A stretch of DNA of 64,000 nt from Pararhodobacter zhoushanensis. GTDB taxonomy: Bacteria; Pseudomonadota; Alphaproteobacteria; Rhodobacterales; Rhodobacteraceae. Under the pieces are notes generated by a model. It saw only the letters and a list, made by a program, of their open reading frames with translations. It did not search any database and was not told the origin of the DNA. A program made the position numbers and the translations under genes. Within the stretch, counting starts at the first letter, position 1; each line of letters starts with the position of its first letter. The stretch lies in the NCBI RefSeq assembly GCF_003990445.1, contig NZ_REEZ01000002.1, positions 189,121-253,120 of the forward strand, in the 5' to 3' direction. Shown piece after piece: positions 1 through 64,000 of this stretch.

Positions 1-1220
1 GCGGTGAAGGCCAGAACGGCGCAGGTACCGGCTGGGTTCTGTACCCGCCGCTGTCGACCCGTGAGTCGGGCTACTCGATGGACTTCGCGATCTTCGCCGT
101 TCACCTGTCGGGTGCCTCGTCGATCCTGGGTGCGATCAACATCATCACCACCTTCCTGAACATGCGCGCTCCGGGCATGACGCTGCACAAAGTGCCGCTA
201 TTCGCCTGGTCGGTGTTCGTCACCGCGTGGATGATCCTGCTGGCGCTGCCGGTTCTGGCCGGTGCCATCACCATGCTGCTGACCGACCGCAACTTCGGCA
301 CGACGTTCTTTGACCCGGCCGGTGGCGGGGACCCGATCCTGTACCAGCATATCCTGTGGTTCTTTGGCCACCCGGAAGTGTACATCATCATCATCCCCGG
401 CTTCGGTATCGTCAGCCACGTCATCGCCACCTTCTCGCGCAAGCCGATCTTTGGCTATCTGCCGATGGTCTATGCGATGGTCGCGATTGCGGCGCTGGGC
501 TTTGTCGTCTGGGCGCACCACATGTACACCGTGGGTATGTCGCTGACCCAGCAGACGTATTTCATGATGGCCACGATGACGATCGCCGTGCCAACCGGCG
601 TCAAGATCTTCAGCTGGATCGCTACGATGTGGCGCGGCTCGCTGTCGTTTGAAACGCCGATGCTGTGGGCCTTTGGCTTCCTGTTCCTGTTCACCGTTGG
701 CGGTGTGACCGGTATCGTGCTCAGCCAGGCCCCTGTCGACCGCATCTATCACGACACCTATTACGTCGTCGCACACTTCCACTACGTGATGTCGCTGGGC
801 GCCGTCTTTGCGCTGTTCGCCGGGATCTACTACTGGATTGGCAAGATGTCGGGCCGTCAGTACCCGGAATGGGCAGGCAAGCTGCACTTCTGGGCGATGT
901 TCATCGGTGCCAACCTGACCTTCTTCCCGCAGCACTTCCTGGGTCGTCAGGGCATGCCGCGCCGGTACATCGACTATCCGGAAGCCTTTGCGCTGTGGAA
1001 CTACGTCAGCTCGCTGGGCGCGTTCCTGTCCTTCGCGTCGTTCGTGTTCTTCATCGGCGTTGTGTTCTACACGCTGTTCTTCGGCAAACGCGTCACCGAG
1101 AACAACTACTGGAACGAGCACGCCGACACGCTGGAATGGACCCTGCCCTGCCCGCCGCCGGAGCACACGTTCGAGCAGCTGCCCAAGCGTGAAGACTGGG
1201 ATCACAGCCACGCCCACTAA
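1..1220 (+). CDS. ctaD: Cytochrome c oxidase subunit I, aa3 type (5' truncated)
   Basis: Catalytic subunit of the respiratory haem-copper oxidase, which reduces O2 at the haem a3/CuB site in the inner membrane. The reading frame is open from base 3, so the true start lies outside the window; the first internal Met is at 78. Visible family motifs include [13 protein letters not shown] (CuB His and the cross-linked Tyr), the HHMYTVG His pair and HFHYVMSLG (haem ligands), between many hydrophobic helices. The C-terminus is hydrophilic and His-rich (DHSHAH). A strong hairpin terminator follows directly. Identity is secure; only the 3' part of the gene is present. Confidence 0.98.
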
Positions 1221-1234
1221 GGCACACCATTTCG

Positions 1235-1266
1235 AAAGGCCCCGGTTCACCCCGGGGCCTTTTGCT
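1235..1266 (+). terminator. Intrinsic terminator after ctaD
   Basis: A perfect 11-bp stem (AAAGGCCCCGG at 1235-1245 with CCGGGGCCTTT at 1252-1262) closes a six-base loop and is followed by T residues. It lies 15 nt after the ctaD stop. Confidence 0.9.
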
Positions 1267-1288
1267 TTCCCCCAAGCATGAGCCCGCG

Positions 1289-1687
1289 ATGCCCCCCAAA
1301 GCCATCATCCCGCCCGGGTCCGGCGATACCGTCCGCCAGCTGGCGCTGTCGCCGGGTGTGCTCTCGGGCGGTCATCTGTTCCTTACCGGCATGACCGGCA
1401 GCACCCCGACGGGTGAGATGCCCGCCGACCCCGAATCGCAGTTCCGCAACGCCTTCGACAAGATCGGCGCGGTGCTGGCAGAGGCCGGGCTGGGCTTTGA
1501 CGCCGTGGTCGAGATGACCAGCTACCACGTCGGTCTGCGCGACCATTTCGACGCCTTCGCCGCCGTCCGGCGCCGCTATGTCCAAGACCCTTTCCCCGCC
1601 TGGACCGCTGTCGAGGTCGCGGGATAGCGCCGCGAAGGCGCGCTGGTCGAGATCCGCGTGATCGCCAGCGCGCAAACCCTGCTATAA
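1289..1687 (+). pseudogene. RidA-family protein gene interrupted by an in-frame TAG
   Basis: Encodes a RidA/YjgF-like fold (enamine/imine deaminase family). The start at 1289 (MPPKAIIPPG) is chosen because the TTG at 1262 lies inside the ctaD terminator. The frame reaches the family's C-terminal strand, then hits TAG at 1625-1627. After it the same frame continues for 19 codons (RREGALVEIRVIA and a short tail) to TAA at 1685-1687, which is what an intact RidA C-terminus looks like. One base change (TTG to TAG) would explain it. The truncated product would be 112 residues and lack the last strand that packs at the trimer interface. It may be a recent pseudogene, a sequencing error, or read-through. 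Confidence 0.75.
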
Positions 1688-1727
1688 GACCCCAGAACAC
1701 AGACCCATCCCAACACAAGGCGCAACC

Positions 1728-2369
1728 ATGCTGACCATCTGGGGCCGACGCGATTCCTCCAATGTGCAAGCCGTGATGTGGGCGGTGGCCGAGCTGGGCC
1801 TGTCCCACGCCCGCATCGACGCAGGCCACCGCTTCGGCGTCACAGGCACGCCCGAGTTTCTGGCAATGAACCCCAATGGCACGGTCCCGGTGCTACAGGA
1901 CGGCGACGGGCCGGTGCTGTGGGAATCCGCCGCAATCCTGCGGTATCTGGCCAACAGCTACGCGCCTGACAGCTTCTGGCCCGTCGAGCCGGGTGCGCGG
2001 GCCGATGTTGACCGCTGGGCGGAATGGGCCAAGGTCAACATCGTGCTGCCCTTCGGTGGACAGGTGTTCATGCCGATGATTTTCCAAAAGCCCGAGGTCA
2101 GGAATGCGGCTGCGCTTGCGGCCAGCCTCAAGGCGCTGACTGCCAAGTTTCAGATGGCCGAGGCCCGGCTGGCCCTGCACCCCTATATGATGGGCGACAC
2201 GCTGACGCTGGCCGATATTCACATGGGCAATATTCTGTACCGCTATTTCACCCTCGACATCGCGCGCGCCGATCTGCCCGCGTTGCAGGCCTATTATGAC
2301 CGGCTCTGCGCGCGCCCGGCCTATGCCGAGCATGTCATGGTCTCGTACGACGCGCTGCGCCCGGCCTGA
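1728..2369 (+). CDS. Glutathione S-transferase family protein
   Basis: A 213-residue cytosolic GST-like protein. The N-terminal thioredoxin-like domain (about residues 1-80) shows a Ser/Asn pair after the first strand (RDSSNVQ), the cis-Pro region (NPNGTVPVL) and the glutathione-binding WESAAILRYL. The C-terminal part is the all-helical GST domain. Substrate cannot be read from sequence. The stop codon overlaps the next start by one base (TGATG), so it is probably co-translated with the DUF2244 gene. Confidence 0.9.
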   Translation: MLTIWGRRDSSNVQAVMWAVAELGLSHARIDAGHRFGVTGTPEFLAMNPNGTVPVLQDGDGPVLWESAAILRYLANSYAPDSFWPVEPGARADVDRWAEWAKVNIVLPFGGQVFMPMIFQKPEVRNAAALAASLKALTAKFQMAEARLALHPYMMGDTLTLADIHMGNILYRYFTLDIARADLPALQAYYDRLCARPAYAEHVMVSYDALRPA

Positions 2370-2878
2370 TGCCCTACGCCCTGACCCAAGACAGCGCCAC
2401 GCAGGCCACGCTGCGCGCCTGGCCGCATAACGCGCTGAACCCGCGCGGCTTTGTCATGGCAGTTGGCATGGCAGCCGGAACGCTGGCGATTCCGCTGCTG
2501 GCGGTGATCGGCTCGCCGGTGCTGTGGGGGCTGTTGCCCTTTGCCGGCATCGCGCTGTGGGGGCTGTGGTACGGGCTGGACCGCAACTGGCGCGATCGGC
2601 AGATCCTTGAGGAACTGGTCCTGAGCCGGGCGGAAATCACCCTGACCCGAACCAACCCGCGCGGCCCGCAACAGCAATGGCGCGCCGATCCGCATTGGGT
2701 ATCGTTGCGGCTGGTGCCCCGGGGCGGCCCGGTTGAGAATTACCTGATCCTGACCGGCGGCGGGCGCGAGGTCGAGCTGGGCGCATACCTCACCCCGGAC
2801 GAGCGGGCGTCGTTGCATGACGCCCTGTCAGACCTGCTGATGCGGTTGAAAACCTACGCGCCCGACACGTTCAGCTGA
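2369..2878 (+). CDS. DUF2244 domain membrane protein
   Basis: A 169-residue protein of the DUF2244 family, common in alphaproteobacteria near cytochrome oxidase genes. It has a short polar N-terminus, two hydrophobic segments at about residues 29-47 and 50-65 that form a membrane hairpin, and a soluble C-terminal domain of about 100 residues including WVSLRLVPR and a hydrophobic LILTGGGREVELG stretch. Molecular function is unknown. It overlaps the GST gene upstream by one base and runs tail-to-tail into the YqeY gene (8-nt overlap at 2871-2878). Confidence 0.85.
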   Translation: MPYALTQDSATQATLRAWPHNALNPRGFVMAVGMAAGTLAIPLLAVIGSPVLWGLLPFAGIALWGLWYGLDRNWRDRQILEELVLSRAEITLTRTNPRGPQQQWRADPHWVSLRLVPRGGPVENYLILTGGGREVELGAYLTPDERASLHDALSDLLMRLKTYAPDTFS

Positions 2879-3329
2879 GGCGGGATTTGACCATCGGCCC
2901 GACAGCGCCGAAATCCATCTGCCCGGTAAACTGCGTTTTCAGGGCATTCATCACCCGGCCCATATCGCGGATTGACGAGGCTTCAAGCTCGGAAATCGTC
3001 GCGGCAATCGCTGCCTCGACCTCGTCATCGCTCAACTGACGCGGCAGATAGCCCTCGATCACCTTGATCTCGTCGAGTTCGCGCTCGACCAGCTCCAGCC
3101 GACCGCCCTCTTCATAGGCCCGCGCGCTTTCCTGACGCTGCTTCACCATGCGCGACATCACCGCCGTGATCTCGACATCGGTCATCTCGCGGTCTTCGCC
3201 TTCACCGCGCAGGGCAATATCGCGATCCTTGATCGCGGCGTTGATCAGGCGCAGCGTGGACAGGCGCAGCGTGTCCTTTGCCTTCATGGCAGTCTTGAGG
3301 TCCTCGGAGATCCGGGCGCGCAGCGACAT
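2871..3329 (-). CDS. GatB/YqeY domain-containing protein
   Basis: A 152-residue protein of the YqeY family, related to the C-terminal tRNA-binding tail domain of GatB. The start at 3329 (MSLRARISEDLKTAMKAKD) is chosen because homologues begin there; the frame is open for about 50 more codons upstream, but that sequence does not look like protein. Characteristic features are KAKDTLRLSTLRLI near the N-terminus, a charged middle helix with QRQESA, and the GRVMNALK segment near the end. It probably interacts with tRNA or amidotransferase, but the role is unproven. It converges with the DUF2244 gene. Confidence 0.92.
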   Translation of the reverse strand: MSLRARISEDLKTAMKAKDTLRLSTLRLINAAIKDRDIALRGEGEDREMTDVEITAVMSRMVKQRQESARAYEEGGRLELVERELDEIKVIEGYLPRQLSDDEVEAAIAATISELEASSIRDMGRVMNALKTQFTGQMDFGAVGPMVKSRLS

Positions 3330-3490
3330 CAGGTCGATCCTTGGCTTGGGGAAAACGCTGGTTAACAGTCGCTCACCATACCCTTGTGCAGGGTCGAGAG
3401 CAACGTCTTCGCTGCGCCTGCAAAGCCCCGCCAAATCCCCGTCGCCACCCTTGACAGCGCCCCCCGAATACCGCAAAAACACCCGCGTGT

Positions 3491-3566
<76 letters not shown>

Positions 3567-3589
3567 ACCTCCCCCGAAACGCCGCGCCC

Positions 3590-3943
3590 TCAAAGCGCGG
3601 CGTTCGTGTTTTCAGCGTCCATCACCGGCAGGGTTTCGGCCCAGTCATAGAGATGCATCAACACGCCGCGCAACCCGGCGCCCTGCACGGTCAACGCGTA
3701 GGTCACCGTGCGGGGAAAACCGTTCGAGACCTGACGGCTGACCAATCCGCGCGCCTGCAAACCCTCAAGCCGCTCGGTCAGCACTTTGGGCGAAATCCCC
3801 GGCAAACGTTCCTGCAAGTCGGAAAACCGGCGCGGGCCGGCCTCAAGCTGCCAGAGCGTCAATGCGTTCCAGCGGTGGCCCAGAAATCCGAGCCAATCCT
3901 CGGCGAGGCATTGATCGGGGCGGCAAGGATCAGCGGTCAGCAT
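3590..3943 (-). CDS. HxlR-family winged-helix transcriptional regulator
   Basis: A 117-residue HxlR/DUF24 regulator. The core is WNALTLWQLEAGPRRFSDLQERLPGISPKVLTERLEGLQARGLVSRQV, the recognition helix and wing of this family. Two Cys near the N-terminus (residues 7 and 12) match the position of redox- or electrophile-sensing cysteines in some relatives. It is divergent from the oxidoreductase starting at 4035, which is its likely target. The stretch 3951-3967 (ACTTCCCATTTGGAAAG) between them is imperfectly palindromic and could be the operator. Confidence 0.9.
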   Translation of the reverse strand: MLTADPCRPDQCLAEDWLGFLGHRWNALTLWQLEAGPRRFSDLQERLPGISPKVLTERLEGLQARGLVSRQVSNGFPRTVTYALTVQGAGLRGVLMHLYDWAETLPVMDAENTNAAL

Positions 3944-4034
3944 CGTCAGGACTTCCCATTTGGAAAGGGTCGATTCGGTGTGATTGAAGCGCAGCAGGCG
4001 GCACTATGCCGCCGCGACCGCAGGAGACCAAGCC

Positions 4035-5027
4035 ATGAAACCCATCACCCTTGTCGGCGGCTACGGCCATGTCGGCTCAAAGATAGCGCGGCGTTTGCGC
4101 GATGCGGGATTGCCCGTCCGCATCGCCGGGCGCGATGTCCTGCGGGCTAAAGCGCTGGCCGACCAGCTTGGCACCGACGCGGCGCGGCTCGATCTGGACG
4201 ACGCCACAAGCTGGGACGCGGCCTTGAAGGAGTCGGGGCCGTTGGTGGTCTGCCTCGATACCGCCACGACCCAGTTCGCGAGCGCCGTTCTGACGCGCGG
4301 GCTGGGCTATGTCGATATCTCGGCTACCGACGCCGTACTGCAACGCCACGAATCGCTCGACCCTCTCGCCCGCTCGAACGGGGCGCTGGCGGTGCTGTCG
4401 GTCGGTCTGGCGCCGGGGTTGACCAATCTCATGGCGCTTGAGGCCTTGCGCGGGCTCGACCGGGTCGAGTCGCTGACAATCGGCGTGCTTCTGGGTCTTG
4501 GCGACAGCCATGGCGCTGCGGCGATTGACTGGACGCTCGACAGCCTGCGGCCCCTGCCGCCGGACGCGGTGCAGCGGCTCGACTTCGCCTCGGGTCCGGT
4601 GCCGACCATCCCCTTCGATTTTGCGGACCAGCATGTGCTGACCCGCGCCGGAATCCCTGCCGTCACCACCCGCCTCGGCCTTGGCTCGCCGCTGGTGACC
4701 GGTGCGTCACTCCGCCTGCTGTCGGCCCTCGCCCCGCGCCCGATGGTGCGCAAATTCCTGCGATGGAGCCTGCCGCGCTTTCGTGTGGGGTCGGACAGAA
4801 CCGGCCTGGTGATCATCGCCGAAGGATGGCGTGACGGCGCGCGGGTAACGCGCCGCCTGACCCTCGACGGGCGAGCCGAAGCCGAGATCACCGCGCTGGT
4901 TGCAGCCCGCGTGGCACGCGACATCGCCACGCGAACCGAGACCGGCGTGCATCATATCCAGACGCTGTGGCAGCTGGCGGATCTGGCCCCCGACCTGGCC
5001 GCTGAGGGGATCACGCTCTCTGCGTGA
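4035..5027 (+). CDS. Saccharopine dehydrogenase-like NAD(P)-binding oxidoreductase
   Basis: A 330-residue protein with an N-terminal Rossmann domain (PITLVGGYGHVGSKIARRL, then RIAGRDVLRAKAL) typical of the saccharopine dehydrogenase/NAD(P)-binding superfamily. The start at 4035 is preceded by a good Shine-Dalgarno (AGGAGA, 4022-4027); an upstream in-frame start at 3984 lacks one. The second domain contains GLAPGLTNLMALEAL, seen in this family. The substrate is unknown, and it need not act on saccharopine. It is divergent from an HxlR regulator and stands alone. Confidence 0.85.
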   Translation: MKPITLVGGYGHVGSKIARRLRDAGLPVRIAGRDVLRAKALADQLGTDAARLDLDDATSWDAALKESGPLVVCLDTATTQFASAVLTRGLGYVDISATDAVLQRHESLDPLARSNGALAVLSVGLAPGLTNLMALEALRGLDRVESLTIGVLLGLGDSHGAAAIDWTLDSLRPLPPDAVQRLDFASGPVPTIPFDFADQHVLTRAGIPAVTTRLGLGSPLVTGASLRLLSALAPRPMVRKFLRWSLPRFRVGSDRTGLVIIAEGWRDGARVTRRLTLDGRAEAEITALVAARVARDIATRTETGVHHIQTLWQLADLAPDLAAEGITLSA

Positions 5028-5040
5028 GCCCCCACGCCGG

Positions 5041-5472
5041 TCAGGCCAACGCGGCCCGTGCTTGGGTGATTTTCACCGCCGCCTGGGCCGCCTCGCGTCC
5101 CTTGTCGACGAAATGCGCCCGGTAGATCGCGTTGTGATGCGCGGTTTCCTGATACTGGTGCGGCGTCAATGAGACCGAAAGCACCGGCACCCCGGTCTCC
5201 AGCCCCACTTGCATCAACCCGCTGACCACGGCTTGTGCCACGAAATCATGCCGGTAGATGCCGCCATCCACCACGAAAGCCGCCGCCGCGACAGCCGCAT
5301 AGCGCCCGGTTTTCGCCAGATCGCGCGCCATCAGCGGCAGCTCGAACGCGCCGGGGACGTCGAACACATCGACCTGTTCAGCGGGAATTATCTGCAAGAA
5401 GCCTTCCAGGGCACGGTCGACGATATCGGCGTGCCAACCGGCTTTAACAAAGGCGTAACGGGTGTGTGTCAT
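5041..5472 (-). CDS. ribH: 6,7-dimethyl-8-ribityllumazine synthase, RibH2-like
   Basis: Condenses 3,4-dihydroxybutanone phosphate with the ribityl-uracil intermediate in riboflavin synthesis. The 143-residue protein has FDVPGAFELPL and AFVVDGGIYRHDFVAQAVVSGL, the two substrate-contacting segments of the family. The GG(I/T)YRH(D/E) region and the phosphate-binding loop resemble the decameric type II enzyme (RibH2) of rhizobia and Brucella. The start at 5472 has the Shine-Dalgarno AAGGAG upstream. The gene is isolated from other rib genes and is preceded by an FMN riboswitch, so it is probably repressed by FMN. Confidence 0.92.
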   Translation of the reverse strand: MTHTRYAFVKAGWHADIVDRALEGFLQIIPAEQVDVFDVPGAFELPLMARDLAKTGRYAAVAAAAFVVDGGIYRHDFVAQAVVSGLMQVGLETGVPVLSVSLTPHQYQETAHHNAIYRAHFVDKGREAAQAAVKITQARAALA

Positions 5473-5526
5473 AGCGGATCTCCTTATCAAGCGACACGTC
5501 ACCCAAGGCGATCCCATACATCCCGG

Positions 5527-5546
5527 CGCCGCGCGGCTGCGCGGCA
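5527..5546 (-). promoter_or_regulatory. Hairpin between FMN riboswitch and ribH
   Basis: A 7-bp GC stem (GCCGCGC/GCGCGGC, 5528-5534 with 5539-5545) with a four-base loop lies between the aptamer and the ribH start. It has no T-run, so it looks more like part of an expression platform acting on translation than a simple terminator. The role is inferred. Confidence 0.4.
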
Positions 5547-5554
5547 TCGGGCGA

Positions 5555-5697
5555 TGGTTCTCTTCCATCCGGACTGTGACCGTCGGCTCAGGAATTGCAC
5601 CTGATCTGCTGACCCTTCCGCAGGGAAGGCGCTCGCGGGCTTGCGGGAGGCCCGCTTACCGCCGGTGGGGAATTGCACCCCGCCCTGAGAACACGCC
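5555..5697 (-). promoter_or_regulatory. FMN riboswitch (RFN element)
   Basis: On the minus strand the element shows the conserved RFN blocks in order: TTCTCAGGGCGGGGTGCAAT, CCCCACCGGCGGTA, GCCCGCGAGCG, a variable GC hairpin, GGTGCAATTCCTGAGCCGACGG and CAGTCCGGATGGAAGAGA. It reads toward ribH, whose start is about 85 nt downstream. FMN binding would lower expression. Confidence 0.96.
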
Positions 5698-5730
5698 CTT
5701 ATCCCGCGCAAAACGCCGCTTCGCAAGATG

Positions 5731-7527
5731 TCACGCGCCCAGATGCGCCTCCATCTCGATCACCTCACCCACCCAATCGGCCCCTATGCCCGAGGCATTC
5801 GCCTCATCCGTGTCGATATGCATCTCGGTAAACGCGTTGGGCTGGATGCGGATCTTGGTATGGCCGAATGTCAGCGCCCGCTCCCCCTGCCCGATCCGCA
5901 CAGACACCATCTGCCCGTCCTCAAGCCCCATCGCCTGTGCGTCATCGGGGTGCATATGCACATGCCGCGCCGCCACGATCAGCCCGTCGGTGTCCAGCTG
6001 CCCGTTCGGCCCGATCAGCCGGACCGTCGGCGTGCCATCCAGATCGCCCGAATCGCGCACCGGCGCGTCGATCCCCAGCGCGAAACTGTCGGTGCGCGAG
6101 ACCTCGATCTGCGTGCGCCGCCGCAGCGGCCCCAGAATCGCGACATTCTCCAGCCGCCCCTTGGGACCAACCAGCGTCACCCGCTCCTTGGCCGCCCAGT
6201 TGCCCGGCTGGCGCAACTGCTTGGCGATGGTCAGCGCATACTCCGGGCCAAACAGCGCCTTCAGCGAGTCATCGGCCAGATGCACATGCCGCCCCGATAC
6301 CGCCACCGGGATCGGCCTGACCTCAGCCTCGGGCCGCGACAGATGCGCCGCCACCTCGCGCGCGATTTGCAATTGCTCGGCGGTCTCGGTCACCAGAACC
6401 GCCACCCGTGCGCCGTAAGACTGGATCTGCGGCGCCGCGCGCCCCGCCAGATCGACCGACTGGTTGCGGTCGAAATCCAGCCGCAATCCCATGAAGTCCA
6501 ACCCGTCACAGATCCGCCGCCGCATCGAAGCCGAGTTTTCGCCAATCCCGCCGGTGAACACAACCGCGTCCACACCGCCCATCCCCGCCGCATAGGCGCC
6601 GATGTATTTCCGCGCGCGGTGGGCATAGAGGTTGATCGCCATCTGCGCCGCCGCATCACCCGCCGCCGCGCGATCCTCGACATCGCGCATGTCGGACGAG
6701 CCAGTCAGACCTTTCAGGCCGCTGTCATGATAGAGCGCGTGCTCGATCTCCTCGATGCCCAACCCCAGCTGGCGTTGCAGATAGCCAAAGGCTCCGGGGT
6801 CCACGTCGCCCGAGCGCGTGCCCATCACCAGCCCCTCAAGCGCGGTCAGGCCCATCGAGGATTCAAAACTCTTGCCCAGATTGATCGCGCAGACACTCGC
6901 CCCGTTGCCCAGATGCACCGAGATGATCTTGAGCCGCGCCAAGGGCTGCCCCAGCGCCTGCGCCGCGCGCTCGGCGACGTATTTATGCGAGGTGCCGTGA
7001 AACCCGAATCGCCGCAATCCGGCCTCGCGCCACGCCGCCGGGACGGCATAGCTGTAGACGCGCGGCGGGTTGGTCAGATGGAACGCCGTGTCAAACACCC
7101 CGACTTGCGGCAGATCAGGCCAGACCGTCTGCGCCAGCCGGACGGCATGCAAATTGGCCGGATTGTGCAACGGGGCCAGGGGCGTCAGCGCCTCGATCCG
7201 CGACAGCGTCGGTGCATCCAGTACGACCGGCGTGGCAAACTCGGCCCCGCCATGCACGATCCGGTGCCCGATTGCCTCGATCCCGTCGATCCCGTGCTGC
7301 GCCAATACCTCCGGCACTGCCGCAATCGCCGCGCCCAGATCCGCATGCGGCGCCTCGCCCTGTTCGGCCACGCCGTCGATCTCCAGCGCAAACGCGCAGG
7401 CCCCATCCCGGAACCGCTCGAACGCGCCCTTCAACAACTGCCGCGTCTCGCTGCCCGCTCCCCGTGCGCCCTCGAAGACACCGAATTTCAGGCTCGAACT
7501 GCCCGCGTTGAAGACAAGGATGCGCAT
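5731..7527 (-). CDS. Acetate kinase fused to PduL-type phosphotransacylase
   Basis: A 598-residue two-enzyme fusion. Residues 1 to about 400 are acetate kinase (NAGSSSLKF at the start, HLGNGASV, VFTGGIGENS). Residues 402-598 are a complete PduL-type phosphate acyltransferase: the first His block SGRHVHL, the second AARHVHMHPDDA, and a C-terminal FTEMHIDTDEANA, which together supply the zinc ligands of PduL. Together they would convert acyl-CoA plus phosphate to acyl-phosphate and CoA, then acyl-phosphate plus ADP to acetate or propionate plus ATP. The start at 7527 has a CAGGAG Shine-Dalgarno. There is no microcompartment targeting peptide or shell gene nearby. Confidence 0.93.
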   Translation of the reverse strand: MRILVFNAGSSSLKFGVFEGARGAGSETRQLLKGAFERFRDGACAFALEIDGVAEQGEAPHADLGAAIAAVPEVLAQHGIDGIEAIGHRIVHGGAEFATPVVLDAPTLSRIEALTPLAPLHNPANLHAVRLAQTVWPDLPQVGVFDTAFHLTNPPRVYSYAVPAAWREAGLRRFGFHGTSHKYVAERAAQALGQPLARLKIISVHLGNGASVCAINLGKSFESSMGLTALEGLVMGTRSGDVDPGAFGYLQRQLGLGIEEIEHALYHDSGLKGLTGSSDMRDVEDRAAAGDAAAQMAINLYAHRARKYIGAYAAGMGGVDAVVFTGGIGENSASMRRRICDGLDFMGLRLDFDRNQSVDLAGRAAPQIQSYGARVAVLVTETAEQLQIAREVAAHLSRPEAEVRPIPVAVSGRHVHLADDSLKALFGPEYALTIAKQLRQPGNWAAKERVTLVGPKGRLENVAILGPLRRRTQIEVSRTDSFALGIDAPVRDSGDLDGTPTVRLIGPNGQLDTDGLIVAARHVHMHPDDAQAMGLEDGQMVSVRIGQGERALTFGHTKIRIQPNAFTEMHIDTDEANASGIGADWVGEVIEMEAHLGA

Positions 7528-7610
7528 GCTGTCTCTCCTGAGTTTTCCCACACGATAAGACCGCAGCCGCTGTTACGAAAGCATGACGCCACCTCCCGCA
7601 AAGGGTGTCC

Positions 7611-7700
7611 ATCATCTGTCCATAAATATCCCAGGGGTAGGCCGTCAGGCCGTAGGGGACAGCGTCCCCTGCGCGCGGCGAGGGGGCTCGCTGCCCCCGA
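7611..7700. repeat. Intergenic repeat copy 1 with GC-rich hairpins
   Basis: A copy of the window's recurrent element (ATCATCTGTC then an AAATATCC core at 7611-7631), followed by two GC hairpins: GGGGACAGCGTCCCC at about 7655-7669 and GGGGGCTCGCTGCCCCC at 7682-7698. It lies immediately downstream of yacG. Confidence 0.75.
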
Positions 7701-7709
7701 GCCGCGCCT

Positions 7710-7871
7710 CTACTCTTCCGGCTCGTCCGGCAGCTCGTCGGCCACCGGAATCGCGTAATCCGCCCGCAGCCAGCGCGCCAGGTCCACATCCGCGCAGCGC
7801 TTCGAGCAGAAGGGCTTGTACGCCTCGACCACCGGCTTGCCACAATGCGCGCATGTAGCCGCCTTGCTCAC
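7710..7871 (-). CDS. yacG: DNA gyrase inhibitor / zinc-binding protein YacG
   Basis: A 53-residue zinc-ribbon protein. The metal site is CAHCGKP and CSKRC (two CXXC/CXXXC knuckles), followed by the family's DLARWLRADYAIP. Escherichia coli YacG binds zinc and inhibits DNA gyrase. The likely start is GTG at 7869-7871, which overlaps the RNase stop (GTGA). It is the last gene of the infA-maf-RNase-yacG operon. Confidence 0.93.
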   Translation of the reverse strand: MSKAATCAHCGKPVVEAYKPFCSKRCADVDLARWLRADYAIPVADELPDEPEE

Positions 7872-8899
7872 ACCGGCCACCCGGCCAGCGGCGCACGGTC
7901 GCGCCGCCGCGTCAGCTCGAAATTGCCCAGCGGAGTCCACCCGGCCATCGTCGCTTCGCCTGCATCGGCGCGGAACGCCTTGCTCAGAACCTGCTCCAGC
8001 ACATGCCGGTCGCGCTTGGGACAGGGCGCGAAATCGACAATGATCATCCCGCCCATGCCCCGCAGCCGCAACTGCCGCGGCAGATCGCGCGCCGCCGCGA
8101 TCGAGGCTTTCAGCCCCGCCGCCGGTGACGTATCCGCGCCGGTGTTCACATCGACCGCGACAAAGGCGCGGGTCGCCTGAATCCACATCGACGCGCCGCC
8201 CTCAAGCGTCACCTCACCCCGTTGCAACGCCTCGATCTGGTCGAGAGCGCCCGAAAGATCGAGCGCCTCGGCGCTGTCGTCGACCTCATCCGCATCACCC
8301 CAGTCGCGCCAGGCCAGCTCATGTGGCCCCGGCGCGTCGACCAGCAGCTCGGGCCCGCCGCTCAGATCGGCCAGCACAGCCTCGGCCAGCGCCCGCATCT
8401 GAGTGATGTCTTCGGTGACGTCCTCGTCGCTCGCCTGCTCGCAGACCGAGCGCAGGATCAGGCCCAGCGTCTCGCTCGCCCCGGCCATCGCGGCACCGGC
8501 CAGTGCCGTCAGCTCATCGCGGATGTCTTCATCATGAATCGCGCGGCTGACATTCAGCCCCGGCGCATCGGGCGTGATGATCGCGTAGCGGCTCTTGAAC
8601 AGCAGGCGCTGCGTCAGCGGCAAGGCCTTGCCCGGCTCCACGGCTCCGGCGATCTGCACCAGAATGCGTTGCCCCGGTGCCAGACCCTTGGGCGCACGCA
8701 GAAAGCCGCTCTGGCCGTCCGGCAGGTCGACAAAGACGCCGCCCAGACCTTTGACCGGCCGTCCGACCACGCCGCGCAGGATCGCCCCGGTGCCCAGCGC
8801 GTCGGTTTCCATGGCCAGTTCTTCGATCTGGCCATCGACCATCAGCGCCGCAACCTCGCGGCCCTCGATCTGGCCAAGCGCAATCACCCGACCGATCAT
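7868..8899 (-). CDS. Ribonuclease E/G family protein (short form)
   Basis: A 343-residue RNase E/G-like endoribonuclease. It has an S1-like RNA-binding start ([21 protein letters not shown]), then the catalytic region with [12 protein letters not shown] (Mg-binding Asp) and MGGMIIVDF. It is shorter than RNase G (about 490 residues) and lacks the CPxCxG zinc-link and extra C-terminal domains, as in the short alphaproteobacterial paralogue of this operon. The start ATG at 8897-8899 overlaps the maf stop (ATGA). Its target RNAs are unknown. Confidence 0.9.
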
Positions 8900-9462
8900 G
8901 CGCGCCACCCGGCAGCGTTCAGCAGCACGGCGGTTTCCGCCAGCGGCAGGCCGACAACGGCGCTGAACGAGCCTTGAATCCACGGGATAAACGCCCCGGC
9001 ACGGCCTTGGATGCCGTAAGCCCCGGCCTTGCCCTGCCATTCATCGCTGGCGAGGTAGCCGTTCAATTCATCGTCCGACAGGCGCTTCATTTTCACAGCC
9101 GTTTCCACTTCCCGCGTCCAGACCTGTGCACCGCGTTTGACCGCGACGGCTGTGATCACCGAATGGCGACGCCCGCCCAGTAGCATCAGGAATTCCGCCG
9201 CCTGCACCGCCGTTTCCGGCTTGCCCAGAATGCGACGCCCCAGTGCCACGGTGGTATCGGCGCAAAGGACGATCTCATCCTCACCCGCCGTCACCGCCTG
9301 CACCTTTTCCAGGGCCATGCGCGCGCAATAGGGCCGCGGGAGTTCCCGGGCCCTGGGGGTTTCGTCAATGTCAGCGGGGCGTATCGCGTCAGGCGTGACG
9401 CCAATCTGCGCCAGCAGGTCCAGCCGGCGCGGGCTGGCCGAACCTAGAATAAGACGCATCAC
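8896..9462 (-). CDS. maf: Maf family nucleoside-triphosphate pyrophosphatase
   Basis: A house-cleaning enzyme that hydrolyses non-canonical or modified NTPs to NMP and pyrophosphate. The 188-residue protein begins with the family signature [14 protein letters not shown] and contains the catalytic [15 protein letters not shown] and the late [10 protein letters not shown]-like segment ([13 protein letters not shown]). The start may be GTG at 9460-9462 or ATG at 9457-9459; both overlap the infA stop, which implies translational coupling. Confidence 0.95.
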
Positions 9463-9677
9463 TTGAAGCGATAGTTGATCCGGCCCTTGGTCAGATCGTA
9501 GGGGGTCATTTCGACTTGAACGCGGTCGCCTGCGAGGACACGGATGCGGTTCTTGCGCATCTTTCCTGCCGTGTGTGCGATGATAACATGGCCGTTTTCC
9601 AGCTCGACCTTGAACGTCGCATTCGGCAAGAGTTCCTTCACGACGCCGGGAAATTCGAGCAGTTCTTCCTTGGCCAT
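9459..9677 (-). CDS. infA: Translation initiation factor IF-1
   Basis: A 72-residue OB-fold protein ([20 protein letters not shown], then [19 protein letters not shown], ending GRINYRFK) that binds the 30S A site with IF-2 and IF-3 during initiation. Its length and sequence are canonical. It is first in the operon with maf, the RNase and yacG. Confidence 0.99.
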
Positions 9678-9721
9678 GGTCTCTCCAAATGGGTATCCGC
9701 CCGCACGAAGCAGGCGATGGC

Positions 9722-9750
9722 GATATGCGCCTTCATTTCAGAAGAATCAA
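9722..9750 (-). promoter_or_regulatory. Candidate infA operon promoter
   Basis: On the minus strand, TTGATT (9745-9750) and CATATC (9722-9727) are separated by 17 bp, about 45 nt before the infA ATG. This is a reasonable sigma-70-type match, inferred from sequence only. Confidence 0.4.
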
Positions 9751-9753
9751 GGT

Positions 9754-10653
9754 TTAACTTGCGCTAATAACCCGCGTCGCGCTCTGGATGCGTTCACTCT
9801 GTTCCGGCCAGTGCGTCAGGTTCAGCACAACGCCGTCAGCGCGGGTTTGTGCAATCTGATCGCGCGACACCGTGGCATAGACCCACCCCGGCACATTCAT
9901 CTCGCCCTCAGCGATAATCCCCGTCGCAGGCCAGTCGCGATCCGGCGGGCCATAGATCGACGCACGGCCGGTGTTCTCTTCCACCCCGACGCACCACGCA
10001 GCCTCACCAACCAACGGCGCATGAACCACAACGCATTGATTTTCCAGCGCCCGCGCCATCGAACCGACACGCACGCGGGTAAATCCGGCGTGGGTTTCGG
10101 TGGTGCTAGGGGCGAGCAGGATTTCGACACCGGCCTCGGCCAGAGCACGCGACAGCAGCGGGAATTCGCTGTCATAGCAAATCACCACGCCAAAGCGTCC
10201 CAGCGGCGTATCGAAGGCAGCCAGTCCGTCGGCACCGGGAATGACATCCCACTCCTCACGCTCGAACCGGGTCATGATTTGCTTGTCCTGATGCCCGATC
10301 AGCCCGTTCGGGCCAAAGAACGACGCCCGGTTGACCGGGCGGTTGCCGATAAACACCGGCCCCGAAGGCGCGAGGATATAGACGCCGTACTCCGCAGCCA
10401 GACGGGCAAAGACCGCATCTGCGGCAGGCTGGTGCCTGGCCACTTCCGACTGTGCCCCCTCAAGATCGCCAGCCACCGCCGCGCCGCCCAGACTGGCCAG
10501 TTCCATTGCGCCGTATTCCGGGAACACCAGCACCTGCGCGCCATTGCCTGCCGCCTCGGCGACCCAGCGCGCGACTTTCGTCTCGAAAGCGTCAAAGCTG
10601 TCGAACCAGTCCAGTGGATAGGCGGCAGCGGCGATGGTCACGGTATTGGTCAT
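9754..10653 (-). CDS. Carbon-nitrogen hydrolase (nitrilase superfamily)
   Basis: A 299-residue cytosolic amidase-type hydrolase. The catalytic triad is visible as Glu46 (FPEYGAMEL), Lys124 (HQDKQIMTRFE) and Cys159 (VVICYDSEFP). The start at 10653 overlaps the GNAT stop (ATGA). In the nitrilase superfamily, one branch has a GNAT acetyltransferase fused at its N-terminus; here the same two activities are encoded by overlapping separate genes. The substrate is unknown. Confidence 0.92.
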   Translation of the reverse strand: MTNTVTIAAAAYPLDWFDSFDAFETKVARWVAEAAGNGAQVLVFPEYGAMELASLGGAAVAGDLEGAQSEVARHQPAADAVFARLAAEYGVYILAPSGPVFIGNRPVNRASFFGPNGLIGHQDKQIMTRFEREEWDVIPGADGLAAFDTPLGRFGVVICYDSEFPLLSRALAEAGVEILLAPSTTETHAGFTRVRVGSMARALENQCVVVHAPLVGEAAWCVGVEENTGRASIYGPPDRDWPATGIIAEGEMNVPGWVYATVSRDQIAQTRADGVVLNLTHWPEQSERIQSATRVISAS

Positions 10654-11231
10654 AGCTCTCGCATCCAGAATTGCAGCGGTTTCTCCGAGTCTACGGTCTC
10701 GCCCAGATCTTTCCACCGGAATTTCGCAACAGCCCCGGCCAAAGGCGCATAGCCCCGCGCCTGCCAGAAGGCATCCAAGGGCCGATACCCGGAGGGGCGA
10801 GCAGGGTGATTCTCCGGGCGCTGCACCGCACAAAATGCAACATAACGGCGACCAAGGGATCGTGCATGCGCTTCACGGCTGTCAAAAAAGCGATGCCCGG
10901 TGCCTTTGCCCCGATACGCGGGCAACAGCACCGACTCGGCGCAATAGAAAATGTCTGACAGCGCCAGCCCGGTTTGCGAGAACGCGGTCGCGAAGTCGTC
11001 GGCGTGGTCTTCCATCGGCGTCCCCGTCGCCGCACCGACCAGCGACTCACCGTCGAAGGCCCCTACCAGCACCGCACGCGCACTGGTGCGATAGTGCTCA
11101 AGATAGCGCCGCTCATAGGCCAGATCGCCGTCATAGAGATACGGCCAGTCCCGAAACACGGCGATCCGCAGCCGCCCCACATCGTCCAGCGCCGCGCTCA
11201 GCGCCGGGCCGGTGAGCGCCTCGACCCTCAC
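10650..11231 (-). CDS. GNAT family N-acetyltransferase
   Basis: A 193-residue acyl-CoA-dependent acyltransferase. Acetyl-CoA binding motif A is ESVLLPAYRGKGTGHRFFD (Arg/Lys-Gly-x-Gly pyrophosphate loop), followed by VAFCAVQRPENHP. It is translationally coupled on both sides (ATGA overlaps) to an NTF2-like protein upstream and a carbon-nitrogen hydrolase downstream, so the three gene products probably act in one small pathway. Confidence 0.9.
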   Translation of the reverse strand: MRVEALTGPALSAALDDVGRLRIAVFRDWPYLYDGDLAYERRYLEHYRTSARAVLVGAFDGESLVGAATGTPMEDHADDFATAFSQTGLALSDIFYCAESVLLPAYRGKGTGHRFFDSREAHARSLGRRYVAFCAVQRPENHPARPSGYRPLDAFWQARGYAPLAGAVAKFRWKDLGETVDSEKPLQFWMREL

Positions 11232-11638
11232 GCGCTGACCTGCGCGATCCAGTCTTGCAGGTTGTAGTAGGTGGTGACGCGGGTGATCTTGCCGTCCTTG
11301 AGGCTGAAGAACCCCCCGGCGGGCAGCACATAGGTCTGGCCGTGTGCCTCGGGCAGACCCGGATCGGTTTTCAGATAGGTGCCGTTGACGGTGAATTCCG
11401 CCGCCCCGCGCGTGCCATCCTCGCTGCCATAGACCACCAGATCGGTGAGCCGCTCCTTATAGGTTTCGGACATATGCGCGCAGAACTCGGCGAAAGCCGC
11501 TTTGCCCAGACGCGTCGCGCCCTCGTTCACATGATGGGCGAAATCGTCGTGCAGGCAGTCCACCATTCCGGCGACATCGCCCGCGTTGAAGGCGTCGTAA
11601 TAGGCTTGGATCGTGGCGCGGGCGGATTGCGAGGGCAT
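11228..11638 (-). CDS. NTF2/SnoaL-like (ketosteroid isomerase-related) protein
   Basis: A 136-residue cone-fold protein. It has the typical SnoaL/NTF2 opening (ARATIQAYYDAFNAGDVAGMVDCLHDDFAHHVNEG) and a closing strand with KITRVTTYYNLQDWI. Such proteins are isomerases, cyclases or binding proteins; the specific role here is unknown. It is the first gene of the NTF2-GNAT-nitrilase operon. Confidence 0.88.
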   Translation of the reverse strand: MPSQSARATIQAYYDAFNAGDVAGMVDCLHDDFAHHVNEGATRLGKAAFAEFCAHMSETYKERLTDLVVYGSEDGTRGAAEFTVNGTYLKTDPGLPEAHGQTYVLPAGGFFSLKDGKITRVTTYYNLQDWIAQVSA

Positions 11639-11739
11639 CGGGTTCTCCTGATTTTCGCAGGCAGGATACCCAAGTCATTTGCGGGCGAAAGCCCCAAAGA
11701 CGTGGCAGCGGGCCGGTTGCTCACCGACCCCCTACACGA

Positions 11740-12591
11740 TTATGCCAGAGCGGCGGCGACGGCGTCTTTCAGCGGGGTCGTCGGACGTCCGATCAGGCGC
11801 GACAGGGTGTGGCTGTCATCGAACAGAGCGCCCTCACCCGCCTTTGCGTCGCTGTCGGCGAAGATCATCGCAGCACCTTCGGGCAGGCCGAAGCTTTTCA
11901 GCAGATCGGCATAGGCGGCCTGCGGCATCGGCGCGTAGGCGACGGGCTTGCCCGCTTGCGCAGCAACCTCGGCGGCGAATTCGGCCATGGTGAAGGCCTC
12001 GTCCCCGGCCAGCTCATAGACCTTGCCGGCATGCGCATTGTCGGCTGCAACCACGGCGATCGCCTCGGCGAAATCGGCGCGGGTGGCCGGGGCAATCTTG
12101 GCCGAGGCGTTCGCACCGACAACAGCACCGGCGGCGATCGCGCCCGCCAGAGTGCCGGTGTAGTTCTCAAAGTACCAGCCGTTGCGCAGCACCGTCGCGG
12201 TCAGGCTGGAGGCTGCCAGCGCAGCCTCGGTCGCAATGTGATCCTGCGCCAGCAGCATCGGCGAGGCATCGCCTTTCAGGATCGAGGTATAGACGATGCG
12301 GCCCACGCCCGCCTGTTCAGCCGCCGCGATGACATTGCGATGCTGGCCCGCGCGATCGTTGAAATCGCTCGACGAAATCAGCACCAGCACATCCACACCT
12401 TTGAGCGGCGCCGCCAGCGTGGCGGGGGCGGTGTAATCAAACGCCCGGGCTTCGATGCCGAGATCGACGGCTTTGGCCGGATCGCGCACCAGCGCAACCA
12501 GCGTGGCACCGCGGGCGCGGGTTTTCAGGGCGGCGATGGCGAGACGGCCGAGCTGGCCGGTGGCGCCGGTGATGGCGATGGTCTGTGTCAT
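11740..12591 (-). CDS. NAD(P)H:quinone oxidoreductase, QorB-like
   Basis: A 283-residue NmrA/atypical SDR. The nucleotide-binding start is ITGATGQLGRLAI, and it contains LISSSDFNDRAGQHRNVI, VLRNGWYFENY and a C-terminal FDDSHTLSRLIGRPTTPL. These blocks match Escherichia coli QorB (YtfG) along its length, an enzyme that reduces quinones with NADPH. It is divergent from an HxlR regulator with a strong palindrome between them, the same arrangement as E. coli ytfG/ytfH. Confidence 0.9.
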   Translation of the reverse strand: MTQTIAITGATGQLGRLAIAALKTRARGATLVALVRDPAKAVDLGIEARAFDYTAPATLAAPLKGVDVLVLISSSDFNDRAGQHRNVIAAAEQAGVGRIVYTSILKGDASPMLLAQDHIATEAALAASSLTATVLRNGWYFENYTGTLAGAIAAGAVVGANASAKIAPATRADFAEAIAVVAADNAHAGKVYELAGDEAFTMAEFAAEVAAQAGKPVAYAPMPQAAYADLLKSFGLPEGAAMIFADSDAKAGEGALFDDSHTLSRLIGRPTTPLKDAVAAALA

Positions 12592-12629
12592 GGTATCCTC
12601 ACAGGGTTGATGAGGGAGACATAGACCTT

Positions 12630-12648
12630 TACTTACGAAACGTAAGTA
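12630..12648. promoter_or_regulatory. Palindromic operator between qorB-like and HxlR genes
   Basis: A perfect inverted repeat, TACTTACG-AAA-CGTAAGTA, lies midway between the divergent starts at 12591 and 12687. It is the obvious binding site for the HxlR regulator and could control both genes. Confidence 0.75.
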
Positions 12649-12686
12649 CCTACATAAATGTTAGTGTAAGATTTCCGGAGACGACC

Positions 12687-13118
12687 ATGACCCCCGCGCA
12701 ATCCGCCCAAAACATGCTCGACGCGATGGCGCGCGGCAATGTTCTGGCCCCCGACTGCCCCTCGCGCGCCGTGCTGCAACATTTGACCAGCCGCTGGGGG
12801 GTTCTGGTGATGGCGGTGCTGGCCACCGGAACCTACCGCTTTGCCGCCCTGCGCCGCAAAATCGGCGGGGTCAGCGAGCGGATGCTGGCGCAGACCCTGC
12901 AGCAGCTGGAGGGCGACGGTTTTGTGCATCGCAAGGATTATGGCGAGGTGCCGCCGCGGGTCGAATACTCGCTGACCCCGCTGGGCGAGACGGCGGCGCA
13001 ACATCTGGTCGGACTGGTCGGCTGGATCGAGGGGGCCTTGGGCGAGATCCTGTCCGCCCATCAGCCTGCACGTGATCTCAGCGCGTCGCCGGACCAAACC
13101 GCTCCTGCATCCGCTTGA
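12687..13118 (+). CDS. HxlR-family regulator, QorR-like
   Basis: A 143-residue winged-helix regulator. The start at 12687 follows a CCGGAG ribosome-binding site. The HTH reads LTSRWGVLVMAVLATGTYRFAALRRKIGGVSERMLAQTLQQLEGDGFV. Cys24 in PDCPSR lies where redox/quinone-sensing relatives (YodB, QorR type) carry their conserved N-terminal Cys. It probably represses the divergent quinone oxidoreductase until quinones or oxidants modify that Cys; this is inference. The 3' end overlaps the LMW phosphatase gene on the other strand by 41 bp. Confidence 0.9.
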   Translation: MTPAQSAQNMLDAMARGNVLAPDCPSRAVLQHLTSRWGVLVMAVLATGTYRFAALRRKIGGVSERMLAQTLQQLEGDGFVHRKDYGEVPPRVEYSLTPLGETAAQHLVGLVGWIEGALGEILSAHQPARDLSASPDQTAPASA

Positions 13119-13539
13119 CGATCTGATCGCGGGTCTGACGGTAGGCCTGCAGCTTTGTCTCGCGCGTTTCGCCCAGTCCCGTGGGGTCCATGATCGGCCA
13201 GTATTCCACGTTGACATGCGCATAGCGCGTCATCTCCAACGCCATGCGCTGGCTGGCGGGTGACAGCGAGATGATCAGATCAAAGCCTGACAGATCATCG
13301 CCCCACTCGACCATCTCATCGAAACTGCGCGAGCGGTGGCGCGACAACTCGACGCCGATCTCGGCACTGACAGTGACGGCGAAGCCGTCGATCTCCAGAT
13401 CGTTGTAAACGCCCGCGGACTGGACATAGGCGCGCTGACCGTAGAGCTGCTTCATCAGCCCCTCTGCCATCGGCGAACGCACGGAATTGTGGTCGCAGCA
13501 AAACAGAATGGAACTGGGAAAGGGTTCGCCCAAGATCAC
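13078..13539 (-). CDS. Low-molecular-weight protein-tyrosine-phosphatase family protein
   Basis: A 153-residue protein with the active-site loop CX5R-S (Cys15 in CDHNSVRS) and a later Asp in MDPTGLGE as general acid. These are the LMW phosphatase/arsenate reductase fold residues. GTG at 13537-13539 is the likely start and overlaps the UPF0262 stop (GTGA). The pairing with UPF0262 is widespread in alphaproteobacteria. The substrate is unknown. Confidence 0.88.
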   Translation of the reverse strand: MILGEPFPSSILFCCDHNSVRSPMAEGLMKQLYGQRAYVQSAGVYNDLEIDGFAVTVSAEIGVELSRHRSRSFDEMVEWGDDLSGFDLIISLSPASQRMALEMTRYAHVNVEYWPIMDPTGLGETRETKLQAYRQTRDQIVKRMQERFGPATR

Positions 13540-14015
13540 GCCCCGCGATTCAGCACGCTGATCAAGGTGAAAAGGCGGCGCGCGGTGTCGAGATCGATCT
13601 CGGCTTTACCCTCGAGCCGCTCTTGCAACACCCGCGCCCCTTCGTTGTGGATGCCGCGACGGGCCATGTCTATCGCCTCAATCTGGCTGGGCGGCAGGCG
13701 TTTCACCGCATCGAAATAGCTGGCGCAGATCTGGTCGTAATCCTTGACCACCTGCCGGAACGGCCCGAGCGACAGGTGCATCTCACCTACCAAAGCCCCG
13801 GTTTCCTGACTGATCTCGACGACCAACCGCCGGTCGCGGATCGCCAGTGCCAGCCGGTAGGGCCCTTCAGGCACGCTGCGACCTTCGCGCTGCGGCAGCG
13901 TGAAGCAATTCTCCTCCAGCAGATCGAACACCGCGACCTTGCGCTCCTGCTCCATCTCGGGCGTTGGAGCTGGCAGGCCGGAATCGTCGATGTCGATGTG
14001 GCAGATGCGGTTCAT
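13536..14015 (-). CDS. UPF0262 family protein
   Basis: A 159-residue protein of the uncharacterised family UPF0262, confined largely to alphaproteobacteria. Recognisable blocks are ERKVAVFDLLEENCF, LALAIRDRRLVVEI and HLSLGPFRQVVKDYDQICASYFDAV, with GIHNEGARVL near the end. It is predicted cytosolic, and the function is unknown. It is translationally coupled to the downstream LMW phosphatase gene. Confidence 0.9.
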   Translation of the reverse strand: MNRICHIDIDDSGLPAPTPEMEQERKVAVFDLLEENCFTLPQREGRSVPEGPYRLALAIRDRRLVVEISQETGALVGEMHLSLGPFRQVVKDYDQICASYFDAVKRLPPSQIEAIDMARRGIHNEGARVLQERLEGKAEIDLDTARRLFTLISVLNRGA

Positions 14016-14131
14016 TCACGTGGCTTTCGTCGTTTGCCCCATGGTGATGCCCCAGCGCACCTCCGGGATCAAGGCGCGATTGGCGGCCAAGGCAGGGGGG
14101 CTAGCCCCCCTCTGCGCGTGCCGCGCATTCA

Positions 14132-14216
14132 CCCCCCAGGATATTTGCAGCATAAAGTTGGGCGTTAAGGGTTTGTTAACCGCACCTTCTTTGCTCTTCA
14201 AATATCCACCAGGGGG
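14132..14216. repeat. Intergenic repeat copies 2 and 3, inverted pair
   Basis: Copy 2 (14132-14162) reads CCCCCCAGGATATTTGCAGC and continues into ATAAAGTTGGG. Copy 3 (14197-14216) is TTCAAATATCCACCAGGGGG in the opposite sense. Both share the GGATATTT core with the other intergenic copies. Confidence 0.75.
14165..14180. promoter_or_regulatory. CtrA-type box TTAA-N7-TTAAC
   Basis: TTAAGGGTTTGTTAAC matches the alphaproteobacterial CtrA consensus exactly. It lies about 150 bp upstream of the UPF0262 start and within repeat-associated sequence, so function is uncertain. Confidence 0.5.
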
Positions 14217-14311
14217 TCCGGGGGACGCGTGCGTCCCCCGAGCGGGGTGTGGGGCGGGCCCCACAGCGGCGCGAGACCCCTCGATGGGGTCGAGCGCCGC
14301 TCTTCCCCGGT

Positions 14312-16831
14312 TTATTCCTGCGCGCGCAGGATGCCCGCCGGGCGCGCCGCCAGCGGCCGCCAGGCAAAGAGCAGCCCGGCCAGCAGCACAGCGACAACGC
14401 CCCCCACCACGATCAGCAGCGCCGAGAGTGGCTCGAACCGGTAGGGCAGATCCATGACCTGCACGAGGATTGCCCAAGCTGCCAGAGCGCCTGCGCCGAT
14501 CGCCACCAGCCCTGCTGCCGCCCCCATCAGCGCCGAGCGCAGGGCGAAGCTGGCGAGGATGCGCCCTCGCGTGGCGCCCAGTGTCTTGAGCACCGCCGCC
14601 TCGAACACCCGCGCGCGTTCGCCTGCCGCGGCGGCACCGATCAGCACGACAAAGCCCGTTGCCAGCGTCGCCAGCGCGGCCAGCGAGGTGGCCGCCGCCA
14701 GCGCCCCGAAAGCCTCGACCACCCGCTGCGCCGCCTCGCGGATCGGGATCGCGGTCACGTTGGGAAACGCAGTGCCCAGCGCGCGCAGGATTGTGCCCTC
14801 GGACCCCTCGGGGGCGCGGGCGGTCGCGATTACGGTATGCGGCGCGCCGGCAAAAGCGCCGGGGTTGAAGGTCATCACAAAGCCAATACCGCCCGTGCGG
14901 AAATCCAGCTCGCGGAAGTTGGCGATGGTGCCGGTGATGTCGCGGCCCATGACGTTGACCGTAATCGTGTCGCCGAGGGCAAGGCCCAGCTCGGCCCCCT
15001 CCTCGGCCCCGAAGGAAATCAGCGGGGGGCCGTCGTAATCCTCGGGCCACCACGTGCCTTGGGTCAGCCGCAACCCGCCCTGATCGGCGGCATAGGTCAC
15101 GCCCCGGTCGCCGCGAAGCACCCAGTGATTGCCATATTCGCTGGATGGCCGACCGTTGATCTGCGCGATCACGCCGCGCAATTGCGGCGCGGTCTGGATG
15201 TCACTGACCCCGTCAAAACCGCCGAGCATGGCGCTGAACGGCGCGACCTGATCGGGTTGCAGGTCCAGAAAGAAGAACGACGGCGCGCGGTCGGGCATCT
15301 GGGTCGAGATGGCGTTGCGCAGGTTGGCGTCGATCTGCCCGACGGTCGCCAGAACCGTCAGCCCCAGCCCCAGTGAGAGCACCACAGCCACCGCGCCCTC
15401 GCGCGGGTTGCCCACCGCGCCCAGCGCCAACCGCAGCGCGGTATGGCCGCGCAGCGCCTTGGCCCGCGACGCGCGTCGCGACAGAGCGCGCAGCCCCAGC
15501 GCCACCAGCGCCAGAATGCCCAGCGCTACGGCGATGCCGATGGCAGCCCCCAGCGCCAGTTGCCACGTCCCCGAGAACCAGACCGCCGCGCCGATCAGCG
15601 CGGCGACCGAGAGCGCCAGCGCCAGCATCGGCAGGGCGCCGGGCCGGGCCCGCGACTCGGTGCCGATCCCGCGATAGAGAGCGGCGGCGCGGACGCTTTG
15701 GACGCGGGCCAGCGGCCAGAGGGTAAAGACCAGCGCGGTGAGCGCGCCGTAAAGCGCGGCCTCGGCCAGCGGGCGAGGGTAGATCCCGGCGGCAATCGGC
15801 ACAGGCAGGCTGCTCTGCGCCAGCGGCGTCGCCAGCAGCACAGCCCCCGCGCCAAGCGCCAGCCCCAGCGCCACGCCAACCAGCGTCAGCACGCCGATTT
15901 GGATGAAATAAATCGCGAAGATCGTCCGGCCCTCGGCCCCAAGCGTCTTGAGCGTAGCGATCACGCCGGTCTTGCCGTCGAGATAAGCGCGCACGGCAGA
16001 GGACACGCCGATGCCGCCCACCGCCAGCCCGGCCAGCCCGACCAGCACCAGAAACGCGCCGATCCGGTCGACAAAACGGGCCACCCCCGGTTCGGCCCGC
16101 GTGGCGTCGCGCCAGCGGATGCCAGCATCGTGGAAGGTGTCGATGAGCGAGGCACGGACGCGTTCCAGCGTGTCACCGTCACGCAGCACCAGACGGTAAG
16201 ACGTGTCATAGAGCGAGCCTGCGCCAAGCAGCCCGGAGCCTGCCAGCGCCTCGGTCGCGACGATGCTACGCGGGCCGAAACCGAAGCTGGTGCCGACAGA
16301 ATCCGGCTCGCGGATCACCGCCGTCATCAAGGCGAAATCCTGCGTGCCCATGCGCACCGTATCGCCGATGCTCAGGCCCAGCCGGTCAATCAGCAGCGGG
16401 TCCAGCGCCGCACCGGGCAAGCCCCCCTGCCCGGCCAGCATCGTTTGCACGCTCATCGGCGGGTCAAATTCGGGCGCGCCGATCAGCGGCCAGGTGTCAT
16501 CAATCGCCTTGACCTGCGTCAGTGCCCGTTCGCCATCGGGCGAGACAGCCATCGAGCGGAAATCGACGACCTCGCCCCAGGCCGCCGCCTGCGTATCAAG
16601 CCAGGCGCGCTCGGCCTCGTCGGCGAAGCGGTAGGTCATGCGCAGCTCGGCATCGCCGCCCAGCAGCGCACGGCCTTCGCGCGCCAGACCGGCCTCGATC
16701 GCGGCGCGGACCGAGCCGACGGCGGCAATTGCCCCGACGCCCAGCACCAGACAGAGCAGGAAGATGCGGAATCCGGCAATCCCGCTGCGCAGCTCGCGCC
16801 GGGCCAGGATTGCGGCAAGCGCAAGGGTCAT
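14312..16831 (-). CDS. ABC transporter permease, YbbP/FtsX-like
   Basis: An 839-residue membrane protein. One N-terminal helix (about residues 18-42) is followed by a large periplasmic domain, then FtsX-type three-helix blocks at about residues 260-440 and a duplicated set near the C-terminus (about 715-835). The order MTLALAAILARRELRSG, FRIFLLCLVLGVGAIAAVGS and later IGVSSAVRAYLDGKTGVIATLKTLGA is typical of the YbbP family. The ATG overlaps the ATPase stop (ATGA). With YbbA and TesA next to it, the unit resembles E. coli ybbP-ybbA-tesA; transported substrate unknown. Confidence 0.92.
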   Translation of the reverse strand: MTLALAAILARRELRSGIAGFRIFLLCLVLGVGAIAAVGSVRAAIEAGLAREGRALLGGDAELRMTYRFADEAERAWLDTQAAAWGEVVDFRSMAVSPDGERALTQVKAIDDTWPLIGAPEFDPPMSVQTMLAGQGGLPGAALDPLLIDRLGLSIGDTVRMGTQDFALMTAVIREPDSVGTSFGFGPRSIVATEALAGSGLLGAGSLYDTSYRLVLRDGDTLERVRASLIDTFHDAGIRWRDATRAEPGVARFVDRIGAFLVLVGLAGLAVGGIGVSSAVRAYLDGKTGVIATLKTLGAEGRTIFAIYFIQIGVLTLVGVALGLALGAGAVLLATPLAQSSLPVPIAAGIYPRPLAEAALYGALTALVFTLWPLARVQSVRAAALYRGIGTESRARPGALPMLALALSVAALIGAAVWFSGTWQLALGAAIGIAVALGILALVALGLRALSRRASRAKALRGHTALRLALGAVGNPREGAVAVVLSLGLGLTVLATVGQIDANLRNAISTQMPDRAPSFFFLDLQPDQVAPFSAMLGGFDGVSDIQTAPQLRGVIAQINGRPSSEYGNHWVLRGDRGVTYAADQGGLRLTQGTWWPEDYDGPPLISFGAEEGAELGLALGDTITVNVMGRDITGTIANFRELDFRTGGIGFVMTFNPGAFAGAPHTVIATARAPEGSEGTILRALGTAFPNVTAIPIREAAQRVVEAFGALAAATSLAALATLATGFVVLIGAAAAGERARVFEAAVLKTLGATRGRILASFALRSALMGAAAGLVAIGAGALAAWAILVQVMDLPYRFEPLSALLIVVGGVVAVLLAGLLFAWRPLAARPAGILRAQE

Positions 16832-17523
16832 GCGCTAACCTCGGCCCGGGTTTCGGTCTCGATCTTGCCGTCGCGCAGGTGGATCACCCGGTCGCAGCGC
16901 GCGGCGAGTTCCGGGGAATGGGTGACCAACACCAGCGTCGCGCCGTGGCGGTCGCGCAATCCGAACAGCAAATCCATGATCGCCTGCCCGTTTGGACCGT
17001 CGAGGTTGCCGGTCGGCTCATCGGCCAGCAGGATCGCGGGCCGGGGCACGGCGGCGCGGGCCAGAGCGACGCGCTGCTGCTCGCCGCCCGACATCTGCGC
17101 GGGGTAGTGGTGGATACGCGACCCGAGGCCGACGGCGGTCAGCTCGGCATCGGCCCGCTCGAACGCGTCCTTGTGGCCGGCCAGTTCCAGCGGCGTGGCG
17201 ACGTTTTCCAGCGCGGTCATCGTGGGGATCAGGTGAAAGGACTGGAAGACGACGCCCATATTGCCGCGCCGGAAGCGCGCCAAAGCGTCCTCATTCATCG
17301 TGGTCAGATCCTGCCCCAGCGCTCTGACCGAGCCGCTGGTCGCGCTCTCCAACCCGCCCATCAGCATCAGCAACGAGGACTTGCCCGAGCCGGACGGGCC
17401 CACCAGACCAATGGACTGGCCGCGTTCAACGTCCAGTGAGATGCCCTTGAGGATCTCGACAGGGCCGGCATTGCCCTGCAAGGTCAGGCAGGCATCCTTG
17501 AGGGACAGAACGGGTTCGGGCAT
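16828..17523 (-). CDS. ABC transporter ATP-binding protein, YbbA-like
   Basis: A 231-residue MacB/LolD-class ATPase. It has Walker A GPSGSGKSS, the signature MSGGEQQRVALARA, Walker B ILLADEPTGNLD and a switch His (VLVTHSPELA). The start ATG at 17523 is chosen for homologue length; its codon overlaps the antisense ATG of the divergent tesA gene (CATG, 17521-17524). It energises the YbbP-like permease with which it overlaps. Confidence 0.93.
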   Translation of the reverse strand: MPEPVLSLKDACLTLQGNAGPVEILKGISLDVERGQSIGLVGPSGSGKSSLLMLMGGLESATSGSVRALGQDLTTMNEDALARFRRGNMGVVFQSFHLIPTMTALENVATPLELAGHKDAFERADAELTAVGLGSRIHHYPAQMSGGEQQRVALARAAVPRPAILLADEPTGNLDGPNGQAIMDLLFGLRDRHGATLVLVTHSPELAARCDRVIHLRDGKIETETRAEVSA

Positions 17524-18217
17524 GAAAACAATCCTTTGCAACGCTTCAGGCCGATATGGGGTCGCGTGCGCTTATAGCAAGTTGCGCGGCCTTGCGGCGG
17601 CTGTGCTTTTCACGGCGCTGGCAGGGGTTTCCGTCGCCGATGCCGAAACTTTGCGCATCACGGCGCTCGGGGACTCGCTGACGCAGGGCTATGGGCTGGT
17701 GCAGGGCGAGGGTCTGGTGCCGCAGCTGGAAGCCTGGCTCAGGGCGCGCGGGCATGATGTGAGCGTGATCAACGCGGGCGTCAGTGGCGATACGACGACC
17801 GGCGGACGCGCTCGGCTGGACTGGACGCTGGCGGACAATCCTGACGCGGTGATCGTGGCGCTGGGGGGCAATGACCTGCTGCGCGGCATTGATCCCGCGT
17901 TGAGCCGCGCCAATCTGGACGCGATCCTGACGCGGCTGGACGATGAGGGGTTGCCTGCGTTGCTGGTCGGGTTGCCCGCGCCGGGGAATTACGGGGCGGC
18001 GTATCAGCAGGCGTTCTCAGCGATGTACCCGGAGCTGGCAGAGGCACATGACGCGCTGTTGGTGGCCAATATGATGGCGCCACTGACGGCAGAGGGCATC
18101 GAGCCGCGCGCGGTGATGCAGGGGGATATGATCCACCCGAATCCAGCGGGGGTCTTGCTGGTGGTCGAGGCGATGGGGCCTGCGGTTGAGGAATTGATCG
18201 CGCGAGTTGCCGAGTGA
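17522..18217 (+). CDS. Arylesterase / lysophospholipase, TesA-like (SGNH hydrolase)
   Basis: A secreted serine esterase of the GDSL/SGNH type. The blocks are ALGDSLTQGYG (nucleophile Ser), the oxyanion Gly in NAGVSGDTT, GGNDLLRG (Asn) and the catalytic DMIHPNPAG (Asp/His). A signal peptide with the hydrophobic core LAAAVLFTALAGVSVADA precedes it. ATG at 17522 gives 231 residues; TTG at 17582 would give a more typical length and a better-placed signal. Divergent from ybbA, as in E. coli. Confidence 0.9.
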   Translation: MKTILCNASGRYGVACAYSKLRGLAAAVLFTALAGVSVADAETLRITALGDSLTQGYGLVQGEGLVPQLEAWLRARGHDVSVINAGVSGDTTTGGRARLDWTLADNPDAVIVALGGNDLLRGIDPALSRANLDAILTRLDDEGLPALLVGLPAPGNYGAAYQQAFSAMYPELAEAHDALLVANMMAPLTAEGIEPRAVMQGDMIHPNPAGVLLVVEAMGPAVEELIARVAE

Positions 18218-18227
18218 GGGAGGCCGG

Positions 18228-18340
18228 CGCTCGGGGGCATCGAGCCCCCTCGCGCCGGGTGGGGCCAGCCCCACACCCCGCCAAGGGGGTTTTCCACCCC
18301 CTTGGAATCCCCCGAGGATATATCCAGCATAAAGTTGGGC
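18228..18340. repeat. Intergenic repeat copy 4 with GC-rich hairpins
   Basis: After the tesA stop come GC-rich inverted repeats (CGGGGGCATCGAGCCCCC near 18233-18250; GGGGCCAGCCCC near 18261-18272; AAGGGGGTTTTCCACCCCCTT near 18283-18303), then GAGGATATATCCAGCATAAA at about 18314-18333. The last part matches copy 2 (AGCATAAAGTTGGGC shared). Confidence 0.7.
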
Positions 18341-18376
18341 TTTGAGTTCGGCCGGTTGGGCGATAAGCCCTGAAGG

Positions 18377-19429
18377 ATGCAACGTGTCACGCTCACTACC
18401 CTCTCGGATCTGTTCTCCTTGCCCTATGACGAGGTGATCGATGTTCGGTCGCCGGCCGAGTTCGCCGAGGACCGGGTGCCCGGTGCGGTCAACCTGCCCT
18501 CGCTGAGCAATGAAGAACGCGCGCGGGTCGGGACGGTTTATGTCCAGGAGAGCCGGTTTCTGGCCCGGCGGATGGGTGCGGCACTGGTCGCGCGGAATGT
18601 GGCATCGCAACTGGAGGGCTATCTGGCCGACAAACCCACCGATTACCGACCGCTGGTTTATTGCTGGCGGGGCGGGCAGCGGTCGGGGTCGGTCGCGCTG
18701 ATTCTGGGGCAGATCGGCTGGCGTGTCGGGGTGCTGGACGGTGGCTGGCGCTCGTGGCGGCGGCTGGTGCAGAAGGCCCTGTATGAGGAGCCGTTTCCGG
18801 CGCCGGTGATGGTGTTGGACGGCAACACCGGGACGGCCAAGACCGCGATCCTGCACAAGGTGGCGGCGCGCGGGGGGCAGGTGATCGATCTGGAGGGGTT
18901 GGCGCGGCACCGGGGCAGTCTGTTCGGGCTGGTGCCCGGCGATGCGCAACCGGCGCAGAAGGGGTTCGAGAGCGCTTTGGCCGAGACGGTGGCGCGGCTC
19001 GATCCGTCGCGGCCGGTGCTGGTGGAGGCGGAGTCCAACCGCATCGGGGCGATCCGGTTGCCGCCGTCCTTGTGGCAGGCGATGCAGGGTGCACCGCGGA
19101 TCGAGATCGACGCTCCCCTTGAGGCGCGCGCGCAATGGCTGACCACAGCCTATGCCGACATCACCGGCGCGCCCGGTGAACTGGCGGCGCGGATCGCGGC
19201 GCTGGGGCCGTTCCAATCCAAAGCGACGATTGCCGAGTGGCAGGCGCTGGCCGAGGCTGGTGATTTCACCCCGCTGGCGGCTCGGCTGATGGCCGAGCAT
19301 TACGACCCGCGCTATGCGCGCACCAAGCTGCGCGAAGGGGCAGCAGCCGAGCATCACCTGCGCAGCGAGCGGCTGGACGATGCGGCGCAAGAGGTGCTGG
19401 CGGATAAGATCGCGGCGGTACTGGGCTGA
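18377..19429 (+). CDS. selU: tRNA 2-selenouridine synthase (MnmH/SelU)
   Basis: Converts 2-thiouridine to 2-selenouridine at tRNA wobble position 34 using selenophosphate. The 350-residue protein has an N-terminal rhodanese domain (residues 1 to about 130) with the active-site loop CWRGGQRS, and a C-terminal P-loop domain starting with VLDGNTGTAKT. The sixth P-loop position is Ala where the standard Walker A has Gly. Length fits the family. No selenophosphate synthetase gene is in the window. Confidence 0.93.
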   Translation: MQRVTLTTLSDLFSLPYDEVIDVRSPAEFAEDRVPGAVNLPSLSNEERARVGTVYVQESRFLARRMGAALVARNVASQLEGYLADKPTDYRPLVYCWRGGQRSGSVALILGQIGWRVGVLDGGWRSWRRLVQKALYEEPFPAPVMVLDGNTGTAKTAILHKVAARGGQVIDLEGLARHRGSLFGLVPGDAQPAQKGFESALAETVARLDPSRPVLVEAESNRIGAIRLPPSLWQAMQGAPRIEIDAPLEARAQWLTTAYADITGAPGELAARIAALGPFQSKATIAEWQALAEAGDFTPLAARLMAEHYDPRYARTKLREGAAAEHHLRSERLDDAAQEVLADKIAAVLG

Positions 19430-19452
19430 CAGTTTTTCAACATTGCAACGCA

Positions 19453-19487
19453 AAATCCCCGGGGCTTGCGCCACCGGGGCTTTGCTT
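19453..19487. terminator. Bidirectional terminator between selU and hemC
   Basis: AAATCCCCGG (19453-19462) pairs with CCGGGGCTTT (19474-19483) with one mismatch, between two convergent genes, with T/A-rich flanks on both sides. Confidence 0.7.
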
Positions 19488-19514
19488 TTCCAACATCGCG
19501 CAAAGGCCTGACGT

Positions 19515-20462
19515 TCAGCTGCGCCAGTCGAAGAACCCGGCAGGCGCGCGGGCCAGCAAGCGCTCTGCCACGGCCTTGCCCAGCGCGGCGCCCTCGGCAA
19601 TCGGGGCGCGGCCTTCGTCGGAAAGCGACTCCGAGCCGTCTGGGCGCAGGATCTCGCCGCGCAGCCAGAGCTGGTCGCCCTCGATCACCGCCAACCCGGC
19701 AATCGGCGTCTCGCACGAGCCATCCAGCGTGGCGAGGAACGCGCGCTCGGCTGCCAGCCGCAAGCCGGTGGTCCGGTGGTGGATCAGCTCGAGCATCGCC
19801 TGCGCACGCGCGTCATCGACGCGGCGCTCGATGCCGATGGCCCCTTGGGCAACGGCGGGCAGCATCTGCTCGGGGTCGATGGCCGAGCGGGCCACATCGG
19901 CCATGCCCAGCCGGTTCAGCCCGGCCATGGCGAGGAAGGTGCAATCGGCGACCTGTTCGCTCAGCTTGCGCAGGCGGGTCTGCACGTTGCCGCGGAACTC
20001 GACCACTGTCAGATCCGGCCGGCGGTGCAAAAGCTGCGCTCGGCGGCGCAGGGACGAGGTGCCGACCACCTGCCCCGGCGCCAGATCGTCGAGCCGCGCG
20101 ACCCCCGGCGAGACGAACGCGTCGCGCACATCCTCACGCGGAAGGTAGCAGTCCAGCATCAGCCCCTCGGGCTGGGCGACCGGCATGTCCTTCATCGAGT
20201 GCACGGCGATGTCGATGTCGCCCGCCAACATCATGTCCTCGATCTCGCGGGTGAACAGCCCCTTGCCGCCCAGTTCCTTGAGCGGGCGATCCTGCACCTT
20301 GTCGCCGGTGGTGGTGACCACGACGATCTCGAACGCGGCTTGCGGCAGGTCGAAGCCGGCCATCAGCCGGGCGCGGGTCTCATAGGCCTGCGCCAGCGCC
20401 AGCGGCGAACCGCGGGTGCCGATCTTCAGGGGTTCGGCGGGGGTGGGGAGGGTCACGCTCAT
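19515..20462 (-). CDS. hemC: Hydroxymethylbilane synthase (porphobilinogen deaminase)
   Basis: Joins four porphobilinogens into hydroxymethylbilane in haem and corrin synthesis. The 315-residue protein starts with LKIGTRGSPLALAQA and has KDMPVAQPEGL, VVGTSSLRRRAQLL and the dipyrromethane-attachment Cys in LDGSCETPIAGLA. All are family signatures. Cytosolic. It converges on selU with a shared terminator. Confidence 0.98.
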   Translation of the reverse strand: MSVTLPTPAEPLKIGTRGSPLALAQAYETRARLMAGFDLPQAAFEIVVVTTTGDKVQDRPLKELGGKGLFTREIEDMMLAGDIDIAVHSMKDMPVAQPEGLMLDCYLPREDVRDAFVSPGVARLDDLAPGQVVGTSSLRRRAQLLHRRPDLTVVEFRGNVQTRLRKLSEQVADCTFLAMAGLNRLGMADVARSAIDPEQMLPAVAQGAIGIERRVDDARAQAMLELIHHRTTGLRLAAERAFLATLDGSCETPIAGLAVIEGDQLWLRGEILRPDGSESLSDEGRAPIAEGAALGKAVAERLLARAPAGFFDWRS

Positions 20463-20571
20463 GACGCCTGATTATCCCCAGCGCCCCGCCCGTGCAACGG
20501 GGTGCCTTTTGTTTGAACCGATACGTCGCAGGGCACGACCCATAAGGGACATCAGCCTCTCAGGAGCCGCC

Positions 20572-20709
20572 ATGCCTGTTCGCCTCAAGACTGCCCGCCT
20601 TTGGAGCGTCGTCGCCATCGTGCTGGTGATCACCGGCGCGGTAGCCGTGGCGGGCACCGGATCCGACACAGCACCGCCACACAGGCTGCCTTTGTCGCGC
20701 GCAATCTGA
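20572..20709 (+). CDS. Small single-pass membrane protein, hypothetical
   Basis: A 45-residue frame starting MPVRLKTARLWSVV with a CAGGAG Shine-Dalgarno 7 nt upstream. A positively charged N-terminus precedes one hydrophobic helix (about residues 12-32) and a short polar tail. Topology is consistent with a small inner-membrane or exported protein. I recognise no family; support is the ribosome-binding site and the coherent membrane segment. Confidence 0.5.
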   Translation: MPVRLKTARLWSVVAIVLVITGAVAVAGTGSDTAPPHRLPLSRAI

Positions 20710-20797
20710 GGAAATCGCCCCTTCGCGCTCTATTTTGCCCTAGTCTTGACAAAAACCCGAGGCACCAAAGCCGAACCGAACCAACGGAGTCGGCTTT

Positions 20798-21814
20798 ATG
20801 AAGGATCTCGCTAGCGTGTCACAGACGATGGCCCAAACGCGTTTCAGCCCGATCTGCCCCCTCACGGGGTCGGAAATGCACCCGGGTCTGACCGTGCCCA
20901 TCGACTGGCGACGACCGGCAGATCGCCGTGCCTGGCAGATCTGGTGGAATGAGACCGATGGCTTTGGCCAGGTCTTTCCGCGACCGCGCCCCAGTGACGT
21001 GGCCAGTTTTTATGACATCGACGCCTATTACACCCATGCCGAGCGCTATACGCCCGACGTCGCCGAAGAAGCGCGACGTGTGGGCACGCTGGGCCGCCAG
21101 CTGGGCCGTCTGGCCTGGCGGTTTGAGCGCGGGGCTGAGCCGACGTCGGCCTGGTGGCGGTCGATCATCCCGCAGGAGGCCGAGACCGGGCTGGAGATCG
21201 GCTGCGGCGATGGCGACAGGATGCGCACCTTTGGACCGCACCTGAAATCCGTGCGGGGGGTCGAGCCGGACACCCGTGCGGTCGCTGTAGCGCGCAGCCG
21301 CGGGCTTGACGTGCGGGAGGGGACGGCGGAATCGTTGCCGGCTGCCATCCGGGGCTCGCTGTATGATCTGATCGTTTTCTCGCATGTCCTGGAGCACACA
21401 CTGGACCCGGTACTGGCCCTGTCGAATGCGCGTGACCTGCTGTCAGACAACGGCGTCATGTCGGTTGAAGTCCCCAATATGGCGAGCGAAGGCGCACGCC
21501 GGATGGGCCCGCGCTGGCGCTGGCTGGATGTGCCACGGCATCTGAATTTCTTCACGCCGGACAGCCTGAAAGCCTGCGCCGAAGCCGCCGGGTTGCGCGT
21601 GCGCGCCGTCCTCTATCGCGGCTATGTGCGTCAGTTCATGCCGGACTGGATGATCGATGAAGCCCGCATCACCGCTGAGATGGAGGGCCGCGACCTGTTG
21701 CAGGCCGATATCGACCGTCAGGTGCGCCACTCGCTCGGGCTGTTCGCCGCCACGGCACTGGCTGACCCGGCCAAGAAATACGATTCCGTCCGGGTGATCT
21801 GCTCGCGCGACTGA
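20798..21814 (+). CDS. Class I SAM-dependent methyltransferase (Methyltransf_23 type)
   Basis: A 338-residue protein. An N-terminal region of about 120 residues with CPLTG and FPRPRPSDVASFYD resembles the leader of methyltransferases acting on polyketide or sugar substrates. It is followed by the SAM-binding domain: GLEIGCGDGDRMRTF (motif I), GVEPDTRAVAVARSRG and FSHVLEHTLDPVLAL. Only one cysteine lies in the leader, so no zinc ribbon is complete. Substrate unknown. A strong bidirectional terminator follows. Confidence 0.88.
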   Translation: MKDLASVSQTMAQTRFSPICPLTGSEMHPGLTVPIDWRRPADRRAWQIWWNETDGFGQVFPRPRPSDVASFYDIDAYYTHAERYTPDVAEEARRVGTLGRQLGRLAWRFERGAEPTSAWWRSIIPQEAETGLEIGCGDGDRMRTFGPHLKSVRGVEPDTRAVAVARSRGLDVREGTAESLPAAIRGSLYDLIVFSHVLEHTLDPVLALSNARDLLSDNGVMSVEVPNMASEGARRMGPRWRWLDVPRHLNFFTPDSLKACAEAAGLRVRAVLYRGYVRQFMPDWMIDEARITAEMEGRDLLQADIDRQVRHSLGLFAATALADPAKKYDSVRVICSRD

Positions 21815-21833
21815 CACAGCCGCCTTGCCATTG

Positions 21834-21867
21834 AAAACGCTCGCGAAGATCTCTTCGCGAGCGTTTT
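21834..21867. terminator. Bidirectional terminator, 16-bp perfect stem
   Basis: AAAACGCTCGCGAAGA (21834-21849) pairs perfectly with TCTTCGCGAGCGTTTT (21852-21867). A/T runs at both ends make it work in both directions between convergent genes. Confidence 0.92.
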
Positions 21868-21909
21868 GCATTCCAACGGAAAGCACCTGTCGCGGGGCGG
21901 GGCCGTGGA

Positions 21910-23961
21910 TCACCCCTCGGGTGCGACGACCGTGCAATCGTGATCGCGGGCGATCAGTCGGGTGCAAGCCATTTCGGCCTGTTCTTGCGACAGCGAGTTC
22001 ACCTCGGCCACATAGCGCCCGCCGCGCGTGGCGACCCGGCGCACACCGGTGCTCAAGGTCGTCGACTCGGACAGAGCGATGCGCAACAGCGTGCGCTCGG
22101 CGTCAAAAGGTGAGCCAAAGCGACCCAACTCGACCCGCCAGAGCCGCCCGCCCGAAGTGGAAACGCGCGTGACAATCTCTGGCATCGGGGCTTCGATAGG
22201 GGCCGGATCCGCATCCGAAGCGCTGGTCAGCACGATCGCCGGGGTCAGCACCGGGTCTTCGGGATTTTCGTGATCCAGCGCCTGCAGCAGTTCTTCGTCG
22301 CGCCACAGAACGCGCCCTTCGTCATCCACCGCCAACTCTACCGCCGCTGGTTCAATCGCGGGCAAGCCTGCGTCCGGGCTGGGTGCCGCGGCAGCAGCCG
22401 CGATCATCTCCGTCGGCTGCGCGGCGGCGGCCTGGTCCAGCGCGATGGGCGGCAGGCCGGGGATGGTCAGGGCGTGATCTGCCACCTGCACCTCGGCCAC
22501 GGCGTCAGCATCATGCTCGAACTGGTCGGGCGACGTCGGCGCGGTTGCAGCAACCAGCGCTGCCAGCTCTTCCGGGCGCGGCGCAGGGGTCACGGCGGGA
22601 ACCGCATCCGTCTCGGTCAACGCGGCATATTGTTCGGGGTCGATGATCGAGAACCCGGCAGCGCGTGCGACCTCGACGCCGGTGTCGCTCATACCGGCTG
22701 TTTCGGTTTCGTCGGCTGGTGCCAACGCCGCCAATGCCTCTTCGGGACGGGCACGCGGCAAGGGAGACCGCTCAGGGGCGGCAGCGGCAACCAGCACCGT
22801 GGCCTCTTCAGCGACGTCGGCGATGGCGTCTTCACCCTCCTCCGACTCCTCTGACGAGACACCGGGCAGGACGCCCGAATCAGCGATGTCGACAAGCGAG
22901 TCCGGCTCTCGGATATCGTCGATCACCTCGTCGATCCCGTCGCGCAGTGCGGCGATCAGATCATCAGACGGCGCATCGCCGGGTTGCGGCCTGCGCCGCG
23001 GAAAGCGCGATGTCGTCGGCGCTGTTTGCAGGCGAATCACCCTGCCCGCAGCGACGCCCGATCCACGATCATCCGACCCGGGCACATAGCTGGGACGCGA
23101 GGGACGGTGAACGGCGGCCCTGCGTGGCGCCAGCCGGAAGCCCCGGTCCATCAGTTCGACCACGCGGTTATAGCGCGCCGTGGACGACCGGTTGCCCATC
23201 GCCGTGACCAGAATGCGCACGCCATTGCGTTCCGCCATCGCCGTCAGGTTATAGCCTGCCGCGCTGGTAAAGCCCGTCTTGATCCCGTCCGCCCCGCGGT
23301 AGCCGTTCAGAAAACGGCGGTTGGTGTTGTTGACCGTGGCGATCCCGGCATCCTCGGACCGACGCGAGAAGATGTTGTAATACTGCGGAAAATCGAAATA
23401 GAGCTGCCGACCCAGACGGCTCATGTCACGGGCCGAGGAATAGTGCCCCTCTGACGTCAACCCATGAGGGTTGCGAAAATGGGTGCTGGTCATGCCAATC
23501 GCCCGCGCGGTGCGGTTCATGCGCGTGGCGAAGGCCGATACCGAACCTTCAAGCGCCTCGGCGATGGCGACGGCGGAATCATTGGCTGACCGCAGCGCGG
23601 CGGCGCGGATCAGATAGCGAAACGAGATCGTCTGCCCGGCGCGCAGACCCAGCCGCGAAGGGGGCTGCGCAGCGGCGTGTTGCGAGATTCGCACCCGCGT
23701 GTCGAGCGTGATCTCCCCGTTCTCCAACGCCTCGAAGGCGATGTAGAGTGTCATCATCTTGGTCAGTGACGCCGGGTGCAGGCGTGCTGTCGAGTTGTCT
23801 GTTTCCTGAAGAATTTCACCCGTTCGCACGTCCATGATCACGGCTGAATAGGGTTGCGCTACGGCTCGCATGGGCATGCCGGTGGCGAGGATCGCCGCAC
23901 AGAATACTGCTACGGACCACGCACACATGTCCCTGAGCCAACGCTGTCGATGCGTTGTCAC
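21910..23961 (-). CDS. D-alanyl-D-alanine carboxypeptidase with long linker and SPOR domain
   Basis: A 683-residue periplasmic penicillin-binding protein of the DacA/PBP5 class, trimming peptidoglycan pentapeptides. A signal segment (about residues 12-36) precedes the catalytic domain with SLTK (Ser65, Lys68), SAN (125-127) and KTG (228-230). Residues about 290-600 are a low-complexity Ala/Pro/Glu-rich linker. Residues about 605-683 are a SPOR domain (VELGRFGSPFDAERTLLRI), which binds denuded septal glycan, so the enzyme is probably recruited to division sites. Confidence 0.93.
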   Translation of the reverse strand: MTTHRQRWLRDMCAWSVAVFCAAILATGMPMRAVAQPYSAVIMDVRTGEILQETDNSTARLHPASLTKMMTLYIAFEALENGEITLDTRVRISQHAAAQPPSRLGLRAGQTISFRYLIRAAALRSANDSAVAIAEALEGSVSAFATRMNRTARAIGMTSTHFRNPHGLTSEGHYSSARDMSRLGRQLYFDFPQYYNIFSRRSEDAGIATVNNTNRRFLNGYRGADGIKTGFTSAAGYNLTAMAERNGVRILVTAMGNRSSTARYNRVVELMDRGFRLAPRRAAVHRPSRPSYVPGSDDRGSGVAAGRVIRLQTAPTTSRFPRRRPQPGDAPSDDLIAALRDGIDEVIDDIREPDSLVDIADSGVLPGVSSEESEEGEDAIADVAEEATVLVAAAAPERSPLPRARPEEALAALAPADETETAGMSDTGVEVARAAGFSIIDPEQYAALTETDAVPAVTPAPRPEELAALVAATAPTSPDQFEHDADAVAEVQVADHALTIPGLPPIALDQAAAAQPTEMIAAAAAAPSPDAGLPAIEPAAVELAVDDEGRVLWRDEELLQALDHENPEDPVLTPAIVLTSASDADPAPIEAPMPEIVTRVSTSGGRLWRVELGRFGSPFDAERTLLRIALSESTTLSTGVRRVATRGGRYVAEVNSLSQEQAEMACTRLIARDHDCTVVAPEG

Positions 23962-24132
23962 TTGCCTGACCTCTGCCTCTGCGCCCCCGTTTAGCCGGCG
24001 GCGTCATTTCTGCTCACGATAAGGCTACCATTAAAGCGGCGATATGAAAACCCCCCGCCTTTTCAACAGCTTTTCGGACGATCTTGAGACGAGATCTATA
24101 TCTGGCGGAGGCGCGCAGGGCGCCCACAACAT

Positions 24133-24834
24133 TCAGGACGACTCGATATCGTCAATCAGCGCAGGCAAATCGGCCAAGGTGGAAATCCGCCGAAAGCGCG
24201 GGTGGCCCTCGGGTGTGGGCGCGCGCTCCAGCGCCCATTCCAGCCCGTGCGGCACGAACACGCCCCAGGCCCCTGCGTTGAGCGGCGCGACAACATCAGA
24301 GGCCATGGAATTGCCCGCCATCAGCGCGTGCGCGGCCCCGTCGCCATGCCGCGTAAAGACGCGGGCATAGGCCTCGGGTGTCTTGTGGCTGACGATCTCG
24401 ACGGCGTCGAACAACTCGCCCAAGCCCGACTGCGCCAGCTTGCGCTCCTGATCCAGCAGATCGCCCTTGGTGATCAGCACCAGCCGGTGCTTGTCGGCCA
24501 AAGCCTCGACCGTGTCCTGCACCCCGTCGAGCAGTTCAATCGGATGGGCCAGCATCTCTTGCCCGGCGGCGATGATCTGGCCGATCACGTGGCCCGGAAC
24601 GCGGCCATCGGTCACCTCGACCGCCGTTTCGATCATCGACAGCACGAATCCCTTGATGCCGAACCCATAGCGCCCGACGTTGCGATGTTCGGCGGCGAGC
24701 AGCCGCTCGGACAGGTGCTCGGCCTCGGCATGATCGGCCAGCAACTCGGCAAAGCGGCTCTGTGTCAGGGTGAAAAACCGCTCGTTGTGCCAGAGCGTAT
24801 CGTCCGCATCGAGACCAATCGTCGTTAACTGCAT
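24133..24834 (-). CDS. HAD superfamily hydrolase
   Basis: A 233-residue phosphatase-type protein. The nucleophile motif is [12 protein letters not shown] (motif I, DxDxT with Asp nucleophile), motif II is VLITKGD, and motif III/IV is the Lys in SHKTPEAY and [10 protein letters not shown]. The start at 24834 is chosen from the motif position; the frame is open further upstream across clpS. Substrate unknown. It is divergent from clpS. Confidence 0.9.
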
Positions 24835-24942
24835 CGTAAGGGATGTCCTGGCAGGGTTCACTTGAGCGTTCTGCGCGCTATATACTGCCGGGAAACCGAA
24901 TCTGTCACCCCAGGCCAAACCCGCATGGTATTGCACTCCACG

Positions 24943-25269
24943 ATGTCCGATCGCACAGACGACCCCGACAACGGGGATCCCGGCGTTGCCACCAAGACAC
25001 GCACCCGCACCCAGCGTCCGCCGATGTATAAGGTGATGCTGCTGAACGACGATTTCACGCCGATGGAATTCGTCGTGCATGTGCTTGAGCGTTTCTTTGG
25101 CGTCAATCACGCACAGGCGTTTGAGATCATGCTCACGGTCCACAAGAAGGGCCTCGCCGTGGTTGGCGTCTTCAGCTACGAGATCGCCGAAACCAAGGTT
25201 GCGCAGGTGATGGACTTTGCGCGCCGTCACCAGCACCCGCTACAGTGCACGCTGGAAAAAGAGGAGTAG
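24943..25269 (+). CDS. clpS: ATP-dependent Clp protease adaptor ClpS
   Basis: Delivers N-degron substrates to ClpAP. The 108-residue form has a flexible N-terminus and the core [27 protein letters not shown], whose DDFTPMEFV region builds the N-degron pocket. [23 protein letters not shown] completes the fold. ATG at 24943 fits homologues; an in-frame ATG at 24925 is possible. Confidence 0.96.
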
Positions 25270-25288
25270 GACGCGCTCGCGTCTGCCC

Positions 25289-26371
25289 ATGACCATTTCG
25301 CTGACTGACCCGGCCCCCCGCGCCCTGCGGCTGGAGCTTGCCGTCGAGGCTGGGCTTGCCCTGCCTTCGAGCGGCACCATTGCCGTCTTCCACCCCCGTG
25401 CCGGTGAATGGCTGGACCCGCTGCCGCGTGAGCGCGTGCAGATTGTCACCCCGCATGCGCCGGACCATGCCGCGTTTGTCGCGCAGGGTTACAGCTGTGC
25501 GCAAGCCGCGACCGGCCCGTATAGCGCCGCGCTCGTCTGCCTGCCCCGCTCGCGGAGCGAAGCGCGCGATCTGCTGGCGCAGGCTGCGGCACTGACGGAT
25601 GGTCCGGTGATCGTGGATGGCCAGAAGACCGACGGCGCGGATGCGCTGTTGCGCGAACTGCGCGCTCGGGTAGAACTGAGCGAGGTCATTGCCAAAGGTC
25701 ATGGCAAGATCGCCTGGTTCCCGTCGCCCGGTGATACGCTGGGCGACTGGCGCGCGGTGGCCGGTGAAGTTTCCGACGACACCCGCAGCTATCAGACCTT
25801 GCCGGGCCTGTTTTCGGCCGATGGCATCGACGCGGCCTCGGCCTTGCTGGCGCAGATGCTGCCGGCGGGCCTGAAAGGCCAAGTGGCGGATATGGGCGCG
25901 GGCTGGGGCTATTTGTCGGCACAGCTGCTGGCCAAAGCCCCCGGCATCGCCGCTCTGCACCTGATCGAATCCGACGCCCGTGCACTGGGTTGCGCGCGGC
26001 TGAACGTCACCGACCCGCGCGCTCAGTTCCACTGGGCCGACGCCACCAACCCGCTGCCGCGCCTGCCGCTGGATGCGGTGATCATGAACCCGCCGTTCCA
26101 TCAGGGCCGCGAGGCGCGCCCACAGCTGGGCGTTGCGTTCATCCAGAGCGCGGCCAAAATGCTCAAGCCGGGCGGCCAGCTGTTCATCGTCGCCAACCGG
26201 CACCTGCCCTATGAGACGACGCTGGCGGCTTGTTTCCGCAAGCTGACGGAAGAGCCCGGCAACGCCGGCTTTAAGCTGTTTGTCGCCGAAGGCCCGGTCC
26301 GCGAGCTCAAAGCCGCCAAGTCACGCACCGCAGCGCCCCGCGCCGGCCACAGCAAAGGACGCCGTGCATGA
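25289..26371 (+). CDS. RsmC-like class I methyltransferase
   Basis: A 360-residue protein with a degenerate N-terminal domain and a C-terminal SAM domain, the RsmC/RlmG layout for 16S/23S rRNA guanine-N2 methylation. Visible motifs are VADMGAGWGYLSAQLL (motif I), HLIESDARALGCARLN and the catalytic NPPF in VIMNPPFHQGRE. It starts 19 nt after clpS and overlaps the SDR gene by four bases (ATGA). The rRNA target is inferred from the family. Confidence 0.9.
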   Translation: MTISLTDPAPRALRLELAVEAGLALPSSGTIAVFHPRAGEWLDPLPRERVQIVTPHAPDHAAFVAQGYSCAQAATGPYSAALVCLPRSRSEARDLLAQAAALTDGPVIVDGQKTDGADALLRELRARVELSEVIAKGHGKIAWFPSPGDTLGDWRAVAGEVSDDTRSYQTLPGLFSADGIDAASALLAQMLPAGLKGQVADMGAGWGYLSAQLLAKAPGIAALHLIESDARALGCARLNVTDPRAQFHWADATNPLPRLPLDAVIMNPPFHQGREARPQLGVAFIQSAAKMLKPGGQLFIVANRHLPYETTLAACFRKLTEEPGNAGFKLFVAEGPVRELKAAKSRTAAPRAGHSKGRRA

Positions 26372-27174
26372 GCTTTTCGATCGAGGGCAAGACCGCCATC
26401 ATCACTGGTGCGGCCACCGGCATCGGCCATGCGATTGCCCGGCATTTTGTCGATCAGGGGGCCAATGTCGTCTTCTCGGACCAGAACGAAAAGCGTCTGA
26501 AATCGGGTGCTGACGATTTGGCAGAGCTGCCCAACTGCCGCCTGTTTGCCGGTGACCTGCGCGAAAAGCTGAACGTTGCCAATCTGTTGTCCACGGCTCT
26601 GGACGCGTTCGACCGGGTCGATATCCTGATCAACGCAACCCGTAGCTTTATGGTCACCGACCCGCTGGACCCTGCTGACAACAGCGTCGAAACCCTGCTT
26701 GACCAGAACCTGAATGTCGCCCTGCGCACCAGCCAGGCGGTTGCGCGGCGAATGATCCTGCAAGCCGAGCAACAAGAGAACCGACCGCAAGAGGCCGGAA
26801 CGATCATCAACCTGTCCTCGATCGCGGCTCATCGCACGCAACCTGAGCTGTTGGGATTTTCCATCTCGAACGCGGCGCTTGAGCAGATGACGCGCTCGAT
26901 GGCCGTGGCGCTGGCACCGCAGGCGATCCGGGTCAACGCGATCGCCGTTGGCTCGTTGATGAGCGGCACATTGCGCGACACGATCGCCGAGCACCCCGAA
27001 TACCGCGACAGCATCATCGCGGGCACGCCCCTGCACCGGATTGGCACGGCATCAGAAGTCGCTGAACTGGCGCAGTTCCTTGCCTCGGCCGCGTCTGGCT
27101 TCATGACCGGGCAAGTCGTCGGGCTGGACGGCGGCCGGTCCGTTCTGGATACGGTGCAGCGCCCCGCCCATTGA
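26368..27174 (+). CDS. SDR-family protein lacking the catalytic Tyr/Lys
   Basis: A 268-residue Rossmann protein. The NAD(P) loop TGAATGIG (13-20) is intact and the Ser is present (Ser151 in NLSSIAAH). The position of the catalytic Tyr, 13 residues after that Ser, is Phe164 (GFSISNAAL), and the Lys four further on is Asn168. The usual NNAG is INAT. The fold seems intact, so this is likely a dinucleotide-binding pseudoenzyme or one with altered chemistry. It is translationally coupled to the RsmC-like methyltransferase gene. Confidence 0.88.
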   Translation: MSFSIEGKTAIITGAATGIGHAIARHFVDQGANVVFSDQNEKRLKSGADDLAELPNCRLFAGDLREKLNVANLLSTALDAFDRVDILINATRSFMVTDPLDPADNSVETLLDQNLNVALRTSQAVARRMILQAEQQENRPQEAGTIINLSSIAAHRTQPELLGFSISNAALEQMTRSMAVALAPQAIRVNAIAVGSLMSGTLRDTIAEHPEYRDSIIAGTPLHRIGTASEVAELAQFLASAASGFMTGQVVGLDGGRSVLDTVQRPAH

Positions 27175-27193
27175 GCGGGACGCTACGCCGCGC

Positions 27194-28135
27194 TTAGTCC
27201 TGCGCGGCCAGCCAATGCTCGGCATCGAGCGCCGCCATGCAACCCATCCCTGCCGAGGTCACAGCCTGACGGTATTTGTCATCCGTCAGATCGCCTGCCG
27301 CAAACACGCCCGGAACCGAGGTGCGGGTCGAGCCCGGCTCGACCCAGACATAATTCCCCGAGTGCAGCTTGAGCTGATCCTTGACCAGCTCTGACGCCGG
27401 CGCGTGACCGATGGCGACAAAGAAGCCCTCGGCGGGCAGCACCGACTCGGCCCCGGTCTTCAGGTTGCGGATCTTCACGCCGCTGACGCCCAGCGGCATC
27501 GAAGTGCCCTCGACCTCGACAATCTCGCTGTCCCAGACGACTTCGATCTTGGGGTGCTTGAACAGCCGGTCCTGCATGATCTTTTCCGCCCGCAGGCTGT
27601 CACGGCGGTGCACCAGCGTGACCTTGGACGCGAAATTGGTCAGGAACAGCGCCTCTTCCACGGCGGTGTTGCCGCCGCCGACCACGACGATCTCCTTGCC
27701 GCGATAGAAGAACCCGTCACACGTGGCGCAGGCCGAGACACCGAAGCCCTTGAACTTATCTTCGCTCTCCAGCCCCAGCCATTTCGCCTGTGCGCCCGTC
27801 GCCAGCACAACGGCATCGGCGGTATAGACCGTGCCGCTGTCACCGACGGCTGTGAAGGGACGCTTGGACAGATCCAGCGACAGGATAATGTCGGTGATGA
27901 TCTCGGCGCCCATCTCGCGCGCGTGGTTCTCCATGCGCACCATCAGGTCCGGTCCCATGACCGACGCGTCACCGGGCCAGTTTTCCACGTCGGTGGTGAT
28001 GGTCAGCTGCCCGCCCGGCTGCATGCCCTGCACCAACACCGGCTCCAGCATCGCGCGTGACGCATAGACAGCGGCGGTATAGCCCGCAGGGCCCGAACCG
28101 ATGATCAGCAGGCGGGTGTGTTTGGTTTCGGACAT
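27194..28135 (-). CDS. trxB: Thioredoxin-disulfide reductase
   Basis: A 313-residue FAD/NADPH enzyme that keeps thioredoxin reduced. FAD motif IIGSGPAGYTAAVYASRA, NADPH motif VVGGGNTAVEEALFL, the redox-active Cys pair in SACATCDGFF and the C-terminal FAAGDLTDDKYRQ are all canonical. The start at 28135 is set by homology. It is divergent from an Lrp/AsnC regulator across 260 bp. Confidence 0.97.
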   Translation of the reverse strand: MSETKHTRLLIIGSGPAGYTAAVYASRAMLEPVLVQGMQPGGQLTITTDVENWPGDASVMGPDLMVRMENHAREMGAEIITDIILSLDLSKRPFTAVGDSGTVYTADAVVLATGAQAKWLGLESEDKFKGFGVSACATCDGFFYRGKEIVVVGGGNTAVEEALFLTNFASKVTLVHRRDSLRAEKIMQDRLFKHPKIEVVWDSEIVEVEGTSMPLGVSGVKIRNLKTGAESVLPAEGFFVAIGHAPASELVKDQLKLHSGNYVWVEPGSTRTSVPGVFAAGDLTDDKYRQAVTSAGMGCMAALDAEHWLAAQD

Positions 28136-28395
28136 CTGGCGCTCCATACATATTCTTTTCACTGCATGTAATCGCGCGAGAGCGTCATGCAAGGGCTTGC
28201 ATTCTCCTATCGGCTCGGACCGGGGCGTGGCAAGACGGCACCCGCCGACCCGAGCCATTGCCTTTCCAACGACCCACAGCGCAAATGCGGTCTCGTGTCA
28301 CTCTGCGGCACAGAAATTGCTTAAGTACGAAAGATTATTGCGCATCCGGGCGATCATGCCTACATAAGCGCAAACCGACATGGAGACCTGCCGCA

Positions 28396-28896
28396 ATGCC
28401 CGGCGCGAAACTCGATCCCATCGACCGTATGATCCTTGCCGAATTGCAAGCCGATGGACGCATGACCAACGTCGAATTGGCCAAGCGAGTCGGCATCTCG
28501 GCCCCGCCCTGCCTGCGCCGCGTCCGCACGCTGGAAGAAGCCGGATACATCCGGGGCTACCACGCGCGGGTCGACGTTCGCGAACTGGGGTTCGAGGTAC
28601 AGGTCTTTGCCATGGTGCGCCTGCACCGCCAGAACGAGGCCGATCTGCGCGCCTTCGAGGACCGCTGCCGCGCGTGGTCTTTGGTGCGTGAATGCCACAT
28701 GCTCAACGGCGAGATCGACTTTATCCTGAAATGCGTCGCACCCGACCTGTCGACGTTCCAGAATTTCCTGACCGAGGATCTGCTGGCAGCCGATAACGTC
28801 GCCAGCGTGAAAACCTCCTTGGTCATCCGCGTGGCCAAGGATGATCCGGGCGTGCCGTTCGACGTGCTCGAAGAGCGCTATCGCCGCGAGGCTTAA
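28396..28896 (+). CDS. Lrp/AsnC family transcriptional regulator
   Basis: A 166-residue protein with N-terminal HTH (LDPIDRMILAELQADGRMTNVELAKRVGISAPPCLRRVRTLEEAGYI) and C-terminal RAM ligand-binding domain. GGAG precedes the start at 28396. Its position divergent from trxB suggests it regulates thioredoxin reductase or itself; the intergenic TTGCGCAT at 28338-28345 is a possible half-site. The 3' end overlaps tusA by four bases on the opposite strand. Confidence 0.93.
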   Translation: MPGAKLDPIDRMILAELQADGRMTNVELAKRVGISAPPCLRRVRTLEEAGYIRGYHARVDVRELGFEVQVFAMVRLHRQNEADLRAFEDRCRAWSLVRECHMLNGEIDFILKCVAPDLSTFQNFLTEDLLAADNVASVKTSLVIRVAKDDPGVPFDVLEERYRREA

Positions 28897-29126
28897 GCGC
28901 GCCGGATACGGTGCACCAGCGCGCCGCCCTGTTCCTCACAGCCCAGATAGATGTGCCCTGCCCCGGCGCAGAAATGCGGCATGTCGATGATGGAGGCCGT
29001 GTCGGTCGCCAGCACACGCAGAACCTGCCCGGCGCTCATCCCGGCCAGTCGCTTGCGTGCCCGCAGCACCGGCAGCGGGCAGAGCAGGTCGCGGGCGTCG
29101 ATCTCGACATCAAAATCTTGAGTCAT
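28893..29126 (-). CDS. TusA-family sulfurtransferase
   Basis: A 77-residue sulfur-carrier protein (SirA/YeeD fold). The acceptor Cys16 lies in the signature LLCPLPVLRARKRL. A second half ends with GCEEQGGALVHRIRRA. It may carry persulfide for tRNA thiolation or other sulfur transfer; partner not evident nearby. Confidence 0.93.
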   Translation of the reverse strand: MTQDFDVEIDARDLLCPLPVLRARKRLAGMSAGQVLRVLATDTASIIDMPHFCAGAGHIYLGCEEQGGALVHRIRRA

Positions 29127-29166
29127 AGGCAGCCCCTAGCGCGGGAGGCTCGCCGCTGTCCAGCCC

Positions 29167-29700
29167 TCAGACCTGCGCCACCATCTGCGGCAGCGCGATC
29201 AGCACCCGGCCATCCCGGCCCAGACGGATCGCCCCGGCAGGCGCCCCTGTCCCTGGCACCCCTGCCCCCGCAAAGCGCCCCGGCAGATCCCAACTGAAAT
29301 CGCCCGCACCCAGCGTTGCTTGCGTGCCGGCGAATTGGGACGCGTCTTGCACCCGTGCAATGAGCGTGTTGCGGTCAGGGATGATCTCGACCGTTCCCGC
29401 CGGAATGCCGTCACGCCAGCGACGCCGGAAGGGCGTGCGGAAGATCGAGCCCAATCCGCCGACCCGCGACAGATCCACCCGATCCTCATCATACAGCGCG
29501 GCCCCGTGGTTCCAGTCCAGCGACACCGCCCGCTGGCCATCGGTGATCACCAGATGATCGATCCGCGCCGCCATCCCGTCCCGGTTAACAATCACCGGAT
29601 AGGACGATCCGCTCTGCACCCGGTCGCGGCCCGAGGCCTGTGCCATGCTGCCTGCGCCGAGGGCGGCGGCAAAACTGGTCAGAAAAAGGCGGCGTTGCAT
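29167..29700 (-). CDS. Secreted hypothetical protein
   Basis: A 177-residue protein from ATG 29700. MQRRLFLTSFAAALGAGSMAQA is a cleavable signal peptide of Sec or weak Tat type. The mature part has alternating strands and no motif I recognise (segments such as DHLVITDGQRAVSLDWNHG, then VEIIPDRNTLIARV). Predicted periplasmic. No operon partner is obvious. Confidence 0.7.
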   Translation of the reverse strand: MQRRLFLTSFAAALGAGSMAQASGRDRVQSGSSYPVIVNRDGMAARIDHLVITDGQRAVSLDWNHGAALYDEDRVDLSRVGGLGSIFRTPFRRRWRDGIPAGTVEIIPDRNTLIARVQDASQFAGTQATLGAGDFSWDLPGRFAGAGVPGTGAPAGAIRLGRDGRVLIALPQMVAQV

Positions 29701-29783
29701 GGCGGTGCTCCTGAAAGGGTCTGACCATAGTCTAGCACGCCTGCGCGCCACGGCGAGGTCAAAGCCACGTGCACAGCATGAAG

Positions 29784-29816
29784 AAGGGCGCGCAACCCTG
29801 CGGTCGCGCGCCCCTT
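29784..29816 (-). terminator. Terminator after ilvC
   Basis: On the minus strand GGGGCGCGCG pairs with GCGCGCCC around a loop of about 10 bases, followed by TTCTTC. It lies about 20-50 nt after the ilvC stop. Confidence 0.65.
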
Positions 29817-29834
29817 GCTTTCAAGCAACCAAGG

Positions 29835-30905
<1,071 letters not shown>

Positions 30906-30931
30906 CTAAGCAAAGGCGTTGCAATCTCCTC

Positions 30932-30946
30932 TATAATTTGCGCAAA
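30932..30946. promoter_or_regulatory. TATAAT and TTTGCGCAAA palindrome between ilvC and Lrp gene
   Basis: A perfect -10-like TATAAT (30932-30937, + strand) abuts a perfect palindrome TTTGCGCAAA (30937-30946). Its place in the divergent promoter region fits an autoregulatory Lrp-type operator. Confidence 0.5.
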
Positions 30947-30990
30947 CCTGTTATGCATCATTCGCACAGATTGCCAATTTCGAGGAAATC

Positions 30991-31449
30991 ATGTCCATCG
31001 ACGACACTGACCGCAGGTTGCTGCGCCAGTTGCAGGCCGACCCAGCCCAGCCAATCGCCGAACTCGCCCGGCGAGCGGCGATGACCGAGGCAACCGCCTC
31101 GCGCCGTCTGGACCGGCTGCGCACCCGCGGCGTGCTCAAGGGGGTCGAGGCGGTGATCGACTGGCGCAAACTGGGGTGGGAGGTCGAGGTCTCGCTGCGC
31201 GTCACGCTGGACAAAACCAACCCGCGCGCCTTTGACGAATTCATCGCTGCCGCCCGATTGGTGCCCGAAGTGATTGAAATCCAGACCTTCCTTGGCCGCG
31301 TCGATGTCCGCCTCAACGTCATCGCCCGCGACATGACCCACTACACCGAGGTGTATCGCACCCGCATCCTCACCCTGCCCCATATCGCCGACCTCGAAGC
31401 CCTGATGCATGTCGCCGAAATCAAGCGTGGCGAGGCGCTGCCGCTGTGA
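30991..31449 (+). CDS. Lrp/AsnC family transcriptional regulator (next to ilvC)
   Basis: A 152-residue regulator. HTH (DDTDRRLLRQLQADPAQPIAELARRAAMTEATASRRLDRL) and RAM domain are complete. The start has GAGGAA upstream. Divergent to ilvC, so branched-chain amino acid control is likely. A repeat copy begins only six bases after its stop. Confidence 0.93.
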   Translation: MSIDDTDRRLLRQLQADPAQPIAELARRAAMTEATASRRLDRLRTRGVLKGVEAVIDWRKLGWEVEVSLRVTLDKTNPRAFDEFIAAARLVPEVIEIQTFLGRVDVRLNVIARDMTHYTEVYRTRILTLPHIADLEALMHVAEIKRGEALPL

Positions 31450-31454
31450 CCCCC

Positions 31455-31560
31455 ATCATCTGTCCTCAAATATCCCGGGGGGCGGGCCGGAACGGCCCGG
31501 CGGGGGGCAGCGCCCCCCGGCGCGGCGCGCGGGCTCGATGCCCGCGCGCCGCGCCCCCTG
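31455..31560. repeat. Intergenic repeat copy 5 with GC-rich hairpins
   Basis: ATCATCTGTCCTCAAATATC (31455-31474) leads into long GC inverted repeats: GCGGGCCGGAACGGCCCG (near 31483-31500), GGGGGGCAGCGCCCCCC (31503-31518), and CGGCGCGCGGGC...GCCCGCGCGCCG (about 31523-31552). It fills the gap between two Lrp-type genes. Confidence 0.75.
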
Positions 31561-31576
31561 CTGCATGGTCCCGCCG

Positions 31577-32032
31577 ATGATCGACCTCGATGACACCGAC
31601 CGCGCCTTGCTGCGCGCCCTTGCCGCCGACGCCACGCTCAGCGCCGGGGCGCTGGGGCGGCAGCTGGGCCTCAGCCAGCCCGCCACATGGCGCCGCGTCA
31701 AACGCCTGACCGACTCCGGCGCCATCGCCGGGCGGCGGCTGGTGCTGGATCAGGCCGCGCTCGGCTTTGGGGTGACGGTGTTTCTGGGCGTTACCCTCGC
31801 CGCCAAGGGCCGCGTGTCGCTCGAAGACTTCGAGCGCGCAGTCAGCGCGATCCCGGAGGTGCAGACTGTGCAGCACGTTCTCGGCCTGTACGATTACCGC
31901 CTGCGCGTGGTCGCGCGGGATCTGGCCGATTTCGAGCGGGTCTTGCGGCGGCGGATCATGACCTTGCCGGGGATCGGCGCGGTGGACGCCAATGTGCTGT
32001 TGAGCGAAGAACGCCGCCCCGGGCCGCTGTAG
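31577..32032 (+). CDS. Lrp/AsnC family transcriptional regulator
   Basis: A 151-residue regulator starting MIDLDDTDRALLRAL, with HTH (LGRQLGLSQPATWRRVKRL) and RAM domain. ATG at 31565 is an alternative. It follows a related regulator on the same strand but is separated by repeats, and shares only modest similarity with it. The effector is unknown. Confidence 0.92.
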   Translation: MIDLDDTDRALLRALAADATLSAGALGRQLGLSQPATWRRVKRLTDSGAIAGRRLVLDQAALGFGVTVFLGVTLAAKGRVSLEDFERAVSAIPEVQTVQHVLGLYDYRLRVVARDLADFERVLRRRIMTLPGIGAVDANVLLSEERRPGPL

Positions 32033-32039
32033 CTGTCGG

Positions 32040-32129
32040 GGGGCTGCTCGCCCCCCGAACCCCCTCGCCAGAGGAGGGGGCACGCCCCCTCCTCTGGACT
32101 CCTCCCGTGGATATTTGAGGACAGATGAT
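32040..32129. repeat. Intergenic repeat copy 6 with GC-rich hairpins
   Basis: GC-rich inverted repeats (GGGGGGCTGCTCGCCCCCC around 32038-32056; CCAGAGGAGGGGGC with GCCCCCTCCTCTGG around 32069-32097) precede ATATTTGAGGACAGATGAT at 32111-32129, the reverse sense of copy 5. Confidence 0.8.
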
Positions 32130-32192
32130 CGGGCGCGGATTTGATTGACATTGATAATTACCTTTGGCAATCATCTGGTCGGAGGATTGTTC

Positions 32193-32633
32193 ATGACCTA
32201 TCGCTTGCACACCCGACTGGGTTTTCGCGTCTCGCGTCTGGCACGGCTGATGCAGGCGCGTCACGAGGCGGCTTTGGCCGAGGATGGCCTCACCCGCTTG
32301 GGCGCTGCGGTTCTGGGGGGTGTCGGCGACGAGGGGGTGAGCGCGCCCTCGGAACTGGCCGCCTATGTCGGTATCACCCGCCCCGCGATGTCGCGCCTGC
32401 TGCGGGGGCTTGAGACGCGCGGATTTATCTCTCGTGCACCCGGCGACGGTGACGGGCGGCAGACCTGCGTGCTGCTGACGCCGAAAGGCGAGGCGGCACT
32501 GACCCGCGCCCGCGCCGCCGGTGACGCACTGCAAGCGCATTTCGCCGCCAAATTGAGCCCGGACGCCCTGAGTGCCTTGACCGCAGCGCTTGCCCTGCTC
32601 GCTGCCGATGAACCCGATCCCACCGATTTTTAG
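32193..32633 (+). CDS. MarR-family regulator upstream of the dehalogenase
   Basis: A 146-residue MarR-type winged helix protein. The start at 32193 has a perfect GGAGG at 32181-32185. HTH/wing region: SELAAYVGITRPAMSRLLRGLETRGFISRAPGDGDGRQTCVLLT. The stop lies 12 nt before the reductive dehalogenase start, so the two form an operon and this protein probably senses its substrate. A TTGACA at 32145-32150 is a possible -35; an AT-rich stretch (32145-32172) is a plausible operator region. Confidence 0.93.
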   Translation: MTYRLHTRLGFRVSRLARLMQARHEAALAEDGLTRLGAAVLGGVGDEGVSAPSELAAYVGITRPAMSRLLRGLETRGFISRAPGDGDGRQTCVLLTPKGEAALTRARAAGDALQAHFAAKLSPDALSALTAALALLAADEPDPTDF

Positions 32634-32645
32634 AGAGGCTCGCCG

Positions 32646-35600
32646 ATGCCCGTCTTCGCCCATGCCGACCGGCCCGTCCATCTGGGCCCCTTCCCGCTGG
32701 AACGCCTGCGCCGGGGCTTGGCACCTGATCTGAGCACCCTGCCCTGGTCGCCTCCGCTGTCTTTCGAACATCCCGATCCGCAGTCGCTCGCCCACGCCAT
32801 GGCGCGTTATCAGGCGATGTTCGACACGGTGCGGCAGGGCCCGATCGTTCATGGAGAAGCGGAAATCCCTGACGATCCGCAGGAGCGCTCGAACCACCTC
32901 AAGGCCGCTGGTTACTATTTCGACGCTGCGCAAATGGGCGTCTGTGCGTTGCTGCCCGAGCACCACCTGCCTGAGCCGCATCGCAACCCGATGATCGATG
33001 CCCTGCGCGTCGAACTGGAACAGGGCCAGCCCAAGACCCATGCCGCCGGGATCGACGCGATCTATGCCGATGTCCTCGACGCCGCGGGCAGCCCGCATGG
33101 TCCGGTCACCGCGCATCGTTTCGCCCTTGTCATCGCCGTCGGCTACACCCGCGACCCCGCGCAGGGCGAGCCGGGCACCGACTGGCTACACGGCACGCAG
33201 GCCCAGCGTGCGGCGCTGCTGGCCAACAACACTGCCGTCGTGCTGTCGTCCTATCTGCGCATGCTGGGGCATGACGCCCGGGCGCATTCGGCCAGCACGT
33301 CCGAGGTGGATCTGACGCGGCTGGCGGTCTCGGCCGGGATGGCGTCGATTCAGGGCGGCGCGGCGGTGAACCCCTATCTGGGCACCCGCTATGGCCTCGC
33401 CGCCGTGACCACAACGCTGGAGCTGGCCCCCGACGCGCCGCTCGACGGCGACGGGCGCTCGGCCCGCAGCCATGGGCCGGGCTGGTGGACCGGGGCCGCC
33501 GCACCCAGACGCGCCGCTACCGCCGAACCCTTCGCCCACCGCGAGTTCCGCAAGGGCCCTTTCCCCTTCGAGCGGCTCAAAAGGCGCGAAACCCCCAGCA
33601 CGTTGATCGACCACGACCGTGTGCCGCGCTTCCCCAAGCGCGCCGATTTCTTCGCTCGCGCGCTCTATGGCGATATGGGGAAATCGGTGCAGGAGGCCAC
33701 CAAGGGCGGCCGCTATGTCGCCAAATCCCCCATCGGCGCCTGCGCCCGCCGCGCCCTCGGCGCGTTGCTTTTGTTACAGTTTGGCGAGGCGCGGGGGCCC
33801 ATTCAGGCGACCGACCCCGAGCGTAATGCAGAAAATCTGAAAGCTGCCAGCTACTACCTGAGCACCGATGCGGTCGGTTTGTGCGGCGTGCCGCACTGGG
33901 CCTATTACTCGCACAATTCCGCCGGTGAGGCGATCACGCCCTATCACGCCAATGCCGTCAACATGCTGCTGGATCAGGGGCATGAGACGATGGAGGGCGC
34001 GTCAGGCGATGACTGGATCAGCGTCGCGCAATCCATGCGCGCTTATCTGCGCTTTTCCCTGCTGGGCGGCGTCGTGGCCGAGCAGATCCGCCGTCTGGGC
34101 TATTCCGCGCGGGTGCATACGGTGATCGACGGCGACGTTTTACAGCCGCCGCTGCTGCTGCTCAGCGGGTTGGGAGAGGTCAGCCGGATCGGCGAGGTGA
34201 TCCTGAACCCCTACCTCGGCCCGCGGCTGAAATCGGGTACGGTGACCACCGATATGCCGATGGTCCATGATCAACCCATCGACTTTGGTCTGCAGACCTT
34301 CTGCGACAATTGCAACAAATGCGCGCGTGAATGCCCGTCCGGGGCGATCACCGCTGGTCCAAAACTGATGTACAACGGATATGAGATCTGGAAATCCGAC
34401 GCCGAGAAATGCGCCCGCTACCGGATCACCAACAGCGCGGGCGGCATGTGCGGGCGTTGCATGAAGACCTGCCCGTGGAACCTGCAGGGCCTGTTTGCCG
34501 AGGCCCCATTCCGCTGGCTGGCGATGAAAGCCCCGGGCTCGGCCAAGGCGCTGGCGGCGCTAGATGACAAGCTGGGGCGCGGGTCGATCAACCCGGTCAA
34601 GGCGTGGTGGTGGGACATCGAGCTGGACAAGGCGGGCAAGCGCTATGTCGCGGCAGGGGCGACCAACCGGCGCGAGCTGAGCCGCGATCTGGTGCTGAAT
34701 TATGAGGATCAGACGCTCGCCGTCTATCCCGCCGACAGCATGCCACCGCCCTTCCCCATCACCCATCCGCTGAACCGCGAGGAAGGCATCGCGCGCTACC
34801 GCACCCTGCTCACGCCCGAAGAATACCGCAACCGGCTGGCGCGCGGCGAGACCGAGGGTCTGGTGCCCGGCGTGAAAGTGCCGGGAGAGCCGCCCGTGTT
34901 CCCCGTGACGATCACCAAACGCGAGGATCTGAGCGACGACACCGTGCGCTTCGAGCTGACGCGCGCGGACGGCCAGCCGCTGCCGCCCTTCGAGGCGGGC
35001 GCGCATATCGACGTGGTTATCGCACCCGAATTCCAGCGCGAATACTCGCTGGCGGGCGACCCGGCAGATGCGTCGAAGTACGTGCTCGGCGTCCAGCGAG
35101 AGGCGCAAGGCCGGGGCGGCTCACTGCTCATGCACCGGGTGTTCCGCGAAGGGCGGAAAGTGTTTGTCACGCCGCCGACCAACCTCTTCCCGCTGGATGA
35201 GGCAGCACCCTTTACCCTGCTCATCGGCGGCGGCATCGGCATCACGCCGATGCTGACCATGGCGCACCGGCTGCACGCTCTGGGCGGCGATTTCCGCCTG
35301 CACTACCTCGCGCGCGGCACCGCTCCGTTCGGGGCCGAGATCGCCGCAGCGCCCTGGGCGGACAAGGCGGAAAGCCATGTCAAAACCGACGGACCCCGCG
35401 TCGATATGGCCACGCTGATCCCGCCCTATACACCCGGCGCGCGGCTCTACACCTGCGGCGGCGGCACGTTCATGGATGCGGTGTTCGACACCGCCCGCGC
35501 GCAGGGCTGGCCGGATGAGGCACTGGCGCGCGAATATTTCGCCGTGCCCGAAGCGCCCGAATATGTGAACCACCCGTTCACCCTGCGCCTGACGCAATCG

Positions 35601-35840
35601 GGCCGCGACATCGCGGTGCCTGCCGATCAATCCGCCACTGATGCCTTGGCTCAGATGGGGATCAACGTGCCCACCAAGTGCTCGGACGGAATCTGCGGCG
35701 TGTGCTCGGCCAACCACCATACGCCTGAGGGGATCGAGCACCGCGACTATGTGCTGTCGGCCAAGGAACGCGAAAAGCGGGTGATCCTGTGCTGCTCGCG
35801 CGCCAACGCGCCGGACGGGGTGATCGCCGTCGACCTGTGA
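32646..35840 (+). CDS. Self-sufficient reductive dehalogenase fused to FMN/NAD(P)H/[2Fe-2S] reductase
   Basis: A 1064-residue fusion. Residues about 300-545 form the cobalamin-binding reductive dehalogenase core; residues 14-285 look like a degenerate copy of it (GPFPLERL at 14, GPFPFERL at 304; NLKAA/HLKAA and NPYLGxR recur). Two [4Fe-4S] clusters follow: C553, C556, C559, C563 and C589, C602, C605, C609. Residues about 750-960 are a phthalate-dioxygenase-reductase-like module (REYSLAG FMN site near 797; GGGIGITPML at 861). C1012, C1017, C1020 and C1050 form a plant-type [2Fe-2S] site (CX4CX2CX29C). The layout resembles BhbA of Comamonas and, for the first part, NpRdhA of Nitratireductor. 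With no Tat signal or membrane anchor protein it should be cytosolic and draw electrons from NAD(P)H. Halide substrate unknown. Confidence 0.95.
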   Translation: MPVFAHADRPVHLGPFPLERLRRGLAPDLSTLPWSPPLSFEHPDPQSLAHAMARYQAMFDTVRQGPIVHGEAEIPDDPQERSNHLKAAGYYFDAAQMGVCALLPEHHLPEPHRNPMIDALRVELEQGQPKTHAAGIDAIYADVLDAAGSPHGPVTAHRFALVIAVGYTRDPAQGEPGTDWLHGTQAQRAALLANNTAVVLSSYLRMLGHDARAHSASTSEVDLTRLAVSAGMASIQGGAAVNPYLGTRYGLAAVTTTLELAPDAPLDGDGRSARSHGPGWWTGAAAPRRAATAEPFAHREFRKGPFPFERLKRRETPSTLIDHDRVPRFPKRADFFARALYGDMGKSVQEATKGGRYVAKSPIGACARRALGALLLLQFGEARGPIQATDPERNAENLKAASYYLSTDAVGLCGVPHWAYYSHNSAGEAITPYHANAVNMLLDQGHETMEGASGDDWISVAQSMRAYLRFSLLGGVVAEQIRRLGYSARVHTVIDGDVLQPPLLLLSGLGEVSRIGEVILNPYLGPRLKSGTVTTDMPMVHDQPIDFGLQTFCDNCNKCARECPSGAITAGPKLMYNGYEIWKSDAEKCARYRITNSAGGMCGRCMKTCPWNLQGLFAEAPFRWLAMKAPGSAKALAALDDKLGRGSINPVKAWWWDIELDKAGKRYVAAGATNRRELSRDLVLNYEDQTLAVYPADSMPPPFPITHPLNREEGIARYRTLLTPEEYRNRLARGETEGLVPGVKVPGEPPVFPVTITKREDLSDDTVRFELTRADGQPLPPFEAGAHIDVVIAPEFQREYSLAGDPADASKYVLGVQREAQGRGGSLLMHRVFREGRKVFVTPPTNLFPLDEAAPFTLLIGGGIGITPMLTMAHRLHALGGDFRLHYLARGTAPFGAEIAAAPWADKAESHVKTDGPRVDMATLIPPYTPGARLYTCGGGTFMDAVFDTARAQGWPDEALAREYFAVPEAPEYVNHPFTLRLTQSGRDIAVPADQSATDALAQMGINVPTKCSDGICGVCSANHHTPEGIEHRDYVLSAKEREKRVILCCSRANAPDGVIAVDL

Positions 35841-35922
35841 GCCTGCGCACAGACCCCATGCGCCCGGGTGCCTTTACCGGCAGCCGGGCGCAGCTTAGGT
35901 CTGCTGCAAACAGGAGTTTGCC

Positions 35923-36972
35923 ATGACAGATCTTGCACACGAGATTTCCCTTGGCCTCGATACGTTTGGCGATGTCAGCCACGACGATCAGGGCCAGCCC
36001 AAACCGATGGACCAGGTTCTGCGCGATGTCGTGGATCAGGCGGTCTATGCCGACCAGCTGGGCATCGACTTTATCGGTCTGGGTGAACATCACCGGTCCG
36101 ATTTCGCCATTTCCTCGCCCGAGATCGTGCTGGCCACGATTGCCGGGAAGACCAATCGCATCAAGCTGGGCACGGCGGTGACGATCCTGTCGACCGACGA
36201 TCCGGTGCGGGTGTTCCAGCGGTTTTCGACGCTGAACGCGGTGTCGAACGGACGCGCCGAGCCGATTTTGGGGCGGGGCAGCTTTACCGAAAGTTATGGT
36301 TTGTTCGGCTATGACATGCAGGACTATGATCAACTGTTCGAGGAGAAGCTCGATATCTTTGCCCGCCTGCTGCGCGACGGCAAAGCCAAATGGAGCGGGA
36401 AAACCCGCAGCCCGCTGAACAACGAGACCATCTATCCGCCGCTGGGCCAGCCGATGACCACCTGGGTGGGCGTCGGCGGCAGCCCGGAATCGGTGGTGCG
36501 TGTGGCGCGGCACGATTTGCAGCTGATGCTGGCGATCATCGGCGGCGACCCGCTGCGGTTCAAACCTTATGTCGAGCTGTACCACCGCGCGGTGACTCAA
36601 CTGGAGACGAAAGCGCGCTCGATCGGCATCCACTCGCCCGGCTTTGTCGCCGCGACGGATGAGGAGGCGCGCGAGGCGCTCTGGCCGCACCATCAGGAAA
36701 TGTTCGGCCGCCTCGGGCGCGAGCGTGGCTGGCCGCCGATGACCAAGGCGCGCTACATCGACGAGATCGAGCAAGGCGCGCTCGTTGTCGGTTCGCCCGA
36801 AACCGTCGCACGGAAAATTGCGCGCTCGGTCAAGGGGTTGGGCATCCAACGCTTCGACATGAAATACACCAGCGGCCCGGTGCCCCACGCGCTGAACATG
36901 GAGTGCCTGCGGCTCTACGGTGAGCATGTGATCCCGATGGTCCGCGACCTGTTGGCCACCGACAAGACCTGA
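35923..36972 (+). CDS. Luciferase-like (LLM class) flavin-dependent oxidoreductase
   Basis: A 349-residue TIM-barrel flavoprotein of the bacterial-luciferase superfamily. Typical segments are YADQLGIDFIGLGEHHRSDFAISSPEIVLATIAGKT, TILSTDDPVRVFQRFSTLN and ILGRGSFTE, then VGVGGSPESVVRVARH. The start has an AGGAG site. It lies 82 nt after the dehalogenase on the same strand and may act on its substrate or product, but nothing proves this. Flavin is probably FMN; substrate unknown. Confidence 0.93.
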   Translation: MTDLAHEISLGLDTFGDVSHDDQGQPKPMDQVLRDVVDQAVYADQLGIDFIGLGEHHRSDFAISSPEIVLATIAGKTNRIKLGTAVTILSTDDPVRVFQRFSTLNAVSNGRAEPILGRGSFTESYGLFGYDMQDYDQLFEEKLDIFARLLRDGKAKWSGKTRSPLNNETIYPPLGQPMTTWVGVGGSPESVVRVARHDLQLMLAIIGGDPLRFKPYVELYHRAVTQLETKARSIGIHSPGFVAATDEEAREALWPHHQEMFGRLGRERGWPPMTKARYIDEIEQGALVVGSPETVARKIARSVKGLGIQRFDMKYTSGPVPHALNMECLRLYGEHVIPMVRDLLATDKT

Positions 36973-37019
36973 GTTCGGGGCCTGAATTCGGGGCCTGAGT
37001 TCCAGGTCTGGGTTCAGGC
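36968..37019. repeat. 13-bp tandem repeat, four units
   Basis: Four head-to-tail units: CCTGAGTTCGGGG, CCTGAATTCGGGG, CCTGAGTTCCAGG, TCTGGGTTCAGGC. The stop codon of the LLM gene (36970-36972) lies in unit 1 and the stop of the convergent gene (37014-37016) in unit 4. Confidence 0.85.
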
Positions 37020-37577
37020 CGCGAAATAGCGGTCGGCGGGCAGGTAATACCCCAGCCGCGCCGACTGCGCCCAGACGCGTTCTTCCGAGGTGTCGCCCAC
37101 CATCACCACCCGGTCCGCCGGCCACTTCTGCGCGCTGATCGCGGCCAGCAGCGCCTTGCGGCTCTCGCCCCATGGCGCGAAGGGACGCGGGGCGCTGGCT
37201 GCATGGTCGATGAGACCTGAGGCCAGATCGAGGACGTGCTCGGGGGTCAACGGCGCCCGGGTCAGGGCGACGCGGCCCGTATCGACGATTGCCGCCAGTT
37301 TCTGCTGTCGATCCAACGGCAGCGACGGCTGCGGCGCCAAGAGCCGCAACGCATTGGTCGAAAAGAGAAACGCGATCACATCATGGCCCGACGCCGCACG
37401 GATTGATGCGTAGGTCTTGTAATCCAACCCGACCTCGGCCGCCCGCTTGACCCGCAGGCGCACCACCTCAATCGGCAGCACCGGCATCAGCTGCGCGCGT
37501 GCTTTGCCCCAGGCGTGGCGGCGCCAGCTCTCGCCCGGCTCCATCGTCGGTCCGTTGTTATGGCCAAGTCCGGGCAT
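37014..37577 (-). CDS. Conserved hypothetical protein (GHNNGP start)
   Basis: A 187-residue cytosolic protein beginning MPGLGHNNGPTMEPGESWRRHAWGKARAQLM; a GHNxGP start is frequent in alphaproteobacterial proteins of unknown role. It continues with LDYKTYASIRAASGHDVIAFLFSTNALRLL and ends with VVMVGDTSEERVWAQSARLGYY. VMVGDTSEE resembles a HAD-type motif only superficially. Function unknown. It terminates in the 13-bp tandem repeat. Confidence 0.75.
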   Translation of the reverse strand: MPGLGHNNGPTMEPGESWRRHAWGKARAQLMPVLPIEVVRLRVKRAAEVGLDYKTYASIRAASGHDVIAFLFSTNALRLLAPQPSLPLDRQQKLAAIVDTGRVALTRAPLTPEHVLDLASGLIDHAASAPRPFAPWGESRKALLAAISAQKWPADRVVMVGDTSEERVWAQSARLGYYLPADRYFAA

Positions 37578-37817
37578 GGGAACCTCGCGTATTATCCCGT
37601 CTATCAGACTGAAATGGTAGAGATCCGGCGCGAAAAGAAAAGCCCCAGCTGAGGCAGCTGACCGCCCCGCCTGCTGCCTTTGGCAATTGTGGCGAAACTG
37701 GGATTATTCGTGGCCATAAACAATCTGTTTCAAAATATGCATATTTGATGAATCTTAAAATCGCGCAATCATCTCCACCTTAGACGCTTGTTAGTCCTCT
37801 ATCTGTAGGTGGTAAAA
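37578..37817. promoter_or_regulatory. AT-rich promoter region with perfect palindrome
   Basis: The 240 bp between divergent genes are much richer in A/T than the surroundings, especially 37680-37800. AAATATGCATATTT at 37733-37746 is a perfect 14-bp palindrome about 70 nt upstream of the acidic-protein start. It is a candidate operator; no factor can be named. Confidence 0.5.
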
Positions 37818-38588
37818 ATGGGTTTTCGTTTTGGACTGCTCGGCTCGCTCTCGCTCGGGCGCACCCCCGTTGTGACCAGCCCGGTCACCAATGACCACGG
37901 CCTGTTGGGTAATCTTCTCGACACAGTCGGCAATGGCGCTGACGGTCTGCTCGATTCTCTCGGCGATGGCGTGGCCGAAATCACTGATTCACTCGGGTTG
38001 ACGGTCGGTGACGTCACCGATGAGGCAGGCGATACGGTTGAGGATATCTTCGGCGCCCTTGGCCTGGGCGATCTGGGCAGCACGCTGGATAACGGGGTGT
38101 CCGATATCGGCGGCTCGCTGGACACGACGCTGGTTTACGGCGGCAATGAAGTCGACAAGATTTTGCATCAGCTCGGCGACGACATCAACGGCCTGCTCGA
38201 TGCGCCGCTCGATCCTGAAAATCTGGGCGAAAGCCTGGACAATCTGATCGACACGGTGGGCAAGACGGTTGCCGAGACGCTCGACACGACCGGGCTGGGC
38301 ACCGGTCTGCTGGGCGGGGATGTCGGCGACCTGCTCGACAATCTGCTCGACGATCTGGGGCTCGATGGCAGCGCGCTGGACGACGCGATCACCGAGCTGA
38401 CGTCGGACCTGGACGAGACGCTGCTTTATGGCGGCAAGGATCTGGAGAGCCTGTTCGACAAGGTCGGCGACACCGTGGAAGAGGTTGTCTCAGATCTGGG
38501 TCATGATCTGTTCCTGCCGCCCGCTACCGACGAGGGTAACTGCGACGACAGTGAGATTGAGATCACCGTCGACGTCGCCCTTTGCTGA
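37818..38588 (+). CDS. Acidic repeat protein, function unknown
   Basis: A 256-residue protein starting MGFRFGLLGSLSLG after the weak site AGGTGG. It is rich in Asp, Gly, Leu and Thr with very few Lys/Arg, so strongly acidic. Two related segments of about 135 residues carry the duplicate blocks GSLDTTLVYGGNEVDKIL and SDLDETLLYGGKDLESLF, each preceded by repeats of the type LGxxVxDLLDxL. It ends in Cys (DVALC). No known domain, signal peptide or metal site is obvious. A surface, adhesin-like or structural role is a guess. Confidence 0.75.
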   Translation: MGFRFGLLGSLSLGRTPVVTSPVTNDHGLLGNLLDTVGNGADGLLDSLGDGVAEITDSLGLTVGDVTDEAGDTVEDIFGALGLGDLGSTLDNGVSDIGGSLDTTLVYGGNEVDKILHQLGDDINGLLDAPLDPENLGESLDNLIDTVGKTVAETLDTTGLGTGLLGGDVGDLLDNLLDDLGLDGSALDDAITELTSDLDETLLYGGKDLESLFDKVGDTVEEVVSDLGHDLFLPPATDEGNCDDSEIEITVDVALC

Positions 38589-38606
38589 CCCCTCGGCGCG
38601 GGGCCT

Positions 38607-39161
38607 CTACACGAGGCCCGCGCTTTTCCCATCGCCCATTGGCGGCCAGGGCCGCTGTGCATCAGCCGCTATCCAGGCCTGCACCCATTCGGGCAGCGCG
38701 GGGCTGACCAGATCGGGATAGCCCATCGCAGCAACCAGCGCGGCAGGCGATACGATCCCGCTATGGGACGTCACGGCGGCGCGGATCAGCACATGGTTAA
38801 GCGCCTCACCTTGCCGCCACATCGACTGCTCGATGTAGAAAAACCGACCGTCCCAGCCCAGCGATCGCGTCCGCATCTCAAAGCGTTGGAACATCCGCAC
38901 CCGCCGGCGGTACCGCACGCTCGAGCCTGCCACCGTCATGCCCCAGCGCTGTTTCATCAACGCTGCCGTCATGCCGATTCGCGCTGAAAACGGTACCCGA
39001 CCCAGATCATACAAGGTCAGGGTGCGACCGTTGTTCAGCTCTCTCCACGGGTCCAGATCCCACGGCCAGCAGCGATGATGCGAAAGATGCGTGTCGAACG
39101 GGGACAGAGATTTCCCCCGGAATTTCAACGTTTCCTTGAGCAGCCGGATGACTGGATACAT
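38607..39161 (-). CDS. Thioesterase-like protein (4HBT/hot-dog fold)
   Basis: A 184-residue protein from ATG 39161. FDTHLSHHRCWPWDLDPWRELNNGRTLTLYDLGRVPF is the helix-loop with Asn/Asp of the acyl-CoA thioesterase-like hot-dog family. VRYRRRVRMFQRFEMRTRSLGWDGRFFYIEQ supplies the central strands. Likely an acyl-CoA thioesterase or a binding homologue; substrate unknown. Confidence 0.8.
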   Translation of the reverse strand: MYPVIRLLKETLKFRGKSLSPFDTHLSHHRCWPWDLDPWRELNNGRTLTLYDLGRVPFSARIGMTAALMKQRWGMTVAGSSVRYRRRVRMFQRFEMRTRSLGWDGRFFYIEQSMWRQGEALNHVLIRAAVTSHSGIVSPAALVAAMGYPDLVSPALPEWVQAWIAADAQRPWPPMGDGKSAGLV

Positions 39162-39366
39162 ACCAACCCCTTTTCTTGCGCCCGTCCACTGGACCCGGGG
39201 GCGCATGGCGTCAAGCCGCGTCGCGGCGTCAGACCGGGCTTTGCCGTCACGGCCGATACAGCGCGTTGACGAAACGGTTACGTTTGGCTGCCATAGTTTA
39301 CCGTGCGTCGGCGTTGCCCCACACAGCACCACGGCGTAAGCTGCCACCATGCCCCAGGAGTCCCCA

Positions 39367-40041
39367 ATGACCAGCGCCCTGCGCACCGCGTATTCCAAGG
39401 CCGAACAGGTCTCGGACGCTGTTGTGCATGTCATGGGCCTGACGCTGGTCCTGATGGCGGTTCCTGTCCTGATCGTGCTGACCGCGCTTTACCGGGGCGA
39501 TGTAGCCTCGGTGACCGGGGTATCGGTGTATGGCGGCGCGCTTTTTGCGATGATCCTGTGCTCGGCGCTGTACAATATCGGGGAAACCTCTGGCGTTGGG
39601 ACGGCCAAGGAATGGCTGCTGCGACGACTGGATCATTCCGCGATATACTTAAAAATCGCAGGCACTTACACGCCCTTTACGCTGCTCTCTGGTCACGGCG
39701 TTGCGCTGACAATTGGCGTGTGGGGCGCGGCTTTCGCCGGGATCACGCTCAAGATCATCTCGCCGGAACGGTTCAAATGGGCCGGGCTGATCCTGTATCT
39801 GGGCATGGGATGGGCCGGAGTGGTTGCTGGCGGCACCCTGTTCTCGGCGTTGCCGCTGCCGGTGCTGATCCTGATGGCCGTGGGTGGCGGGTTGTATACC
39901 CTTGGCGTCGTGTTCTACCTGTGGCGGCGCCTGCCCTTCCACTACACGATCTGGCACGTCTTTGTTCTGGCAGCCAGCTTCGTGTTCTATGCCGCTGTTC
40001 TGGTCTTTGTGCTGCTCGGGCCGGAAACCGCCCTGAGCTGA
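39367..40041 (+). CDS. Hemolysin III / PAQR-family membrane protein
   Basis: A 224-residue protein with seven hydrophobic segments. Family marks are the SALYN motif (CSALYNIGET), DHSAIYLKIAGTYTPF (Asp/His) and the last helix FHYTIWHVFVLAASFVFYAAVL (His); these His/Asp form the metal site of the superfamily. ATG 39367 follows CAGGAG; ATG 39349 is less likely. The activity may be ceramidase-like; true haemolysis is unproven. Confidence 0.93.
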   Translation: MTSALRTAYSKAEQVSDAVVHVMGLTLVLMAVPVLIVLTALYRGDVASVTGVSVYGGALFAMILCSALYNIGETSGVGTAKEWLLRRLDHSAIYLKIAGTYTPFTLLSGHGVALTIGVWGAAFAGITLKIISPERFKWAGLILYLGMGWAGVVAGGTLFSALPLPVLILMAVGGGLYTLGVVFYLWRRLPFHYTIWHVFVLAASFVFYAAVLVFVLLGPETALS

Positions 40042-40043
40042 GA

Positions 40044-42119
40044 CTAGCTTTCGCTCAAGATCTCCAGAAACGCCTCGCCAAAGCGTTCGACCTTTGCCGC
40101 GCCCATCCCGGCGATACGTTCCATGTCAGCCAGATTACGCGGGCGGCGCTCGGCGATGGTCCGCAAGGTGGCGTGGGTGCAGCTCAGATACTTGCCCGTG
40201 CCGTCCTCGCCCCGCGACAGTTGAGCCTGCACTTCGGTCAGCCGGTCAAAGACCCCGCCCGCCTCTGTTCCCGCAAGCTTCCGCCGTGCCGGATGCGCGG
40301 CCTCGGTCTCTTCACCGGTGATCACCTGCAGGAAGCGCGCGCCATACCGCTCAAGTTTGGTTGCACCGACACCGGTAATTCCAGCGAAATCATCCAGCGT
40401 TTGCGGGCGCTTCTCCGCCATTTCCACCAATGACCGGTCGTTGAAGATCACATAAGGCGGCACGCCGCCCGCCTGCGCCAGAGACCGGCGCAGGGCCTTG
40501 AGCGCCGATAGCAGCGGCGCGTCTTCGTCCGACACCAGCGCACGCGGCTCTGCCCGTGTACTCGCGCGCTGGATCGTATCAGCGCGGAAGGTAATCGCGC
40601 TTTCGCCGCGCAGGATCGGCCGCGCATCCTGCGTCATGCGCAGCGCGCCGTGCCGCTCGGCATCGGGACGGACCAGATCACGGCCCATCATTTGCCGGAA
40701 CACCGCATTCCAGGCAGCCTTGCTCAGCTCGCGCCCGACGCCGAAAGTAGGAAGCTGGTCATGACTGCGTTGGGTGATCTTGTCGGTCATCGTCCCGGTC
40801 AGAATATCGACCAGATGGCCCACACCAAAGCTCTCACCTGTGCGCAACATCGCCGACAGCGCCTTGCGCACGGCCTCGGTCGCATCGAAAGTCTTGGCAG
40901 GCGTTTCGCACAGATCGCAATTGCCGCAAGGTTCGCTGACTTCACCGAAATACGCCAGCAACATGCGGCGGCGGCACCCACAAGCCTCGGCCAGACCGAG
41001 CAGCGTGTTGAGCCGCGCGTGATCCGCCTCTCGGCGCTCAGGCGGGGCGTTGGAATCGTCGACCTGTGCGCGGCGCAAGCGAATGTCGTCGGGGCCGTAC
41101 AGCGTCAAGGTATCGGCGGGCAAACCGTCGCGACCAGCGCGGCCAATCTCCTGATAATAGGACTCGATCGACTTGGGCAGGTCCGCATGCGCGACCCAGC
41201 GCACGTCCGGCTTGTCCACGCCCATGCCGAAGGCCACCGTGGCGCAAACGATCAACCCCTCTTCGGTCTGAAACAGTCCCTCAACCTTGCGGCGCTCCCA
41301 ATCCTCCATCCCGCCGTGATAGGCGCAGGCGGTGTGACCAGCCTCTTCCAGCGCGCGGGCAAGGGTTTCGGTGCGCGCACGTGTCGCACAATAGACGATG
41401 CCGGACTGACCCTTGCGCGCCGCCGCGAAGCTCATGATCTGCTTGCGCGGGTTGTCCTTGACCGCAAAAGCCAGCCGGATATTGGGCCGGTCGAAACCGC
41501 GCAGAAAGCTTTGTGGTGGGGTTCCGGCAAAGAGACGGTGGACGATTTCGTCCCGCGTGGCAGCATCGGCGGTCGCGGTGAAGGCAGCAAGGGGCACACC
41601 CAACGCCTGCCGCAGATCACCGATGCGCAGGTAATCAGGGCGGAAATCATGGCCCCATTGGCTGACGCAATGCGCCTCGTCCACCGCGATCAGGCGGCAG
41701 TTCGACCGACGCAGCAGGTTGGTGGTGGCCGAGGACGCCAGTCGTTCCGGCGCGATGTAGAGGATCTTGAGCCGACCATCTTCCAGCGCGGAAAAGATCG
41801 CTTCATTCTCTTCCGGTGTGTTCCCCGAGGTGATCGCCCCCGCTGCCACACCCGCTTCCTGCAGCGCGCGCACCTGATCGCGCATCAGCGCAATCAGAGG
41901 GGAAATGACCACAGTCAGCCCGTCACGGGCGAGAGCAGGCAACTGAAAACACAGTGATTTTCCGCCGCCGGTCGGCATGATCGCCAGAACGTCGGACCCG
42001 GCGATCACCGCATCGACGATTTCTTCCTGACCGGGGCGAAACGCAGAGAAGCCAAAAACCCGCGCCAACAGGGCATGGGTCAGATCGGCGGCAGGGGCAG
42101 AGATGTCAGGGCTGTCCAC
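40044..42119 (-). CDS. recQ: ATP-dependent DNA helicase RecQ
   Basis: A 691-residue 3'-5' DNA helicase for recombination repair. Motif I is MPTGGGKSLCFQLPAL, motif II VDEAHCVSQWGHDFRPDY, motif VI GRAGRDGLPADTL. A zinc site follows (CGCRRRMLLAYFGE, then CGNCDLC), then winged-helix, and two HRDC domains at the C-terminus (about residues 510-590 and 620-690). Length exceeds E. coli RecQ because of the second HRDC domain, common in alphaproteobacteria. Confidence 0.98.
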   Translation of the reverse strand: MDSPDISAPAADLTHALLARVFGFSAFRPGQEEIVDAVIAGSDVLAIMPTGGGKSLCFQLPALARDGLTVVISPLIALMRDQVRALQEAGVAAGAITSGNTPEENEAIFSALEDGRLKILYIAPERLASSATTNLLRRSNCRLIAVDEAHCVSQWGHDFRPDYLRIGDLRQALGVPLAAFTATADAATRDEIVHRLFAGTPPQSFLRGFDRPNIRLAFAVKDNPRKQIMSFAAARKGQSGIVYCATRARTETLARALEEAGHTACAYHGGMEDWERRKVEGLFQTEEGLIVCATVAFGMGVDKPDVRWVAHADLPKSIESYYQEIGRAGRDGLPADTLTLYGPDDIRLRRAQVDDSNAPPERREADHARLNTLLGLAEACGCRRRMLLAYFGEVSEPCGNCDLCETPAKTFDATEAVRKALSAMLRTGESFGVGHLVDILTGTMTDKITQRSHDQLPTFGVGRELSKAAWNAVFRQMMGRDLVRPDAERHGALRMTQDARPILRGESAITFRADTIQRASTRAEPRALVSDEDAPLLSALKALRRSLAQAGGVPPYVIFNDRSLVEMAEKRPQTLDDFAGITGVGATKLERYGARFLQVITGEETEAAHPARRKLAGTEAGGVFDRLTEVQAQLSRGEDGTGKYLSCTHATLRTIAERRPRNLADMERIAGMGAAKVERFGEAFLEILSES

Positions 42120-42123
42120 GGGG

Positions 42124-42411
42124 TCAGAGGAAAACCGAGATGTTGTTCGTGATCACAATCCGGATCGCATAGATCGCCAAAAGCACGATCAAAGGGGCCA
42201 GATCCAGACCGCCCATATTGGGCAGGAAAGACCGGATACGGCTGTAGACCGGTTCGAGCACGCGGTTCAGACCGTCCCAGATTTGCGCCACCAGCGGCTG
42301 CCGGAGGTTCAGAACCTGAAAGTTGATCAGCCAGCTCATGATCACATGGGCGATCACGATCCACCAGATCACGTTGAGCACAAGAAACAGGATCTGGATC
42401 ACTGACAGCAT
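42124..42411 (-). CDS. YggT family membrane protein
   Basis: A 95-residue protein with two hydrophobic helices (about residues 4-28 and 72-92) and the family's central INFQVLNLRQPLVAQIWDGLNRVLEPVYSRIRSFLP. YggT proteins are inner-membrane proteins linked to osmotic or division functions; role here is inferred. It ends four bases upstream of recQ on the same strand. Confidence 0.93.
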   Translation of the reverse strand: MLSVIQILFLVLNVIWWIVIAHVIMSWLINFQVLNLRQPLVAQIWDGLNRVLEPVYSRIRSFLPNMGGLDLAPLIVLLAIYAIRIVITNNISVFL

Positions 42412-42481
42412 GGCGTCCTCATATGCGGCTTTGCCCCTGAGGTAAGGCCTGCGAGGCCGCGCCGCAACCCCGCAGGCGCGA

Positions 42482-44704
42482 TCACCCGGTGCGATCCAGC
42501 GACGGGGCGGGCAGGCTGGCGTCTTGCGGGCAATAGCGCGCGACCATCTCCAGCAGGAGCGGTTTCTTCAGCGGCTTGGTCATCACGTGATCCAACCCGG
42601 CGGCGAGGATTTCTTCTTGGTCGCCAGCCATCGCATGGGCGGTCAGCGCGACGATGGGAACCTGGGCCCCGCCGGGCAGCTGGCGGATCGCACGGGTCGC
42701 CGAGCGGCCATCCATGCCCGGCATCGAAATGTCCATGAACACAAGATCTGGCTTGGTGGTGCGAAAGGCTTCAACCGCCTGCTCACCGTCCTCGGCGAAG
42801 CTGAGATCGACCTCAAGCCCGTCGAGCATCTTGGAAAACACCAGCCGGTTGGTGCGGTTGTCTTCGGCCGCGAGGACACGCATGCGTCGGCCACCGCCCG
42901 CCAGCGGCGACGGATCGGGGCGCGGCGCGGCGCCGGCGGCAGGGGCGGCAGGCAGCGCCCCCGGGGCGGAGGACAGTTGCAACTGGCGCAACAGGTCCTG
43001 ACGCAGGATCGGTTTTTGCAGCACGGCGCGCAGCTCGCCTATGGCGGGATGATTGCGCACGCTGGCGGGGTTGGCGCTGAGCAGTACAATCGGCGTGTCA
43101 AAGCCCGCCTTCCGCAGTTTGGCAGTCAGATCCAACCCGTCGATACCGGGCATCAGGTGATCCGTGAGCAACAGCTCGATCCCATCCCCCTGCCCGTGCT
43201 CGAATTTCTCCAGCACCTCAGCGCCCGACGCACACAGGGTCACCTGAACACCCTGCGCAGTCAGCTGGCGTTCCAGAATGGTGCGGTTGATCAGATGGCT
43301 TTCGGCGATCATCACCCGCTCCAGCCGGATGGGTTCGGCGGTCAAGGGGTCGGCATCCTCGGACAGCGGCAGGGTCAACGCGAAGCCAAAACAGGCGCCC
43401 TTGCCCAGCTCGCTTTCGACCCAGATCTCGCCGCCCATCAGCTCGATCAGGCGGCGGGTGATCGCCAGTCCCAGCCCTGTCCCTTCAAACTTGCGGTTCG
43501 CCTGTTCATCCACCTGCGCGAATTCACCAAAGATCCGCTCGACATGCTCGGGCGCGATGCCGATGCCGGTGTCTTCAACGGTGACGGTGATGCGTTGAGC
43601 GAATTCGCCTGCCTCGATCCCGACAACACGGATCAGGACATGACCGGTTTGCGTGAACTTGACGGCGTTACCGATCAGGTTGGTCATCACCTGCCGCATG
43701 CGGCCCGGATCGGCCAGAAAGCGGGTTGGCAGGAACAGGTCATAATCCATCAGCAGGTCGATCGACCGCTTGCGCGCCCCGGCCTGCAACAGGATCAGCA
43801 CCTCATGGATACAGCGTTCCAGATCAAAGGGTTCGGGGTGCAGCGTGAGCTTTTCGGCTTCGATCTTGGAAAAGTCGAGCACGTCATTGATGATGTTGAG
43901 CAACGCCTCACCCGAGGAGCGGATCGTCTCGGCGTAGAGGCGCTGCTCGTCGGACAGCGCGGTGTCGCACATCAGTTCGGCCATGCCGACGACGCCATTC
44001 ATCGGCGTGCGGATCTCATGGCTCATGTTGGCGAGGAAGGCTGACTTGGCGCGGTTCGCCGCCTCGGCCCGTTCGCGCGCTTCTTCCAGCTCGGCGGCGT
44101 AGCGTTGGGTTTCGGTGATGTCGCGTACCAGACTGACAATATCGCCCCCGCGCGCGCGCCGGTCGTGGATACGCGCGGTATCGCCACGGGTGAAGACCAG
44201 CGTGATCGGCTCGATATGCTCGTGCTCCCACCGAGAGAGCATGGTTTGCGTCCATGCTTCGGGCGTGATCCCGTCGAAAGCGACCCGTTCCTCATGCGCA
44301 AGGATCTCAACCAGACGGCGATAGCTGATGCCGACCTGAACCTCGGGAATGCCTGAGAAAACATCGAGATAGGCGTGGTTGGCGATCACCAGCTCCTGAT
44401 CGCGGTTGAAGACGGCGAACCCGTCGCGGATGGTGTTGATCGAGTCCCACAGCCGCCGTTCAGCCATCGTGGCGGTACGCTGCGCGTTTTCGGTTTCCGC
44501 GCGCGCCTTGCTTTGCACCTCAACTACGCGCTGCGCATCTTCAAGCGCCGAAGCACGCCCGTTCTGGCGCAGCCCGTGCAGATCGATGCGCATCTGGTCC
44601 AGCTGCGCGAGCGCTGCGTCCAGTTCACGATTGCGCTGCTCCAACCGACGCTCAGCCGTCAGGCGTGCCCGGCGTTCCAGCGTCAGCTTGTCGAACAATG
44701 TCAT
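42482..44704 (-). CDS. Soluble hybrid histidine kinase with two receiver domains
   Basis: A 740-residue signalling protein with no membrane segment. A coiled coil (residues 8-85) leads to a PAS domain (about 85-200) and a HisKA domain with His229 in [15 protein letters not shown]. HATPase_c follows ([21 protein letters not shown]). Two receivers come after: the first, [14 protein letters not shown], has a phosphoacceptor Asp but a degenerate N-terminal acidic pocket (MIAESH); the second, LAAEDN with [10 protein letters not shown], is complete. The partner output protein is not adjacent. Confidence 0.95.
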
Positions 44705-44720
44705 CCGCGACGGCCCCGGC

Positions 44721-44756
44721 AAAAAAGAAAACGGACCGGCGCAGGGCCGGTCCGCT
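44721..44756 (-). terminator. Terminator after the acetyl-CoA acetyltransferase gene
   Basis: On the minus strand CGGACCGGC and GCCGGTCCG form a 9-bp stem with loop CCTGC, then TTTTCTTTTTT. It sits about 55 nt past the thiolase stop. Confidence 0.9.
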
Positions 44757-44809
44757 CAGAATTGCCGCGAACGGTAAAGACAGTCTTAAACGCGGACGGT
44801 TTTCAAACC

Positions 44810-45991
44810 TCAGAGGCGCTCAATTGCCAGTGCGATACCCTGACCGCCGCCGATGCACATGGTGATCAGGCCATAGCGCCCGCCGGTGCGTTGCAGTTCA
44901 TAGAGTGCCTTGACCGTGACGATAGCGCCCGTCGCGCCGACCGGGTGGCCCAGCGCGATGGCGCCGCCGTTCGGGTTCACCTTGGCCGCATCCAGACCCA
45001 GCCCCTTGTTCACCGCCAGCGCCTGAGACGCGAAGGCCTCGTTCGACTCGATGACGTCGAAATCGCTGATCGACAGGCCGGTACGCTCGCACAGTTTCTG
45101 CACGGCGGGAATCGGTCCGATGCCCATCACCTCGGGCCGCACGCCTGCGACCGCATAGCCGACAACCCGCGCCAGCGGTTTCAGTCCTGCCTTGGCCGCC
45201 GCGTCGCCGCGCGCCAGAACCAGCGCTGCCGCGCCGTCGTTGATGCCCGAGGCATTGCCCGCTGTCACCGAGCCATCCTTGCGGAACGCCGGACGCAGGG
45301 CCGCCAGTTTCTCAAGGCTCGTCGATTTGGGGTGCTCGTCGGTGTCAAAGACCACGTCGCCCTTGCGGCCCTTCGAGACGATCGGGACGATCTGGCTGGC
45401 AAAGCGCCCCTCGGCAATCGCCCGCGCCGCGCGGATCTGGCTTTCCATCGCAAAGGCGTCCTGCGCTTCGCGGGTGATGTCATGCTCGCCCGCGACATTC
45501 TCAGCCGTGACGCCCATGTGACCGGTGCCGAACGGGCAGGTCAGTGCGCCCAGCATCATGTCCAGCGCGGCGGTGTCGCCCATTTTCTGGCCAAAGCGCG
45601 CCGACGGCACAATGTAGGGCGCGCGGCTCATCGATTCAGCGCCACCGGCCAGACCGAAATCGGCGTCACCCAGCATAAGCGACTGGAAGATCGAGACGAT
45701 CGCCTGTGCCCCCGAGCCACACAGCCGGTTCACGTTCATCGCCGGGGTGGTGTCGGGGATACCCGCGCCCATCGCCGCCACACGCGACAGATAGGCATCG
45801 CGCGGGATGGTGTTGATCACATGGCCAAAAACCACGTTGCCGATCTGTGCGGGCTCGACACCGGCGCGTTCCAGCGCGGCTTTGCTGACCGTGGTGGCCA
45901 GATCCGCCGGAGCGATATCGGCAAGGCTGCCGCCAAAAGTGCCGATGGGGCTGCGTGCGCCGCCCAGAATGACGATCTCGTCCATGTCCAT
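44810..45991 (-). CDS. Acetyl-CoA C-acetyltransferase (thiolase)
   Basis: A 393-residue thiolase condensing two acetyl-CoA (or cleaving acetoacetyl-CoA). The nucleophilic Cys lies in VNRLCGSGAQAI, His in the GEASAL-like and ALGHPVGATGAIV blocks, and the C-terminal Cys in ITMCIGGGQGIALAIERL. It is like the PhaA/AtoB class. No reductase gene (phaB) is next to it. MDMDEIVIL may begin at either of two Met codons six bases apart. Confidence 0.95.
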   Translation of the reverse strand: MDMDEIVILGGARSPIGTFGGSLADIAPADLATTVSKAALERAGVEPAQIGNVVFGHVINTIPRDAYLSRVAAMGAGIPDTTPAMNVNRLCGSGAQAIVSIFQSLMLGDADFGLAGGAESMSRAPYIVPSARFGQKMGDTAALDMMLGALTCPFGTGHMGVTAENVAGEHDITREAQDAFAMESQIRAARAIAEGRFASQIVPIVSKGRKGDVVFDTDEHPKSTSLEKLAALRPAFRKDGSVTAGNASGINDGAAALVLARGDAAAKAGLKPLARVVGYAVAGVRPEVMGIGPIPAVQKLCERTGLSISDFDVIESNEAFASQALAVNKGLGLDAAKVNPNGGAIALGHPVGATGAIVTVKALYELQRTGGRYGLITMCIGGGQGIALAIERL

Positions 45992-46081
45992 CCCTTTTTC
46001 GTCTGATGTCAGCGCGGTTCTACACCCCGTGCCCGCGCGCTCAAAGCGCGCATCGCATCCGTCACGCAGCGTCAGACTGCT

Positions 46082-47011
46082 TTAGCGGCAATAGGTGCCG
46101 CCGCCCCGGTGCTGGGCCAGATCGAAATGGAAGTGGTCCTGATGGAAGCGATCCGAATCCGGGCTGAGCGTGGTGCGGAAGATACCGCAGGCAGCCTCGT
46201 ACATGCGCCGCAACGACCGGCTGTGGCTGCCGCGCCGGTAGTTCCGCAGCACGCTCACCGTGTCACCATTGACCAGTCTGTAGCCTGCGACATCGATGGC
46301 GCGGCCCCGGCCATGTTCGGAAATCCGTGCGCCGGGCTGGCTGTTGCGGGTCCGGCAGGAATAGGCCCCGATCACCCGTATCTGCGCCACACCGCCGCCG
46401 GTGCGACCTACGGCGGGCACCATTTCGGTGCGCACCCAGCGATCAAAGGCGCGCGCGGTGTCGCAGTCGATGGTCGCGGCCATGGACAAAGGGATGCCTT
46501 GCACACTGGTCACGCTGACCGGCTGATCTATGCCGCAACCGCGCGTGGACGAGGTGATGCGCGGCAATTCGCGGCCCTCAAGCCCCCGCACACCGCAGAT
46601 CCCGCGCTGTTGCGGGCCACCACTGCGGGTCGGCGCGGTCACTGCCGCGGGGGCGGCGACCTGCCGGTCGCGGGCGCGATCGCGCGCGATAGCGGCATAG
46701 CGCTGCATGACGCTGTCGGTGCGGTGGCGCGGGAACAGACTGGTGGCCACGGCAAGCGGATTAACCGTCACCGGTGGACGTGCAGCCAGCGCCTCAGCGG
46801 CAGCGCGTTCGGTGGCAAGGCGGAGAGCTTCGGCTTGTTCGGCGGCCTGCCGGGCTGCCGTGGCTTCGGCGACCGCTGCATCGGCAATCGACACAACCGC
46901 GCCCGAGGGCGGGCGCATGCGCGGGCGCGGTGAGGTCTCGGGTGCATCGCTCCACGCTGCCCCCGGAAGGACCAGCACCAGCACCACAAGAACCCACCGC
47001 AACAGCACCAT
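46082..47011 (-). CDS. Extensin-like, signal-peptide protein
   Basis: A 309-residue exported protein. It begins with a signal peptide (MVLLRWVLVVLVLVLPGAAWS), then a Pro- and Ala-rich coiled segment. The C-terminal domain (about residues 150-309) has two Cys pairs and ISEHGRGRAIDVAGYRL and DRFHQDHFHFDLAQH, the conserved His/Asp blocks of the extensin-like (Pfam) family, related to DD-peptidase-like folds. Probably periplasmic cell-wall-associated; enzymatic role not shown. Confidence 0.88.
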   Translation of the reverse strand: MVLLRWVLVVLVLVLPGAAWSDAPETSPRPRMRPPSGAVVSIADAAVAEATAARQAAEQAEALRLATERAAAEALAARPPVTVNPLAVATSLFPRHRTDSVMQRYAAIARDRARDRQVAAPAAVTAPTRSGGPQQRGICGVRGLEGRELPRITSSTRGCGIDQPVSVTSVQGIPLSMAATIDCDTARAFDRWVRTEMVPAVGRTGGGVAQIRVIGAYSCRTRNSQPGARISEHGRGRAIDVAGYRLVNGDTVSVLRNYRRGSHSRSLRRMYEAACGIFRTTLSPDSDRFHQDHFHFDLAQHRGGGTYCR

Positions 47012-47015
47012 TCGT

Positions 47016-47933
47016 TCAGTCCTTCCTGACGCGGCCGAAGTCCGGCGCGTCGGTGTCCTGTCCCGCCTCGATGATCCCGCGCCGGATCGCGCGGGTGCGG
47101 GTGAAATACTCGTGCAACAGCGGCCCGTCGCCCATGCGGATGGCCCGCTGCAGCACAAAGAGTTCCTCGGTAAAGCGACCCAGAATATCGAGCGTCGCCT
47201 CCTTGTTGGTGAGGAACACATCGCGCCACATCGTCGGGTCACTGGCCGCGATCCGGGTGAAGTCCCGAAAGCCCGAGGCCGAGTATTTGATCACCTCGGT
47301 CTGCGAAACTCGGCGGAGGTGGTCGGCCACCCCCACCATCGTGTAGGCGATGAGGTGGGGGGTATGCGAGACCACGGCCAGCACAAGATCATGGTGCGGC
47401 GCGTCCATCGTATCGACATTCGCGCCCATCCCGGTGCAAAGCGCGCTCAGCCGCGCAACGGCGTCGGGGTCCGATCCCTCAACCGGGGTCAGCAGCCACC
47501 AGCGGTTCTCGAACAAGGTGGCAAAGCCGGAATAGGGGCCGGAATGCTCGGTCCCGGCCAGCGGGTGACCGGGGATGAAATGCACGCCCTCAGGCAGATG
47601 GGGCCCGACCGCGTCGATCACCGCCTGCTTGACCGAACCCACGTCCGTCACCGTCGCCCCTGCCTTGAGGAACGGCGCGATCTCTTCCGCCACAGCCTCC
47701 ATCGCACCGACCGGCACGGCCAGCACGACCAGATCCGCCCCCGCGACGGCTTCAGCCGCGCTGTCATGCACGCTGTCGACAAAGCCGATCTGCGCCGCCG
47801 CCGCCCGCGTCTCGGCGCTGCGCGCATAGCCCGCGATATGCCCGGCCAGCCCGCGCCGCTTCATCGCATGCGCCATGGACCCCGCGATCAGGCCCAGCCC
47901 GATCAGTGCGACGCGTTCATAGACCTGTGCCAT
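47016..47933 (-). CDS. Prephenate/arogenate dehydrogenase
   Basis: A 305-residue TyrA-type dehydrogenase of tyrosine synthesis. NAD(P) motif VALIGLGLIAGSMAHAMKR, then the GHPLAGTEHSGPYS segment (substrate/catalytic His), and HHDLVLAVVSHTPHLIAYTMVG. No chorismate mutase or ACT domain. The start at 47933 overlaps the hisC stop by one base (TGATG). Cofactor and substrate preference (prephenate or arogenate) cannot be told. Confidence 0.92.
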   Translation of the reverse strand: MAQVYERVALIGLGLIAGSMAHAMKRRGLAGHIAGYARSAETRAAAAQIGFVDSVHDSAAEAVAGADLVVLAVPVGAMEAVAEEIAPFLKAGATVTDVGSVKQAVIDAVGPHLPEGVHFIPGHPLAGTEHSGPYSGFATLFENRWWLLTPVEGSDPDAVARLSALCTGMGANVDTMDAPHHDLVLAVVSHTPHLIAYTMVGVADHLRRVSQTEVIKYSASGFRDFTRIAASDPTMWRDVFLTNKEATLDILGRFTEELFVLQRAIRMGDGPLLHEYFTRTRAIRRGIIEAGQDTDAPDFGRVRKD

Positions 47934-49036
47934 CACCGCACCCCTTTGAACGCGGCCAGCACGCCGATGATCCGGCGGCAAGCGTCCTCATCCCCGATGG
48001 TGATGCGCAGGCAGTTGGGCAGCTTGTAGCCCGCCACCTTGCGCACCAGAATCCCGTCAGCCTTGAGCGCCTGATCGGCGGCGTCGGCCTCTTCGGGGCT
48101 GGCAAAGCGGGCAAGGATGAAGTTGGCGAAACTCTCGTCGCAGCCGATACCCATCTGCACCAGTGCCTGCCGCAGGAAGTCGCGCCATTTGGCGTTCTCG
48201 GTGGCGCAGAAGCGGGTGAAACCCACGTCGCGGATCGCTGCCTCGGCGGCATCCATCTGCGCTACGCTCAGGTTGAACGGCTGGCGCACACGGTTGAGCA
48301 CGTCGATGACCTCGCGCCGCGCATAGCCCCAGCCGATCCGCAACCCGCCAAGGCCGTGGATCTTCGAGAAGGTCCGCGTCATCACCACATTGGGGTAGGT
48401 GTCGACCAGCGAGGCACCGCCATCGAAGCCCTCGGCAAACTCGGCATAGGCCCCGTCGAGCACCAGAAGGGCCGTTTCCGGCAGCCCGGCGGCCAGCCGG
48501 TGCAGCGCGGCCTCGCCCACCATTGTGCCGGTCGGGTTGGCCGGGTTGGCGATGAACACGATCCGCGTACGCTCAGTGACTGCCGCCAGAATGGCGTCCA
48601 CATCAATGCGGCGCCCGACTTCCCGGACCTCGACCGGAACCGCCCCGGCAGCATGCGCGAGGATCGGATACATCGAGAAGCCATGCTCGGTGGTGATCAC
48701 CTCATCGCCCGGTCCAGCGTAGCTTTGGGTGATGAACTGCAACACCTCGTCCGAGCCCACACCGCAGATGATGCGGTCAGGGTCGAGCCCGTGGATCTCG
48801 CCGATCGCGGCGCGCAGACCGGCGTGATCGGTATTGGGATAACGATGCAAATTCCCGGCGGCGGCGGCAAAAGCTGCCTGTGCCTTGGGCGAGGCCCCGT
48901 AAGGGTTTTCATTCGACGACAGCTTGAGCACATCGGTGTGCCCGGCAAGCTTGCTCTCGCCACTGACGTACAGGGCGATCTCCATGATCCCGGGTTGCGG
49001 GCGGATGGCGTCGGTTCTCGGTCTGTCCTCGGGCAT
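47933..49036 (-). CDS. hisC: Histidinol-phosphate aminotransferase (HisC-like)
   Basis: A 367-residue PLP aminotransferase of fold type [15 protein letters not shown] opens the protein, with NPANPTGTM, the aldimine Lys in [17 protein letters not shown] and the C-terminal [10 protein letters not shown]. In many alphaproteobacteria this gene precedes tyrA, so it may also serve tyrosine or phenylalanine transamination. It is translationally coupled to tyrA. Confidence 0.92.
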
Positions 49037-49181
49037 CGGTCTATCCTCGGGCGCCGCTCTGGCGCGTTTACCCTGTCTTCGCCAAGGCGGCTACCCGCCT
49101 GAGCTTTGCCTGCGTGGGCTGCGGCTTCATCTTGCCGAAAATACGCACCTTTGGCCTGTCCACCGGCACCGCGCATGAGAA

Positions 49182-49213
49182 AAGGGCCGCCCCGGTTCCC
49201 CGGCGCGGCCCTT
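49182..49213 (-). terminator. Terminator after rpsD
   Basis: AAGGGCCGC and GCGGCCCTT pair with inner CCGG/CCGG bases, and the minus strand continues into TTTTC. It lies about 35 nt past the rpsD stop. Confidence 0.85.
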
Positions 49214-49245
49214 CCTGTCGTAGCAAGACCTAAGCCGAAACCGGA

Positions 49246-49866
49246 TTAGTTCTTGGCGTAATATTCGACGACGAGGTTCGGTTCCATCTGAACCGCGTAG
49301 GGCACATCCGCCAGCGAAGGGGTGCGCGTGTAGGTCGCGGTCATTTTGGAATGGTCGACTTCCATGTAGTCGGGCACGTCACGCTCGGTCAGGCTGACCG
49401 ATTCCAGAACGATGGCCAGCTGCTTGGAGCGGTCACGAACGGCGATCACGTCGCCTTCCTTGACGCGGTACGACGCGATGTTCACGCGCTTGCCGTTCAC
49501 GGTGATATGGCCGTGGTTCACGAACTGGCGGGCGGCGAAAATGGTCGGCACGAACTTGGCGCGGTAGACCACGGCGTCCAGACGGCGCTCGAGCAGGCCG
49601 ATCAGGTTCTCGCCGGTGTCACCTTTGACGCGGGCGGCATCGCCGTAGATGCGCTTGAATTGTTTCTCGGTCAGATCGCCGTAGTAGCCTTTCAGCTTCT
49701 GCTTGGCGCGCAGCTGGGTACCGAAGTCCGACAGCTTCTGCTTGCGGCGCTGACCGTGCTGGCCGGGGCCGTATTCACGCTTGTTGACCGGCGACTTGGC
49801 GCGGCCCCAGATGTTCTCGCCCATGCGGCGGTCGAGTTTGTACTTGGCAGTCGTGCGTTTGGTCAC
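49246..49866 (-). CDS. rpsD: 30S ribosomal protein S4
   Basis: Primary 16S-rRNA-binding protein of the small subunit. The 206-residue protein has the N-terminal [20 protein letters not shown], an S4 domain ([47 protein letters not shown]) and a typical end. It is of the form without the N-terminal zinc Cys cluster. The start is GTG at 49866 after GAAGGAG; the frame is open beyond it. Confidence 0.98.
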
Positions 49867-50115
49867 GGCTGATCTCCTTCTTTGTGTATCGAAGGGCGTT
49901 GTCCTTTCCCCGTTTGACCGGGGCGACAGGGTTCCTCTTGCGAGGTCCACCAACACCAATGAAAAGCCAGTCACCCTGTTACGGAACAGGGCACCCGGAC
50001 GGCGCGCTTATACAGCCCGTCCCGGCACTGTCAATGACTGCTCTGTGACAAACCCTGCCGCTTGCGCCCGCAGCCTGCGCGCCCCACATAGAGCCACCAA
50101 CAACCCAAGGCCCTC

Positions 50116-50409
50116 ATGTCCACGCCCACCGACCGCCGCTTTCGCCGCCAGATCGCCCAGATCGAGCGTCGCTATCCCCGCATCGGCGGTGCCTTGCAGC
50201 GACTGACCGCGCCGGGTCGGTTATGGATGCGGCTGCCCGCCGCCATTTTGCTGATCATCGGAGGGTTTCTGGGCTTCCTGCCCATTCTGGGCGTCTGGAT
50301 GCTGCCCGTCGGCCTGTTGTTGCTGGCCGTGGATCTGCCACTGCTGCGCCCCGCCGTGGGCGGGCTGATGGTGCGGCTGCGTTCGCGGTTCCGGCGCTGG
50401 CTGCGTTAG
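50116..50409 (+). CDS. Small two-helix membrane protein (PGPGW-like)
   Basis: A 97-residue protein with basic ends and two hydrophobic stretches (about residues 41-57 and 60-72) joined by GVWMLPVGLLLLAVDLP, the type of short membrane protein found in Rhodobacteraceae. Function unknown. Its 3' end overlaps the Hint gene by four bases (convergent). Confidence 0.8.
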   Translation: MSTPTDRRFRRQIAQIERRYPRIGGALQRLTAPGRLWMRLPAAILLIIGGFLGFLPILGVWMLPVGLLLLAVDLPLLRPAVGGLMVRLRSRFRRWLR

Positions 50410-51440
50410 ACAAAAGCCGGTTGCAGGATCGCCGCCTCGCCCCGGCTCAGACAGCGCCGCGCCGGATCGCCATAGCGCGCGGGGTCGGCGACCAAACCCG
50501 GCGCGGCTTTCTCCAGCGATCTGGCGTGCCATTGCAGCACGCGCGCATCGGCGAGGCCGGGGTGGAAGCTCTCACAGGCGAGCCCGTTCGCGCTAAGGAT
50601 CTCGTGCTGCGCCAGCATCAGATGCACATACCGCACCGCCCCCAAGGTGAAGTCACGCCGGATGCGCCGCCCGTCCTCCAGATCCTCGGCCGCGACCAGC
50701 ACTTCGCCCGCGCCGCTGTAACCAGACGCGCCAAGGAGCAACCGGTGCCCCGGTGAGATCAGCAGATCCGCATCCGGTCGCGCGCCGGGCAACGCGCCCG
50801 CGCAAATGCGCAGCGGGCGCAGGTGGGGGTAGAGATACAGCTCGGCCCCCGACAACCGAGTCTCGCCGCGCCAGACCACTGGCTGCGCGCCGTGGTCGCG
50901 GGTTGTGACGGCGGCGCCCGGCTCCAGCGTTTCCACCGCGCGCGGACCGTCGGGTGTGGCGATCATCGTACCGGGCAGAAAGCAGATCACCCCGGTGCGC
51001 CGCGCTGCCTGCGGGGGCGCGATGTTCAGGGCGGCGATCCAGAGTTCCGCATCCGGCCGGGGCAACAGCGGATGAAACACCGCCAGCATGCGCCCCGCCT
51101 GCCGCACGATCCGCGCCGGATAGAGCCGCTTGCCATCGGTCAGCACCAGCGAATCGCTTGGCAACCCCTCGTCCGCGCCCGGTTCGCGCGCCGCCTCGGG
51201 CATCTCGGCCAGCGAGAGCCGCCGCAGCCGCCGACGGGCGCGCTGGCGCGGGTTGTTGCGGTCCTGCGGGCTGTCGAGCCAGAGCGCCGCCACCCCGGCA
51301 TCCAGCCGCCGCGCCGATCCGCGCCAGCGCCAGGACATGCCGACGCTCACCAGCTCAGGGGCCAGCCCCCATTCTTCACCGGGCGCAGTCTGCGCCCAAC
51401 CGACGGCGTACACGCCGCTGAACCCGGAAACACTGCTCAT
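50406..51440 (-). CDS. Hint (Hedgehog/intein) domain protein
   Basis: A 344-residue protein. An N-terminal region of about 160 residues precedes a Hint_2-type domain: ICFLPGTMIATPDGPRAVETLEPGAAV (splice-block A-like Cys/Thr), VVWRGETRL, then LLISPGHRLLL (block B-like His) and LMLAQHEILSANGLACESFHP. Rhodobacterales carry many such proteins, often secreted with calcium-binding repeats; none are visible here. Self-processing is possible; no C-terminal His-Asn is evident. Confidence 0.88.
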   Translation of the reverse strand: MSSVSGFSGVYAVGWAQTAPGEEWGLAPELVSVGMSWRWRGSARRLDAGVAALWLDSPQDRNNPRQRARRRLRRLSLAEMPEAAREPGADEGLPSDSLVLTDGKRLYPARIVRQAGRMLAVFHPLLPRPDAELWIAALNIAPPQAARRTGVICFLPGTMIATPDGPRAVETLEPGAAVTTRDHGAQPVVWRGETRLSGAELYLYPHLRPLRICAGALPGARPDADLLISPGHRLLLGASGYSGAGEVLVAAEDLEDGRRIRRDFTLGAVRYVHLMLAQHEILSANGLACESFHPGLADARVLQWHARSLEKAAPGLVADPARYGDPARRCLSRGEAAILQPAFV

Positions 51441-51568
51441 TATTTTGCCTGTTTGTTTCCGAAAAAATAGCCAGCAGACGCAAGCGAGGCCAGACGGAAC
51501 TTCCCACACGCCCCGTCCCTGTCGCGAAAAACCCGGATCTGTTGCGCCGAGGACTCAACCTTTGCGCT

Positions 51569-53716
51569 TTACCAGCCGCTCCACAGCCGCCGCCCCGCCG
51601 TTTCGCGCGCTGTCACCTCGTGCCCGTCCGCGGCCACGGCGATCGCGCCCGTCGCGCGCAACGCCCTCTGATCGAGCAGCCGGCATCCTTGCGGTGGCGC
51701 GTCGACCCGTTGGTCGATCACCACGACCGCCCCGTCCCGACATTGCGCAGACAGCGCCGCCAGCCCGCGCCGCCCGGTCAGATGCGCCCAGTCGCGCCCT
51801 GCAAAATGGAACCGCACCCCGCCCTCGACGGGCGTGAAACCCGCCCGCGCTGCGGCCTGTTCCTGCCACGCGTCATCGCCGTCCGCCTCAAGCCAGTTGC
51901 GCGCCACAAACCCCGCGCCGCGCGCCCGGCTGAGCGCCCTGCCCTGCGGCCCCATCAGCCCGACCAGCGCGCCCTCGCCGTCGATCAGCAGGGGCGAACG
52001 CTCGGCCAGCCCCCAGCCGCCCAGCGCCACGGCCACAACCAGCACCCCTGCCAGCCGCGCCCGCCCCGGCCAGAGCACCAGCCACAAAGCCCCCAGCGAC
52101 AGCACCGACACTACCCAGCCCGGCGGCGTGACGACCATCGTCACCGCCCCGTCCCAATTGCCGATCCGGTTTGCCACGCCCAGAATCCAGCGCGTGCCCA
52201 GCCCCATCAACCACAGCCCGACGCCCTCCAGCCCGACCGGCCACAGCACCGCCGCCAACACCGCTGCCGGCATCACCAGCAGGCCCATCAGCGGCACGCT
52301 GAGCAGGTTGGCGATCAGCCCGTATTCCACCACGCGGTGAAACTGCGCCGCCGCAAAGGGCGCGGTAGCCACCCCGGCAACCAGCGAGCACAGTGCCGCA
52401 CTGCCCACCGGCGCCAGGGCGCGCCGCCAGCCCGAGGGTCGCACGCGCAGTTCTCCCATCCGCCGGTCACGCAGCCAGCGAAACACCGCAACCAGCGCCA
52501 CCGTCGCAGCAAAGGACATGTGGAAACCGACGGACAACAGCGCCTCAGGCCGCCACGCCAGCAGGATCAGCGCGGCCAGCGCGACCGAGCGCATCGACAG
52601 TGCCCGCCGCTCGGCCAGCACCGCGCCCAGCATCGCCGCCGCCATAACAAAGGCGCGCTGCGTCGCCACATTCCCCCCCGAAAGCGCCAGATAGGCCGCC
52701 GCCGCCAGCAAGGCCCCCAGCGCGGCCAGCTTGCGGATCGGCAGGCGCAGCGCCAGCAGCGGGAACAATGCAAGGGCCGCGCGCAACGTCGCGTAGACCA
52801 CGCCGGTCAACAGCCCCATGTGCAGCCCGGAAATCGCCAGCAGATGCGCAAGATTGGAACGACGCAGATCCTCGATGGTCTCCAGCCCGACGCCCGAGCG
52901 ATCCCCCGTCAGGATCGCCGCAACAAAGCCGCCCGTTTCACCCGGCAGACGGGCGCGGATCCCCTCGGCCAGCCGTTGCCGCAGCCGGGTCAGGGCCAGC
53001 GCGAGACCCGGCGCGGGGTCTTCCAGCGCCAGCACCGGCGAGCGGGAATAGCCCACCGCGCCCAGCCGGTCGAACCAGGCAAGGCGACGGAAATCAAAGC
53101 CACCCGGCTCGACCGGGCCGCCGGGCGGGGCCAGATGGCCGGTCAGCATCACCCGCGTGCCCGCCACCGGGTCCAGTTCCAGCGTGCCATGTACCGACAC
53201 CCGCACCCGCGCAGGCACCCGCGCCGGATCCACGCCCGGCAGCACGACCCGGTCCAGCGTCAACCGCACAGCGTCCGACCCCGAGCGGTCGACCATCACG
53301 ATCCGTCCCTCGACCGGACCGTACCGATGCCAGCCGAGCACAGGTGCCGCGACCGATTGCGCGCGCCATGCGGCCAGCAACGTCCCGGCACAGACAAGTG
53401 CCAGCGCCAGAGCAACTGGACGCGCGCCCTCTGGCCCGCGCAGGGCAGCAGCAGCCAGCGCCACCATGCCAGCGGCCAACACGCCCACCTCCCGCAGCAT
53501 CAGCTCACGCGGAAGCAGAAAAAACGCCCCCACCCCCAGCCCCACCACCACAGGCGCAAAAGGGAACAGAGCGCCGCGCGCTGCGGAAAGGCTGTCCAGC
53601 ACCGCAATGACCACGCGGAATGCCGGGTTGACCGGCGCGGCGATCGGCCCATCTTCACCGTCACACGCAGAGCCGCCCGCCAGGTCTGGCTCGAAGGGAT
53701 CGACGGGGCTCGACAC
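51569..53716 (-). CDS. ComEC/Rec2-family membrane protein
   Basis: A 715-residue integral membrane protein for DNA uptake across the inner membrane. An N-terminal DUF4131-like region is followed by the Competence domain (GGFVAAILTGDRSGVGLETIEDLRRSNLAHLLAISGLHMGLL) and many transmembrane helices. A complete metallo-beta-lactamase domain is absent; the C-terminal region (about 590-715) has only remnants, as usual in alphaproteobacterial ComEC. GTG at 53716 is the likely start. It is divergent from gltX across 76 bp. Confidence 0.9.
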   Translation of the reverse strand: MSSPVDPFEPDLAGGSACDGEDGPIAAPVNPAFRVVIAVLDSLSAARGALFPFAPVVVGLGVGAFFLLPRELMLREVGVLAAGMVALAAAALRGPEGARPVALALALVCAGTLLAAWRAQSVAAPVLGWHRYGPVEGRIVMVDRSGSDAVRLTLDRVVLPGVDPARVPARVRVSVHGTLELDPVAGTRVMLTGHLAPPGGPVEPGGFDFRRLAWFDRLGAVGYSRSPVLALEDPAPGLALALTRLRQRLAEGIRARLPGETGGFVAAILTGDRSGVGLETIEDLRRSNLAHLLAISGLHMGLLTGVVYATLRAALALFPLLALRLPIRKLAALGALLAAAAYLALSGGNVATQRAFVMAAAMLGAVLAERRALSMRSVALAALILLAWRPEALLSVGFHMSFAATVALVAVFRWLRDRRMGELRVRPSGWRRALAPVGSAALCSLVAGVATAPFAAAQFHRVVEYGLIANLLSVPLMGLLVMPAAVLAAVLWPVGLEGVGLWLMGLGTRWILGVANRIGNWDGAVTMVVTPPGWVVSVLSLGALWLVLWPGRARLAGVLVVAVALGGWGLAERSPLLIDGEGALVGLMGPQGRALSRARGAGFVARNWLEADGDDAWQEQAAARAGFTPVEGGVRFHFAGRDWAHLTGRRGLAALSAQCRDGAVVVIDQRVDAPPQGCRLLDQRALRATGAIAVAADGHEVTARETAGRRLWSGW

Positions 53717-53792
53717 TTGTTCTTGCCCCCGTCATTGCCTAGAGCTTGCGCCCAGCTTACGTCTCCCGTGGTTTCCGAAAGGTTAACGACTG

Positions 53793-55199
53793 ATGAATTC
53801 CCCCGTGGTCACCCGCTTCGCCCCTTCGCCCACGGGCTTTTTGCACATCGGCGGCGCACGCACTGCCCTGTTCAACTGGCTCTACGCGCGCGGTCGTGGC
53901 GGCAAGTTCCTGCTGCGCATCGAAGACACCGACCGTGCCCGCTCGACACCCGAGGCGACGGCGGCCATCCTTTCCGGCCTGACCTGGCTGGGACTGGACT
54001 GGGACGGCGAGGCGATCAGCCAGTTCGAACGCGCCGACCGTCATGCCGAGGTCGCGCATCAGATGCTGGCGCAGGGCCACGCGTATAAGTGCTTTGCCAC
54101 GCAAGACGAAATCGAAGCCTTCCGCGAGGCCGCCCGGGCCGAAGGCCGCTCGACCCTATACCAATCGCCCTGGCGCGACGCCGATCCCGCGACGCATCCC
54201 GACGCACCCTATGTCGTGCGGGTCAAAGCCGCGCGTGACGGCGAGACGGTGATCGAGGATTCCGTGCAGGGGCGGGTTGTGTTCCGTAATGACCAGCTCG
54301 ATGACATGGTTTGTTTACGCTCTGATGGTACGCCGACCTATATGCTCGCGGTCGTGGTCGATGATCATGACATGGGGGTCACGCATATTATCCGGGGGGA
54401 CGATCATCTGAACAACGCGGCACGCCAGGCGCAGGTCTATCAGGCGATGGGTTGGCCGGTGCCGCAGTTCGCCCATATCCCGCTGATTCACGGTGAGGAT
54501 GGCAAGAAACTATCCAAACGCCACGGCGCGCTGGGGATCGAGGATTATCAGCGCATGGGCTACCCTTCGGCTGCGATCCGCAACTACCTGGCCCGCCTTG
54601 GGTGGAGCCACGGGGACGACGAATTCTTCAGTGATGCGCAGGCGACGGAATGGTTCGATCTGGGCGGAATCGGGCGGGCTCCGGCGCGTCTGGACCTCAA
54701 GAAACTCGACCATCTCACGGCGCAGCATTTTTCGGTGCTGGACGATGCCGCAGTGCTGCAAGAGCTGCGGTCCTACCTGACCGCAACCGATGCCGCACCG
54801 TTGAGCGAAACGCAGGAAGAGGCGCTTTTGCGCGCCATGCCGCAGCTCAAGGACAAAGCAAAAAGCTTTGGTCAAATCCTTGAAAGGGCACATTTTGTTC
54901 TGACCCAGCGCCCCATCCAACCGGATGAAAAGGCGGGAAAATCCCTTGATCCGGTATCCCGTAGTATACTGAATGAATTGACGCCGCATCTGCGAAATGC
55001 TAGCTGGGAACGCGAGAGACTCGAAACCATTGTGGGCGACCTCGCGGCGGAACATGGCCTCGGCTTAGGCAAGATAGCGCAACCCCTGCGGGCCGCTCTT
55101 GCCGGGCGGACCGTGTCGCCAAGTGTGTTCGACATGATGGTGGTTCTGGGACGTGAAGAAACCCTCGCGCGGCTGCAAGATGCCGCGACGGGCGGCTGA
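53793..55199 (+). CDS. gltX: Glutamyl-tRNA synthetase
   Basis: A 468-residue class I aminoacyl-tRNA synthetase. HIGH-type signature [23 protein letters not shown] and KMSKS-type KKLSKRHGA are present, with a Cys-poor, Glu-specific layout. The C-terminal anticodon-binding part is complete. Only 58 nt separate it from gltA. Confidence 0.97.
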
Positions 55200-55257
55200 G
55201 AAAGACCCGCGGCGCCGGCGCTCCGGGCTGCAAAACACTGGACATAAAGCGAGGGAC

Positions 55258-56556
55258 ATGATGGCAGAATCCAAGGGAAGTGCACAACTCACGATTGGCA
55301 ATACGTCACTGGACCTGCCGATCTATTCGCCTACCGTCGGCCCCGACGTGCTCGACATCCGCAAGCTCTACGCACAAGGCGACGTCTTTACCTACGACCC
55401 GGGCTTTACCTCGACCGCGGCCTGCTCGTCGACCATCACCTATATCGACGGCGACAAGGGTGAGCTGCTCTATCGCGGCTATCCCATCGAACAGCTGGCG
55501 GCCCAGTCGCATCACCTCGAAGTCTGCTACCTGTTGCTCTACGGGGAACTGCCCAGCGCCCAGCAGATGATCGACTTCGAGACCCGTGTGACCCGTCACA
55601 CGATGGTCCACGAGCAGATGCACAACTTCTTCCGCGGCTTCCGCCGCGATGCGCACCCGATGGCCACCATGGTCGGCGTGGTCGGCGCGATGTCGGCCTT
55701 CTACCACGACTCGACCGATATCGAAGACCCGTGGCAGCGCGAGGTCGCCGCGATCCGCCTGATCGCCAAGATCCCGACGATCGCCGCCATGGCGTATAAG
55801 TATTCGATCGGCCAGCCCTTCGTGTACCCGAAGAACTCGCTCGATTACGCCGGCAACTTCCTGCACATGTGCTTTGCTGTCCCGGCCGAAGATTACGTGG
55901 TCGATCCGATCCTGGCCAAGGCCATGGACCGCATCATGATGCTGCACGCCGACCATGAGCAGAACGCCTCGACCTCGACGGTGCGTCTGGCCGGGTCGTC
56001 GGGTGCCAACCCCTTCGCCTGTATCGCTGCGGGTATCGCCTGCCTGTGGGGCCCTGCCCACGGCGGCGCCAACCAGGCGTGCCTGGAAATGCTGCGCGAA
56101 ATCGGCACCGTGGACCGCATCCCCGAGTACATCGCCAAAGCCAAGGACAAGAACGATCCGTTCCGTCTGATGGGCTTTGGTCACCGGGTCTACAAGAACT
56201 TCGACCCGCGCGCGAAGGTCATGAAGGAATCGGCCGACGAGGTGCTCGAACTTCTGGGCATCCACGACAACGAAACCCTGAAAGTCGCCAAAGAGCTGGA
56301 GCGCATCGCGCTCGAGGACGAATACTTCGTGTCCAAAAAGCTCTACCCGAACGTCGATTTCTACTCGGGCATCATCCTCGAAGCGATGGGCTTCCCCACC
56401 GCGATGTTCACCCCGATCTTCGCCCTGTCGCGGACCGTGGGCTGGGTTGCGCAGTGGAAAGAAATGGTCGGCGACAGCGATCAGAAAATCGGTCGCCCGC
56501 GTCAGCTCTACACCGGCGCGCCGCGCCGCGATTACAGCGACGTCGAAAACCGCTGA
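55258..56556 (+). CDS. gltA: Citrate synthase
   Basis: First step of the TCA cycle. The 432-residue type II enzyme has the catalytic His in [10 protein letters not shown], His/Asp in [13 protein letters not shown], and a second His block ([12 protein letters not shown]). Length and NADH-type architecture match the hexameric Gram-negative enzyme. The start is one of two adjacent Met codons (55258 or 55261) after a GAGGGA site. Confidence 0.98.
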
Positions 56557-56574
56557 GCCCGGCTTTTCGGAACC

Positions 56575-56607
56575 GCAAACGCCGCCCCTCACCGGGCGGC
56601 GTTTTGC
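56575..56607 (+). terminator. Terminator after gltA
   Basis: CAAACGCCGCCC (56576-56587) pairs with GGGCGGCGTTTTG (56594-56606), then a T-rich tail, 20 nt past the gltA stop. Confidence 0.88.
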
Positions 56608-56617
56608 TATTGGGGCC

Positions 56618-56690
56618 GAGGCAGGGGGGCGTTGCCCCCCTCTTGGCCTGACGGCCAATTCACCCCCCAGGATATTTAAGGACAGATGAT
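56618..56690. repeat. Intergenic repeat copy 7 with GC hairpin
   Basis: GGGGGGCGTTGCCCCCC (about 56624-56640) and TTGGCCTGACGGCCAA (56644-56659) precede ATATTTAAGGACAGATGAT at 56672-56690. This matches copy 6 with one base change. Confidence 0.8.
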
Positions 56691-56782
56691 AAGGGTTCGC
56701 TAACCCTGTTTCATTTTCTGTCTTCAACTATGCACGGGGGGATTCCAAAGGGGCGCGTGTTTCGTCGCGGACTGTCGTCCAC

Positions 56783-56796
56783 TGGACAATTGTCCA
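56783..56796. repeat. Perfect 14-bp palindrome TGGACAATTGTCCA
   Basis: A perfect palindrome with AT-poor surroundings in the gap between convergent genes. No assigned function. Confidence 0.6.
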
Positions 56797-56878
56797 ATCG
56801 CTCCTCACCCCTGAAGTGGGTGCGGGCGGCAGGCTGCGCGGGCCGAGGAGGTTTGATGCCTCCGAGGCCCGCACGTCG

Positions 56879-57544
56879 CTACCCGTCAAACGGTTCGATC
56901 AGCTCTGGCCCCTCGGCGCGGTTCGAGTTTACCGCCTGCCCAACACGCCGGAAGCCCAATACCCCTTGCCCCGGGGCCTCCATCAGGCGCGCGGCACCGT
57001 GGCCGTCTTCGCCTAACCATTTGGCCCAGTCGTCGGGGTGCAGAACCACCGGCACGCGGTCGTGCAGCGCCACCATCTCGTCCTGCGCGGCAGCGGTGAC
57101 GATGGCGCAACTGGCGATCCGCGTACCTTCAGTCCCTTGCCAGCTTTGCCAGACCCCGGCGAAAACCATCGGCGCGCCGTCGGTCCGCGTGATGTACCAA
57201 GGCAACCGCGTCTCGCCATCCTTCGTCCATTCGTAAAACCCCGAGGCCGGAATCAGGCAGCGCCGTTGACGGGCGGCCTCGCGGAAGGCGGGTTTCTCGG
57301 CGATGGTTTCCGAGCGCGCGTTGAACAGGAGCGGGCCATCGGTCGGGGTCTTGTACCAGCGCGGGATAAAGCCCCAGCGCATCGGCCCATAGCGCCGCCG
57401 CCCCTCGGCGCTGATCACTACCGCGACCGGCTGGGTCGGGCAGATGTTGTAGCGCGGCACCGGCGGCAGGTCATTGGCCGGCGCGGCATCGAAGAGCCGC
57501 GCCATCGCATCGTCTGGCAAGGTGATCGCGAAGCGGCCGCACAT
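56879..57544 (-). CDS. SOS-response-associated peptidase, YedK/HMCES-like
   Basis: A 221-residue SRAP-domain protein that forms a thiazolidine crosslink with abasic sites in single-stranded DNA. The catalytic Cys2 opens the processed protein (MCGRF). Other active-site segments are FNARSETI (Asn), SGFYEWTKDG (Glu) and VALHDRVPVVL (His). The start at 57544 is dictated by the Cys2 rule. Confidence 0.96.
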   Translation of the reverse strand: MCGRFAITLPDDAMARLFDAAPANDLPPVPRYNICPTQPVAVVISAEGRRRYGPMRWGFIPRWYKTPTDGPLLFNARSETIAEKPAFREAARQRRCLIPASGFYEWTKDGETRLPWYITRTDGAPMVFAGVWQSWQGTEGTRIASCAIVTAAAQDEMVALHDRVPVVLHPDDWAKWLGEDGHGAARLMEAPGQGVLGFRRVGQAVNSNRAEGPELIEPFDG

Positions 57545-57583
57545 GGTCCAAGGGAGCCATGTGCGGCGCACCGCGTCAAGCCG

Positions 57584-58543
57584 TTAGCCCTGCGTCGCGC
57601 AGGCGGCGATGGCCGTGGCCAGCCCGCGCATCAGGTCGCCGTAGAGCGCGGGGCCCGGCTCAAGCATCACGCCCGCGGGGTCCAGCGGTGCACCCAGCCG
57701 GACGCTGCTGCCCTCGGCCACAACCTGGGCGAAGTCGAGCGGGTGGTTGGCTTCGGGGAACAGGCAAACGGCCCCTGCTCCGTCCAGTGCCGCGCGGATC
57801 GTGGTGAGGCGGGCAGCGCCGGGTGCGGTGGCGTCGCCTTCCGAAATCGTGCCCAGAATGTTGAGGCCAAAGGCGCTGGCAAAATAGCCATAGGCGTCGT
57901 GGAACATCACCAGCCCCGCATCGCCGACCGGCGCGAGGATGGCGGCGACTTCGTCACGGGTTTGCAACACGCCCGCCACCGCGGTTTCGGCGTTGGCGGC
58001 GTATTGGTCGGCATGCTCGGGGTCGAGCGTGCTCAATTCGGCGGCGATGGCGTTCAGCCAGAGTGCCGCATTTTCGGGCGCGAGCCACAGATGCGGGTCT
58101 TGCCCGGAATGATCGTGGCCGTCTTCGTCGTGGTGATCGTGATCGTGGTGATCGTGATCGTGGCCATGGTCGTCTTCGCCCTCGCCCAGGAGAGACGACG
58201 CCTGAAACCCCTGCACCGTCAGCCCTTCGACTGCCGCAAGCTCCAGCACCGGCCCGGTGGCCAACGTCTCGACCGGGCCTTCCAGCCAGGGGCTCAGCCC
58301 CTCACCCACCCAGACGACCAGACCCGCCCCCGACAGGGCACGGGCCTGACTGGGGCGCAGTTGCGCGTGGTGGGGGTCCGCACCCTGACCCAGCAGCACC
58401 TCGGGCGTGCCCAGATCGCCCATCACCTGCGCGACCAGCGACTGGGTCACCGGCAGATCCGTTGTCACGCGCGGCACATCGGCAAAAGCGGGCAGCGCAA
58501 AGAGGGACGCGCCCAGAGCGCAGGGGAGAATACGAGATGTCAT
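57584..58543 (-). CDS. znuA: Zinc ABC transporter substrate-binding protein
   Basis: A 319-residue periplasmic Zn-binding lipoprotein-like SBP. Signal peptide MTSRILPCALGASLFALPAFA. His ligands appear in GADPHHAQLRPSQ, FHDAYGYF and the loop HDHDHHDHDHHDEDGHDH (about residues 122-140), which gathers zinc. It is divergent from zur-znuC-znuB across 75 bp with Zur-type repeats. Confidence 0.96.
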   Translation of the reverse strand: MTSRILPCALGASLFALPAFADVPRVTTDLPVTQSLVAQVMGDLGTPEVLLGQGADPHHAQLRPSQARALSGAGLVVWVGEGLSPWLEGPVETLATGPVLELAAVEGLTVQGFQASSLLGEGEDDHGHDHDHHDHDHHDEDGHDHSGQDPHLWLAPENAALWLNAIAAELSTLDPEHADQYAANAETAVAGVLQTRDEVAAILAPVGDAGLVMFHDAYGYFASAFGLNILGTISEGDATAPGAARLTTIRAALDGAGAVCLFPEANHPLDFAQVVAEGSSVRLGAPLDPAGVMLEPGPALYGDLMRGLATAIAACATQG

Positions 58544-58567
58544 GGGGCTTGGAACCGCTGTGGGAAA

Positions 58568-58597
58568 TGTTATACTGTTACTTGTTATAGTATCACA
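58568..58597. promoter_or_regulatory. Zur-box-like repeats between znuA and zur
   Basis: TGTTATAGTATCACA (58583-58597) is a near palindrome (TGTTATA/TATCACA, one mismatch) of the type bound by alphaproteobacterial Zur. A second TGTTATA lies 15 bp upstream (58568-58574). The AT-rich site lies between two divergent zinc genes, so repression of both by Zn-Zur is expected. Confidence 0.8.
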
Positions 58598-58618
58598 TAT
58601 CCGACCGCAAGGCCCCGC

Positions 58619-59101
58619 ATGACCACCCCCGCATTTGAGCCGCACGACCATCATGACTGCGTCAGCACCGCCCTGCGCAGCGCCGAAACGCTGGCGCATG
58701 CGCGCGGCTTGCGCCTGACCCCGGTGCGCCGCCGCACGCTGGAGATCCTGCTCGAGCGTCACGGCGCGATGGGGGCCTATGACGTGCTGCAGCGTCTGTC
58801 CGAGGACGGATTCGGCCATCAGCCTCCAGTCGCCTACCGGGCACTGGAGTTTCTGGTCGAGCACGGGCTGGCGCACCGCATTCAACGGCTGAACGCCTTC
58901 GCCGCCTGCACCCATCCGGGTCAGGAGCATCAGGCGGCCTTCCTGATCTGCCGGGGCTGTGACGCTGTGGCCGAGGTGCCTGCCGCCCCTCTGCGCCAGG
59001 TCCTCGCGCAAAGCGCCGGGGCCGTCGGTTTCACCGTCGAGCGTGCCAATATCGAGGCTCTGGGCCTATGTACCGCCTGCCAGACGAGCGCCGACGCATG
59101 A
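58619..59101 (+). CDS. zur: Zinc uptake regulator Zur (Fur family)
   Basis: A 160-residue Fur-family repressor. Winged helix (RGLRLTPVRRRTLEILLERHGAMGAYDVLQRLSEDGFGHQPPVAYRALEFLVEHGLAHRI), CRGCD and LCTAC knuckles for structural zinc, and His residues in HPGQEHQ. It represses znu genes when zinc is plentiful. The ATG at 58619 starts MTTPAFEPHD; the frame is open far upstream, but not as protein. It overlaps znuC by four bases (ATGA). Confidence 0.95.
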   Translation: MTTPAFEPHDHHDCVSTALRSAETLAHARGLRLTPVRRRTLEILLERHGAMGAYDVLQRLSEDGFGHQPPVAYRALEFLVEHGLAHRIQRLNAFAACTHPGQEHQAAFLICRGCDAVAEVPAAPLRQVLAQSAGAVGFTVERANIEALGLCTACQTSADA

Positions 59102-59859
59102 GCGCCCTGTTGCAGGCGCGCGGGTTGAGTGTGGCTTACGGGGCAGCGCCACCGGTCCTGTCGCATGTCGATTTTACCCTCAGCCCCGGTGAGATCGTCA
59201 CCATTGTCGGCCCCAATGGCTCGGGCAAATCCACGCTGCTGCGCGCGCTCTTGGGCATGATCCCCGGCGTTCAGGGCAGCGTGACCCGAGCCGCCGGGCT
59301 ACGTGTGGGCTATGTGCCGCAAAAGCTGCATCTGGACCCGAACATGCCCCTGCCCGTGTCGCGGTTCCTGCGGCTGGAGCGCAAACTCAGCCGCGACGAG
59401 ATCGCCACGCTGCTGATGCGCACCGGCGCGCAGGGGCTGGAGGCGCGCGAGCTGTCCACCCTGTCAGGCGGTCAGTTCCAGCGGGTGCTGCTGGCCCGCG
59501 CGCTGGCCGGCGATCCGCAGCTTCTGGTGCTCGATGAGCCGACGCAGGGGCTGGACCAACCGGGCACGGCCGCGTTCTACCGGCTGATCGAAGAGGTCCG
59601 CCGTGAGATCGGCTGCGCTGTGCTCTCGGTCAGCCACGATCTGCACGTGGTGATGAGCGCCTCGGATCGGGTGGTGTGCCTGAACGGGCATGTCTGCTGC
59701 GAGGGCACGCCCTCGGTCGTGTCGAACGCGCCGGAATACCGCGCGCTGTTCGGGCTGGGCACCGGCGGCGCGCTGGCGCTCTATCAGCACCACCATGATC
59801 ATGGCATGGATCACCCCGACCACCCCCACGACCACGAGACCTGCACCCATGATCATTGA
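59098..59859 (+). CDS. znuC: Zinc ABC transporter ATP-binding protein
   Basis: A 253-residue ATPase. Walker A GPNGSGKSTLLRALLGM, Q-loop YVPQKL, signature LSGGQFQRVLLARALAG, Walker B LLVLDEPTQGLD and the H-loop SVSHDLHVV. The C-terminal tail, from about residue 230, is very His-rich (HHHDHGMDH, HPHDHETCTHDH), a possible zinc-sensing or buffering extension. Start at 59098 overlaps zur (ATGA); ATG 59068 is less likely. It overlaps znuB by 11 bases. Confidence 0.95.
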   Translation: MSALLQARGLSVAYGAAPPVLSHVDFTLSPGEIVTIVGPNGSGKSTLLRALLGMIPGVQGSVTRAAGLRVGYVPQKLHLDPNMPLPVSRFLRLERKLSRDEIATLLMRTGAQGLEARELSTLSGGQFQRVLLARALAGDPQLLVLDEPTQGLDQPGTAAFYRLIEEVRREIGCAVLSVSHDLHVVMSASDRVVCLNGHVCCEGTPSVVSNAPEYRALFGLGTGGALALYQHHHDHGMDHPDHPHDHETCTHDH

Positions 59860-60649
59860 CGATTTCGTCCTGCGCGCACTGGCGGCGGGATTGCTGGTGG
59901 CGCTGGCGACCGGGCCGCTGGGCTGTTTTGTGGTCTGGCGGCGGATGGCGTATTTTGGCGATGCCACGGCGCATGCCTCGATTCTGGGCGTCGCGCTGTC
60001 GCTGGGATTCGGCGTGTCGCTGTTCGCCGGGACGCTGGCCACCGCGCTGGCGATGGCGCTGCTTGTCTCGGCACTGGCCGGGCGTGGCTGGGCGCTGGAT
60101 ACGACGCTGGGGGTGATGGCGCATGCCGCATTGGCGCTGGGACTGGTGGCGGTGTCGTTCCTGCACGGGGTGCGGGTAGACCTCAACGCCTTCCTGTTCG
60201 GCGACATCCTGACCGTGCGCGGCACGGATCTGTGGGTGATGGCGGGCGGCGCTTTGGCGGTCTGCGGGCTGATGCTTTGGCGGTGGGAGGCCTTACTGAC
60301 CGCCACGATCAGCGAGGATCTGGCGCGCTCACTGGGGCTGAATCCTGACCGTGAACGCCTGATCCTGACGCTGGCGCTGGCGCTGGTGGTGGCCGTGGCG
60401 CTCAAGGTGGTGGGCGCATTGCTGATCGGCGCGCTGCTGGTGATCCCCCCAGCCGCCGCGCGCAATTTCGCCCGCACGCCCGAGCAGATGGCGCTGGTCT
60501 CCGTCGCGCTGGCGGCAATCAGCGTGGTGCTGGGGCTGGGCGCGTCCCTGACGCTGGACACGCCCGCCGGGCCCAGCATCGTCGTCGCGGCATCGGCGCT
60601 GTTTGCCCTGTCGGTGATCACCGGAGCGGTGAAAAAAGGGGGCCGCTAA
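59849..60649 (+). CDS. znuB: Zinc ABC transporter permease
   Basis: A 266-residue ABC-3-type integral membrane protein with about eight hydrophobic helices. Motif DLARSLGLNPDRERLIL is the cytoplasmic coupling loop, with FLHGVRVDLNAFLFGDIL before it and GALLVIPPAAARNFARTPEQM after. Its stop lies in the loop of the terminator that serves the convergent lig operon. Confidence 0.95.
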   Translation: MIIDDFVLRALAAGLLVALATGPLGCFVVWRRMAYFGDATAHASILGVALSLGFGVSLFAGTLATALAMALLVSALAGRGWALDTTLGVMAHAALALGLVAVSFLHGVRVDLNAFLFGDILTVRGTDLWVMAGGALAVCGLMLWRWEALLTATISEDLARSLGLNPDRERLILTLALALVVAVALKVVGALLIGALLVIPPAAARNFARTPEQMALVSVALAAISVVLGLGASLTLDTPAGPSIVVAASALFALSVITGAVKKGGR

Positions 60650-60658
60650 GGCCCCCTT
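60636..60658 (-). terminator. Terminator for ligA-ligB, inside the znuB end
   Basis: AAGGGGGCC (60636-60644) pairs with GGCCCCCTT (60650-60658); on the minus strand the stem is followed by TTTTTT. The znuB TAA (60647-60649) is in its loop. Confidence 0.9.
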
Positions 60659-60666
60659 CCCCATTC

Positions 60667-61515
60667 TCAGGCCGCACACTCGATCAGCAGCGTACCGGCA
60701 GCGGTGTTCGAGATCGGGATGTGGTAGTTGCGCGTGATCTCGGTCACGTCGTCGCCCAAGGCCCCACGCATCATCATCCACATCAGGAATTCAGTGCCCT
60801 GCGCACCGGCGTTCTTGACCAGTTCCTGACGGGTGATCTTGGTCAGCTCCTCAGGATTGTGGACGATATTGTCCAGGCAGTAGCGGTCGAACTCCTTGTT
60901 GATGAAGCCCGCGCGCTGGCCGTCAAGCTGGTGGCTCAAGCCCCCGGTGCCCAGCACGACGATCTTGGCATCCTCGGGGAAGCTGAGCAGCGCCTTGCGC
61001 AAAGCCTTGCCGAAGTTCAGCGCCCGGTTCAGCGTCGGGATCGGGTGCTGCACGGTGTTGGCGCTGATCGGCACCGCGCGCGGCATGTCGGGGTTGTTGG
61101 GCGCACCCGGCCAGAACAGCTGCATCGGCACCACAAAGCCGTGGTCCACCGCCAGTTCCTGACACGAGGTGATGTCGAACTCATCGGCCACCATCGACTC
61201 GATGATGTGCCAGCTCAGCTCCGGCGCGCCGGGGAACGGCGGCAGGGCGGGCAGGCCCCAGCCCTCATCCTCGTTGCGGTACTCATGCGCCGCACCGATG
61301 GCGAAGGTCGGCATGCGGTCCAGAAAGAAGCCCAGCCCGTGATCGTTGTAGATGTTGATCACATAGTCGGGCTTGTTGTCCTGAACCCATTTATGGACCT
61401 TGGGATAGCCGTCGAAGAACGGTTTCCAATAGGGATCGTCCTGCAGGCCCTTGTTGATCGCGTTGCCCACGGCGGGGATGTGCGAGGTGGTGATACCGCC
61501 CAGAATGCGTGCCAT
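60667..61515 (-). CDS. ligB: Protocatechuate 4,5-dioxygenase beta subunit
   Basis: Catalytic subunit of the type II (LigB-superfamily) extradiol dioxygenase that opens protocatechuate to 4-carboxy-2-hydroxymuconate semialdehyde. The 282-residue protein opens with ILGGITTSHIPAVG (Fe-ligand His), and has NDHGLGFF (second ligand), GTGGLSHQLDG and the C-terminal Glu block. It lies 12 nt after ligA, forming an alpha-beta pair. The enzyme needs Fe(II) and O2 in the cytosol. Confidence 0.96.
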   Translation of the reverse strand: MARILGGITTSHIPAVGNAINKGLQDDPYWKPFFDGYPKVHKWVQDNKPDYVINIYNDHGLGFFLDRMPTFAIGAAHEYRNEDEGWGLPALPPFPGAPELSWHIIESMVADEFDITSCQELAVDHGFVVPMQLFWPGAPNNPDMPRAVPISANTVQHPIPTLNRALNFGKALRKALLSFPEDAKIVVLGTGGLSHQLDGQRAGFINKEFDRYCLDNIVHNPEELTKITRQELVKNAGAQGTEFLMWMMMRGALGDDVTEITRNYHIPISNTAAGTLLIECAA

Positions 61516-61527
61516 GATCGCGTCTCC

Positions 61528-61884
61528 TTATGCCTGACTGGCCAGATATTGCTGGAATTCTTCGGTGGTCTTGCCGGTCTGCAAACCGCCGACATCCTGC
61601 ACCGAAAGCTTGAAGATCCCGGCGAATTTGGCGAGGTAATAGATGTTCCCGCCCGCGTCGATCAGGCCGAGCACATCGCGCTTGCGGATCGCCTCTTTCT
61701 GTTCGTCGTTCAGGCCGAACCTGGCCATATAGCCCTCTTCATCCGCCAGAAACGCCTCGCGGTTGATCTGCTGGTTGAACGAATAGCACATCTTGTTCAG
61801 CGCATAGCCCTTCATGGCCATCTTGCCGTCGAACAAAGTCGTGCCAGGAATATCAATGTGATAGTCGTAGCCGGGCTGGTCCAT
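61528..61884 (-). CDS. ligA: Protocatechuate 4,5-dioxygenase alpha subunit
   Basis: The small alpha subunit, 118 residues, that caps the LigB active site. It has YDYHIDIPGTTLFDGKMAMKGYALNKMCYSFNQQINREAFLADEEGYMARFGL. The start at 61884 (MDQPGYDYH) is chosen by homology. An inverted repeat of FNR/CRP type lies about 60 nt upstream. Together with ligB it is probably regulated by the LysR gene at the window end. Confidence 0.95.
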   Translation of the reverse strand: MDQPGYDYHIDIPGTTLFDGKMAMKGYALNKMCYSFNQQINREAFLADEEGYMARFGLNDEQKEAIRKRDVLGLIDAGGNIYYLAKFAGIFKLSVQDVGGLQTGKTTEEFQQYLASQA

Positions 61885-61937
61885 CGCGTGTCCTCCATCG
61901 CTTGCAGGGCCAGTGTCCCATGCAGGCGCGCCCGGAA

Positions 61938-61955
61938 ATTTGACCTGAATCAAAT
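61938..61955. promoter_or_regulatory. FNR/FixK-like inverted repeat before ligA
   Basis: ATTTGACCTGAATCAAAT is a perfect ATTTGA-N6-TCAAAT repeat and contains TTGAC-N4-ATCAA, one base off the FNR consensus. Its centre lies about 62 nt upstream of the ligA start. Binding factor is inferred. Confidence 0.55.
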
Positions 61956-62028
61956 GGGCGGTCCGGTCGGCGCGAAACCAATAGCGCAGACAGAGAAGTT
62001 ATAGACGCAGCGGCGCGCGGAATGCGAA

Positions 62029-62055
62029 ACGGGCGCGCCTTTCGGCACGCCCGTC
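62029..62055 (-). terminator. Possible terminator after ligI
   Basis: ACGGGCG-C-GCC pairs with GGC-A-CGCCCGT (62029-62055) with one internal mismatch, 20 nt past the ligI stop. T-run is short, so strength is doubtful. Confidence 0.5.
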
Positions 62056-62077
62056 GGTTTGGTTTAGCAAGCGTCGG

Positions 62078-62971
62078 TCAGTCGGCCCAGTAGAGGCGCA
62101 TCGGGTTGTCGATCAGCAGCTTCTGGCGCTGCGCCTCGGTGCGGGCGATCCGGGGGATGTAATCAACCAAGGCGCCATCATCGGGCATGTGCGATTTCAT
62201 GTTCGGATGCGGCCAGTCGGTGCCCCACAGAACGCGGTCCTCGAACCGGTCCACGATGGCCTGATAATAGGGGACAACATCGTCATAGGGCGCGCCTGTT
62301 TTGGTCAGCCGCTCGGGGCAGGTCACCTTGGTCCAGACGTTTTCATTCTGCGCCATCAGGTTAATGAAACGCTCAAAATCCGGGTGATCGACGCCCTTGG
62401 TCACATCCGGGCGGCCCATGTGGTCAACGACGATGATGCCGGGCAGCGAGGTCAGGAAAGGCTCCAGTCCCTCAAGATCCTGCGCTTCAAAATAAACGAC
62501 CGTGGACCAGCCGAATTCCTGGATCTTGTCGGCGATGCCCAGAAACACCTCGGGCGGGGTCGCGTCGACCAGCCGTTTCACAAAGTTGAAGCGCACGCCG
62601 CGCACGCCGCTTTCGTGCATCGCTTTCAGCTCGTCACGGGTGATGTCCTTGCCCACCGAAGCCACGCCGCGCGCCTTGTCACCGGCAGCGACGCAGGCGT
62701 CGACCATGGCGCGGTTGTCCTTGCCGTGGCAGGTCGCCTGCACGATCACATTGCGCTCGAACCCCAGAAAATCGCGCAGGGCGAACAGCTTGTCCTTACC
62801 CGCGTCTCCGGGGGTGTATTTGCGCTCGGGCGCGTAAGGGAACTCGGCCGAGGGGCCGAAGACGTGGCAATGCGCATCGACCGCGCCCTTGGGCAGCACG
62901 AAATCGGGCGTCTTGGGATTGGGGTGATAGACCAGCCAGTCGGCATCCATCGGCTGCGGTTGCGTCGTCAT
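62078..62971 (-). CDS. ligI: 2-pyrone-4,6-dicarboxylate hydrolase (LigI-like)
   Basis: A 297-residue amidohydrolase-superfamily enzyme that opens 2-pyrone-4,6-dicarboxylate (next step of the 4,5-cleavage pathway). Metal ligands include VDAHCHVFGP (HxH), VDHMGRP and the Asp in WGTDWPHPN. The N-terminus is from ATG 62971. Genes for LigC, LigJ and LigK are not in the window and may lie beyond it. Confidence 0.93.
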   Translation of the reverse strand: MTTQPQPMDADWLVYHPNPKTPDFVLPKGAVDAHCHVFGPSAEFPYAPERKYTPGDAGKDKLFALRDFLGFERNVIVQATCHGKDNRAMVDACVAAGDKARGVASVGKDITRDELKAMHESGVRGVRFNFVKRLVDATPPEVFLGIADKIQEFGWSTVVYFEAQDLEGLEPFLTSLPGIIVVDHMGRPDVTKGVDHPDFERFINLMAQNENVWTKVTCPERLTKTGAPYDDVVPYYQAIVDRFEDRVLWGTDWPHPNMKSHMPDDGALVDYIPRIARTEAQRQKLLIDNPMRLYWAD

Positions 62972-63097
62972 GTTGTTCCTCCTGCGACGGGCCTCGTGCA
63001 GCGGGCCCAGCCGTTTGCGCGCACCATGCCGCAATGAACACAGTTTGCCTATTTCAAACCAAGGCCGTAAAATAAGTTTTCGCTATTCAGGTGTCAA

Positions 63098-64000
63098 ATG
63101 GCTGACAGCTTGCCGAACCTGCGCCACATGCGCGTGTTTCTGGAGACGGCGCGCACCGGGTCGGTCTCGGCGGCGGCGGAACGGTGTTTGCTGTCGCAAC
63201 CCGCCGCCACGCAGGCCATCGCCCGGCTGGAGCGGGACGTGGGCGCGCCCCTGCTGGTACGGCGCACGCGGCGCTTTGGCACCACGGCCTGCGGTGCGCT
63301 GTTCGTCCGGCGGGTCGAGGCGGCACTGGATCACCTCAACACCGGCGCGCGGATGGCCCTGCGCGGCGCGCGCGATACGGGCGGCAAGCGCGCGTCGTTT
63401 GATCATCTGATCACCGCCGCCCAATTGCGCGCCCTCATTGCCGTGGCCGGAACCGGCAGCTTCACCGTCGCCGCGCAGTCCCTGGGCCTGTCGCAACCCA
63501 CCGTCCACCGCGCCGCGCGCAGCCTTGAGGACGTGGCGGGCGTGCCGTTCTTCCTGACCACGGCCTCGGGCGTCGAGCTGACCACCGCTGCGCAGGCCTT
63601 TGTGCTGGGTGCCAAGCTGGCGCAGGCCGAAATCCGGCAGGGGTTCGAGGAAATCGGCCGCGAGATGGGCGATGATCGCGGCACGTTCCTGCTCGGCTCG
63701 CTGCCCATGGCGCGCACGCTGATCGTGCCGCGCGCCACGCATGCGCTGATCAGCGCGACGCAGGGTGTGCAGGTGCAGGTGGTCGACGGGCGCTACGACG
63801 CGCTGCTGCGCTCGCTGCGCGAAGGGGATCTGGACTGCCTGATCGGCGCGCTGCGCAACCCGCTGCCCGCCGAGGATGTGACGCAAGAGCCGCTGTTTGA
63901 CGACGCGCTGGCCATCGTTGCCCATCCCAGCCATCCGCTGGCAGGCCGGGCCGAGATCAGCCTTGAAGACACCCTCGCGTACCCCTGGGTTGCGCCGCCC
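63098..64000 (+). CDS. LysR-family regulator with two tandem HTH domains (3' truncated)
   Basis: An open frame from ATG 63098 to the window end (301 codons, no stop). Residues 8-66 are one LysR HTH (MRVFLETARTGSVSAAAERCLLSQPAATQAIARLERDVG), and residues about 105-165 are a second (LRALIAVAGTGSFTVAAQSLGLSQPTVHRAARSLEDVAG). The effector-binding domain begins after about residue 190 (GTFLLGSLPMARTLIVPRA). Divergent to ligI across 126 bp, so it probably activates the lig genes on sensing a pathway intermediate. Confidence 0.9.
   Translation, partial: MADSLPNLRHMRVFLETARTGSVSAAAERCLLSQPAATQAIARLERDVGAPLLVRRTRRFGTTACGALFVRRVEAALDHLNTGARMALRGARDTGGKRASFDHLITAAQLRALIAVAGTGSFTVAAQSLGLSQPTVHRAARSLEDVAGVPFFLTTASGVELTTAAQAFVLGAKLAQAEIRQGFEEIGREMGDDRGTFLLGSLPMARTLIVPRATHALISATQGVQVQVVDGRYDALLRSLREGDLDCLIGALRNPLPAEDVTQEPLFDDALAIVAHPSHPLAGRAEISLEDTLAYPWVAPP

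Follow-up and report, generated by a model that had tools for sequence, protein, structure and literature searches.

A predicted self-sufficient reductive dehalogenase, fused to its own reductase, behind a marR gene in Pararhodobacter zhoushanensis

The window, a 64,000-nt stretch of the Pararhodobacter zhoushanensis genome, carries an intact rdhA gene for a fusion protein in which a vestigial RdhA copy is followed by the RdhA core, which has two [4Fe-4S] motifs, and by a C-terminal phthalate-dioxygenase-reductase (PDOR) module. A marR-family gene lies directly upstream, preceded by a promoter-like sequence and two overlapping palindromes, and the gene of a flavin monooxygenase begins 82 nt downstream (Table 1).

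Table 1 Features of the window in and around the rdhA locus
Feature	Position	Strand	Basis
MarR operator-like palindrome, site 1, TTGATT-N9-AATTAC, containing the -35 hexamer TTGACA	32141..32161	.	1 mismatch to pattern
Predicted sigma-70-like promoter of marR-rdhA, TTGACA-18-AATCAT	32145..32174	+	10/12 consensus matches
MarR operator-like palindrome, site 2, ATAATT-N9-AATCAT; overlaps site 1 and extends to the -10 hexamer	32154..32174	.	Exact match
marR-family regulator, 146 aa from ATG behind GGAGG	32193..32633	+	PF12802, 39.2 bits (scan from the TTG start at 32145, which falls inside the promoter)
RdhA-PDOR fusion ORF	32646..35840	+	ATG to stop, 1064 aa, internal stops 0
Vestigial N-terminal RdhA-fold copy, residues 8-275	32667..33470	+	hhalign; catalytic Tyr and Lys substituted
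Catalytic corrinoid/Fe-S RdhA core, about residues 300-660	33543..34625	+	TIGR02486, NpRdhA alignment, conserved residues
Two [4Fe-4S] cysteine motifs, C553/556/559/563 and C589/602/605/609	34302..34472	+	Pfam Fer4-type, alignment
PDOR module, about residues 742-1064	34869..35837	+	2PIA match
Plant-type [2Fe-2S] cysteines, C1012/1017/1020/1049	35679..35792	+	PF00111 (Fer2), alignment
LLM-class (luciferase-like) flavin monooxygenase, Atu2307/SP_0267 family	35923..36972	+	TIGR03858, 467.4 bits, cut-off 462.25
LigB, protocatechuate 4,5-cleavage-type	60667-61515	-	Window gene search
LigA, protocatechuate 4,5-cleavage-type	61528-61953	-	Window gene search
Amidohydrolase beside the lig genes	62078-63034	-	Window gene search

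The core scores above the cut-off of the reductive dehalogenase model TIGR02486 (194.7 bits against 160.35) and aligns, at E about 1e-160, with the crystal sequences of NpRdhA (4RAS and 6ZXU); phthalate dioxygenase reductase (2PIA) is matched over nearly its whole length by residues 747-1059 (E 6.3e-56). Together with the Fe-S cysteines in one uninterrupted frame, these matches bear out the first-pass annotation in placing a dehalogenase and a reductase on a single polypeptide, and the gene order agrees with its mention of a MarR regulator. The vestigial copy is related to residues 300-560 of the same protein, as determined using hhalign (probability 99.8, E 9.7e-29), where two control pairs gave probabilities of 0.1 and 0.3. 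In a Pfam scan at E 0.001, matches were confined to Fer4-type and Fer2 models, with Fer2 above its cut-off; the dehalogenase model PF13486 and the flavin and NAD models went unreported. A chance reading frame is ruled out by residues conserved in relatives and by dN/dS, which places rdhA under purifying selection (0.06 in the comparison with a relative of 96% identity, 0.14 with two relatives of 86% identity).

By motif and hydropathy rules, the fusion protein lacks a twin-arginine motif and has neither a hydrophobic segment at its N-terminus nor a transmembrane-like one elsewhere, and no RdhB-like gene lies within about 10 kb of rdhA, as had been claimed from the first reading of the DNA. The sole ORF of 60-160 aa with two transmembrane-like segments between positions 22646 and 46000 (42124-42411) presumably resembles YggT, not RdhB. 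With both Tat signal and RdhB anchor missing, a respiratory RdhA is ruled out, and the protein is likely cytosolic.

All twelve Fe-S cysteines, i.e. those of the two [4Fe-4S] motifs and the [2Fe-2S] set, are present in each of the 86 fused proteins compared. Equally invariant across the 86 are the equivalents of six NpRdhA active-site residues, F291, S422, M423, Y426, K488 and R552, which correspond to F336, S463, M464, Y467, K529 and R593 of the window protein. The last five line the NpRdhA active site or act there according to an extract of PMC7565698, and the extracted text of PMC10463259 lists the whole set of six among the conserved residues of JtRdhA. Retention of these residues also speaks against an epoxyqueuosine reductase-like corrinoid reductase fused to a reductase, with no dehalogenase activity, as hinted at by a weak similarity to TIGR00276 (27 bits). 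Queuosine-reductase placement had been set beforehand as a refuting test, and the core falls outside that family (27.7 bits against a cut-off of 200); since a separate QueG is encoded elsewhere in the genome (441.3 bits), too, this assignment is highly improbable.

Upstream of the unit made up of marR and rdhA, a recurrent 21-base palindrome spans the predicted promoter, which suggests local MarR control. Palindrome site 2 is the sole exact match in the window and one of 7 genome-wide; a reversed control pattern gives 9 matches, and a wider MarR regulon was accordingly rejected. Promoter-like sites at the 10/12 level, a consensus match only, number 2 in 5.2 kb, compared to 0.8 in shuffled sequence. 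Among the 86 loci compared, where genes were picked by script and left uncurated, a same-strand marR directly precedes rdhA in 21, and exact palindromes in these cluster at the regulator, with 16 of 17 lying around the marR start, in 3.1% of the sequence; the remaining 65 loci have 5 exact matches, none of them in the equivalent stretches. When one mismatch is allowed, the upstream stretch holds 26 of 51 matches in the marR loci and 11 of 142 in the others, and the palindrome is less telling. MarR control is not universal among the loci compared, since 59 of the 86 have no adjoining marR by our rule, which overlooked a divergent marR annotated in one locus (L089) and scored another (L019) as divergent on a weak match; in 5 loci the upstream sequence was too short. 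The literature matches listed include no report of MarR control of a catabolic rdhA.

Downstream, a link between the LLM monooxygenase and rdhA function is doubtful, and a tight functional tie was rejected, as the two genes adjoin in just 3 of the 86 loci; downstream sequence of 1200 nt or more is available for 78 of the 86. No ring-cleavage or aromatic-uptake gene was found among the rdhA neighbours examined. The lig gene group of the window (60667..63034, minus strand) lies about 25 kb from rdhA and is a possible downstream pathway for its product. On this contig PobA, encoded about 167 kb away, scores 688.2 bits against a cut-off of 538.7, and LigA 159.1 bits against 108.6. Protocatechuate 3,4-cleavage was rejected for this genome (PcaH 63.4 bits, under the cut-off of 296.4). 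The host likely synthesizes cobalamin, since CobN scores above its cut-off (1018.3 bits against 822.05). In a survey of neighbour families, marR is the commonest (21 loci), followed by a short-chain dehydrogenase family (20 loci, 11 within 300 nt of rdhA), whose window member (26368-27174) lies more than 5 kb from rdhA. Next come a TctC-type receptor, found in 17 loci and in 7 of them within 300 nt of rdhA, and a LysR regulator, found in 15 and in 3 of them at that distance; no family indicates a single shared pathway.

MarR proteins often sense phenolic toxicants. This general property, the lack of an adjoining catabolic gene among the neighbours examined and the absence of further regulon sites beyond the reversed control would fit an enzyme that detoxifies halogenated phenols, with the MarR switch as part of a stress response rather than catabolism. 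We regard this as the less likely function, though one deserving attention, as the genome encodes both PobA and LigA and two fused relatives lie in or near 4-hydroxybenzoate or protocatechuate genes; on a Nitratireductor plasmid, rdhA is found near pobA and an extradiol dioxygenase gene.

We propose, with a probability of about 0.9, that the window protein belongs to the BhbA/JtRdhA subfamily and acts in the cytosol as a self-sufficient catabolic reductive dehalogenase, under marR control, which probably removes bromine or iodine from phenols with electrons supplied by its own reductase module. The marR and rdhA genes are probably cotranscribed from one promoter, which MarR would repress as long as no phenolic ligand is bound. 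In the enzyme, the FMN of the C-terminal module would accept hydride from NAD(P)H and release single electrons via the [2Fe-2S] cluster and the two [4Fe-4S] clusters to base-off cobalamin loaded into the core. The cobalamin would engage the halogen of an ortho-halogenated phenol, the likeliest substrates being bromo- or iodo-4-hydroxybenzoate-like phenols, and Y467, together with K529 and R593, would donate a proton, followed by release of the dehalogenated phenol and halide. A product such as 4-hydroxybenzoate could enter the pathway via PobA and then protocatechuate 4,5-cleavage.

The relatives had been described as few, which does not hold. Near-full-length homologues occur in 109 of 295 genomes sampled from the host's family, a draw from a larger group, and in the best 80 of 562 candidate loci from named genomes, i.e. 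those nearest to the window protein among candidates of which some may match the reductase alone. Fused rdhA is common in the host's family. In a quickly built tree of the fused proteins, in which SH-aLRT is the sole branch support and the NpRdhA branch is very long, the window enzyme groups with proteins of Pararhodobacter, Pseudorhodobacter, Chelativorans, Limnohabitans and other Comamonadaceae. The literature found names no tested member of this clade, and for Limnohabitans dehalogenases the one paper listed concerns chloroethenes in aquifers.

Compared to NpRdhA, the pocket of the window protein carries the changes K307 to T, F310 to Y, P311 to V, A419 to V and N452 to V. At the NpRdhA F290 position, which is F335 in the window protein, the window-enzyme clade has Phe (45/48) or Trp (3/48) and the other main clade Met (30/35) or Leu (5/35), hence the halogen range of the two clades may differ; the A419 position is Val in 46 of the 48. 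It is conceivable, at rather long odds, that through Phe at 290 and partly Val at 419, in the pocket for the second halogen, the window clade has a different halogen range that includes chlorophenols, with a marR switch sensing the halophenol. By the same residues, the natural substrate of this enzyme class could be a chlorophenol or a halogenated natural product instead of bromo- or iodo-hydroxybenzoates, and the extracted text of PMC10463259 leaves undecided whether the fusions act on brominated compounds alone. We consider such a substrate unlikely, as the debrominating BhbA shares the Phe at 290, further core columns separate the two clades equally sharply, and halogen range is rarely fixed by a single pocket residue. 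Brominated or iodinated phenols remain the likeliest substrates in our proposal, and the clade-specific residue provides two natural enzymes that can be compared for bromine-only versus chlorine activity.

Because they are active in air with ordinary NAD(P)H, self-sufficient dehalogenases are of interest for clean-up and for the cycling of bromine and iodine. One member of the Rhodobacterales is already reported to have an enzyme that debrominates in air with NADPH, JtRdhA of Jhaorihella thermophila (WP_104007082), which according to the extract of PMC10463259 was purified and kinetically characterised in 2023 and turns over bromo- and iodo-substrates only, with chloro-analogues as inhibitors. 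As described there, JtRdhA resembles the window protein in lacking a Tat signal and in its PDOR fusion, two [4Fe-4S] clusters, duplicated cobalamin-binding domain and key residues Y426, K488 and R552, and its host likewise belongs to the Rhodobacterales; the likeness is one of stated architecture, between a characterised enzyme and a protein known from its sequence.

BhbA of Comamonas sp. 7D-2 (plasmid pBHB, WP_015585978) has the same fusion over its whole length, with 50.6% identity over 1057 columns in the comparison that the first-pass annotation had called for. The bhbA gene adjoins ligA, class III extradiol dioxygenase and transporter or porin genes on its plasmid and, unlike the window gene, has no annotated marR alongside; at pocket position 419, BhbA has Ser where the window protein has Val. 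NpRdhA of Nitratireductor pacificus shares the core and the vestigial domain (42.6% identity over 674 columns) but, according to the same PMC10463259 extract, has no fused reductase, in agreement with its 704-residue chain aligning no further than residue 732 of the window protein. Some 42 residues inserted behind about residue 106 of the window protein have no counterpart in NpRdhA, an estimate that leaves seven nearby NpRdhA residues outside the comparison. PMC10463259 describes an insert of the fusions relative to NpRdhA, for which the extract states no residue positions. Hence, of the two relatives originally named, BhbA is a fusion and NpRdhA is not, and of the interpretation as a whole the domain content, likely cytosolic location and MarR neighbour stand, whereas the NpRdhA fusion, the rarity and the implied novelty do not.

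The reductase module matches 2PIA, an unfused protein that serves a dioxygenase. Ros_A3X954 and its relative A0A2T7UTL8 (Pararhodobacter aggregans) are Tat-less short catabolic dehalogenases of related bacteria (PMC13101508), whose Fe-S motifs at residues 283-345 indicate a short protein distinct from the window protein and, from its size, probably without reductase fusion or duplication. A protein with Fe-S motifs near-identical to the Ros_A3X954 type is encoded elsewhere in the same genome. The RdhA-PDOR subfamily is thus already described through BhbA and JtRdhA, the latter characterised and both of the architecture found here (PMC10463259, in extract), to which our analysis adds the frequency of the fused gene in the family, the prediction of a promoter switch and a pocket residue that differs between clades.

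The open reading frame that the first-pass annotation had claimed for rdhA is real and intact, and comparisons along its product support both the sequence anatomy and the function class assigned to it. The core scores above the NCBIfam reductive dehalogenase cut-off and the Pfam matches are to Fe-S domains only; the NpRdhA crystal sequences align to residues 2-106 and 156-732, and phthalate dioxygenase reductase to residues 747-1059. All eight cysteines of the [4Fe-4S] clusters, all four of the [2Fe-2S] cluster and the NpRdhA residues F291, S422, M423, Y426, K488 and R552 are retained, and each is invariant in 86 of 86 fused proteins, i.e. the window protein, 80 from loci of named genomes (the best 80 of 562 candidates) and five from plasmid loci. 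Residues 8-275 repeat the core fold in degenerate form (hhalign E 9.7e-29 at a probability of 99.8, against 0.1 and 0.3 for the control pairs); the alignment places Ala opposite the catalytic Tyr and Gly opposite the catalytic Lys. Neither a Tat motif nor a TM-like segment was found in the protein, nor an RdhB-like gene within about 10 kb of rdhA, in agreement with the earlier description of an enzyme lacking export signal and anchor. Against a 96%-identical relative, dN/dS is 0.06. Downstream, a 259-residue protein with repeated Asp/Leu/Gly-rich segments has no Pfam match at E 0.001.

The rarity and novelty proposed for this enzyme are not supported, as the subfamily has already been described and near-full-length copies (a single match covering 990 or more of the 1064 residues) occur in 109 of the 295 genomes sampled from the family and 6/19 of the genus, the window's genome counted in both. 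The nearest relative among named genomes, at 86%, is that of Pararhodobacter aggregans; 8 of 72,556 plasmid records also match the fused gene, with 80% or more of its length covered (49.6-57.3% identity). In two genomes of the family it appears as two separate matches, which suggests decay or assembly error. A quick tree separates a clade of 48 rows with the window protein, Pseudorhodobacter and Chelativorans (SH-aLRT 100) from one of 35 rows (support 90) with, for example, Ruegeria, Loktanella and Pseudovibrio. Since Limnohabitans and other Burkholderiales fall within the former, at greater distance from the window protein, the fused enzyme crosses classes, and horizontal transfer is likely. 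Among the Burkholderiales rows also lie the rdhA copies of two metagenome-assembled genomes, one labelled Candidatus Fonsibacter (L052) and the other Bordetella parapertussis (L014); at least the former label probably reflects an error in binning or naming.

The two clades also differ in the substrate pocket. According to the available text of PMC7565698, the hydrophobic pocket of NpRdhA comprises F290, F310, P311, A419 and M423, with A419 lining the second-halogen site. Position 290 is F in 45 and W in 3 of 48 rows of the window clade, and M in 30 and L in 5 of 35 rows of the other; BhbA has F, as in most of the window clade. Position 419 is V in 46/48 of the former and mixed in the latter (C 15, G 9, V 7, A 2, S 1, T 1). 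Because other core columns separate the clades equally sharply, the split is a lead rather than proof of altered specificity.

As marR ends 12 nt before rdhA, the two genes are probably carried on a single transcript. A same-strand MarR gene lies directly upstream of rdhA in 21 of the 86 loci, in both clades; the neighbourhood rule found none adjoining in 59, although it missed a divergent marR annotated in one locus (L089). At the marR start we identified a 21-base palindrome, [AT][AT][AG][AG]TT-N9-AA[CT][CT][AT][AT], drawn post hoc from inspection of ten upstream stretches. The 21 marR loci (369,602 nt) contain 17 exact matches, 16 of them in the 11,550 nt surrounding the marR start; when one mismatch is tolerated, 26 of 51 matches lie in this region. 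It holds an exact match in 15 of the loci, and a match with no more than one mismatch in 20. In the 13 marR loci outside the derivation these figures are 10/13 and 13/13. The 65 other loci (1,010,507 nt) hold five exact matches, all of them outside the 34,544 nt that precede rdhA; when up to one mismatch is tolerated, 11 of 142 lie in that upstream sequence, the one in L089 beside its divergent marR. In the window, two overlapping sites span the entire predicted promoter of marR. No genome-wide excess was detected (7 matches vs 9 for a reversed control pattern), which suggests that palindrome-based control by MarR would be purely local. Three Lrp/AsnC-type regulators, two assigned by Pfam and the third by similarity, lie less than 4 kb upstream of marR; in other loci they were matched only weakly.

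Coordinates of the features discussed (window positions unless a locus L, or genome G and contig C, is named)
Feature	Position	Strand	Remark
Lrp/AsnC-type regulator	28258-28896	+	
Lrp/AsnC-type regulator	30991-31449	+	
Lrp/AsnC-type regulator	31574-32032	+	
Palindrome site 1	32141-32161		one mismatch
Palindrome site 2	32154-32174		exact; sole exact match in 64 kb
marR start	32193		ATG, preceded by GGAGG
rdhA	32646-35840	+	
Asp/Leu/Gly-rich protein	37809-38588	+	
LigB/LigA-type genes	60667-61953		
LysR-family regulator	63098-64000	+	runs off window
Short catabolic-type RdhA	L004:1150-2337	+	395 aa; contig C34 of window's genome; TIGR02486 161.6 bits, cut-off 160.35
Split rdhA	G286:C1:2006484-2009686		
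Split rdhA	G117:C4:333242-336420		

Cobalamin can probably be made by the organism, as CobN is present. PobA and LigA score above their cut-offs, both on the contig of rdhA, and the fused gene lies beside or near PobA/Lig-type genes on the BhbA plasmid and one Nitratireductor plasmid, with no such genes near it in the other three annotated plasmid regions inspected. Together with the LigB/LigA-type genes of the window, this makes plausible a route, its genes scattered in this genome, in which debromination would yield 4-hydroxybenzoate, followed by PobA and 4,5-cleavage. The LysR-family regulator adjoining the lig genes has two HTH_1 stretches in one frame and a best NCBIfam match of PcaQ type (residues 110-301); it is either a LysR with tandem HTH domains or the product of a frame fusion.

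The available part of PMC13101508 describes a different, short catabolic dehalogenase of a Roseobacter sp.; it also cites a P. aggregans enzyme, converting 2,4,6-triiodophenol to phenol, that we infer to be of the short type from its 72.2% identity to Ros_A3X954. As the window's genome encodes a short protein with Fe-S motifs near-identical to those of Ros_A3X954, the organism apparently possesses two kinds of catabolic RdhA.

As far as the accessible text of PMC10463259 goes, dehalogenases form four subfamilies by domain organisation, NpRdhA being a naturally truncated type; JtRdhA performs NADPH-driven debromination and deiodination of ortho-halophenols, in air too, with no reduction of the chloro-compounds tested. 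What the rdhA locus adds is a pair of modest leads, a proposed MarR switch and the clade split in the pocket. Judged by sequence, the window protein is a well-conserved and unexceptional representative of an enzyme subfamily already described; over aligned columns it is 50.6% identical to BhbA and 42.6% identical to NpRdhA in the comparison that the first-pass annotation had called for.
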